Shown here: positions 1 to 34,542 of the stretch, piece after piece
Position numbering within the stretch: the first letter of the stretch is position 1
How the letters are laid out: every line of letters starts with the position of its first letter
From: a bacterium
GTDB taxonomy: Bacteria > Patescibacteriota > Saccharimonadia > Saccharimonadales > OMJO01
Direction of reading: 5' to 3'
DNA length: 34,542 nt
Assembly: GCA_900299395.1 (NCBI GenBank)
Contig: OMJO01000022.1
Coordinates: 1 to 34,542 of the forward strand
The notes under the pieces: generated by a model
Database searches by the model: none
Seen by the model: only the letters and a program-made list of their open reading frames with translations
Told to the model about the DNA's origin: nothing
Position numbers and translations under genes: made by a program

Positions 1-2
1 GT

Positions 3-317
3 TTCGGAATCGTATTAGTTGAGGCAATGGCTGCCCGCGCTGGCGTTGTGCTTGCCGGAAACAATAGTGGTTATCGATCAGTGTTGCGCGAGCGGCCAGC
101 ACAACTTTTTGATCCCTATGATACGGCTAAGTTTGCTAAAGCGCTAAAAGGGTTTGCTTTCAATAAACCAGCGCGTAATCGCGCCTCCAAGTGGCAAGAG
201 ACACAAGTTGGTCAATATGATGTGTCACGTGTCGGGAATCAGCTTTTGCGGGCGTATGAAGGGATTGTTGCAAAAAAACAGCGCACATCAGATAATAGTA
301 AGCATGAGCCAAAATAA
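3..317 (+). CDS. Glycosyltransferase, C-terminal fragment (GT-B, GT4-like)
   Basis: The gene enters from the left edge, so only about 104 C-terminal residues are visible. The first residues, FGIVLVEAMA, followed by a G(V/N)-rich stretch reading AGNNSGY, match the nucleotide-sugar binding end of group 1 (GT4) glycosyltransferases, where the glutamate contacts the donor. The usual role is transfer of a sugar from an NDP- or GDP-sugar to a lipid or glycan acceptor at the inner membrane face; the substrate cannot be told. Its stop lies 14 nt inside the next gene, suggesting co-transcription and translational coupling with the AI-2E permease. The N-terminal domain is outside the window. Confidence 0.75.
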   Translation, partial: FGIVLVEAMAARAGVVLAGNNSGYRSVLRERPAQLFDPYDTAKFAKALKGFAFNKPARNRASKWQETQVGQYDVSRVGNQLLRAYEGIVAKKQRTSDNSKHEPK

Positions 318-1380
318 TAAAACAGAAATCACTCTCTCGAATCGTACGATCGCCAGAATATTAGTAGTTATAATTATCACCGTATTTGGACTTCGTTTTT
401 TGCATAGCGCAGGGCACGCTCTACAGCTAATATTTATAGCGTTCTTCCTGAGTTTGGCGCTGAGCCCGACCGTTAACTGGATATCACGACAGTTAAAACT
501 TAAAAGTCGTGCCGCTGCCACCGGTATAGCGTACCTTGTTGTCATTGGGGTACTTGGAACGTTCATCACGCTTGTCGTCCCACCACTTGCCCGTCAAACA
601 GTTGATTTCATTCGAGAAGTCCCTGCAACACTTTCTTCGCTTCGTGAAGGCAATGGTTCGGTTGGCCGATTTATACAGCGCTATCATTTAGAAGAAAACA
701 TTGATGGTCTAAGCGAAAACATTCGTGATCGAACCAAAAATGTACAAGAACCTGTAATAAATACGGCAACAAAAGTCGGGAGCGCTTTTATATCAGTTAT
801 CACCGTGCTTGTTTTGACATTTATGTTTCTGGTTGAGGGACCAGATTGGATGCGACGCTACTGGCAACTACACCCCAAACAGAGCCGAAAGCATCACAAG
901 GAGCTCGCACAACGCATGTACCGCGTTGTCACCGGTTACGTAAACGGTCAAGTGCTTATAGCTGCAATTGCGGGTATGTTTGCCATGATGACTCTAGTGA
1001 TTGCCAGTACGGTGATGAAGGTGTCTGTTAATGCTGTCGCGCTTGCGGGCATTGTATTTATATTTGGACTCATCCCACTTATCGGTAATACACTTGCTGC
1101 GGTAATCGTTGCATTAGTTTGTCTCTTCTCTTCTGTGCCACTTGCGCTCACAATGATTGCCTACTTTTTGCTCTACCAACAGATTGAGAATGTTACATTG
1201 CAGCCATACATTCAAGCAAAAAACAACGAGCTCACCCCGCTCCTTGTGTTTGTTGCTGCGCTGTTAGGCGCAAGTTTCGGCGGCTTATTAGGCGCATTTG
1301 TGGCTATACCAGCTTTCGGTTGCGGCAAGATACTACTGCAAGACTACCTTGAATCTCGTTTCAAGCACAATAACTCCTAA
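304..1380 (+). CDS. AI-2E family transporter (PF01594-type permease)
   Basis: A 358-aa polytopic membrane protein. Residues 14-55 hold two close hydrophobic segments, a long soluble loop follows (about 90-165), and the C-terminal half holds five or six further segments with the family-typical Gly/Pro-rich stretches IFGLIPLIGNTLA and GASFGGLLGAFVAIPAFG. The family includes E. coli TqsA (AI-2 export) and Na+/H+ antiporter-like members, so substrate is open. The frame is open back to 154, but ATG304 is chosen because the upstream residues are unlike the family and would overlap the glycosyltransferase by 164 nt. The 3' end overlaps the convergent cysS stop by 4 nt. Confidence 0.85.
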   Translation: MSQNNKTEITLSNRTIARILVVIIITVFGLRFLHSAGHALQLIFIAFFLSLALSPTVNWISRQLKLKSRAAATGIAYLVVIGVLGTFITLVVPPLARQTVDFIREVPATLSSLREGNGSVGRFIQRYHLEENIDGLSENIRDRTKNVQEPVINTATKVGSAFISVITVLVLTFMFLVEGPDWMRRYWQLHPKQSRKHHKELAQRMYRVVTGYVNGQVLIAAIAGMFAMMTLVIASTVMKVSVNAVALAGIVFIFGLIPLIGNTLAAVIVALVCLFSSVPLALTMIAYFLLYQQIENVTLQPYIQAKNNELTPLLVFVAALLGASFGGLLGAFVAIPAFGCGKILLQDYLESRFKHNNS

Positions 1381-2798
1381 AGTCTAAACCAAATTTGGCC
1401 GAAGTTACTATCACGCACCCCGATGTGTTCTTTTTCTAGCTTCTGACGTATTGCGTCAGCTGCTGCCCAGTCGCTACTTTGTCTTGCCTTACTTCGATCG
1501 TGTAACAAGCTTTTTTGTTGGTCGGTTATGTCTAGTCGCTCAGACAGGCCTAAGCCAAATACATCATCAAGTTGCTTCAGCAGCATCGCCAAATCTTTGG
1601 GGCTCCAGCCATGGGTGTCCGTTTGGTTGACCAAGCCAGAGAGCCAGCCCAAGGCTTCGGTTGTATTTAGATCCTGAGAAAGAGCAGCATATATCTTCTC
1701 AAGCGCAGGTTGGTACGTTTGATTAACCTCAGAAAACTGCTCCGGTGTCTGATGGGCCAAGTCTGCCCACCCACGAATTCGATTCAAAAACGTTTGTGCT
1801 GCTTCTAGTGACCCCCAGCTAAAGTTCAGTTGCGACCGGTAGTGAGCTTGCAGCATTAATAGCCTAAACGCGAGTGGGTCATAACCTTTTTCTCGTACAT
1901 CACGCAGAGTATAGAAATTACCTAATGATTTTGACATCTTTGTACCATTCACGAGCACAAATTCATTATGGAGCCAATACTGTGCCAATGGATGCCCAAA
2001 AGCAGCCTCGGTCTGCGCAATTTCGTTGGTATGGTGTGTGCCGATATGGTCAACGCCACCAGTATGTATGTCGATAGGCTCGTGCAAAGTCTCATGAATT
2101 ATTGTGGAGCACTCGAGATGCCACCCCGGGAAACCACTACCCCAGGGACTCTGCCACTGCAAGGCGTGATCTTCAAATCGACCCACAGCAAAAAACCACA
2201 ATGCAAAATCGTACGGATGTCGCTTGTCTGTGTCTTGCACAACTTCTTCACGAACTGCTGTTTCTTTCTCTTCTAGTTTTTGCCCCGAAAGTTTTCCGTA
2301 GTCTTTTTGTTTCGTAACGTCAAAATAGATGGCTTCCTTGGTAATATAGGCGTACTTCTTCTCGAGCAATGTAGAGATTATTTCGATTTGCTGCGGTATG
2401 AAATCAGTCGCACGTGCATAGCCGTCCACACGACCTTTGTAGCCGTTTGGCTGCAGAATATTGAGTGATTGGGTATCTTTGAGAAAACTTTGTGTATACT
2501 GGTCAGCGATATCCCAAACTGTTTTCCCTTCGCGCTTCGCCCCCTTCTCTAGCTTATCTTCACCCACATCAGCATCGCTAGAAAGGTGGCCAACATCCGT
2601 AATGTTCATCACATGATGAACAGTATATCCTTGTGCAGACAGGGTTCTACGCAAGGTGTCGGCAAATATAAACGCACGGAGGTTACCGATATGGGCATAA
2701 TCGTAGACAGTTGGGCCACAAGAGTATACTTTGACCACATTAGGTGACTGGGGTTTAAATGGTTGCAGTTTCCTGCCGAGGGTATTATAAAGTTTCAC
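1377..2798 (-). CDS. cysS: Cysteinyl-tRNA synthetase
   Basis: Class I aminoacyl-tRNA synthetase that charges tRNA-Cys with cysteine using ATP. The 473-aa length is normal. The HIGH motif appears as HIGN at residues 36-39 and KMSKS at 287-291. The zinc ligands that select cysteine are all present: C27, C230, H255 and E259, spaced exactly as in the E. coli enzyme. The C-terminal anticodon-binding part ends with the usual Ala/Asp-rich helix (SDWAAADAIRQKL). Its start overlaps the end of the upstream DHH phosphoesterase by 14 nt, so the two are probably translated from one mRNA. Confidence 0.97.
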   Translation of the reverse strand: MKLYNTLGRKLQPFKPQSPNVVKVYSCGPTVYDYAHIGNLRAFIFADTLRRTLSAQGYTVHHVMNITDVGHLSSDADVGEDKLEKGAKREGKTVWDIADQYTQSFLKDTQSLNILQPNGYKGRVDGYARATDFIPQQIEIISTLLEKKYAYITKEAIYFDVTKQKDYGKLSGQKLEEKETAVREEVVQDTDKRHPYDFALWFFAVGRFEDHALQWQSPWGSGFPGWHLECSTIIHETLHEPIDIHTGGVDHIGTHHTNEIAQTEAAFGHPLAQYWLHNEFVLVNGTKMSKSLGNFYTLRDVREKGYDPLAFRLLMLQAHYRSQLNFSWGSLEAAQTFLNRIRGWADLAHQTPEQFSEVNQTYQPALEKIYAALSQDLNTTEALGWLSGLVNQTDTHGWSPKDLAMLLKQLDDVFGLGLSERLDITDQQKSLLHDRSKARQSSDWAAADAIRQKLEKEHIGVRDSNFGQIWFRL

Positions 2799-3810
2799 TT
2801 GAGTTATCTTTCGCTAGGTTATGTAAGAGTCTGGTGCTCACTGTAATGCACTCTTGTTTTATTTCCTCAATCGTTCTGCCGTCTTCTATTTTAAACCCAC
2901 TGGCATATGCGTGCCCCCCACCGCCAAAGTGTTTCGCTAGCTCTGAAGCGATGGTTTTTCCAAAGTTAGTTCGTATCTTGGCAGTAATCTTACCATCCCT
3001 GTATGTTTTGAAGGCAATAGCAACGTCAGTATTTTCTGTCAGTCGCATATCATCGATGACAAGCATAGAGGGGTTGTAGGCATGGCTATACATCTCAATT
3101 TCCTTCCAGGGGATAGTGATTGTAGCAATCCTATCATTCTCGAAATATTCAATACGTTGCAGTAGCTCACCTTTATATCGCACCAACGCAGGACTCTTGC
3201 GCATCATTTCGCGACGTGCATTTTCTAGCCGAGCCAAACGGACGCCTTTATCTACCAGTTCTGCCATAATGCGTATGCTACGTCCGGTGGTCGCTTCACT
3301 AACGAGTCCCAGACTATCAGACAAGATTGACACGGCCATCATCTCTAACGCAGTTCGATTGGCTGGCCAGTCGAGTTGCTCTGCTAACTCGTAGATAACC
3401 TCACCGGTTGCGACCACGGGGTAGTTACAGACTACTGTCGCAAACGGAATAGAAGGCTCCACTTCATGATGGTCCAAGATAATACATGGTCGGCTGGAGA
3501 GCCATTTGTTTTCACCATTTCGCGTCAGCGTTTCAAATAAGCTCATGGCGCTAGTATCTACGATTATTGAGGCGTCAAATTTGGTGGGTATGGTTTTCTG
3601 CACTCTGTCCCACCCTGGAAGGTATCGTAGATAGGTGGGAATATCAACGCCACAATAAAGGACGGGATCTTTTCCCATATCTGAAAGAATTTGTTCAAGC
3701 GCGAGAACACTCCCCAAACTATCTCCATCCGGGTTGTCAGCTTGTAGTATCAGTATTTTCTCGGCTGAGCCAAGGATTTTTTGAATGGTAGTTGCTTCAG
3801 GGTACTTCAT
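2785..3810 (-). CDS. DHH/DHHA1 phosphoesterase (NrnA/RecJ-like)
   Basis: A 341-aa two-domain phosphoesterase. The DHH domain shows motif I as NPDGDSLGS (residues 26-34), a conserved Asp at 85, the DHH triad at 113-115 and a further acidic motif near D155. The DHHA1 domain ends in the substrate-binding GGGGH (296-300). The layout fits NrnA-type nanoRNases, which degrade short oligoribonucleotides and can dephosphorylate pAp; cyclic-dinucleotide phosphodiesterases share it. No membrane or GGDEF domain is present, so a soluble NrnA-like enzyme is favoured. ATG3810 is chosen over the longer frame (to 3894) because it forms an ATGA overlap with the NUDIX stop and follows a GGGAA ribosome binding site. 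Confidence 0.9.
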   Translation of the reverse strand: MKYPEATTIQKILGSAEKILILQADNPDGDSLGSVLALEQILSDMGKDPVLYCGVDIPTYLRYLPGWDRVQKTIPTKFDASIIVDTSAMSLFETLTRNGENKWLSSRPCIILDHHEVEPSIPFATVVCNYPVVATGEVIYELAEQLDWPANRTALEMMAVSILSDSLGLVSEATTGRSIRIMAELVDKGVRLARLENARREMMRKSPALVRYKGELLQRIEYFENDRIATITIPWKEIEMYSHAYNPSMLVIDDMRLTENTDVAIAFKTYRDGKITAKIRTNFGKTIASELAKHFGGGGHAYASGFKIEDGRTIEEIKQECITVSTRLLHNLAKDNSSETL

Positions 3811-4292
3811 AGTAATTTCCCTTTTAGTGTATCTGTTAAGCCGGGATATTGCCAAGCAAATTCTGGTGAGTCGATTGCGTCGATAGGCATCCATGTTAAT
3901 TCAGCGACATCATCGTTCGGTTGTTCTTCCCCGGACCAAGAACAACACAGAAATACGACATCAGTGACACTAATATTTTCATCATAAAGGCGGGTATAGG
4001 CTGCGACCGGCTCCAGTTTATGTAGTGTCAACCCTGTTTCTTCTTGAATCTCTCGTTTGGCCGCCGAAACTGGTTGTTCATCAAACTGTAAGAAGCCTCC
4101 AGGCAAATCAATCTTGTTTTTGTGAGGTTCTATACCCCGCACAGAAAATAAAATTTTGTTCTGGCGGTATAAAATAACACTGGCTGCCGCTTTTGGGTTG
4201 TTCCAGGAAGTGTGACCTTTGTCGCACACGTACTCAGTTTGATTTTTTACTTGTAGTTTTGTGCCACATTCTTGGCAGTACATCATTCTCAT
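3807..4292 (-). CDS. NUDIX hydrolase with N-terminal zinc ribbon
   Basis: A 161-aa protein. The N-terminus carries a short zinc ribbon (CQECG near residue 6 and a later C-D-K-G-H), as in NudC-like and ADP-ribose pyrophosphatase-like Nudix enzymes. The Nudix box is complete: G-x5-E-x7-REIQEETGL (GGFLQFDE then REIQEETGL). The family cleaves nucleoside diphosphates linked to another moiety, using Mg2+ bound by the REUXEE glutamates; substrate not predictable. The gene starts inside the recR stop (ATGA) and ends in the DHH start (ATGA), a tight three-gene unit. Two further Met codons at positions 3 and 4 are alternative starts. Confidence 0.9.
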   Translation of the reverse strand: MRMMYCQECGTKLQVKNQTEYVCDKGHTSWNNPKAAASVILYRQNKILFSVRGIEPHKNKIDLPGGFLQFDEQPVSAAKREIQEETGLTLHKLEPVAAYTRLYDENISVTDVVFLCCSWSGEEQPNDDVAELTWMPIDAIDSPEFAWQYPGLTDTLKGKLL

Positions 4293-4894
4293 AGAGCAGT
4301 CCGGCCTTCAAGAGCCCTACTCAGCGTTATGCTGTCTGCATACTCTAAATCAACGCCAACTGGCAATCCGCGCGCCAGCCTGCTTATAGTGACCGGCTTG
4401 TCTTTCAGTTGCTGCTGTATATAAAGCGCAGTTGACTCGCCCTCTACGCTGGCGTTAGTTGCGAGTATTACCTCAGTGACTTTATCTTCGTCGATTCTTG
4501 TAACAAGTTCGTGTATGTGCAATTGCTCTGGCCCGATGCCGTCAATAGGCGATACGAGCCCACCAAGGACATGGTACGTGCCTCTGAACTGTCCAGTTTT
4601 CTCGAGGGCGACAATGTCGAACGGCTCAGCAACTATGGCAACCTGCTGTTTATTCCTGGTTGGATCAGAGTAAAGTGTAGAAATCTCCTGGTCTTTGGGA
4701 ATAAGTGCGAAAGTTTTTTTGCAATATGCTACACCGCTGTGAAGTTTAGTCACGCTATCGGCTAATTTTTGTGAAATAACGTCAGGGTTCTTTAGCAAGA
4801 AATATGCATATCGCTCAGCTGTGCGCGGTCCTACCCCCGGGAGTGACCCCAAAGCCTCAATAAGATCTTGTAGTGCAGGTGGCAGAACGCTCAT
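4289..4894 (-). CDS. recR: Recombination mediator protein RecR
   Basis: RecR works with RecO (and RecF) to load RecA on SSB-coated DNA. The 201-aa length equals E. coli RecR. A helix-hairpin-helix (LPGVGPRTAERYA, residues 18-30) is followed by the zinc-finger position and then the Toprim domain (VAIVAEPFDIVALEKTG, RGTYHVLGGLVSPIDGIGP). Oddly, only the first of the four zinc-binding cysteines remains: C58 is kept, while the others align with T61, S72 and Y75. ATG4894 is preferred over an upstream TTG at 4924, as it matches the family N-terminus. It follows ybaB, as in most bacteria. Confidence 0.95.
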   Translation of the reverse strand: MSVLPPALQDLIEALGSLPGVGPRTAERYAYFLLKNPDVISQKLADSVTKLHSGVAYCKKTFALIPKDQEISTLYSDPTRNKQQVAIVAEPFDIVALEKTGQFRGTYHVLGGLVSPIDGIGPEQLHIHELVTRIDEDKVTEVILATNASVEGESTALYIQQQLKDKPVTISRLARGLPVGVDLEYADSITLSRALEGRTAL

Positions 4895-4904
4895 ACGGGG
4901 TTTC

Positions 4905-5198
4905 TTATAGACCGAGGTCCCCAAGCGCCCCCATCATCGGTTGCATTTTTTCTGCGGCTACTTTTTGGCTCTCAGCGATGGCCTCTTTTACGGCATCTTC
5001 TACCCAGCGCTCGAGTTGACCAATGTCGTCTAGGTCGATGCTCTCAGGGTCGATGTGGATTTTTTTAATCTTCTGTTCACCGGTTATTTCAACTTTAACT
5101 GCCCCGTCACCCTTCTCGACGTTAATAACCATTTTTTGTAATTCTTTTTGTAGCTTTTTGACTTTCAATAGCATCTTAGCTTGGTCAAATCGACTCAT
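4905..5198 (-). CDS. ybaB: YbaB/EbfC nucleoid-associated protein
   Basis: A 97-aa DNA-binding dimer-forming protein. It has the family order: a coiled-coil N-terminal helix (residues 1-25, rich in Lys and Leu), a beta sheet, and a C-terminal helix with the glycine-rich end MMGALGDLGL resembling the G-(M/L)-x-x-P-x-G tail. It coats DNA and is classically encoded in the dnaX-ybaB-recR cluster. Here it still precedes recR with a 10-nt gap, but dnaX is separated by dnaB and a membrane protein. A GAGGAG ribosome binding site lies just upstream of ATG5198, so it begins its own translation unit. Confidence 0.93.
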   Translation of the reverse strand: MSRFDQAKMLLKVKKLQKELQKMVINVEKGDGAVKVEITGEQKIKKIHIDPESIDLDDIGQLERWVEDAVKEAIAESQKVAAEKMQPMMGALGDLGL

Positions 5199-5238
5199 AG
5201 TAGGCTCCTCTTATATACGTTCCTATTGTAACAAATTT

Positions 5239-6420
5239 CTAGAGGTGTTTACTAAAGGTTGATTTGGTTAGTGGGGCATTTGGCCAGGCAATGAAATAAT
5301 TGGTTATGTGATAGAACCCGGCAAGGAGTACCGCCAAAGATAGCAGCGTTGTAGCTATGCCTCTTGCGAGGGGGTTGCGCGGAAATACACGGAGCCATTC
5401 TTCCAGCATAAAGGCTATACCTGCAGCGGCCAACAAATAGATTGGAACAAGTAATGACGTCATGGTTTTTAGATCACCGATGGCACAGAGGATAAGGCCA
5501 GATATGAGAAGTGCGAGGGTAACTTTATTACGATCTAATCGCCAACTCTTGAATGTTGCGTATAGGCCAAGTAAGACCATTGTTATGGTGAAGATATCTA
5601 ACAAGGCAGCTTTGCCGACTGTAACAAGTGCATCGGCAGGCCCTCTAATAAATAAGTACGCGGGGATGTGGCTGAGTTGCTCCCAGATGGTTTTGAGTGA
5701 CCAATCATTACCAAAGCCCAACACGTTAAGAATCAGTGAGGGTGTTATGAAGATGCTGTAGAAAAAAGGAATCAACAATATCGTGCTTATAATTCCCATA
5801 ACAATAACAACGTTGGTGGGTAATTTAGACAGGTCGGCAATAAGTTGTTTACCTCGCCAGACACCTGCAACCGCAATAAACCAAATCATACCAGGAACGT
5901 ATAGCAGGCCAACAACAGCTAGGCACGAAATAGTAAACGCTAATCTTGGGTGGCGTGTTCGTTGAAGCCAAGCCCAAAAGAGCACGAGCGTTATAGAAAG
6001 CGAACTCATGACTTCAGGCGTTGCGAGCCGTGAGCTACGCAAGAACCAGCTTGATGTGGCAAATAGGATCGTGCCCAAAATTGCAACACGAGGACGATAC
6101 CAGAGGGATAGGAGGGCGTAAAAGCAAACAACAAGCACAAAGCCAAAGACGCTGCTCGGCAATCTTGCTGTAGTAGTCGTTATTTGTGGGGAGGCCTTCC
6201 GGACAACATTACGTACGACGATGTAGGGCATATTAACGGGGTCTTGGACAATGCTTCGTACTGATGGGCTTCTCTGAGAGAACTGAACTTCACTGGTGTG
6301 GGCGCCCTTCGTAAGGTTGCCTAAATGGAATGTCAGTAGAAAGATGACTGCAATAATGGCCATTCCAAAGACGAGCATTCGCTGCCAGTCTGACGCAAAG
6401 TAAAACCAGTATTTTCTCAT
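5239..6420 (-). CDS. Polytopic membrane protein, GT-C / family 39 glycosyltransferase-like
   Basis: A 393-aa protein with about nine to ten hydrophobic segments, the first at residues 15-32. The block ARLPSSVFGFVLVV then a loop and SSWFLRSSRLATPEVM resembles the ArnT/PMT-type GT-C enzymes, which transfer sugars from polyprenyl-phosphate donors on the outer face of the membrane. The first extracytoplasmic loop (about residues 33-85), where such enzymes carry a catalytic acidic residue, contains E44 but no clear D-E pair, so activity is uncertain. It sits between ybaB and dnaB on the same strand. The TATACT 12 nt before ATG6420 could be its -10 box. Confidence 0.65.
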   Translation of the reverse strand: MRKYWFYFASDWQRMLVFGMAIIAVIFLLTFHLGNLTKGAHTSEVQFSQRSPSVRSIVQDPVNMPYIVVRNVVRKASPQITTTTARLPSSVFGFVLVVCFYALLSLWYRPRVAILGTILFATSSWFLRSSRLATPEVMSSLSITLVLFWAWLQRTRHPRLAFTISCLAVVGLLYVPGMIWFIAVAGVWRGKQLIADLSKLPTNVVIVMGIISTILLIPFFYSIFITPSLILNVLGFGNDWSLKTIWEQLSHIPAYLFIRGPADALVTVGKAALLDIFTITMVLLGLYATFKSWRLDRNKVTLALLISGLILCAIGDLKTMTSLLVPIYLLAAAGIAFMLEEWLRVFPRNPLARGIATTLLSLAVLLAGFYHITNYFIAWPNAPLTKSTFSKHL

Positions 6421-6455
6421 AAGCTTATGTTTAGTATAGCATTGTGCATCAAGGA

Positions 6456-7811
6456 CTAATCAAACGGTGTTGCGTGTTTGGTGTCAAGGCTACGGAATCG
6501 CTGTTTTTCTCGATCAAAATACAGCTCAACTGCTCCTGTAGGACCATTACGATGCTTCTTGATGAATATGTCAGTAATATTTTTCCTGTCGGTTTCCGGA
6601 TTGTAGTACTCTTCCCTATAGATAAAGGCAACAACGTCGGCGTCCTGTTCAATAGAGCCTGATTCACGCAAGTCAGCAAGTTGGGGGATTTGCGGACTGC
6701 GGCTTTCGACAGAACGGCTTAATTGGCTCAGGGCTATGAGGGGTACATTTAACTCTCGTGCTATCCCCTTCAATCCACGTGATATCTCTGATATTTCTTG
6801 GACACGGTTAGCATCTCCACCAAAACGGCTACCACCACTCATGAGCTGCAAGTAGTCGACAATGATAAGTCCCAGCTCGCGCTGGTGTGCTTCTCGTCGT
6901 GCTTTTGTTCGCAGATCGCTTACCGTAATGCCGGGAGTGTCATCAATGTATATCTGGGCTTCACTCAAGGTGCCCATTGCTTGTCCAATCTTCTCGAAAT
7001 CCGCGTCAGTTAAGTTACCGGTGCGTAGTGCCCAGGCATCTACGCCAGACTCCATAGCGAGCATACGGTCAACGAGCTGCTCTTTACTCATCTCAAGGCT
7101 GAACATGAGCACTGGTTGGCTTGCCTGTACAGCTACGTTATGCGCAAGGTTGAGTGCCAAAGCAGTCTTACCCATCGATGGGCGAGCAGCCAAAATAAAG
7201 AGGTCTGAGCGTTGCAGGCCAGCCAAGATAGCATCCATGTCCTTGAACCCCGTGGGGACACCTCTAATTTTGCCTTTATCGCGATGCAGCTCGTCTAAAC
7301 GATCGAAGCTTTCGCTGAGGATGGCTTCAAGACTAGTGACGTCTTGTTTAATATGCTTTTCACTGACTTCAAAAAGATTTGTCTCGGCCTCTTCAATCAG
7401 CTCTTGCAGTGATTTTGCTTCATCATAGCCAAGTCCGACAATATTTTGCGATGCTTTGATAAGCCGCCGACGCAGGGCCTTTTGTGCAACAATATCGGCG
7501 TATTTTTCAACGTGTGCAGCAGTAGGAACAAAGTTGGTAAGTTCGGTGAGATACGCCGGCCCACCTACCATGTCGAGGAACCCGGTACTTCTCAGCTGGT
7601 CAGATAATGTGAGGACATCTATAGGGCTATGCTTTTCGTATAGTTGTAATACTGCTTCAAAAATGCGTCGATGACGGTCTTCGTAAAAATCATCAGGACC
7701 AACACTATCTGCAATTTTTACTATGGCGTCAGTATCAATTAGCACGGCACCGAGAAGTGATGCTTCTGCTTCAGTGTTTTGTGGGGGGACCTTCGCTACT
7801 TGTGAATCCAT
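6456..7811 (-). CDS. dnaB: Replicative DNA helicase DnaB
   Basis: Hexameric 5'-3' helicase that opens the replication fork. The 451-aa protein has the N-terminal primase-interaction domain (begins PPQNTEAEASLLGA), a linker, and a RecA-like C-terminal domain with Walker A RPSMGKT (residues 210-216), Walker B GLIIVDYLQLM and the arginine-finger region ending KHRNGPTG. No intein is present. A GGAG site lies 5 nt before ATG7811. It follows dnaX by 15 nt, so helicase and clamp loader are likely co-transcribed, and it precedes the GT-C-like gene by 35 nt. Confidence 0.97.
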   Translation of the reverse strand: MDSQVAKVPPQNTEAEASLLGAVLIDTDAIVKIADSVGPDDFYEDRHRRIFEAVLQLYEKHSPIDVLTLSDQLRSTGFLDMVGGPAYLTELTNFVPTAAHVEKYADIVAQKALRRRLIKASQNIVGLGYDEAKSLQELIEEAETNLFEVSEKHIKQDVTSLEAILSESFDRLDELHRDKGKIRGVPTGFKDMDAILAGLQRSDLFILAARPSMGKTALALNLAHNVAVQASQPVLMFSLEMSKEQLVDRMLAMESGVDAWALRTGNLTDADFEKIGQAMGTLSEAQIYIDDTPGITVSDLRTKARREAHQRELGLIIVDYLQLMSGGSRFGGDANRVQEISEISRGLKGIARELNVPLIALSQLSRSVESRSPQIPQLADLRESGSIEQDADVVAFIYREEYYNPETDRKNITDIFIKKHRNGPTGAVELYFDREKQRFRSLDTKHATPFD

Positions 7812-7826
7812 AGTTACTCCGTGTGC

Positions 7827-9242
7827 CTATGATTCTAACACCTCAGCGTCGCCGAAAATATTGCTAATGGTTTCTATTGTGCTTGAAGGTTTTGTTTCAG
7901 TCTTCGGTGATGTACGTTTAGGTACCGTGGCACGTAACGTGACTTTAACGACGTATTCGTCACCAGAAAGGCGTTTGACGGTATCAGTAATGATTTGAAG
8001 ATTTTTGGTATCAGATAACTGTTTCTGATGAAACGGGAACTCGCAACTTAGATGTAAATCATTGTTTGTTACGGTAGCGGTGGCCATACGAGCGATACCA
8101 TATAGAGTTGCATGATGTTTTTTTATTTCAGCCAGTGTTTTCATCCAAATGTCTTTCTGTATAACATCGTCAACCATGCGTTCTGGTGTTAGCTCTTGGT
8201 TTTTTGTTTTAACAGGAGCTATTTCTGGTTCAGGTTGCGGCAGAGAGGCAGGCTGGGGTTCGGGAGAGGGTTTTTGTGATGCTGTAGCCGGCTGGGGCAT
8301 GCTTGCAGTCAGTATGGCCAATTGTAGCGCGGCAGCCGGATCGTGGGAGGAAGGAACCTCTATCAATTCTCGCGCAAGTGTTCTTAGCGCATCGGCTACA
8401 GCTGGTTCATCCAGAAGTAGCGCGCGGACTTTATCCGCAAGCTGTTTTGCTATTTGTGCCGGCGTGCTTTTTGAGAGAAGGTTGTCTATCAATTTCAGCG
8501 ACTCTCTAGGATTTTTCAGCTGAACGGTAGTGATTACGGAATCTATCTCTTCGTCAGCTACAAGGCCAAGAATTACCTTAACGTGGTGTCGATCGATCTT
8601 TTCGTTCCCAGAACTTACCTGGTCAAGCAGGCTAATGCTATCACGAAATGATCCACCACCGTGTTGTGCTAACAATTGTAGCGCATCATCTGAAATGTTA
8701 ACTTTTTCTCGGTGAGCAATATCTTGTAAGTGTGAAACAATGCGCTCAGTCGTGATTGGTTTGAAAGCGAAGCGTTGCGTTCGGCTAACAATTGTCTCAG
8801 GGACCTTATGTGCTTCTGTTGTTGCCAGGATGAAAATAACGTGCTCCGGGGGTTCCTCTAAAGTTTTGAGGAGGGCGTTAAAAGCCTCTTTGGTAAGCAT
8901 GTGCACCTCATCAATAATGTAGACCTTATACCGAGCTGCCGCAGGTGCGCTGTGAACTCGCTCGCGCAATTCGCGTATTTCATCAATACGCCGATTACTT
9001 GCGGCATCAATCTCGATAATATCTAGATGCGGCTTCGTTTCATCGTATGGTAGCCCATTGACAGCGTGCGCAAGAATGCGCGCGATGCTTGTTTTCCCAA
9101 CACCGCGCGGGCCTGTAAAGAGGTACGCATGGCTTATTTTGCCATTTTTTAGTGCCTTCTCGAGTGTTTTAGTGATGTGTTCTTGGCCAACGACCTCACT
9201 AAACGATTTTGATCGGTATTTGCGATATAAAGCCTGCCCCAT
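7827..9242 (-). CDS. dnaX: DNA polymerase III subunit gamma/tau
   Basis: AAA+ clamp-loader ATPase. Walker A is GPRGVGKTS (44-52), Walker B is DEVH (111-114), and the sensor-1 motif is SRT (153-155) instead of the usual SRC. The segment between Walker A and IEIDAASN (about residues 57-73) is short and has no cysteine, so the structural zinc module typical of DnaX is missing. Domain III is followed by a Pro/Gln/Glu-rich linker (about 320-350) and a C-terminal domain, fitting a tau-like protein; no slippery frameshift run is evident. The -10 box TATAAT is only 9 nt from ATG9242 with no ribosome binding site. Confidence 0.96.
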   Translation of the reverse strand: MGQALYRKYRSKSFSEVVGQEHITKTLEKALKNGKISHAYLFTGPRGVGKTSIARILAHAVNGLPYDETKPHLDIIEIDAASNRRIDEIRELRERVHSAPAAARYKVYIIDEVHMLTKEAFNALLKTLEEPPEHVIFILATTEAHKVPETIVSRTQRFAFKPITTERIVSHLQDIAHREKVNISDDALQLLAQHGGGSFRDSISLLDQVSSGNEKIDRHHVKVILGLVADEEIDSVITTVQLKNPRESLKLIDNLLSKSTPAQIAKQLADKVRALLLDEPAVADALRTLARELIEVPSSHDPAAALQLAILTASMPQPATASQKPSPEPQPASLPQPEPEIAPVKTKNQELTPERMVDDVIQKDIWMKTLAEIKKHHATLYGIARMATATVTNNDLHLSCEFPFHQKQLSDTKNLQIITDTVKRLSGDEYVVKVTLRATVPKRTSPKTETKPSSTIETISNIFGDAEVLES

Positions 9243-9251
9243 AGTCTTCTT

Positions 9252-9257
9252 ATTATA
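9252..9257 (-). promoter_or_regulatory. -10 box of dnaX, leaderless geometry
   Basis: TATAAT on the minus strand with 9 nt to the dnaX ATG. No good -35 hexamer is visible 17 nt further upstream. Transcription would start about 3 nt before the start codon. Confidence 0.5.
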
Positions 9258-9285
9258 AACAACTCAAGCGGGCTGTGTTGTTGTG

Positions 9286-9930
9286 TTATTCTGCGTTCTC
9301 TGGTGGGACAAATTGCCGCGCGTAGCCAGCAATAGCAACGCCACCCGTGATTACGCCAACAGCGGTGGCAACATAACCAACGTTTGCAACATTGCGCTGC
9401 AGCTCGGGATCTTCTATCACGTCCGCCACCCCAAAAGCGCCTATAGCTATGCCATCCACCCAAAGATTCGCCTGACCGGCCATTGATGAGTGCGGCTCTA
9501 ACCCCATCAGCTGCGCAGTTGTATTTAAACCTGCATTTACTAAATGTTTGCCACCTATAATACCAAGAGCCATGCGCCGTAGGATTTGTTCTCCCGGTTC
9601 CATATCGGTGGTATGTCGCCATAACGTCCGTACTTCAAGGAACACCTTGCCCTTATCAAGGAACGGATCAATTAGTGCTCCGGATTCGCTGACTACCCCA
9701 AAAGCACGAGCCCAGTCACCGTCTATATCATCGAACGTTTCGCCGAGAATGCGAAGTGCAAGCCCGGTCTTGCCATCAACCTCTGAACCGGCATACACGA
9801 GGCCTGCTCCAGCGGCACTTATAAGGTTGGCTGATTGCCGGCGAAGTAACCCTTCAGGAAGGCGTTGGTTAACTGCAGTAACAAATTGTTCCCTAGTGGA
9901 ACGTGGAATGGTGTGTTTAATAATTCCCAT
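9286..9930 (-). CDS. CDP-alcohol phosphatidyltransferase family protein
   Basis: A 214-aa protein with an exact family signature: D67-x2-D70-G71-x2-A74-R75-x8-G84-x3-D88-x3-D92. These residues bind the CDP-linked lipid and two divalent metals. The family makes phospholipids such as phosphatidylglycerol phosphate, phosphatidylinositol phosphate or cardiolipin by swapping CMP for an alcohol in the membrane. The hydrophobic segments are weaker and more Gly/Ala-rich than usual (near 36-47, 120-140, 155-172 and 188-205). The acceptor alcohol cannot be told from sequence. It stands between dnaX and an unknown gene; TATACT lies 8 nt before ATG9930. Confidence 0.8.
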   Translation of the reverse strand: MGIIKHTIPRSTREQFVTAVNQRLPEGLLRRQSANLISAAGAGLVYAGSEVDGKTGLALRILGETFDDIDGDWARAFGVVSESGALIDPFLDKGKVFLEVRTLWRHTTDMEPGEQILRRMALGIIGGKHLVNAGLNTTAQLMGLEPHSSMAGQANLWVDGIAIGAFGVADVIEDPELQRNVANVGYVATAVGVITGGVAIAGYARQFVPPENAE

Positions 9931-9938
9931 AGGTAGTC

Positions 9939-9944
9939 AGTATA
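9939..9944 (-). promoter_or_regulatory. -10 box of the CDP-alcohol phosphatidyltransferase gene
   Basis: TATACT on the minus strand, 8 nt from ATG9930, with no ribosome binding site between. The -35 region is weak (CTGGTT at 17-nt spacing). Confidence 0.45.
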
Positions 9945-9987
9945 GCCCAACAGTACGTTCTAACCAGCAGCGGTATAGAATACTAGT

Positions 9988-10500
9988 TTATAGCGCAGCT
10001 TCTAGGGCCGCCCACTCAGCATGTGCGTCATCTTCGGGGACATTGACACTAACCTGATCGCCAGGCTTAGCTTTGAAATACGTAACACTAGCTAAAAGAA
10101 CACGGTATTCTTTATCCCCAACTTCAACAAAGTAGTGTCCGTTCTCTTGTTTTAGCACGCCAACAACTTGTTTTCGAGGGATAGGTCCAATTTGTTTGTA
10201 CATAAAAGCACCATCATCTGCGATAGTAAGTTTTAAAATGTCACCTTGGACGAGTTTCGATTTGCTAGCGTAGTTTGCTGGGACTGGATACGTTTTCCCA
10301 TCAGACCCCACCATACTTTGACCGTCAAAAACACCCTCAATCACTTTTCCGAGTGGTTCATCTTTCAGATTTGCAGTCGGTACTGTTTCATCGCCGCCTA
10401 CAACACTCACCAAGAGTTCTTTGGCGGCTGCCAAACTTGTCTCAGCCTCTGCGATCAGTGCTTTTAATCGTTTTATTTGTTTCTCTGGTACGTCCGCCAT
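9988..10500 (-). CDS. Unknown protein with N-terminal coiled coil and beta-rich C-terminal domain
   Basis: A 170-aa protein that I cannot name. Residues 1-31 form a charged, Lys/Glu/Ala-rich helix with coiled-coil character. From about residue 50 it becomes a beta-rich domain with repeated Gly turns (FDGQSMVGSDGKTYPVP, QGDILKLTIADDGAFMY) and ends in an acidic tail (EDDAHAEWAALEAAL). No signal peptide, membrane segment or cysteine is present, so it is soluble and cytosolic. The domain has a small-barrel look, but no nucleic-acid-binding motif can be proved. It lies downstream of the rplL terminator with its own promoter (TTGACT-17-TACGGT) and an AGGAAAC ribosome binding site. Confidence 0.75.
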   Translation of the reverse strand: MADVPEKQIKRLKALIAEAETSLAAAKELLVSVVGGDETVPTANLKDEPLGKVIEGVFDGQSMVGSDGKTYPVPANYASKSKLVQGDILKLTIADDGAFMYKQIGPIPRKQVVGVLKQENGHYFVEVGDKEYRVLLASVTYFKAKPGDQVSVNVPEDDAHAEWAALEAAL

Positions 10501-10551
10501 TGTGTTTCCTGTCTCTCACCTCAAGTGTTTGTTTGCTACACTTATGGCCCT

Positions 10552-10580
10552 ACCGTATCACGTTAGCTTCGTCAAGTCAA
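10552..10580 (-). promoter_or_regulatory. Promoter of the 170-aa unknown gene
   Basis: Minus strand TTGACT (10575-10580), 17-nt spacer, TACGGT (10552-10557). It would give a leader of about 45 nt carrying AGGAAAC before ATG10500. Confidence 0.5.
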
Positions 10581-10602
10581 AATAGCGATTGTCCATCTGT
10601 GG

Positions 10603-10639
10603 AAAAGTAAAACCGCTCCCTGTTACCAAAGAGCGGTTT
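10603..10639 (-). terminator. Rho-independent terminator after rplL
   Basis: Minus strand stem of 9 bp, AAACCGCTC (10631-10639) with GAGCGGTTT (10610-10618), and a 12-nt loop, followed by TACTTTT (10603-10609). It lies 21 nt after the rplL stop and closes the rplJ-rplL unit. Confidence 0.8.
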
Positions 10640-10659
10640 CGGCGTAAAAAGTAGACCTC

Positions 10660-11040
10660 TTACGCAAGTTCGACTGTTGCGCCAGCTTCTTCCAAAACTT
10701 TTTTGGCGTTTTCGGCGTCGTCTTTCTTTGCCTTTTCCAAAACAGTTTTAGGTGCACCGTCAACAACGGCCTTAGCTTCACCAAGACCAAGACCAGTCAG
10801 GTCTTTCACGGCCTTAATAACAGCAACTTTTTGAGCACCAGCGTCCTTAAGGACAACATCGTACTCAGCTTTTGCTTCCTCAGCTGGAGCAGCGTCACCG
10901 CCGGCGCCAGGAGCAGCAACGGCAACAGCTGCTGCTGCAGGCTCGATGCCATACTCATCTTTTAAGATCTGACCAAGTTCATTAACTTCGAGTACACTCA
11001 AGTTTACGAGCTGTTCAGCGAATTTTTTCAAATCTGCCAT
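10660..11040 (-). CDS. rplL: Ribosomal protein bL12 (L7/L12)
   Basis: Acidic stalk protein that recruits translation GTPases. The 126-aa protein has the N-terminal dimerisation helix (to about residue 33), an Ala/Gly/Pro hinge (35-58) and the C-terminal domain with [20 protein letters not shown] and the factor-binding [18 protein letters not shown]. It follows rplJ by 15 nt, as in nearly all bacteria, and is ended by a strong terminator. Unlike the usual order, rpoB does not follow. Confidence 0.98.
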
Positions 11041-11055
11041 AGCTATATCCTTCCC

Positions 11056-11580
11056 TTACTTACTTGTATTTGCTTCAAGCGCGCTCAAAATACCGTGCAG
11101 GTTCCCTGAAAGGCCGCTCATCACGCCACGAACTGGTGAGTTCAATGTGTTGATGATGCCAGCGATCAGTTGGTTCTTGCTTGGTAGAGCTGCGAGAGCT
11201 TTTACGTCCTCCGCGCTAATGAATGTACCATCTTCAGTAAAGGCGCCAACGAAGCTAAGGCTTGGTTGGGTCTTTGCGAAGGTAGCGATCACTTGTGCAG
11301 GGGCAACTTCATCTTGATTGTTGAATGCGTACAGCAACATTCCATTGAGTGCGCTGGTGTCAGCATCTTGGTACTGATCATGAGCGTTTAAAGCTTTGAT
11401 GACCAAGCGGTTCTTGACCACTTTCATGGTTGTGCCATTATCTTTACCTTGTCGGCGTAGTGCCTGCAACGCCTTTACGGGCGTTCCTTGGTATGCAGCA
11501 ACAACTGTCATCTTTGAATCACTCAATAGCTGGCTGATTTCTTCAACAACTTGATTCTTCTTGTCTTTTGTAAGTGCCAT
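11056..11580 (-). CDS. rplJ: Ribosomal protein uL10
   Basis: Stalk base protein that anchors bL12 dimers to 23S rRNA. ATG11580 gives 174 aa and has AGGAAA at good spacing; the longer frame to 11622 runs into the structured leader. Family marks are the N-terminal KKNQVVEEISQLL, the fold core VVAAYQGTPVKALQALRRQ, and the MKVVKNRLVIKAL segment. The C-terminal helix that binds bL12 (LSGNLHGILSALEANTSK) is rather short. A 5' leader of about 175 nt contains an L10-type attenuator. Confidence 0.97.
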   Translation of the reverse strand: MALTKDKKNQVVEEISQLLSDSKMTVVAAYQGTPVKALQALRRQGKDNGTTMKVVKNRLVIKALNAHDQYQDADTSALNGMLLYAFNNQDEVAPAQVIATFAKTQPSLSFVGAFTEDGTFISAEDVKALAALPSKNQLIAGIINTLNSPVRGVMSGLSGNLHGILSALEANTSK

Positions 11581-11635
11581 AAGATTTCCTCTTGTTAGCA
11601 TTAAATCATCGACCGTAGGCAATGCCTTGATTTAA

Positions 11636-11757
11636 TAGTTACCGTATTAAAAAAGCCTTTAGCGCTGAGCCAAAGACTTACACGATGTCAGAAAACATAT
11701 TGTTTCTACCTCGGCGACATAATTAAGGTTTTCGCCCGTCGCTGTCTTTGGTAACTA
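11636..11757 (-). ncRNA. L10 leader (ribosomal protein autoregulatory RNA)
   Basis: The transcript from the promoter at 11764-11792 begins with TAGTTACC-complementary sequence that closes an 8-bp stem (11750-11757 with 11636-11643). Inside it, CCAAAGAC (minus, 11744-11751) pairs with GTCTTTGG (11670-11677), followed by AGC and the CGCCGAGGT-type element near 11710-11718, both typical of the L10 leader that binds the L10-L12 complex. The assignment rests on motif order and on position directly before rplJ. Confidence 0.8.
11649..11677 (-). terminator. Attenuator terminator inside the L10 leader
   Basis: Minus strand GTCTTTGGC (11669-11677) can pair with GCTAAAGGC (11655-11663), 9 bp with two G-U pairs and a 5-nt loop, followed by TTTTTT (11649-11654). 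Its 5' arm is the same strand used by the CCAAAGAC:GTCTTTGG leader stem, so the two structures exclude each other, as expected for attenuation. Confidence 0.7.
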
Positions 11758-11763
11758 GGCTAG

Positions 11764-11792
11764 ATTATACAAAAAAACACTTCTCAACTCAA
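11764..11792 (-). promoter_or_regulatory. Promoter of rplJ-rplL
   Basis: Minus strand TTGAGT (11787-11792), 17-nt spacer, TATAAT (11764-11769). The predicted start near 11757 coincides with the first base of the L10 leader closing stem. Confidence 0.8.
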
Positions 11793-11799
11793 GTGCAAT

Positions 11800-11829
11800 T
11801 TGACAACATTGTTTATTCGGGCGTAAAAT
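11800..11829 (+). promoter_or_regulatory. Promoter of the plus-strand D-amino-acid operon
   Basis: TTGACA (11800-11805), 18-nt spacer, TAAAAT (11824-11829). It is divergent from the rplJ promoter, the two -35 boxes being 7 nt apart. The predicted start (near 11836) is about 165 nt ahead of the first large gene, leaving a structured leader. Confidence 0.75.
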
Positions 11830-11838
11830 GACGCGGAT

Positions 11839-11913
11839 ATGTCAAACGTAATCTGTCGTAGCTCTTATAAGCACACTGTGGCCTTTTTTGGTCTCGTGCT
11901 CATTATGGGCTAA
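11839..11913 (+). CDS. Candidate leader peptide, 24 aa
   Basis: ATG11839 lies 9 nt after the -10 box, so the mRNA would be almost leaderless. The 24 codons begin MSNVICRSSYK and end in a hydrophobic run (VAFFGLVLIMG) before TAA at 11911. The stop is 1 nt ahead of an RNA segment (11915-11923) that pairs perfectly with 11954-11962, next to a terminator, and codons 4-7 overlap a second possible partner (11850-11857) of the same segment. No run of one control codon is present. An open frame of this length is not significant by itself; the call rests on its fit with promoter and hairpins. Confidence 0.45.
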   Translation: MSNVICRSSYKHTVAFFGLVLIMG

Positions 11914-11914
11914 T

Positions 11915-11985
11915 GGCAGATTGACTTCGGCATAACAATAATCACCCACCGAGCAATCTGCCAAAGAGAGGAGCTCGGTTTTTTT
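11915..11985 (+). promoter_or_regulatory. Candidate transcription attenuator (antiterminator and terminator)
   Basis: GGCAGATTG (11915-11923) pairs perfectly with CAATCTGCC (11954-11962). The terminator is ACCGAGC (11948-11954) with GCTCGGT (11973-11979) and seven T (11979-11985). The first stem shares base 11954 with the terminator and ties up its loop, so both are unlikely to form together. The terminator ends 16 nt before ATG12002, so it must be read through for the operon to be expressed. Confidence 0.65.
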
Positions 11986-12001
11986 ATGAGAAGAGAGACA
12001 A

Positions 12002-13201
12002 ATGGCAACACACGAAGCACAACCCAGTCCAGCGGAACAACCATTCAATATTACGGTTGAAAACACGCTTTCATTGCAGGATCTAGCTAGTTTAGATGCC
12101 CAAGGCTACTCTGTTGTGCGTTCATCGCACGTCGGCAATCAGTATCCTTCCAATCTTGCCTGGATTCAAGAAGGTGGGCGTGCCGTGTGGTATGACCGTA
12201 CGCTTGCCTCTCGAGACAATAACTACTATCCCCATTTGCACGTAGCTAGTGGTGAGTCACATTCGTTGTACGGCACACATGATCAGTTGACCACGCACGC
12301 CGTAGTGGAAACGCCACCACCAGGCTACGAGGATTTAGCTGGTGAGTCTGCAACAAGTTTCCATTTGCAAGGATTGGCGCGTGCCTATCCGCTGGCAAAC
12401 GTTTTGCCATATGAGGGGTATTTATTAAAAAATCAGCCCGAAGCAGCTGAGATACTCGATATCTTGCATCGCGGTGGCTTTCGTCACTACTTTAACCGTT
12501 TTGTGCATAGCGACGGGCATGTCGAGGATGTTTCGGCTATACCTGATGCGCCGAGACACTTAACAGTTGGCGAACACGCTGACAGCGACCGTGTTGGATT
12601 TATCCCGGCAAACGAGGTCAATGTAGCGCTATTTGGCGTGCTGGAAGCGTTGCGCTCAGGGCGAACTACACAATATCATTTATCGGGGCCAGATATGATC
12701 GGCTATGCAGCAAAGATGCAGCCGGAGCTAAGTGCAATGTACGCTACTGTTAGGCGGGCAGCCTCATTCCGCGCTGAATTACCCGACCATATTCATATGA
12801 AGGTTGTGCCGTCCGCCGCAGCTCGTTTTTTAGTAAGACATTCGGATGGTGAAGCCCTGGACGCATTGTTTGACACTCATGGCGACATGGCAGTCACAGA
12901 GGATATGATTTCGGCAGAAGCGGCAGATTACTTTGGCCCTGACGCCACAATAACTGATGAGGCGAAACGAAAGGCTTTTGTGGAACGCAAACATCAGGTG
13001 CTGGGTGTAACGCGTAAGGTATTTGATGAAGCACTGGTGCACGTAATGCCAGCCATGACTGGACCCGGTGAGCCTTCATTTCCTTCACAATACGACGCAG
13101 TTTATATGCGCCCTGAAAACCGACTATGGAAACTGTCAGACTTGCAACATTTGTACAAAACTATGACGAAACGCTATAAGGCACTACAAAAAGGAAAATA
13201 A
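12002..13201 (+). CDS. Unknown 399-aa cytosolic protein, first gene of D-amino-acid operon
   Basis: I do not recognise this protein. It has no signal peptide, no hydrophobic segment long enough to span a membrane and no cysteine, but many His, Tyr and Asp residues (for example NYYPHLHV near 74-81 and FRHYFNRFVHSDGHVED near 160-176). The C-terminal third is helical and charged and ends in a basic tail (TKRYKALQKGK). No Walker, Rossmann or known hydrolase motif is clear. The stop shares one base with the next ATG (TAATG), so it is translationally coupled to the VanX-like dipeptidase, which suggests a role in the same peptide or amino-acid process. Expression passes through the attenuator just upstream. 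Confidence 0.8.
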   Translation: MATHEAQPSPAEQPFNITVENTLSLQDLASLDAQGYSVVRSSHVGNQYPSNLAWIQEGGRAVWYDRTLASRDNNYYPHLHVASGESHSLYGTHDQLTTHAVVETPPPGYEDLAGESATSFHLQGLARAYPLANVLPYEGYLLKNQPEAAEILDILHRGGFRHYFNRFVHSDGHVEDVSAIPDAPRHLTVGEHADSDRVGFIPANEVNVALFGVLEALRSGRTTQYHLSGPDMIGYAAKMQPELSAMYATVRRAASFRAELPDHIHMKVVPSAAARFLVRHSDGEALDALFDTHGDMAVTEDMISAEAADYFGPDATITDEAKRKAFVERKHQVLGVTRKVFDEALVHVMPAMTGPGEPSFPSQYDAVYMRPENRLWKLSDLQHLYKTMTKRYKALQKGK

Positions 13202-13977
13202 TGTTCACAAAAGCCTACATTACGTCTCAAAGTCAGCTTTTGGCCGTGCCAGCTTCAGAACGCTGGAAGTATTACCTTGACAGGAAGTTATTACAGACTA
13301 TCGTCCACTTTTCTGACGATGATGACCCAATGGTTACGCGACGCGATATCGAGAAAGCGGGTATAGCCTGTGAGCCGTTTTGGGAAGATACAGCTGGATA
13401 TCTTGATAATGAAGGAAAAGCATTTCAACGATATCGCCAGATGCATCCTGAATTTGACATTTGTATTCGAAAAATAGCTCTTGAGCGGCTGTTGCAAGCG
13501 CAAAAGATACTGGGGGCACAAGCGCAGATTGTAATCAAGGCAGCATATCGACCGCTAGCTGTTCAGCGTGATGTATTTAACGCGGAGCTGACCGTCGTCA
13601 GGAGTGCGCGCCCAGAGTGGTCAGAAAAACAAAGCCGTGCGTATTTACTAGAATATGTGACTGACCCAGAAGTTTACCTGCCCCCGCATGCTAGTGGTGG
13701 AACGGTGGATATTGTGCTGAAACACCCCAGGAGCAATGAGCTGCTTGATATGGGTGTGCCCGTGAATAGTGTCGATGATCGCTCTTGGACTGCAAATATG
13801 GATGGCCTGACTTCCGAACAAAAGAACAACCGAAAATTTATAACCAAGACTATGTTGCAGGCTGGCTTTGCCAATTTAGCATCTGAGTGGTGGCACTATA
13901 GTTTTGGCGATCAACGCTGGGCAGTGTTTTACAGCAAAGCAGAAGCACTTTATAGTACACCGGAAGGATTGAAATAA
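13201..13977 (+). CDS. D-alanyl-D-alanine dipeptidase, VanX/DdpX-like (peptidase M15D)
   Basis: Zinc dipeptidase family that hydrolyses D-Ala-D-Ala to two D-alanines. The 258-aa protein has the zinc ligands with VanX spacing: H163 and D170 (HASGGTVD), then H232 with catalytic E229 in EWWHYSFGD. R117 in AYRPLAVQ matches the substrate/transition-state arginine. The usual S-x-H is P-H here, a mild deviation. There is no signal peptide, so it acts in the cytosol. Its coupling to an unknown protein upstream and a racemase downstream suggests use of peptidoglycan-derived D-dipeptides rather than vancomycin resistance, since no vanH/vanA-type genes are present. AAGGA precedes the ATG. Confidence 0.88.
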   Translation: MFTKAYITSQSQLLAVPASERWKYYLDRKLLQTIVHFSDDDDPMVTRRDIEKAGIACEPFWEDTAGYLDNEGKAFQRYRQMHPEFDICIRKIALERLLQAQKILGAQAQIVIKAAYRPLAVQRDVFNAELTVVRSARPEWSEKQSRAYLLEYVTDPEVYLPPHASGGTVDIVLKHPRSNELLDMGVPVNSVDDRSWTANMDGLTSEQKNNRKFITKTMLQAGFANLASEWWHYSFGDQRWAVFYSKAEALYSTPEGLK

Positions 13978-13981
13978 CAGT

Positions 13982-14671
13982 ATGAAACAGATAATCGGCA
14001 TAGTAGGTGGTACTGGTCCATTGGCTAGTACTCATTTGTGTTCGCTTCTTACTGAGCTACATCTTGTGAAGAGTGATCAGGATCATGTTCCGTTTGTGCA
14101 CATTAGCCATCCGCAAATACCTGATAGAAGTGCTTTTTTGCGCGGTGAAGGCGAAAATCCGACTGCAGCTATAGTCTCAGTCATTGAACGCTTACAACAG
14201 GCTGGTGCTACCATGGCCTGTGTTGCCTGTAATACCGCGCATGCTCCTCAGATTTATGATGAGATTTCAAGAAAAAGCCCGCTGCCACTTGTTAATCTTG
14301 TTGCTACGACAGCAGATTTTGTCATATCGTCTGTTCCTAATGCAAAAACCGTCGGTATTTTAGGTACGACTGGTACGGTGTCAGCGAATGTGTATGCACT
14401 CTACTTTGAGCGGCATCAAGTTGCGGTTAAATACCTACAACCAGACCACCAGCAACAGGTAATGCGTACCATCTATGAGATAAAGGCGTCTGGGCCTACT
14501 GGCGAGCACTCTAAGCTTATTACGGCACTGTCGGGGACACTCCTGCATTCCGGTTGTGATGCAGTTGTCCTAGGATGTACAGAGCTTAGCCTACTAGACT
14601 ACCCAACATCAAAAGTTATGTTTGATCCCGTGCGCATTCTGGCTGAACATTTGCTAGAGCGGGCAGCCTAG
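13982..14671 (+). CDS. Aspartate/glutamate-type amino-acid racemase
   Basis: A 229-aa PLP-independent racemase. Both catalytic cysteines are in place: C83 in ACVACNTAH and C199 in VVLGCTELSLL. The N-terminal IGIVGGTGPLAS is the phosphate/carboxylate-binding start of the Asp/Glu racemase (YgeA/RacX) branch; the length and GGTGP favour this branch over MurI. It interconverts L and D forms of amino acids. Being 4 nt after the dipeptidase, it could convert released D-amino acids to L forms for protein synthesis, or the reverse for cell-wall building. It meets the convergent thymidylate gene with a 4-nt gap and no visible terminator. Confidence 0.88.
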   Translation: MKQIIGIVGGTGPLASTHLCSLLTELHLVKSDQDHVPFVHISHPQIPDRSAFLRGEGENPTAAIVSVIERLQQAGATMACVACNTAHAPQIYDEISRKSPLPLVNLVATTADFVISSVPNAKTVGILGTTGTVSANVYALYFERHQVAVKYLQPDHQQQVMRTIYEIKASGPTGEHSKLITALSGTLLHSGCDAVVLGCTELSLLDYPTSKVMFDPVRILAEHLLERAA

Positions 14672-14675
14672 TTTC

Positions 14676-17030
14676 TCATTCAGCTTGATCGAGCTTTTCT
14701 AGTTTGTACTGCGTGGCTCGTTCGGCTGCTAGCCGGGTTAATTCAGGATTTTCATCTTGGTTGACGAATTTCATTGCTTCAGCAAGCATGGGGTGCCGTG
14801 CGGTAAGTTGTTCGTGCATCTGTTGTACTAGTTTACGATAGCCAGGATGGCCTTGAGGGGCTGTCCGTAGTTCATGAAAATGGAAAGCTTCACGGGCGTT
14901 ATACGTAACTGTCCAACGCATCTTATGGCCAAGCAAGGTCGCATAATGGGCTTCGTAGGTATAACCGGCGGCTTGTAGGTGGCTATAAAGGGCTGCTGAT
15001 AGGTCAAAGCATTGCTCAAATTGTTCACTTAGTCCCGCTTCTTCAATAAGTTCTGGCACATCAAAACCATAACGGGGACTCAGTGCTTGCCATTCCAGAT
15101 CGTCTACCATGCGATGCCGCTGTAAATCGCGGAAAATGCCATAATCGCACACGAGGTCCCACGTGTAGTGGGCCTGCTCAAGGGCACGACCAGGACGATG
15201 TCGTCGATTAAGGCGTTCACCCATATAAGTCGTAAAGACATCCATTTTTTTGTCTATAGACCACGTGTCGACCTCGGCTTGTATCTCGCGCAATGACATG
15301 GTGCTGTGCTCATAGAGCATGTGAGGTACTAGATCCAACTCGTTGGTTGGGCTAACTTTTAAAAGTTGCACGGACGCAGGATAGCTGCCGTACGAACCCT
15401 TGAGATATTTATCTGCCAAGTCGCGAACAGCGTGCCTTGTATTAGCAAAATAAGCTGTCATGGCACCACCGCGTTCTGGTTTGTCCGCCCGCTCGAGGAA
15501 CGTAGGGATAACTTTTCTGGCTTCAGCAAGGATTTCATCACCTGTTTTTCTCGCCTCGTGACTATCACTTGCCCGCAGTCTCATAATAAGGTTTTCGAGC
15601 GCTTGTCCACTAGCAAAGATGCCGACAGTTGATTTTGTTGACACTGGTAATACAGGCCGTACAGCATCACACGCCTGAGCTCGAATAGCTGCACGCCAAG
15701 CGCCATCTTGTTCTTCCTTTTTGACTGACGAGTTTCTGGCAAGATAGTCAGCGAGCTCATGCACCATGGAGGAATAGAGGTCAAAGATGTTGTCCATGTG
15801 CTGACGATACAGTCGCTTTGTGGCAACGTTTAACGTTTCTGGCGTATAGTATCTGTAATTACCATCGTTGTCTTTCTGGTCAAAATAGATATACCGGGTT
15901 GATTGTTCCAGATAGGATGCCAAACGACCCCACTCCAACTGTTTCGTCAGGAGGTTGCTGGCTCCTTCTACTACAATATGCTGCCCCGCAAGTTGTTGTA
16001 CTGAATCATCACCGTACGCCGTGATAACACGCTTTAACAAACCGGTGTCCTTGCCTTCGTGGACCGCAAATTCGTCCAATATGGTTATGCGCATATCATC
16101 ACCGCGTCTACTCAAACGAGCCATAGCGGCGGCAACGGTCATGGCGCTGAGCTTGTCAGTGAATCCGTAAACGTTACCTTCTGTATTGGTGACCGCTTCT
16201 TTAAGGAATTGTGCGCCTTCATTAGTTATTTGATATCGTCCCTGCTTGTCTTTGTATACGTAGGGGTTTGGTGTAACGGAAGTAGTTTTCTGCAAAATAG
16301 CCGCGTTTTCTGTACTTTTTCTCTCTGGTTTGGAAGGTAAAAGTGGCAGTACGGTACGCCACAGTATTTCGTGTATTGTATCAATATCAAGTAGTTGGCC
16401 GTCGCGCACACAGTCAAGGCGGCTGAAATCTTTCGGGAATAACTGACAAAGGTCATCGTATACTTCTACAGACTTTTGTAGATGATTGAGGTCTGCCTCG
16501 TGCAAGTCACGTTGTTTTTTGGTGTACGTACGTTCGGCTTTCTGATCCACCAAATTCTGTGCAATCTCGGCCGGTACGCGAAGCACAAACGATTTATCAG
16601 GACGAGGGATACGAAGCATTTCAAATTCCAGATTATCTAGCCAGATAAAGTATCCGCGTCTTTGTTCCGGACTAGCAAATTTGGTACCTTGATGCGCCAT
16701 GTTTGAGCCGGTAAATCTATTTGCTAGGACGATCTTGCCTTCGCTCAAAGCCTGCCTAATCTGGCTGGCGGCCTGGAAGCGATCGAGAGCGTAAAACAAT
16801 GATCCAGTGTACGGTCCTACTTGATCGGCCGACCCATAGTTGCCATTTAGGTACTCCTGTACAAAGTAACTTGAGGGCTGGTCGTACTGCGGAAAATCAA
16901 ACGTTGCGACGCTATAGCCTTCACGTTCAAGTCTTTCAGCAAGCTTTTTGAACTGCGTACCTTTCCCCGACCCATCTGTTCCTTCCAGAACTAGAAAAGC
17001 ACCTGTTTGGGAGAGGCTTTCATTGTTCAT
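14676..17030 (-). CDS. Fusion: thymidylate kinase + two ThyX-like thymidylate synthase domains
   Basis: A single 784-aa frame. Residues 1-230 are a thymidylate kinase: P-loop GTDGSGKGT (17-25), the DR(Y) motif as NRFTGSN (104-110), and a LID-like RTYTKKQRD region. Residues about 290-515 are a ThyX-like domain with GDDSV (340-344) and W-G-R-L-A-S-Y-L-E-Q-S-T-R-Y (367-380), in which the first two residues of the RHR motif are lost, plus the dUMP-site MRLR (483-486). Residues about 560-755 are a second ThyX-like domain that keeps R-H-R (638-640) and SPRY (651-654) but has lost the S-x-N-E-x-S core spacing, and keeps LRTAPQ (721-726). ThyX makes dTMP from dUMP using FAD and methylene-tetrahydrofolate; Tmk makes dTDP. 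ATG17030 is set by the ATGA overlap with dcd. Confidence 0.88.
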   Translation of the reverse strand: MNNESLSQTGAFLVLEGTDGSGKGTQFKKLAERLEREGYSVATFDFPQYDQPSSYFVQEYLNGNYGSADQVGPYTGSLFYALDRFQAASQIRQALSEGKIVLANRFTGSNMAHQGTKFASPEQRRGYFIWLDNLEFEMLRIPRPDKSFVLRVPAEIAQNLVDQKAERTYTKKQRDLHEADLNHLQKSVEVYDDLCQLFPKDFSRLDCVRDGQLLDIDTIHEILWRTVLPLLPSKPERKSTENAAILQKTTSVTPNPYVYKDKQGRYQITNEGAQFLKEAVTNTEGNVYGFTDKLSAMTVAAAMARLSRRGDDMRITILDEFAVHEGKDTGLLKRVITAYGDDSVQQLAGQHIVVEGASNLLTKQLEWGRLASYLEQSTRYIYFDQKDNDGNYRYYTPETLNVATKRLYRQHMDNIFDLYSSMVHELADYLARNSSVKKEEQDGAWRAAIRAQACDAVRPVLPVSTKSTVGIFASGQALENLIMRLRASDSHEARKTGDEILAEARKVIPTFLERADKPERGGAMTAYFANTRHAVRDLADKYLKGSYGSYPASVQLLKVSPTNELDLVPHMLYEHSTMSLREIQAEVDTWSIDKKMDVFTTYMGERLNRRHRPGRALEQAHYTWDLVCDYGIFRDLQRHRMVDDLEWQALSPRYGFDVPELIEEAGLSEQFEQCFDLSAALYSHLQAAGYTYEAHYATLLGHKMRWTVTYNAREAFHFHELRTAPQGHPGYRKLVQQMHEQLTARHPMLAEAMKFVNQDENPELTRLAAERATQYKLEKLDQAE

Positions 17031-17731
17031 TGCACTTTTAAACCTTTTATCTTCTCCGGCATTCGACGAGCGTCTTTGTACGCCCGTGGTAACATTTGCT
17101 CTGGCTTCCACGCTGCAATAATACTGTCGAGGCTGTCACTTGTGGCAGTTTGATACTTGCCGCTCAACTTCTTGTACTCAAGGTCAACTGGGCCCGTTTC
17201 ATAGAAGACCATTTGAGCTACCCGCTCACCCACCGGTAACACAACGCTCTCGTGTTGATTCATGTTATAGATTTCCATTGTCCATCGGTTGATATACCCG
17301 GGGTCACCCCACCCCGCGTCAAGACACACGGCAACACCATTACGGCCCCATGTGCTCCGGGCCTGCATAGTGCTGGTGCCAGGGGCCTTGATACCAATAA
17401 ATTCATGAGTATGCGCCAAAATGCGCTCTCCAGGGCGTAAAACAATGATAGGATGGTCAGCTGGAATATTAGTAAATAAGGTGCGGCCGTGTTTTTTGGC
17501 CCAGTCTTTATGCTTCTCTGCTTTTTGCGGCTCGCCAAAGTACTGTTTTACCGCCTTTTCTTCCATGGGGTTATAGAAGCCACCTTCACTTGGCCGCTCA
17601 GTTCGGTAGTACCAGTTGCCTAATGTTACATCAACACTACTACCAGCTATCTGTTTTTCATTATAAGGGTGAAAAACAATATGGCCCTTCTTGATCGCTT
17701 CTTTAATCTGAATATTACTGTATACGCCCAT
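17027..17731 (-). CDS. dcd: dCTP deaminase (Dcd/dUTPase family)
   Basis: A 234-aa trimeric-type enzyme that converts dCTP to dUTP, feeding dTMP synthesis. Signatures are QARSTWGR (123-130), LDAGWGDPGYINRW (137-150), the catalytic-position glutamate E153 in WTMEIYN, and the C-terminal KLSGKYQ (188-194). It is longer than common Dcd proteins because of an insert (about residues 45-90). A bifunctional dCTP deaminase/dUTPase is possible, which would supply dUMP directly to the ThyX domains encoded next. The stop overlaps the tmk-thyX start (ATGA), and a TTGGAG site precedes ATG17731. Confidence 0.9.
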   Translation of the reverse strand: MGVYSNIQIKEAIKKGHIVFHPYNEKQIAGSSVDVTLGNWYYRTERPSEGGFYNPMEEKAVKQYFGEPQKAEKHKDWAKKHGRTLFTNIPADHPIIVLRPGERILAHTHEFIGIKAPGTSTMQARSTWGRNGVAVCLDAGWGDPGYINRWTMEIYNMNQHESVVLPVGERVAQMVFYETGPVDLEYKKLSGKYQTATSDSLDSIIAAWKPEQMLPRAYKDARRMPEKIKGLKVQ

Positions 17732-17820
17732 ACTTACTCCAATCAGCTACTACTATTGTACGTTTTGTCAAAAGCATGACGCAAGCATCAGCAGCACATT
17801 TTACAACTCTTTATGTGCGA

Positions 17821-18564
17821 CTACGACTTGGCGATGTATGTTGCCGGCAGTAAACCCGTCTTGATGTCTGCCAGTATTTTGTGGGAGATTCCCCGTAGAT
17901 CGTCCAAACTACCGTTGTTTATCACAATAGTATCCGCGGTAATAGTGCCTCGATCTCTTTCGGTAGGGTCTTGTATATCGACCTCTTTGGACGCTGGGCG
18001 GATGATAGCCATAATCTTGCCATGTGCCTTACGAACTAGTGTGGCATCGGAAGGAAACCGGACACCACTTATAATCCCTAGTTCGACACCCGCACCAACG
18101 CAACGGCGAATAAGCTCGTCATACCATATACCTGGCCCCACTTTTAAAACTAGATAGCCTCCTAGCCACTGCAGAAAGGGTCGGTAAAATTTTTTATTCT
18201 CAGATGTGATTATTACTTGAGTGGCTTGAGGTTGCTCTTTGAGGGCGTCAAGGTATTCAAAAAGTTTTTCGTAGGCTACAGGGTCTCTTTCGATATCATT
18301 TTTTTGGACTCGTATAGAGCCAAACGTTATTTCTTTATGCAGTAGTTCCTGGGCTATTTCGGGCAAGTAGTGTAACCACTTATTGATTCCCGCTATATCG
18401 TCAGCTCGGGGTATTGACTGCAGTTTTTGATGTAGCGCATCAGCAACTTCTGCAACGAGAAATCCAGTCTCTAAATGTACTGAAGAGACATCAGAATCAA
18501 TTAGCATCGTTGCCAAGGTTGATTTACCGTGCCCAATGGGACCGGTAATACCGAGTAGGACCAT
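17821..18564 (-). CDS. P-loop kinase, deoxynucleoside monophosphate kinase-like
   Basis: A 247-aa NTPase with Walker A GPIGHGKST (8-16). The later block SGVRFPSDATLVRKAHGKIMAIIRPA followed by a D-P-T-E-R-D stretch resembles the phage T4-type dNMP kinase pattern (D-x-R-F-x-x-E-A, then R-x and H/D-x-S-E). Such enzymes phosphorylate dNMPs using ATP. The position between rplA (9-nt gap) and dcd supports a nucleotide role, so a share in dNTP supply is inferred. Dephospho-CoA kinase is a weaker alternative. The gene ends 89 nt before dcd. Confidence 0.7.
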   Translation of the reverse strand: MVLLGITGPIGHGKSTLATMLIDSDVSSVHLETGFLVAEVADALHQKLQSIPRADDIAGINKWLHYLPEIAQELLHKEITFGSIRVQKNDIERDPVAYEKLFEYLDALKEQPQATQVIITSENKKFYRPFLQWLGGYLVLKVGPGIWYDELIRRCVGAGVELGIISGVRFPSDATLVRKAHGKIMAIIRPASKEVDIQDPTERDRGTITADTIVINNGSLDDLRGISHKILADIKTGLLPATYIAKS

Positions 18565-18573
18565 GTCTCTAGT

Positions 18574-19485
18574 TTACACGTCGCTCAGCGCAACGGGAAT
18601 GGATGGCCCCATAGTCGTAGTCACAAATACTGACTGAACGTATGCGCCTTTTACGCTAGCTGGTTTAGCAGCTTTAATGCTTTCAAGAATGGCCTTTGCA
18701 TTGTCTTGCAGTTTGTCCTTGCCAAAACTAACTTTACCAATATTGACGTGAACAATACCGGTGCTATCGACACGGTACTCTACCCGACCGGCATTAGCTT
18801 CGGTGACTGCCTTGGCTACATTAGGTGTAACAGTGCCGCTCTTAGGGTTAGGCATAAGACCCTTTGGCCCCAATACACGAGCGTATTTACCCAGTTTTGG
18901 CATCATTGCTGGTGTAGCGATTAAAATATCGAAGTTTATCTCGCCTTTTTCTAACTGTTGCAGAAATTCTTCACCTGCAGCGATGTCAGCACCTGCTTGC
19001 TTTGCTTTAGCAACGTCGTCGACGTCAGCAAATACTGCTACGCGCACTTTTTTGCCAGTTCCAGCCGGCAAGGAGACGGTTTGTCGAATGTTTTGATCGG
19101 CTTGTCGTGGATCAACACCAAGGCGTACGTGCATTTCAACACTTGCATCGAATTTTACAGTACTTGTCTTTGTGGCTAACTTTAAGGCTTCTGCGATGCT
19201 GTATGTGGTACTACGGTCAACTAGCTTTGCTGACTTCTGGTAGTTTTTACCTCGACGCTCAAGACGTGATCGAGCTGCTTTTGCGGTGACCTTTACTTTT
19301 TCATCAGTCGACGTATCGGTTTCGGCCTTACGTTCTTCTTTGGCTTGTTTTTCGTCTGCTTCCTTGAGGGCCTTTTGGCTACGCTTGCCTGCCTTAGCAG
19401 GTGCGACCTTTTCTGCGGCTGTAGTCTCGACAACTTCCGCTTCGATGGGCTCAGGTGCTTTAGTGGTTTTTTTGGCTTCTGCCAT
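18574..19485 (-). CDS. rplA: Ribosomal protein uL1 with long N-terminal extension
   Basis: L1-stalk protein that helps release deacylated tRNA from the E site. The 303-aa length exceeds the usual 230 because residues 1-75 form an Ala/Lys/Glu-rich, low-complexity extension; the L1 fold begins near RSRLERRGKNYQKS. The core motif LGPKGLMPNPKSGTVT and the C-terminal FVTTTMGPSIPV are intact. GTG/TTG alternatives further upstream are rejected since ATG19485 has GGAGG at 5 nt. It follows rplK by 52 nt. In other bacteria free L1 represses this operon by binding its mRNA leader. Confidence 0.96.
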   Translation of the reverse strand: MAEAKKTTKAPEPIEAEVVETTAAEKVAPAKAGKRSQKALKEADEKQAKEERKAETDTSTDEKVKVTAKAARSRLERRGKNYQKSAKLVDRSTTYSIAEALKLATKTSTVKFDASVEMHVRLGVDPRQADQNIRQTVSLPAGTGKKVRVAVFADVDDVAKAKQAGADIAAGEEFLQQLEKGEINFDILIATPAMMPKLGKYARVLGPKGLMPNPKSGTVTPNVAKAVTEANAGRVEYRVDSTGIVHVNIGKVSFGKDKLQDNAKAILESIKAAKPASVKGAYVQSVFVTTTMGPSIPVALSDV

Positions 19486-19537
19486 ACTTCCTCCTTCGTG
19501 GTACAAACGGCTGGTTGCCTCCCACAATAGTTATTGT

Positions 19538-19972
19538 TTACGCTTCGATTTCTACACCCATGCTGCGGGCTGTGCCTGCAACCATCTTTTTAACGGCCGG
19601 GATGTCGTCGGTATTCATATCGTGAGCTTTTGCTTCGGCAATTTCTGTCAGTGCTGCATCGGATAGTTTTTTGCTCACCTTTTCACTGTTTGGCCGTCCT
19701 GAACCTTTTTGAATGCCAAGCTTGGCTCGAATCATGTCATCAGTTGGCTCGCCGACCACTCGGAAGTCCATGGTACGGTCATCGTAGATAGTAATATGTG
19801 CAGTAACTGTCTTGCCTTGCATGTCTTTGGTGGCTTCATTAAAAGGATTGATAAAGTCCATCATATTAACACCGTACTGACCAAGTGTGCTACCAACTGG
19901 TGGTGCTGCGCTAGCTTGTCCGCCACGGATTTTCATTTTTAGATTTGCTTTAACTTGTTTGGCGTCTGCCAC
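19538..19972 (-). CDS. rplK: Ribosomal protein uL11
   Basis: Part of the GTPase-associated centre, binding 23S rRNA with uL10. The 144-aa protein has the N-terminal domain with the proline-rich KMKIRGGQASAAPPVGSTLGQYGVNMMDFINPFN segment split by a linker from the RNA-binding C-terminal domain (KMVAGTARSMGVEIEA). The start codon is GTG (19972) preceded by AGGAG. A promoter lies at 20038-20066, and the leader contains a 7-bp inverted repeat that could be a control hairpin. Confidence 0.97.
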   Translation of the reverse strand: MADAKQVKANLKMKIRGGQASAAPPVGSTLGQYGVNMMDFINPFNEATKDMQGKTVTAHITIYDDRTMDFRVVGEPTDDMIRAKLGIQKGSGRPNSEKVSKKLSDAALTEIAEAKAHDMNTDDIPAVKKMVAGTARSMGVEIEA

Positions 19973-19996
19973 AGTAATTCTCCTATGATTGCATTA

Positions 19997-20019
19997 TGGT
20001 CAATGAAGCAATTTGACCA
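19997..20019 (-). promoter_or_regulatory. Inverted repeat in the rplK leader
   Basis: Perfect 7-bp arms TGGTCAA (19997-20003) and TTGACCA (20013-20019) with a 9-nt spacer, located between the predicted start (near 20031) and the rplK ribosome binding site. As RNA it forms a hairpin about 10 nt ahead of AGGAG. It could be the L1 or L11 feedback site; that is inference. Confidence 0.45.
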
Positions 20020-20037
20020 CTAGTGCGTAACCTGTTA

Positions 20038-20066
20038 ATTGTAGCAATTTCTACTCTGTTTGTCCA
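20038..20066 (-). promoter_or_regulatory. Promoter of rplK
   Basis: Minus strand TGGACA (20061-20066), 17-nt spacer, TACAAT (20038-20043). The -35 box overlaps the end of the 95-aa membrane-protein gene. Confidence 0.65.
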
Positions 20067-20338
20067 GCTTGTGTATCTGGTGGATACTCACCGAACGCAT
20101 CAATAAATATTGCGTCCTGTTCTTCTGGAGTGTGAGTTGTCATGACACCCTCCATACAGGTAGCTGCGACGACAACCGCGCCTGCCATCGCAGCAGCGCC
20201 AAGTTTAGGGGAGTCTGTCAGCACTTCCACGAGCAGGCCAACGGGTAACGCCCCCAGCATAAGACCTGTTGCGGTATTCAGTAAGCCGTCATGATGTCTT
20301 TCGTAGAAATCATGTCTTTGCTGGGTATTCAGTCGCAT
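20051..20338 (-). CDS. Small unknown membrane protein between nusG and rplK
   Basis: A 95-aa protein with two hydrophobic segments (about residues 23-41 and 46-66) separated by a short TDSPK turn, a His/Arg-rich N-terminus and an acidic C-terminus (TPEEQDAIFIDAFGEYPPD). It looks like a two-pass helical hairpin with both ends in the cytosol. I do not recognise the family. It starts 1 nt after the nusG stop, so it is translated with nusG, an unusual insertion in the otherwise conserved secE-nusG-rplK-rplA order. Confidence 0.7.
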   Translation of the reverse strand: MRLNTQQRHDFYERHHDGLLNTATGLMLGALPVGLLVEVLTDSPKLGAAAMAGAVVVAATCMEGVMTTHTPEEQDAIFIDAFGEYPPDTQAGQTE

Positions 20339-20339
20339 A

Positions 20340-20882
20340 TTACACTCGTTTTACTTGAAGGCTGTCGAGTTCCACGGGAGTTTCCCTGCCGAACATGTTG
20401 ACTAGAACCTTAAGTTTACCTTTTTGGGCATCAATTTCATTGATGCTGCCATCGAAGCCCTTGAATGGACCGTCAGTGATGTTAACAACTTCGCCGATTG
20501 TGAAGTCAATCTTATGCTTTGGCTCTGCTCGGCCCATACGCTTCATGATCTTTTCCATCTCGTCTTTTTCGATTGGTGTCGGCTCTGAGCCGCTGCCAAC
20601 GAAGCCGGTTACAGAAGGTGTGTTGCGCACAATGTACCACGCGTCTTCACTCATTTTCATCTCGACAAGGACGTAGCCTTGGAAAATGCGCTTTTCAACA
20701 ACTTTGCGCTTTCCGTTCTTAACCTCGATCATTTTCTCTTTTGGAACTAAGACCTGGAAGATCTTGTCCTTCATATCAAGACTATCGGCTCGCTGGCGAA
20801 TGCTTTCTGCCACCTTTTCTTCATAGCCACTATAGGTGTGGATAGCATACCAGTGTTTGCTAGTATCGTAACGCTTACTCAT
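20340..20882 (-). CDS. nusG: Transcription termination/antitermination protein NusG
   Basis: A 180-aa NusG: the NGN domain (HWYAIHTYSGYEEKVAESIRQR, later IFQGYVLVEMKMSEDAWYIVRNTPSVTGFVG) binds the RNA polymerase clamp, and the KOW domain (IGEVVNITDGPFKGFDGSINEID) contacts Rho or ribosomal uS10. Two ATG codons are adjacent (20885 and 20882); the second is chosen because AAGGAG lies 6 nt before it. The 7-nt gap to secE shows one operon. Confidence 0.97.
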   Translation of the reverse strand: MSKRYDTSKHWYAIHTYSGYEEKVAESIRQRADSLDMKDKIFQVLVPKEKMIEVKNGKRKVVEKRIFQGYVLVEMKMSEDAWYIVRNTPSVTGFVGSGSEPTPIEKDEMEKIMKRMGRAEPKHKIDFTIGEVVNITDGPFKGFDGSINEIDAQKGKLKVLVNMFGRETPVELDSLQVKRV

Positions 20883-20892
20883 CATGTACTCC

Positions 20893-21285
20893 TTATTTCA
20901 AAATGACACTTCTAAATAACTTATCAAGACCATAGTCAGCTAGGGCAATGAGGCTCCCAAAGCTCAAGGCAAAAATAAATACAGCAAGCGTCAACTTCCA
21001 CGTTTCACGGCGGCCTGGCCATGTTACTTGGCGCAATTCACCCCATGCTCCACGCAAAAATTTGGGCCAAAGAATGAACGCAATGCCTCGACTCACTTTT
21101 TTGACTGGTTTAGCCTTGAACGGCTTAGCAAGCGGCTTTAAGGCACTGAGGGGTTTTGCCACTTTCCCGGCCGTGCTTTTAATAACTCGTCGTTTTGGCC
21201 GTTCAGCGGTAATCTTAGTAGCCCGCTCACGAACGGTTTCAGATTTTTTGATAACGCGTTTTTTCGTTGATTTAGCTTTGGCCAC
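20893..21285 (-). CDS. secE: Preprotein translocase subunit SecE with extended N-terminus
   Basis: Single-pass SecE type of 130 aa. The conserved amphipathic region WGELRQVTWPGRRETWKLT (80-98) precedes one membrane helix (about 99-120). Residues 1-65 are a strongly basic Lys/Arg/Ala-rich extension absent from standard 60-70 aa SecE proteins. It pairs with SecY (encoded at 32431-33924) in the export channel. The start codon is GTG with an AGGAGG site 5 nt before it. Confidence 0.93.
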   Translation of the reverse strand: MAKAKSTKKRVIKKSETVRERATKITAERPKRRVIKSTAGKVAKPLSALKPLAKPFKAKPVKKVSRGIAFILWPKFLRGAWGELRQVTWPGRRETWKLTLAVFIFALSFGSLIALADYGLDKLFRSVILK

Positions 21286-21305
21286 GATTGCCTCCTAAAT
21301 TAAAA

Positions 21306-21326
21306 CACCTACCATGCAGATAGGTG
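21306..21326 (-). promoter_or_regulatory. Hairpin in the secE leader
   Basis: CACCTA (21321-21326, minus strand) pairs with TAGGTG (21306-21311), 9-nt loop, followed by TTTTAATTT and then the AGGAGG site of secE. It is either a weak terminator for the upstream histidine kinase transcript or a leader hairpin of the secE mRNA. Confidence 0.45.
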
Positions 21327-21337
21327 CTGACGTGTCA

Positions 21338-21366
21338 ATAATACTGCAATTAGTTTCAGGGGTCAA
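21338..21366 (-). promoter_or_regulatory. Promoter of secE-nusG operon
   Basis: Minus strand TTGACC (21361-21366), 17-nt spacer, TATTAT (21338-21343), just after the histidine kinase stop. The predicted start near 21331 places the CACCTA hairpin at the beginning of the mRNA. Confidence 0.7.
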
Positions 21367-21369
21367 GTG

Positions 21370-22470
21370 CTACCGCAAGTTAGGTATAAAGATACTAAAC
21401 GTAGTGCCTTGGTTCATTTCACTTTGTAAATTTATCTCGGCATGCAGCAGCCTGGCCAGTTTCATAGTGACATACAGGCCGAGTCCTGTGCCGTTGTTTT
21501 GCCTCGTACGGTAATCTTCGCTACGGAAGAATTTGTCGAAGACTTTTTCTTGATCGCTTTTACTAATACCAATGCCCGTGTCAGTTACATAAAACTCCAC
21601 ACCTCCCTTTTTGGTGGTTGCACCAAGAACAATATGACCTTTTTCAGTGTATTTTATCGCATTCGTTATGAAGTTCTGTAGTATTTCCCGTACGTATAAT
21701 CTACCGGACAGCAATACTTCCAAAGTGGGGTCAAGGTAGCTTTTTAGTTCGAGACCTTTCTTCTGTGCATCAGGCGTATAGTTAGCGACTAATTCTTGAA
21801 CCAACTCGCTGACATTGATGGACTCAATCTCAACATTGAGTTTTCCGCGCTCCGCACGCGATAAGGTGGACAAGTCATTAATTATGCCAGATAAAAACAT
21901 TATTTGGTTATATGTCTGTTTTAGTGACTCTCTGATGGTTGTGAGATCACCGTTTTTTTCTGCCAAAAAGAGTGCATTGCTGACGTTCCCCTCGGCTATG
22001 GCAATCGGTGTACGTAGCTCATGGCTCACGACACTAATAAACTCGTCTCTCTCTTCTTCGAGGGATTTTTCCCTCGTGATATCCCGTAGAAGAATAACGT
22101 ACCCGCGCATGCCTTCTTGGCCATAGCCTAGGCGGACCGGCGCAATACTGATGTAGAGATTGACCGTTTCTTTATCAGGGTATAGTAGTCGCCACTCACG
22201 TGAAGCGGTTGATGTTTTGGTGTTGGTGATAGTTTCACGGATGTCAATCGGCTGATTGTTTTTATCAATCAGGTGTAGCACTTCGTTGATAGGCGTGCCG
22301 GCCATAGATTTATTGATATCTAGAATATTAAGAGCTGCCCCGTTATATAGCACGACACTGGTCTGTTCATCTATAGCAATAACCCCGTCTCCCATGCTGT
22401 TGATAAGACTTTTCAGGCGTTCCCGTTCGACATCAGCATTGGGTGCTGGTGTGGCGTTCGTGTCAGGCAT
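21370..22470 (-). CDS. Orphan cytosolic sensor histidine kinase (PAS-HisKA-HATPase)
   Basis: A 366-aa kinase with a PAS-like domain (about residues 15-130: GDGVIAIDEQTSVVLYNGAA, then YVILLRDITREK), the H-box SVVSHELRTP with phospho-accepting H150, the N-box NFITNAIKY, the G1 box DTGIGIS and the G2 box GTGLGLYV. It has no membrane segment, so it senses a cytosolic cue, possibly a bound ligand or redox state. No response regulator lies within the window. Neighbours (secE downstream, a YgjP-like gene upstream) give no clue to the target. CATAAT lies 7 nt before ATG22470 and no ribosome binding site is seen. Confidence 0.93.
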   Translation of the reverse strand: MPDTNATPAPNADVERERLKSLINSMGDGVIAIDEQTSVVLYNGAALNILDINKSMAGTPINEVLHLIDKNNQPIDIRETITNTKTSTASREWRLLYPDKETVNLYISIAPVRLGYGQEGMRGYVILLRDITREKSLEEERDEFISVVSHELRTPIAIAEGNVSNALFLAEKNGDLTTIRESLKQTYNQIMFLSGIINDLSTLSRAERGKLNVEIESINVSELVQELVANYTPDAQKKGLELKSYLDPTLEVLLSGRLYVREILQNFITNAIKYTEKGHIVLGATTKKGGVEFYVTDTGIGISKSDQEKVFDKFFRSEDYRTRQNNGTGLGLYVTMKLARLLHAEINLQSEMNQGTTFSIFIPNLR

Positions 22471-22477
22471 AAGCTTT

Positions 22478-22483
22478 ATTATG
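22478..22483 (-). promoter_or_regulatory. -10 box of the histidine kinase gene
   Basis: CATAAT on the minus strand, 7 nt from ATG22470, with TTAAAC at 17-nt spacing as a weak -35 candidate. The geometry implies a leaderless mRNA. Confidence 0.4.
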
Positions 22484-22502
22484 ACACACCGAACATCACA
22501 GT

Positions 22503-23204
22503 TTAAAAGTTTACTGCCGGTCTTGTCGTTCGTATTTCTTTTCTGATAGTTGCAAGGTCGGGTACGTATTCCGCAAGTTCATCCCAAAAACGTGTCCCAT
22601 GGGCCATAATTCGAGTGTGTACGAGCTCGTGCAAGAGCACATAGTCAATAAGCCGCCATGGCAGCTGCATCAAGTAGCAGTTAAGTGTGATGTTTTTATG
22701 GCTATCACAGCTACCCCAACGACTGGATAAACGCTTAATAGTCACTGACTTATACGCAAACCCATGGGCTTCTGCAAGTTGTGCAAGTCTACCCGGTAGT
22801 AGACTCTCCGCTTCGTACTTAAGTGCACGAATTATAGCTTTGTGAGCAGCGCCTTGGACGCGCTTGTCGTTTTTATCGTATCCCGCAGGTACATGCACGA
22901 CAATTTCATTACCGCGTATGTTGGTACGTGGTGTTGAGATGCGTTCATTTGGCAAAAAAACAAGATGATGAGCTTTTCCGATAGACGTTTTATCCTGCAG
23001 TGGCGCAATATCGGGCCGATGTTTTGTGATCCACGAAGCCCGTGCCAAGGCGAAATTAGCCGCCATATGGTACGGCGCCCACGGTGGTAGTGTTACCTTT
23101 ACTTCCCCGCGACTATTTATACTGATACGGAGGCTTTTATTGCCTCGTCTTTTTTGCAGAGTGACGATGCCTATTCCTGGCAAGTCGACACGTTTCACGG
23201 CCAT
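22503..23204 (-). CDS. YgjP-like zinc metallopeptidase family (DUF45)
   Basis: A 233-aa protein. The C-terminal half carries the family block SSRWGSC, LNCYLMQLPWRLIDYVLLHELVH and HGTRFWDEL, where HELVH (HExxH) and a later His form the zinc site. The N-terminal half is the beta-rich part typical of the family (RISINSRGEVKVTLPPW). Proposed activities of the family include a metal-dependent peptidase or nucleotide phosphohydrolase; the true substrate is unknown. The start shares one base with the stop of the P-loop kinase (TAATG), so the two are coupled. Confidence 0.88.
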   Translation of the reverse strand: MAVKRVDLPGIGIVTLQKRRGNKSLRISINSRGEVKVTLPPWAPYHMAANFALARASWITKHRPDIAPLQDKTSIGKAHHLVFLPNERISTPRTNIRGNEIVVHVPAGYDKNDKRVQGAAHKAIIRALKYEAESLLPGRLAQLAEAHGFAYKSVTIKRLSSRWGSCDSHKNITLNCYLMQLPWRLIDYVLLHELVHTRIMAHGTRFWDELAEYVPDLATIRKEIRTTRPAVNF

Positions 23205-23866
23205 TAGCGGATAGTAATATTGCGTCGAGATTGATCAACACGTCCACGCAGTGCGGTAGGGACGAGATTGACCAAACCGGGCTTCACCAGTCCTTCAGTC
23301 GCTTCAGTTGCGCCAATTAGCCCTAAGGAATGAAGTTTTTTGAGAGCTGCTGCACGTTGTGTCTGGAAGTGATGCTTTCCACTTACGACAAAATAATCTT
23401 CAGTTTTTTGCGGATTTTGCATTCGGCTAGTGACGTCTTCGAAAGTTGTTCTGTCCATTGCAACAGCATATTTATCATCAGTTTTTCGTCGATCCCGTTT
23501 CACGACGCGCTCAAAGGCACTTTCAACGTCAATTTGCAGCCATACCATCACTGTCTGCGCTTTTGCTTTTCGAGCCATATCTCGCAGCGCACGCCGCTGT
23601 GCAAAGCGAGAAGCATTTATGTCATAGATAACACTTACGCCTGCGTTCAAAAACTCTTCAGCCATATATTCGGACAGATGATTAACCACTTCGTTCTCTT
23701 GCTTGGTATAACTGGGCTCCTCAAAAAGTTCAAAGCGGAATCTGTCAGCCTGTACATGAGCTGCATGAAGTTCTTCAGCAAGTTGTCGCGCAAAGAACGT
23801 TTTCCCAGAACCTGGGTACCCATATAGGAGTATCAAAGTCGGCATGTTTAATACAGTCTTGCTCAT
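23204..23866 (-). CDS. P-loop ATPase/kinase of the zeta-toxin/AAA_33 type
   Basis: A 220-aa protein with Walker A GYPGSGKT (16-23), an acidic switch QADRFRFELFEE, and a LID-like arginine cluster (RVVKRDRRKTDDKY). The pattern fits small kinases that phosphorylate nucleotides, sugars or RNA ends (AAA_33 group). There is no antitoxin gene, so a housekeeping kinase is more likely than a toxin. The open frame extends upstream to 24130, but it would run antisense through tRNA-Trp; ATG23866 begins the P-loop fold correctly. TATACA lies 8 nt before it. Confidence 0.8.
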   Translation of the reverse strand: MSKTVLNMPTLILLYGYPGSGKTFFARQLAEELHAAHVQADRFRFELFEEPSYTKQENEVVNHLSEYMAEEFLNAGVSVIYDINASRFAQRRALRDMARKAKAQTVMVWLQIDVESAFERVVKRDRRKTDDKYAVAMDRTTFEDVTSRMQNPQKTEDYFVVSGKHHFQTQRAAALKKLHSLGLIGATEATEGLVKPGLVNLVPTALRGRVDQSRRNITIR

Positions 23867-23874
23867 TACACTAT

Positions 23875-23880
23875 TGTATA
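23875..23880 (-). promoter_or_regulatory. -10 box of the P-loop kinase gene
   Basis: TATACA (minus strand), 8 nt from ATG23866, overlapping TACAAT shifted by 2 nt. No ribosome binding site; the -35 (TTTATT at 17 nt) is weak. Confidence 0.4.
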
Positions 23881-23968
23881 CCAGATTTTCAAGATTAAAT
23901 AAAGAGTTACATAGGTGACAAGATCGATAAAATATCGTAAGCTTGCTGCTGTAACCATTATTGGCTGT

Positions 23969-24044
23969 AGGGGAGTAGCTCAGCTGGTAGAGTGACGGTC
24001 TCCAAAACCGTAGGTCGCAGGTTCGATCCCTGTCTCCCCTGCCA
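23969..24044 (+). tRNA. tRNA-Trp (CCA)
   Basis: Acceptor AGGGGAG pairs with CTCCCCT; the D arm, the anticodon arm ACGGT-CTCCAAA-ACCGT with anticodon CCA at 24002-24004, and the T arm GCAGGTTCGATCCCTG-like are all present. The 3' CCA is encoded. A T-run follows directly and may act as terminator. It is on the opposite strand from its neighbours. A single CCA-anticodon tRNA fits the standard code, with UGA as stop. Confidence 0.97.
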
Positions 24045-24095
24045 TTTTTTATTTGATACTTAAAAAAATAGTCGTGTGTGTAAAAACGAGGAGCC

Positions 24096-24302
24096 TTAGC
24101 CCTTGCGAGGCTTGACTTCGTTGCGCCCAAGACTTTTCTTGGTTTCTACGTAGAGTACGTGCTTGCGCAGTACAGGGTCGTACTTCCGTAACTGAAGCTT
24201 ATCAGGAGTGTTCTGAGTATTTTTAACCGTATAGTAGTGGCGGTGACCACTCTCTTCAGAAACAAGACCAACAGTCTTTCGCTTACCTTGTTTTTTTGCC
24301 AT
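24096..24302 (-). CDS. rpmG: Ribosomal protein bL33, cysteine-free form
   Basis: A 68-aa bL33: the N-terminus MAKKQGKRKTVGLVSEESG, the central YYTVKNTQNTPDKLQLRKYDP and LYVETKK match the family. All zinc-ribbon cysteines are absent (the C-minus form), and a C-terminal tail of about 12 residues (GRNEVKPRKG) is added. GAGG lies 6 nt before ATG24302. It follows the tRNA cluster and a short PspC-like frame whose end overlaps its start. Confidence 0.95.
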   Translation of the reverse strand: MAKKQGKRKTVGLVSEESGHRHYYTVKNTQNTPDKLQLRKYDPVLRKHVLYVETKKSLGRNEVKPRKG

Positions 24303-24405
24303 GTGTAACCTCGCTCTTCTTAGGAATGATAATCGATGAAACAATGCCGCCGCCGCAGACGCCATCAATTTTTTTATCAGTGTCAGACTTGTATAGTCTT
24401 TTCAT
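24283..24405 (-). pseudogene. PspC-like N-terminal fragment, 40 codons
   Basis: ATG24405 opens a 40-codon frame whose first 19 residues (MKRLYKSDTDKKIDGVCGG) are a close match to the start of the PspC stress-response membrane protein family. The following residues (GIVSSIIIPKKSEV) do not continue the PspC fold, and the frame runs 20 nt into rpmG in another frame before TAA. It is either a decayed remnant or a short peptide that leads into rpmG. A promoter sits 9 nt before the ATG. Confidence 0.5.
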
Positions 24406-24414
24406 AACCAGGCA

Positions 24415-24443
24415 ATTTTAACAGATAAAAGTGAATAATTCAA
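24415..24443 (-). promoter_or_regulatory. Promoter ahead of the PspC-like frame and rpmG
   Basis: Minus strand TTGAAT (24438-24443), 17-nt spacer, TAAAAT (24415-24420), directly after tRNA-Thr. ATG24405 is 9 nt further, giving leaderless geometry for the short frame and a leader of about 105 nt for rpmG. Confidence 0.65.
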
Positions 24444-24449
24444 CAGTTA

Positions 24450-24524
<75 letters not shown>

Positions 24525-24529
24525 CCATC

Positions 24530-24614
24530 TGGTGCAGGGAGAGGGATTCGAACCCCCGAAGGCTGAGCCGTCTGATTTACAGTCAGATGTGTTTGACCGC
24601 TTCACTATCCCTGC
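24530..24614 (-). tRNA. tRNA-Tyr (GTA)
   Basis: An 85-nt tRNA with the long variable arm of bacterial tRNA-Tyr. Acceptor GCAGGGA with TCCCTGC, anticodon loop CTGTAAA with GTA at 24578-24580, and encoded CCA. It is 5 nt from tRNA-Thr(GGT). Confidence 0.97.
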
Positions 24615-24615
24615 A

Positions 24616-24691
24616 TGGAGCCGGCGGAGGGAGTCGAACCCACGACCCGCTGTTTACAAAACAGCCGCTCTGGCCACTGAGCTACGCCGGC
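24616..24691 (-). tRNA. tRNA-Thr (TGT)
   Basis: Acceptor GCCGGCG with CGCCGGC, anticodon stem GCTGT/ACAGC with loop TTTGTAA and anticodon TGT, and encoded CCA. The T stem (GTGGG/CCCTC) has one U-U mismatch. It is 1 nt from tRNA-Tyr, so the cluster is one transcript. Confidence 0.94.
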
Positions 24692-24724
24692 ATAAAGTAC
24701 CGAGAAAGTGTATCAAAACAGAGG

Positions 24725-25378
24725 TTAAATGACAACCCGCTTAGGGCGCAGCATACGTTTTGGTTTGCCTGCCGGAACAATAAGCTTCTTCAGATGATCC
24801 TTAGCAATGTCAGCTTCAGCTGGCATATTGAGATTTTCGTAGGTACGAATGAGCAACGAGTAGCTTTCTTGGTTTGGCTCGAGTTCAACCGCCCGCTCAA
24901 GCTCCTGTAGCATTAATTTAGTGTTGCCGAGTTTTTCTTGAACTTTGGCATACGCAATGTGCCTTGCCGCTAACTCTTCTTCAAGCTTTAAGGCCTGCTC
25001 AAAGGCCGTTGCGGCCTTTGTATAATTTTCAGTTTCGTAATAAATAAGCCCGAGATTATGTAAGCTCGATGCGGTTGGCTCAATACTACTAGCGATCTCA
25101 AAACAGTCGATGGCATCTTTATACTCTTTTTGTTTTGCATAAAGAATTCCTAAACGATTGTAAGCAGCAGCATTTTTTTGATCAATCTTGAGAATAGTCA
25201 GTAAGGCCTTTTCAGCCCTGAGAAATCGATTCTCACGCATGCCCTGGTGCGCAATATCCCACAGTTTACCCAGCTTGTCGCTTATGCGGCGAGGAAGTAC
25301 TGTCATTTCTTCTTCGCGCACTGCAACACTACGAAATGCGAGTATACCTGCTCCTAGAACTAAAATAAGTTCGTACAT
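24725..25378 (-). CDS. Membrane-anchored TPR protein
   Basis: A 217-aa protein with one N-terminal hydrophobic segment (residues 2-19, LILVLGAGILAFRSVAV) that anchors it, then about four tetratricopeptide repeats: near 49-82 (AEKALLTILKIDQKNAAAYNRLG), 83-115, 116-149 (NYTKAATAFEQALKLEE) and 150-185. TPRs are protein-binding scaffolds; the partner is unknown. The C-terminus is very basic (KPKRMLRPKRVV). It follows the clamp-loader gene by 17 nt and has TATAAT 11 nt before the ATG. Confidence 0.85.
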   Translation of the reverse strand: MYELILVLGAGILAFRSVAVREEEMTVLPRRISDKLGKLWDIAHQGMRENRFLRAEKALLTILKIDQKNAAAYNRLGILYAKQKEYKDAIDCFEIASSIEPTASSLHNLGLIYYETENYTKAATAFEQALKLEEELAARHIAYAKVQEKLGNTKLMLQELERAVELEPNQESYSLLIRTYENLNMPAEADIAKDHLKKLIVPAGKPKRMLRPKRVVI

Positions 25379-25389
25379 ATGTACCGGTA

Positions 25390-25418
25390 ATTATACTACA
25401 AGTTTAGCATCAGGTCAG
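25390..25418 (-). promoter_or_regulatory. Promoter of the TPR gene
   Basis: Minus strand CTGACC (25413-25418), 17-nt spacer, TATAAT (25390-25395), overlapping the end of the preceding gene; the ATG is 11 nt downstream with no ribosome binding site. Confidence 0.6.
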
Positions 25419-26244
25419 TCAGTGCGAGCTTGGTATTCACTGATTCATCAAGTAGTATTTCCGTGCGATGTGATTGCAGCAAGACACGATGCCATCTTTG
25501 TGCATGTTTTGGATCATCAGTTTGCTTAAGTGCGGCGGTTGCTATTTGTTTGAGGGCAGAAAGCAGCTTTCGAGCCTCATCCTTGTTTGCGCCGAGTGTG
25601 TTCACCTCGATAAGTTTCTTATATGTAGTCATCTGGAGAAGTTTTTTTGCTTCTGTAATTTTTTGAATCAAGGGGTGATCATTATCTTCCGATAACAGAG
25701 CTTGCAAAAGGCCAACTTTCCCATCACTTAATGCGTGCGCAACAATAAGGGAACTTTCCGGTTCACTAAAGTATTCTTTGATTGCGTCATAAGATGGTGT
25801 TTTTATGGGTACCGTGGTCACACGTGAGGTTACCGTCGGTAGCAACGACTGAGCCCTATCCGCCAGTAAAATAATAAGTGTGTCCGCTGGAGGTTCTTCA
25901 AGACTCTTGAGAAGTGCGTTCTGTGCTTCAGTGGTCATGGTATTGGCATTTTCGATAATAATGACGCGACGAATAGTGCGCGATCCTGTTGTTCGTAAGC
26001 GCAAAAAGGTTGTGATCGAACGAATCTGGTCAATCCCTACGGGGGTTGTTTGGATGGTCATGAAGTAGGGATAATCTTGAAGTGTTGTAGGGTCAACTGA
26101 GAGGATTTCTGAGGCAGCATCCACTGCTACTGTCATTTTCCCGCTGCCACTACCTCCAGTAATCAGTAATGCGTGTTTTGGTGATTGAACAAATCTCTCA
26201 ATGTCTTGACGAGTTTGTGGGTGTAAGAGTAGTCCCTTTATCAT
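25396..26244 (-). CDS. holB: DNA polymerase III delta-prime-like clamp-loader subunit
   Basis: A 282-aa AAA+ protein. It has a P-loop-like GGSGSGKMT (30-38) in which the Ser/Thr normally directly after Lys is displaced by Met, the switch RVIIIENANTMTTEAQNALLKSLEEPP typical of DnaX/HolB, and a sensor-1-type VTSRVTTVP. The segment after the P-loop lacks the zinc cysteines. Delta-prime is normally a stator that does not hydrolyse ATP, which fits the altered P-loop. It loads the sliding clamp together with DnaX (7827-9242). Its start lies 47 nt inside the rluA-family gene. Confidence 0.85.
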   Translation of the reverse strand: MIKGLLLHPQTRQDIERFVQSPKHALLITGGSGSGKMTVAVDAASEILSVDPTTLQDYPYFMTIQTTPVGIDQIRSITTFLRLRTTGSRTIRRVIIIENANTMTTEAQNALLKSLEEPPADTLIILLADRAQSLLPTVTSRVTTVPIKTPSYDAIKEYFSEPESSLIVAHALSDGKVGLLQALLSEDNDHPLIQKITEAKKLLQMTTYKKLIEVNTLGANKDEARKLLSALKQIATAALKQTDDPKHAQRWHRVLLQSHRTEILLDESVNTKLALTDLMLNL

Positions 26245-27103
26245 GTGTCATCATTGTACGAAATTCTGATGGTATTGGCACTTCAAAAACTTTGCGTGTT
26301 CGTGAAGGCAACGTGATTTCCAGGCTATGCGCGTGTAAAAATAGTCTTTTCGCGGTTGTGCCGCCATAGAGTGCGTCTCCTGTAATTGGGTGGCCCAACT
26401 GCTTCATGTGCACTCTTAGCTGATGTGTCCGGCCCGTTGTTGGCTGCAGTCGCACTAGATCGTGCTCCTCACCTCGCTCTGTCACAAAATAATACGTAGT
26501 GGCCGGTTTTCCTTGAGCACTTGTACGAAACAGCTTTGGTGTCCGGGGGTGTCGCTCGATAGGCATCTCTATAACAGCCTCACTCTCTTGCAAATGCCCG
26601 TCCACAATCGCAAAATATGATTTCTTAACTTTTCGCTGACTAAACTGTTTCTGGAGCCACGAAAGGGCTGCGTGTGTTTTGGCGGCGATGATAACGCCTG
26701 AAGTCGCTCGATCAAGCCGATGTACAATGCCACCACGTTCACCAGACATATCAATAAGCCTATCGTGGATAAAAGTTGCCACAGTCCACTCTGGATTAAA
26801 CGAGCCCTTACTATGAGTAAGAACACCCGTGGGCTTATTCATAACAATACAATCATCGTCTTCGTACAGTATTTCAATGTCCGGTTGTTGAATTGCCTCA
26901 ACGCCGCTAACATCATAATCAATACGCACAACATCATCTGTCCGCATGTGATAGCTTGGCTTCTCTACAACCTTGTTTACCAAAATCTTTTTATCTTCAA
27001 GGAGCTTCTTTACGGACGATCTACTTAAATCAGGAATTTTATTATGAGCAAATACATCGAGTCTTTGTCCAGCCTCGCCTGAATGTACATGGTAGATACT
27101 CAT
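26198..27103 (-). CDS. Pseudouridine synthase, RluA/RluD family
   Basis: A 301-aa enzyme that isomerises uridines in rRNA or tRNA. An S4 RNA-binding domain (residues 12-60, QRLDVFAHNKIPDLSRSSVKKLL) is followed by the catalytic domain with GGIVHRLDRATSG, in which D131 is the nucleophile, and the conserved TGRTHQLRVHMKQLGHPITGD. The S4 domain favours the RluD/RluC group (23S rRNA), but the exact site cannot be told. The start shares one base with the trpS stop, and the 3' end overlaps the clamp-loader gene by 47 nt. Confidence 0.93.
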   Translation of the reverse strand: MSIYHVHSGEAGQRLDVFAHNKIPDLSRSSVKKLLEDKKILVNKVVEKPSYHMRTDDVVRIDYDVSGVEAIQQPDIEILYEDDDCIVMNKPTGVLTHSKGSFNPEWTVATFIHDRLIDMSGERGGIVHRLDRATSGVIIAAKTHAALSWLQKQFSQRKVKKSYFAIVDGHLQESEAVIEMPIERHPRTPKLFRTSAQGKPATTYYFVTERGEEHDLVRLQPTTGRTHQLRVHMKQLGHPITGDALYGGTTAKRLFLHAHSLEITLPSRTRKVFEVPIPSEFRTMMTHDKGTTLTPTNSSRH

Positions 27104-28134
27104 TAGCCCCGCAAACCGACAGCTTTCTGGACAAGGGCGAGTTTCTTGTTTGCAATTGAGTTGAGGGTTTCTTCGGACTTCTTTAATTTATCCGTCAAAG
27201 TCTTGTCTGTAACCTCATCGTAAGCTTTTTGAAAGGTCGTAAGAAATTGCTCAAGTGCTGCTGCAACAGCTGATTTTAATGGCCCGTATTGTGTTTGGCC
27301 TTCATACTGTTTTATGACAGCTTGCAGTCCTTGACCACTGAGAAGAGATAAGATTTGTAGTAGATTACTGATTCCCGGTTGTTTTTCAAGATCGTAATGG
27401 ATCATGCCGATACTGTCAGTAGTAGCACTCATTATTTTTTGTGCTGCTTTTTGGGGCTCATCATGCATAAAGATGATTCCTTTTCCAGATTCATCAGATT
27501 TACTCATTTTTTTCTGAGGATCTTGCAGGTCACGTATACGCAACCCTTGGTCTTTGCCAAAAAAAACATGCTGCTCAGGTGCGGGCTTAGGCAGCGTGAA
27601 CAGTTCGCCGAACTTATTATTCATACGCTGCGCAATGTCCCGCGTAAACTCTAGGTGTTGAGTTTGATCGTCACCGACAGGTACATAGGTAGTGTCATAC
27701 AGTAAAATATCGGCTGCCATCAGTGGTGGGTAATTTAGTAGTGCCATGCTGACCCGATCGGTGCCGATCTTGGCAGATTTGTCTTTATACTGTGTCATAC
27801 GCCCCATTTCACCAACACCAGTAAAGCAGTCAAGGATATGCATTAGCTCCGAATGCGCTGGGATGTAGCTTTCTCTGAATAAAAAGATGTCTTCTTGTTC
27901 TATCGGCAGCCCAGCCGCAATGTATGTACGTAAATTATCTTGGATCTGATCGTGTAGTTTTGTGTGGTCAATTGGGGTAGAAAAGCTATGCAGATCAGCC
28001 ATCATTAGCAGGATCTGGTATGTACCAGCTTGTTTTTTTGCCATATCAATTAAGGGCAACAATGCACCAAAGTAGTTGCCAATGTGTAGGTCGTTATTGG
28101 CCCTAAGACCGGTTAATATGGCTGGTTTACTCAT
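27103..28134 (-). CDS. trpS: Tryptophanyl-tRNA synthetase
   Basis: A 343-aa class I enzyme that charges tRNA-Trp (also in this window). HIGN is at residues 17-20 and KMSKS at 209-213; GDDQTQHLEFTRDIAQR is the family block contacting ATP and Trp. The C-terminus is the usual helical anticodon-binding part. Promoter TCGAAA-17-TATAAT lies so close that only about 3 nt of leader remain, and no ribosome binding site is seen. Confidence 0.97.
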   Translation of the reverse strand: MSKPAILTGLRANNDLHIGNYFGALLPLIDMAKKQAGTYQILLMMADLHSFSTPIDHTKLHDQIQDNLRTYIAAGLPIEQEDIFLFRESYIPAHSELMHILDCFTGVGEMGRMTQYKDKSAKIGTDRVSMALLNYPPLMAADILLYDTTYVPVGDDQTQHLEFTRDIAQRMNNKFGELFTLPKPAPEQHVFFGKDQGLRIRDLQDPQKKMSKSDESGKGIIFMHDEPQKAAQKIMSATTDSIGMIHYDLEKQPGISNLLQILSLLSGQGLQAVIKQYEGQTQYGPLKSAVAAALEQFLTTFQKAYDEVTDKTLTDKLKKSEETLNSIANKKLALVQKAVGLRG

Positions 28135-28143
28135 AACAGAGTT

Positions 28144-28172
28144 ATTATAGCCTAATCAGAGCAGTATTTCGA
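28144..28172 (-). promoter_or_regulatory. Promoter of trpS, leaderless geometry
   Basis: Minus strand TCGAAA (28167-28172), 17-nt spacer, TATAAT (28144-28149), with 9 nt to ATG28134. Confidence 0.7.
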
Positions 28173-28194
28173 CTGATGCGAAGCTGAAGACGGG

Positions 28195-28593
28195 TTAACG
28201 CTTGGTGAACTGACGTTGTTTACGGGCACCCTTGAGACCGAACTTCTTGCGTTCTTTCTCGCGAGGGTCGCGGCCAAGCAGTTCAGCACGGCGCAGCGTG
28301 CTCTTAAGGTCTTCATTCATGAGGGCAAGTGCCTTAGCAATGCCAAGACGAATGGCTTCAGCTTGGCCATGGTGTCCACCACCGCTTACAACAACCGTAA
28401 CGTCATATTTATTTTCAATTTCTAGGGCAGCGAAGGGCTTCTGTAGCTCATTAAGCAAAGACTTGCTAGTCGCAAAATATTCATGTGCAGGGGCATTGTT
28501 AATAGTGATACTCCCCTTTCCATTCATAAGACGGACCCGTGCAGTCGCGCTTTTGCGACGTCCTAGTGCGTAATAATAGTTCTTGGCAGCCAT
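28195..28593 (-). CDS. rpsI: Ribosomal protein uS9
   Basis: A 132-aa uS9. The start YYYALGRRKSATARVRLMNGKG, the central VVSGGGHHGQAEAIRLGIAKAL and the basic tail ending RKQRQFTKR, which reaches the P site and contacts tRNA, are all present. It overlaps the rplM stop by 1 nt. Last gene of the infA-to-rpsI block; no strong terminator is seen before the trpS promoter. Confidence 0.98.
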   Translation of the reverse strand: MAAKNYYYALGRRKSATARVRLMNGKGSITINNAPAHEYFATSKSLLNELQKPFAALEIENKYDVTVVVSGGGHHGQAEAIRLGIAKALALMNEDLKSTLRRAELLGRDPREKERKKFGLKGARKQRQFTKR

Positions 28594-29033
28594 TATGAAC
28601 CTACTTTCACTGAGAATTCTTTAGGATTTTGTGCTTCATGCTTGTGGTCTGCGTCAACGTATACTTTTAGTCTCTTTAGGCGTTCATCTCGCAATTTGTT
28701 GACCGGTAACATACCGCGGACAGCTTTAGTAATAACTTGTGTTGGATCTTTAGCCATAAGTTCATTGAGGGTTGCCGACTTAATGCCGCCTGGGTAATGT
28801 GAGTGGCGATAGTATACTTTCTTTTCACCCTTGTTGCCTGTTGTTACCAAGCTCCCGGCATTGATAACTATCACGTAGTCACCACAGTCGATGTGATGTG
28901 TAAACATAGGTTTACCCTTGCCGGTTAACAGGGTGGCGACTTGGGTAGCAATGCGGCCTAATGGGGCTTTACTGGCGTCAACCACGTACCACTCGCGTTT
29001 TACATCGCTTGGTTTTGCACTAAAAGTCTTCAT
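28593..29033 (-). CDS. rplM: Ribosomal protein uL13
   Basis: A 146-aa early-assembly protein of the large subunit. Family marks are REWYVVDASKAPLGRIATQVATLLTGKGK, the HIDCGDYVIVINA block and the VRGMLPVNKLRDERLKRLKVY motif. It is always paired with rpsI, here with a 1-nt overlap, and shares one base with the rplQ stop. Confidence 0.98.
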   Translation of the reverse strand: MKTFSAKPSDVKREWYVVDASKAPLGRIATQVATLLTGKGKPMFTHHIDCGDYVIVINAGSLVTTGNKGEKKVYYRHSHYPGGIKSATLNELMAKDPTQVITKAVRGMLPVNKLRDERLKRLKVYVDADHKHEAQNPKEFSVKVGS

Positions 29034-29524
29034 TATTTAGCCTCTTTCTTCACAGCTGTAGCTTTGGTTGTCGCTGGTTTCTTGCGCGTCGTAGTAGTTG
29101 TCTTAGGCTTTGCTGGTGCTACCTTTTTAGCAGGAGCGGCTGCTTTAGCTACCGGTGCTTCTTTCAGGTCATCAACAAAGCTTACACGTGCCAACTGTGC
29201 GTTATCACCGCGGCGCAAGCCAAGGCGTTCAATTCGCAGGTGACCACTTGTGCGACCCTTCAGTTCGGGTGCAATTTCATCAACAAGCTTGTGGGCGCTT
29301 TCCAGGGTGTGCAACGCACTGATAATTTGTCTTCGATTGTGCAAATCGCCTTTTTTCGCCTTTGTAATCAAGCGCTCGACATACGGCACAACTTCTTTGG
29401 CCTTTTCTCGGGTAGTTTCAATAGACTCGTACTTGATAAGTGAGTCCGCCAAGCCTTGGATCAGTGCTTCGCGCTGATCTCGCTCTCTGTGAAACTTCCT
29501 GCCTCGATATCCGTGCCGATGCAT
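29033..29524 (-). CDS. rplQ: Ribosomal protein bL17 with Ala/Lys/Thr tail
   Basis: The 163-aa protein has a standard bL17 core (MHRHGYRGRKFHRERDQREALI, then TTREKAKEVVPYVERLITKAKKG) to about residue 115, followed by a 45-residue low-complexity tail rich in Ala, Lys, Pro and Thr. It follows rpoA by 2 nt, the usual bacterial order. Confidence 0.97.
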   Translation of the reverse strand: MHRHGYRGRKFHRERDQREALIQGLADSLIKYESIETTREKAKEVVPYVERLITKAKKGDLHNRRQIISALHTLESAHKLVDEIAPELKGRTSGHLRIERLGLRRGDNAQLARVSFVDDLKEAPVAKAAAPAKKVAPAKPKTTTTTRKKPATTKATAVKKEAK

Positions 29525-29526
29525 TA

Positions 29527-30471
29527 CTAAAGCTCCAACTCCGCCATTTTTTCTTTAACTTCATCGAGTGCTTTGCTGCCAAAACCCTTTAGCTCACGGA
29601 GTTCGGTGTCTCCAAGGCTAAATAAATCTTTCAGTGTGTGAATGTCATTATTAATGAGGGCATTCGTCGTGCGTGCTGACAGGTTCAGGTCTTCAATGGA
29701 AGTGTTCAGCTCAGTAATATCGTCTGACTCATCAGCTTGGGCTTCAGCGTTCGCGTGTCCTAGTGGTGCAGCGGCTTCTACACGCGTTTGACCAGCAAGA
29801 GCAGTGTATTGGTTAACAAGGATAGCTGCGGCTTCTTCGAAAACATCACGCGGCGTAATAGACCCGTCAGTATCTACAGTGAGGATAAGCTTGTCAAGGT
29901 TAGTGATCTGACCAACACGGGTGTTCTCTACCTTGTATCGAACACGAAGTACAGGGCTAAAGACTGCGTCAACGGCAATCATGTCACTAGCTTTCTTGGC
30001 TGAGCCCTCTTCAATCGTGCGATAGCCGCGGCCTGTCTCGACAACGATGTCCATAACAAGTGATGCCTTGTCATCATCGATGGTAGCTATAACGTGATCC
30101 TTGCCGACCACTTCAACATCAGCTGTCGCTTGAATATCTTTAGCTGTTACAGCACCTTTGCCTTTTTTTACAATTCGTAATGTGTGTATATCATTATCAC
30201 CAAAAACGCGGAAACGGAGGCCTTTGAGATTCAGCATAATATCAACGACATCTTCTTTGACGCCTTTGACAGTAGTAAATTCGTGGGTTGCGCCTTCAAC
30301 CTTGAAAGCAGTGACAGCGGCACCGGCAATGCTGGAGAGAAGCACGCGTCGTAAGCTATTACCAAGAGTCATGCCGTATCCTGTGTGTAACGGTTCAATG
30401 GTAAATGTTGCGCTCGTGGCGCTGTGGTCGTCTGTGCTGACGAGTCCTGGTGTGTGGATGTTTTTTGACAT
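29527..30471 (-). CDS. rpoA: RNA polymerase subunit alpha
   Basis: A 314-aa alpha subunit. The N-terminal dimerisation and assembly domain carries TIEPLHTGYGMTLGNSLRRVLLSSIAGAAVTA; the linker (about 235-250) is acidic; the C-terminal domain with LSARTTNALINNDIHTLKDLFSL and ELKGFGSKALDEVKEKM holds the helix-hairpin-helix that contacts UP elements and activators. It is 20 nt from rpsD. Confidence 0.98.
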   Translation of the reverse strand: MSKNIHTPGLVSTDDHSATSATFTIEPLHTGYGMTLGNSLRRVLLSSIAGAAVTAFKVEGATHEFTTVKGVKEDVVDIMLNLKGLRFRVFGDNDIHTLRIVKKGKGAVTAKDIQATADVEVVGKDHVIATIDDDKASLVMDIVVETGRGYRTIEEGSAKKASDMIAVDAVFSPVLRVRYKVENTRVGQITNLDKLILTVDTDGSITPRDVFEEAAAILVNQYTALAGQTRVEAAAPLGHANAEAQADESDDITELNTSIEDLNLSARTTNALINNDIHTLKDLFSLGDTELRELKGFGSKALDEVKEKMAELEL

Positions 30472-30491
30472 AAGGTTACTCCTTGCCTCTC

Positions 30492-31109
30492 CTATCGTGA
30501 GTAGTATTCCACGATTAGTTGTTCATTAATCTCTGGCTCTGCTTCATCGCGAGTTGGCAGGCCGGTTACAGTTATTTCAATCTTCTTGCGATTTACCTTT
30601 ATCCAACTAGGTGTTTCTGTTGGTGCAGGACTTACGTCATCAAGTTTTTTGAAATACTCATTGTTCTTGCTATGGTCACGAAGGACTATTTCATCCCCCG
30701 GCTTCAGACGAATGGATGGCACGTCTACACGACGGCCGTTGAGCATAAAGTGCCCGTGGGTGACAAGCTGACGAGCAGCGCGGCGGCTCGATGCATACCC
30801 GGCGCGGTATACAGCGTTGTCGAGTCTTCGTTCCAAATACTGCAGCAATAACTCGCCACTTTGACCTTCTTTGCGGTCAGCTTCAGACATCAATTTACTA
30901 AATTGACGCTCTAGTAGGCCATACAGTCGTTTTACCTTCTGTTTTTCTCGCAGTTGGAGTGAATACTGACTTGGCTTGTTGCGCTGATTACGACCACCGT
31001 GATTGCCAGGGATTGTCGTACGCTTTACTAATGCCTTGTGAGCCTTAGGGTGCAACGCGTAGCCTTCACGGCGACTCATTTTTACAATGCTTTGGGTATC
31101 TTTTGCCAT
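30492..31109 (-). CDS. rpsD: Ribosomal protein uS4, cysteine-free form
   Basis: A 205-aa 30S assembly protein. The S4 RNA-binding domain is RRLDNAVYRAGYASSRRAARQLVTHGHFMLNGRRVDVPS. The N-terminal zinc-finger position reads VKMSRREG where zinc-binding forms have C-x2-C, so this is the C-minus type. The tail ends in the conserved INEQLIVEYYSR. It is 11 nt from rpsK. Confidence 0.98.
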   Translation of the reverse strand: MAKDTQSIVKMSRREGYALHPKAHKALVKRTTIPGNHGGRNQRNKPSQYSLQLREKQKVKRLYGLLERQFSKLMSEADRKEGQSGELLLQYLERRLDNAVYRAGYASSRRAARQLVTHGHFMLNGRRVDVPSIRLKPGDEIVLRDHSKNNEYFKKLDDVSPAPTETPSWIKVNRKKIEITVTGLPTRDEAEPEINEQLIVEYYSR

Positions 31110-31120
31110 AATTCTAACTC

Positions 31121-31573
31121 CTATACCCTTCGTGCTTTCTTAGGTCGAACGCCACCATGTGGAACACCGGTAACGTCCTTAATGCTTTCAACGTTCATAT
31201 CGAGATTCATAAGACTCCGGATAGCAGCCTCGCGGCCCAAACCGACACCTTTTACAAATACTTCGACTTTTGACAAGCCATATTGCTGTTTTGCTAGCTG
31301 GCCGGCTTTTTCCGCGGCGACCTGTGCAGCATAGGCGGTTCCCTTTTTAGAGCCTCGGAACCCACAAGCACCAGCACTTGAGGCAGCCAGTACACCACCT
31401 TTGCTATCGGTAAAACTAACGATGGTGTTATTAAACGTTGCAAGAATATGTACTTGTCCGACAGGTACAGAGCGCTTGGTTTTGCGTTTTTTGGGTGCTG
31501 ATGTGGGAGTTGCTGCCTGTTCTGTGGCTACAACTTCTGCGACTTCTGGTTTTGTGGTTACTTCTTGTGCCAT
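31121..31573 (-). CDS. rpsK: Ribosomal protein uS11 with N-terminal extension
   Basis: A 150-aa protein that lines the platform near the Shine-Dalgarno helix. The core begins VGQVHILATFNNTIVSFTDSKGG and ends in DVTGVPHGGVRPKKARRV. Residues 2-33 form an Ala/Thr/Glu then Lys-rich extension. ATG31573 is chosen over the longer frame to 31621, which would overlap rpsM; AGGA lies upstream. Confidence 0.96.
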   Translation of the reverse strand: MAQEVTTKPEVAEVVATEQAATPTSAPKKRKTKRSVPVGQVHILATFNNTIVSFTDSKGGVLAASSAGACGFRGSKKGTAYAAQVAAEKAGQLAKQQYGLSKVEVFVKGVGLGREAAIRSLMNLDMNVESIKDVTGVPHGGVRPKKARRV

Positions 31574-31583
31574 ATGATTAGTC

Positions 31584-31970
31584 CTACGTCTTAGACGGTG
31601 CTTTCTTAGCCGTTCCACCAACAGTCAGTTTTTTACCACGTCGAGTACGGGCATTAGTGCGGGTTCGCTGTCCACGACTTGGTAAATTGCCCTGGTGGCG
31701 AAGCCCACGGTAACTATTTATGTCCTTCAACCGCTTGATATTACCAACAACAACACGGTGCAATTCACCCTCAACGGTATAACTTTCGTTTATAAAGTCT
31801 TGTATCCGTGAGATTTCACTATCTGTCAGATCTTTCACGCGAACGGTAGGCTCAACCTTAGCAGCACTTAGAATATCAACGCTAGTCTTAGGGCCAATGC
31901 CGTACACATAGGTAAGTGCAACATGCACTTGTTTACCATCAGGAATCGTTACACCAGAAATTCGAGCCAT
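31584..31970 (-). CDS. rpsM: Ribosomal protein uS13
   Basis: A 128-aa head protein that contacts uS19 and the P-site tRNA. It starts MARISGVTIPDGKQVHVALTYVYGIG and holds the SYRGLRHQGNLPSRGQRTRTNARTRRG block; the C-terminal tail is basic. It follows rpmJ by 3 nt. Confidence 0.98.
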   Translation of the reverse strand: MARISGVTIPDGKQVHVALTYVYGIGPKTSVDILSAAKVEPTVRVKDLTDSEISRIQDFINESYTVEGELHRVVVGNIKRLKDINSYRGLRHQGNLPSRGQRTRTNARTRRGKKLTVGGTAKKAPSKT

Positions 31971-31973
31971 ATA

Positions 31974-32090
31974 CTAACCTTGCCTTTGTTTGTGCTTGGG
32001 CTTAAGTTTATTAATGACATAGACACGCCCTTTACGTCGGACGATTTTATCATCGGGACTGATTTTCTTGACACTTGCACGCACTTTCAT
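31974..32090 (-). CDS. rpmJ: Ribosomal protein bL36, cysteine-free form
   Basis: A 38-aa protein. It reads [20 protein letters not shown] then [18 protein letters not shown], matching bL36 end to end except that the three cysteines and one histidine of the zinc site are replaced (for example S11 and N27). It is the usual gene between infA and rpsM. An in-frame ATG 9 nt upstream (32099) is possible but lies only 2 nt after GGAG, so ATG32090 is preferred. Confidence 0.95.
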
Positions 32091-32144
32091 GCGGATCATT
32101 GCTCCTTTTTGCGAATGGTCAATGACTCACTGCTTAGTTGATAG

Positions 32145-32363
32145 TTACTTGCGATAGGTGATTCTTCCCTTAGTAAGATCATAAGGGGTCAACTCGACCG
32201 TAACGCCGTCTCCTGGAACGAGGCGAATGTAATGTTTCCGCATCTTTCCGGCGACATGAGCTATAATTTTATGGCCGTTTTCAAGCTCTACTCGGAACTG
32301 AGTTCCAGGCAATGCCTCGACTATGGTTCCGGACAACTCGATCACTTCCTTGTTATTTGCCAT
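32145..32363 (-). CDS. infA: Translation initiation factor IF-1
   Basis: A 72-aa OB-fold factor that binds the A site during initiation. It begins [20 protein letters not shown] and has the [30 protein letters not shown] block and the end [17 protein letters not shown]32363 fits the family; the longer frame to 32399 reads through the promoter. There is no ribosome binding site. The adk and map genes that often sit between secY and infA are missing here. Confidence 0.97.
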
Positions 32364-32380
32364 AAATATAACGTCAAGTG

Positions 32381-32409
32381 AGTATAGCATTCTCACCACT
32401 GTCTGTAAA
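32381..32409 (-). promoter_or_regulatory. Promoter of infA-rpmJ-rpsM block
   Basis: Minus strand TTTACA (32404-32409), 17-nt spacer, TATACT (32381-32386), between secY and infA. The leader would be about 10 nt with no ribosome binding site. Confidence 0.7.
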
Positions 32410-32430
32410 GTGTTTTCTTGTTACCGCTAG

Positions 32431-33924
32431 TTACTTTTTACGTCTACCTGCTAAAAAACGCAGTCTTCGGCCACCAGTGCCTGCTTGTGCGGGTTCAGAA
32501 GAGTCGTAGAAAAAGTCAGAATCTGCATACTGATCGTATGTAACCATGAGCGCCCGCGACTCAATGGCTCGCAGTGTTTCAAGGGCAACAGAGACGAGGA
32601 TAAGAATGCTGGTACCGCCGATCGCAATATTGGTTTTTAGGAATATCTGGCCAATTATTGGTAGCAGCGCGAGCAGACCCAAGCTTAGGGCGCCGAATAA
32701 GGTCAATCTATTCACTACTTTTGACAAATATTTCTCAGTTTGCGAACCGGAACGGACACCCTCTATAAAGCCTCCCTGTTTTTGTAGGTTTTCGGCAATT
32801 TCTTTGGCATTGAACGTAATGCTGGTGTAGAAAAACGTAAAGATAAATACTAGCAAGAAATAAACGACCGGATAAATGTACGGTGTAAAGCCACCGGCTT
32901 GAAAAGTTTGCGGGCTCGGGTTTTGGAACCATTGCACAAGATTATTGCCGATATGTTGCAGCCGCTGGCTTTGAGAACTCGTCATAAGCTGCCCAGCAAA
33001 GCTTGGAACGCTCAGAAATGCAACCGCGAAGATAATAGGCACAACGCCGGCGGTAATAAGCTTTACGGGAAGAATGGTGGTCACCCCTCCATAGGTACGG
33101 TTGCCTTGGACACGCTTGGCATAATGTACGGTAATCTTCCTCGAGGCTTCACTGAGCTTAACAATGAGTACCGTAACAATAATAGTAATAGCGAGCAGGA
33201 GAACTCCGTAAAACAGCTCATGACTATTGATTGGCAACTCTTTGCCAAAGATACTAAGCTTCTTGCTGTTGTCAACAATTGACGTTGCCACGCTAGAAAT
33301 TGTTGAAGGCAAACGACTCACAATACCTACGGTAATAACAAGTGAGATGCCGTTCCCGACACTCTGTTCTGTAATAAGCTCACCCAGCCACATCAGAAGC
33401 ATCGAGCCGCCTGTTAAAGCAGCGACCATCAATACCCACTGTGCTGCAGTTGCGTGTGCCGTGATGTCACCAATGCCACTTACGCGGGCAGCAGTTTGTC
33501 GCACGAGGTATATGGCGCCTACGGATTGTACGAGTGCTAATGGGAATGTCAGTAACCGTGTGTATTGGTTAATCTTCTTCCGGCCAAATTCACCTTCTTT
33601 GTTGAGTGCCTCAAGCTTTGGTATAGCTCGGGTAAGTAACTGCATAATGATTGATGCGTTAATGTATGGACCCAGGCCTACAAGCATGATGGAGAAATTC
33701 GCGAGAGCACCACCCGACAACACATCAATAAAGCTTAAGAGGTTGTTAGTGGACTTGGTCGAGTTAAACAAGTTTTCGAGAATTTGCTTGAGTGTCTGTG
33801 GATCACCAATCGGAATGGGGATGTGAGCGAGAATACGAAAAACAAGCAGCATGCCCAGCACCGCCAAAAGTCGATTCCGCATGTCCTTGTTTTTGAGCGC
33901 TTGCCAAATTACTTTCCAACTCAT
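32431..33924 (-). CDS. secY: Preprotein translocase subunit SecY
   Basis: A 497-aa ten-helix channel protein. The plug and pore region ([39 protein letters not shown]), the [22 protein letters not shown] block and the late [29 protein letters not shown] loop, which contacts the ribosome and SecA, are all present. It is somewhat longer than usual, with a basic tail ([14 protein letters not shown]). It partners SecE (20893-21285) and follows rplO by 72 nt. Confidence 0.97.
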
Positions 33925-33996
33925 ATAGCTGCAACTAGTATACAGAAGTCATGCTTTAGACACTAGGTATTCAGCAGTTTTTACAACTATAGATAG

Positions 33997-34464
33997 CTAT
34001 TTTGTGTCTTTAGCTTTTTTGCTACGTGCAATTTGCGGCGTAAATTCAAAAGTGCCGCCTGCTTTTTTTACGGCAGCAACTGCGGACTCACTTGCTGCTT
34101 GGAGTTTTACCGTAGCCTTCTTGGTAACGGGGCCGTTTACTACTAGTTTTGCTCGTACGTAGGGGCTCGAAAGAATACCTGCCTTATGTGCAGTGTGGTT
34201 ATCTACAATTGTACCAATGTCGTCGATTTGACCCGTATAGACTAGTTCTGCTTTCGGACGAATTGAACGGAAGCCTGGCAGTTTAGGAAGTCGCTGCATC
34301 AAAGGGTTTTGGCCACCCTCGAAGCCAGGACGCCGTCCTGCGCCTGTACGAGACTTCTGTCCTTTTGTGCCTCGCCCAGCGGTTTTGCCACGTCCAGCAG
34401 CAATCCCTCGGCCGACACGGCGGTTTGTACGATTAGCGGTGGTCTGTAGCTCGTGATAACGCAT
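33997..34464 (-). CDS. rplO: Ribosomal protein uL15
   Basis: A 155-aa large-subunit protein. The Gly/Arg-rich N-terminal tail (RRVGRGIAAGRGKTAGRGTKGQKSR and FEGGQNPLMQRLPKLPGF) and the C-terminal globular part (ATVKLQAASESAVAAVKKAGG) are typical. GGAGG lies 7 nt before ATG34464, inside the end of the upstream gene. Confidence 0.97.
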   Translation of the reverse strand: MRYHELQTTANRTNRRVGRGIAAGRGKTAGRGTKGQKSRTGAGRRPGFEGGQNPLMQRLPKLPGFRSIRPKAELVYTGQIDDIGTIVDNHTAHKAGILSSPYVRAKLVVNGPVTKKATVKLQAASESAVAAVKKAGGTFEFTPQIARSKKAKDTK

Positions 34465-34466
34465 GA

Positions 34467-34542
34467 TTAGGCCTCCACCTTTGCTTTAGCTAGCGACTTT
34501 TTGGTTTCAACAATTTGTCGCGTGTGCCAAGTCTTTGCTGGA
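34467..34542 (-). CDS. rpsE: Ribosomal protein uS5, C-terminal end (partial)
   Basis: Only the last 24 residues are visible (PAKTWHTRQIVETKKSLAKA then KVEA and TAA), ending 2 nt before rplO. They lack the GM-(I/V) and HLV blocks that end uL30, the usual gene at this place, and read better as the divergent tail of uS5. Known loss of uL30 in this phylum group supports uS5. The identity is inferred mostly from gene order. Confidence 0.5.
   Translation of the reverse strand, partial: PAKTWHTRQIVETKKSLAKAKVEA

Follow-up and report, generated by a model that had tools for sequence, protein, structure and literature searches.

A Saccharimonadales gene joining a thymidylate kinase to a tandem ThyX with conserved division of site residues between its two copies

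Introduction

ThyX is a drug target whose active site lies between identical subunits, so that one side of the site normally cannot be changed without the other. The window analyzed here, a stretch of 34,542 nucleotides from a member of the order Saccharimonadales (host genome of 705 kb, 89% complete), contains a gene that departs from this arrangement: a thymidylate kinase (Tmk) precedes two ThyX-like domains, each of which carries part of the canonical site. The locus raises the question of whether such a protein could make thymidylate, and if so, how two unequal ThyX copies on one chain would share the work.

Results

Architecture of the fusion gene

The features of the locus are collected in Table 1. 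Within the frame, Pfam recognizes one Thymidylate_kin domain (residues 15–178, 65 bits vs. a cut-off of 27) and two Thy1 domains, as proposed in an earlier note made from the letters of this DNA. The two Thy1 matches were scored separately, and each exceeds the Pfam cut-off of 24.8 bits alone, such that the profile search finds two ThyX domains rather than one. The equivalog model TIGR02170, by comparison, does not reach its cut-off (67.1 bits for the whole protein, with 87.9 bits required), and the RHR-x7-S motif is absent from any single stretch of the polypeptide, RHR occurring in copy 2 only and a properly spaced S-x-R-Y in copy 1 only. Because both of these signatures fail, the most fitting name for the protein is a split-site tandem ThyX variant, which would be expected to work like ThyX.

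Table 1. Features of the fusion gene and the adjoining deaminase gene (positions in the window; residues numbered in the fusion protein; Mtb, M. tuberculosis ThyX)
Feature	Position	Strand	Description
Tmk-ThyX-ThyX fusion gene	14676..17030	(−)	Single frame, 784 aa; ATG at 17030, last codon ends at 14679, stop 14678–14676
Thymidylate kinase domain	16413..16994	(−)	Residues 13–206 (NCBIfam dTMP kinase); closest subfamily PRK07933 (M. tuberculosis type)
Kinase P-loop E16-GTDGSGK23	16962..16985	(−)	G17, G20, G22 and K23 invariant in 33 aligned fusions
Kinase N104-R105	16716..16721	(−)	Replaces the usual D-R; common to most fusions of the PRK07933-like subfamily
ThyX copy 1	15501..16139	(−)	Thy1 match, residues 298–510, 72.3 bits
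Copy 1 W367-G368	15927..15932	(−)	In place of the canonical R-H of RHR (Mtb R95-H96); FAD side lost
Copy 1 E375-Q-S377-T-R379-Y380	15891..15908	(−)	dUMP side kept: Mtb Q103 position, S105, R107, lid Y108
Copy 1 R458	15657..15659	(−)	Mtb R172 equivalent; kept in copy 1, mostly Q in copy 2
ThyX copy 2	14790..15215	(−)	Thy1 match, residues 606–747, 67.0 bits
Copy 2 R638-H639-R640	15111..15119	(−)	Canonical RHR (Mtb R95-H96-R97), FAD side, kept
Copy 2 N711-A-R713	14892..14900	(−)	Mtb N188 and R190 equivalents; R190 is the second-subunit FAD contact
Copy 2 R722	14865..14867	(−)	Mtb R199 equivalent, dUMP contact of subunit A
dCTP deaminase-family gene	17027..17731	(−)	Directly upstream; stop overlaps the start of the fusion as ATGA (4 nt)

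Purifying selection acts on each of the three domains, with pN of 0.09–0.18 and pS of 0.76–0.94 in six close pairs; pN is set against pS without a dN/dS ratio, as synonymous sites are saturated. Promoter and terminator scans around the fusion gene gave results at chance level. On the other strand, a convergent aspartate/glutamate racemase-family gene (13982–14671, plus strand), with a match to NF052483 (cysteate racemase) just below the cut-off, ends four bases from the stop codon of the fusion.

Site residues in the two ThyX copies

In M. tuberculosis ThyX, each site is built by three subunits: A supplies R95, H96, R97 and R199; B supplies S71 and R190, the latter an FAD contact; and C supplies R87, S105, R107, the lid residue Y108 and the backbone of Q103 (PMC6514825). 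The profiles of both copies match solved ThyX chains, that of copy 1 the M. tuberculosis chain 3gwc (E = 3.5e-11) and that of copy 2 the T. maritima chain 1kq4 (E about 1e-8), and residue equivalences were set by aligning the copy profiles to these two chains. Conservation was scored over 144 aligned frames in four groups: two fused sets of 39 and 49 frames (which overlap in 15 identical ThyX parts, leaving 73 distinct), 31 unfused frames from Patescibacteria and 25 from Actinomycetota/Chloroflexota.

Copy 1 retains the dUMP side of the site. The equivalents of S105, R107, Y108 and R172 are present in 100% of sequences in all four groups, and R95 and H96 are lost in nearly all, with W, D or other residues at the R95 position. 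The S71 equivalent (B role) is retained in copy 1, and at the R87 position (C role) copy 1 has N in almost every fused form, including N359 of the window protein. In the Actinomycetota/Chloroflexota group, copy 1 likewise carries R at the R199 position. The copy 1 residues named in the earlier note (W367-G368, R369, S372, E375, S377, R379 and Y380) are all found where it placed them, although S372 is not a conserved site residue, being A or S in relatives.

In copy 2, R638 and R640 are 100% conserved in all four groups, H639 is found in 90–100% and the R199 equivalent in 96–100%, and the R172 equivalent is lost from most sequences (replaced by Q or others). The R190 equivalent is retained in copy 2 of the fused and Actinomycetota groups, and the N188/R190 pattern is mixed in the unfused Patescibacteria. 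The proposed retention of R638-H639-R640 and displacement of R653-Y654 by three residues in copy 2 were both confirmed. Its S-x-N-E-x-S core is altered, as had been claimed, but the displaced S/T-P-R-Y string is still conserved within the fused clade, whereas the wider family does not retain it.

Throughout the tandem family, in Patescibacteria, Actinomycetota and Chloroflexota, copy 1 is C-like (dUMP side) and copy 2 is A-like (FAD side), and the reversed division was found in 0/144 aligned frames. The same order is seen among 17 further divergent proteins where both motifs are recognized in place, with S-x-R-Y first and RHR second; in L213 and a few others of the 17, the order is unreadable by the same criterion. 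L213 itself (genome G262) is a 410-aa Thy1 protein whose motifs depart from the usual tandem pattern. When the two copies of the window protein are combined, equivalents of RHR, S105, R107, Y108, R172, R199, R190, S71 and E74 are present, and that of R87 is absent. The role of the third subunit (B) is not cleanly divided, since its two residues are retained on different copies, S71 on copy 1 and R190 on copy 2; the role could be played by copy 2 of the other chain, if the conserved G614-R615 there substitutes for the lost S71. The earlier proposal of composite sites thus holds insofar as the residues of each copy match the A and C roles of the M. tuberculosis enzyme across the family, but it does not extend cleanly to the B-role residues. 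Taken as a prediction from these alignments, composite active sites formed by both copies are well supported, and the division appears as an old, fixed division of labor across at least three bacterial phyla. The term “complementary decay” used in the earlier note is therefore wrong, as conservation across the family is at odds with a loss in the host genome alone.

The kinase domain and its replacement

Although PRK07933 is the closest subfamily, the kinase falls short of the curated NCBIfam equivalog cut-offs for both PRK07933 (126.7 of 193 bits) and TIGR00041 (64.5 of 83.25 bits). The altered DR motif described in the earlier note (N104-R105) is present. The fused kinase is the sole Tmk in 16/24 fused genomes, and eight of these 16 carry the N-R form, which is consistent with N-R occurring in an essential dTMP kinase; the motif is probably a feature of the lineage rather than a loss of function. 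A second Tmk-family kinase of 199 aa is encoded on contig 23 of the host genome (L004; 1453–2052, minus strand), next to a NUDIX-like gene. It scores 46.8 bits to TIGR00041, which is below the cut-off, and a second Tmk is absent in two thirds of the relatives tested.

By best match, each N-terminal kinase of the fusions is either PRK07933-like, the type seen in the window, or TIGR00041-type, and the two types are intermixed on the ThyX tree, where the well-supported branches force one change and the best tree needs seven. Because two dTMP-kinase subfamilies hold the same N-terminal place, the kinase was replaced at least once by that of another subfamily, with the fusion retained. This replacement and the gene neighbors described below show functional linkage only.

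Genome context and thymidylate supply

The overlap between the start of the fusion and the stop of the dCTP deaminase gene (Table 1) points to probable coupled translation of the two genes. A dCTP deaminase gene is the immediate upstream neighbor, on the same strand and at most 64 nt away, in 43/48 related loci (those with enough upstream sequence). Between the genes for ribosomal protein L1 and dCTP deaminase, a further gene (17821–18564, minus strand) has a weak match to deoxynucleotide monophosphate kinase (PF21448, 30 bits), and a relative of it occurs near the fusion in about ten related loci.

Most fused genomes have no other recognizable source of dTMP. A search of the host genome found no further Thy1 and no ThyA. 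ThyA is absent in 23/24 fused genomes, and the remaining one has a partial match. This match, in genome G298 (contig 1, 56831–57160; positions 108–219, 38.7 bits), occurs alongside the fusion and may represent either a remnant or a ThyA-like hydroxymethylase. A clear thymidine kinase is found in 4/24 fused genomes, a count that leaves out matches of 18–22 bits inside much longer frames, and serine hydroxymethyltransferase (SHMT) is found in all 24. In six larger genomes of Actinomycetota/Chloroflexota, an unfused tandem ThyX is the sole Thy1 protein, and ThyA was not found in any (6/6). Some genomes of the order lack ThyX entirely.

Distribution and history

In the order of the window, Thy1 is found in 175/294 genomes, and in a large share of these a single frame of about 740–860 aa carries two matches behind a kinase; 39 such long frames, from 21 family codes, were aligned. 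The comparison across Saccharibacteria called for in the earlier note finds the Tmk fusion to be widespread in the order, in at least 21 families. In the phylum, Thy1 is found in 101/286 genomes, many with two matches per frame of about 460–610 aa. A scan of named genomes adds further fusions in Candidatus Saccharibacteria, as well as unfused tandems in Acidimicrobiia and Dehalococcoidia with 40–44% identity. One Dehalococcoidia locus (L160) shares 42% identity over residues 264–781, and its copies 1 and 2 group with the corresponding copies. Within the same order, one family (f2; L092, L093, L058 and L059) differs from the rest in having an unfused tandem, a single ThyX or none, and some of its unfused tandems have R-G-R in place of R-H-R in copy 2. 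In a search of a viral collection, the only tandem ThyX relative found is an unfused one on a viral contig of 60.9 kb (L229), with 39% identity over residues 265–770.

Phylogenetic analysis of 36 pairs and 15 single ThyX sequences places 33 of the copy 1s in one clade and 33 of the copy 2s in another (SH-aLRT of 100 and 99), with similar branching in both, and three divergent pairs lie elsewhere. AU tests do not reject an origin of all 36 pairs by a single duplication. A second independent duplication (G004, G217 and G266) is hinted at by the free tree, but trees constrained to keep all copy 1s or all copy 2s together are not worse (AU p of 0.62 and 0.57), and this candidate was set aside. The data are explained by one ancient duplication after which the site was divided, leaving a second duplication unneeded.

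Discussion

Proposed mechanism and alternatives

We consider it likely that the protein combines the activities of a thymidylate synthase and a dTMP kinase, with the two ThyX copies serving as non-equivalent subunits of composite sites. The two domains would be products of an old internal duplication, and two chains would assemble into a pseudo-222 tetramer (copies 1, 2, 1′ and 2′). Each working site would combine the FAD-binding RHR and the dUMP-contacting R722 of copy 2 with the dUMP-side S377 and R379, the lid Y380 and probably R458 of copy 1. The other two interfaces, without either set, would be dead, giving two working sites rather than four. The neighboring dCTP deaminase would supply dUMP, directly or via dUTP; ThyX would turn this into dTMP, using methylene-tetrahydrofolate, FAD and NADPH; and the kinase at the N-terminus would phosphorylate dTMP to dTDP. 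We infer the quaternary structure, the intrachain interface, the catalytic activity and any hand-over of dTMP; the sequence and the published structures of relatives are the basis for predicting a composite site, how many sites there are, how the chains are arranged and whether dTMP is channeled. The most specific form of the proposal is tentative, and we would sooner expect it to need revision than to hold in full: an obligate pseudo-tetramer, in which a pair of chains has exactly two composite sites and dTMP goes to the kinase of its own chain, would form a compact dCTP-to-dTDP unit with the translationally coupled dCTP deaminase, and would have exchanged its kinase while keeping the fusion.

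The composite-site reading has to be weighed against one in which complete sites are built from a single copy, most likely copy 2, pairing with its counterpart, while the other copy is only structural. Copy 2 does keep RHR, N711, R713 and R722 as well as, in the fused clade, the displaced S/T-P-R-Y. However, S377, R379, Y380 and R458 of copy 1 are the most strictly conserved residues of all (100% in every group), and a structural copy would need none of them, whereas the S-x-R-Y of copy 2 is not retained beyond the fused clade; we regard this alternative as unlikely. Slightly less probable again is a changed function of the double ThyX, which might act on another nucleotide or be a regulatory flavoprotein, with dTMP salvaged from outside. 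Such a change would suit reduced genomes, some of which encode a clear thymidine kinase (4/24) and some of which, within the order, lack ThyX, and it has a precedent in PolB, a ThyX relative known to act on UMP. It sits poorly with the lack of both ThyA and a clear thymidine kinase in most fused genomes, with the fused dTMP kinase and the dCTP deaminase directly upstream, and with the six larger genomes of Actinomycetota/Chloroflexota that have the unfused tandem as their only Thy1 and in which ThyA was not found.

If each copy is read separately, several canonical motifs are altered, as might be expected of a decaying gene or an annotation accident confined to the host genome. The relatives all share these changes, however, their frames are intact and all three domains are under strong purifying selection, and we assign this explanation a negligible probability. 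A recent pseudogene or a chance frame is ruled out by near-invariance across the order together with the low pN (0.09–0.18).

Comparison with known systems

The closest precedent lies in the Chloroflexi, which, with the exception of Dehalococcoides, hold only a domain-duplicated, uncharacterized ThyX, as remarked in passing by Valas and Bourne (2009; PMC3224940). Like the tandem described above, this form is reported there as an internal duplication and the only thymidylate synthase of the genome, and since the Dehalococcoidia and Acidimicrobiia members align at 40–44% over both copies, the Chloroflexi form and the tandem part of the fusion very probably belong to the same family. In contrast, neither a split of site residues nor a fusion to Tmk is mentioned in that passage (PMC3224940). 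The novelty suggested in the earlier note is accordingly narrower, as a duplicated ThyX was noted in 2009 (PMC3224940). Searches of the open-licence literature found no description of the Tmk fusion or of a split site, and a subscription paper may exist.

Compared with stand-alone dTMP kinases (TIGR00041; PRK07933, including M. tuberculosis Tmk), the fused kinases belong to the same subfamilies and share the P-loop, but they are joined to ThyX, and those of the PRK07933-like type mostly have N-R instead of D-R. With canonical ThyX (T. maritima TM0449 and M. tuberculosis ThyX; PF02511, TIGR02170), the likeness is that both copies match by profile and that most site residues are present once the two copies are added together. 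The canonical homotetramer has four identical sites and no kinase attached, whereas here a kinase is attached and the RHR and S-x-R-Y halves lie on different copies, because of which four identical sites would be impossible in the fusion.

With the FAD side and the dUMP side on separately mutable copies, each side could be tested alone. The protein would represent a clear case of an oligomeric enzyme whose site was divided after duplication, with the division kept in at least three phyla, as well as an enzyme for two steps of one pathway that is characteristic of an entire order of reduced bacteria. A parallel exists in the monomeric dUTPase of herpesviruses, in which duplicated domains on one chain divide the motifs of the inter-subunit site of the oligomer; the fold and the enzyme are unrelated to ThyX, and the comparison is one of analogy only.
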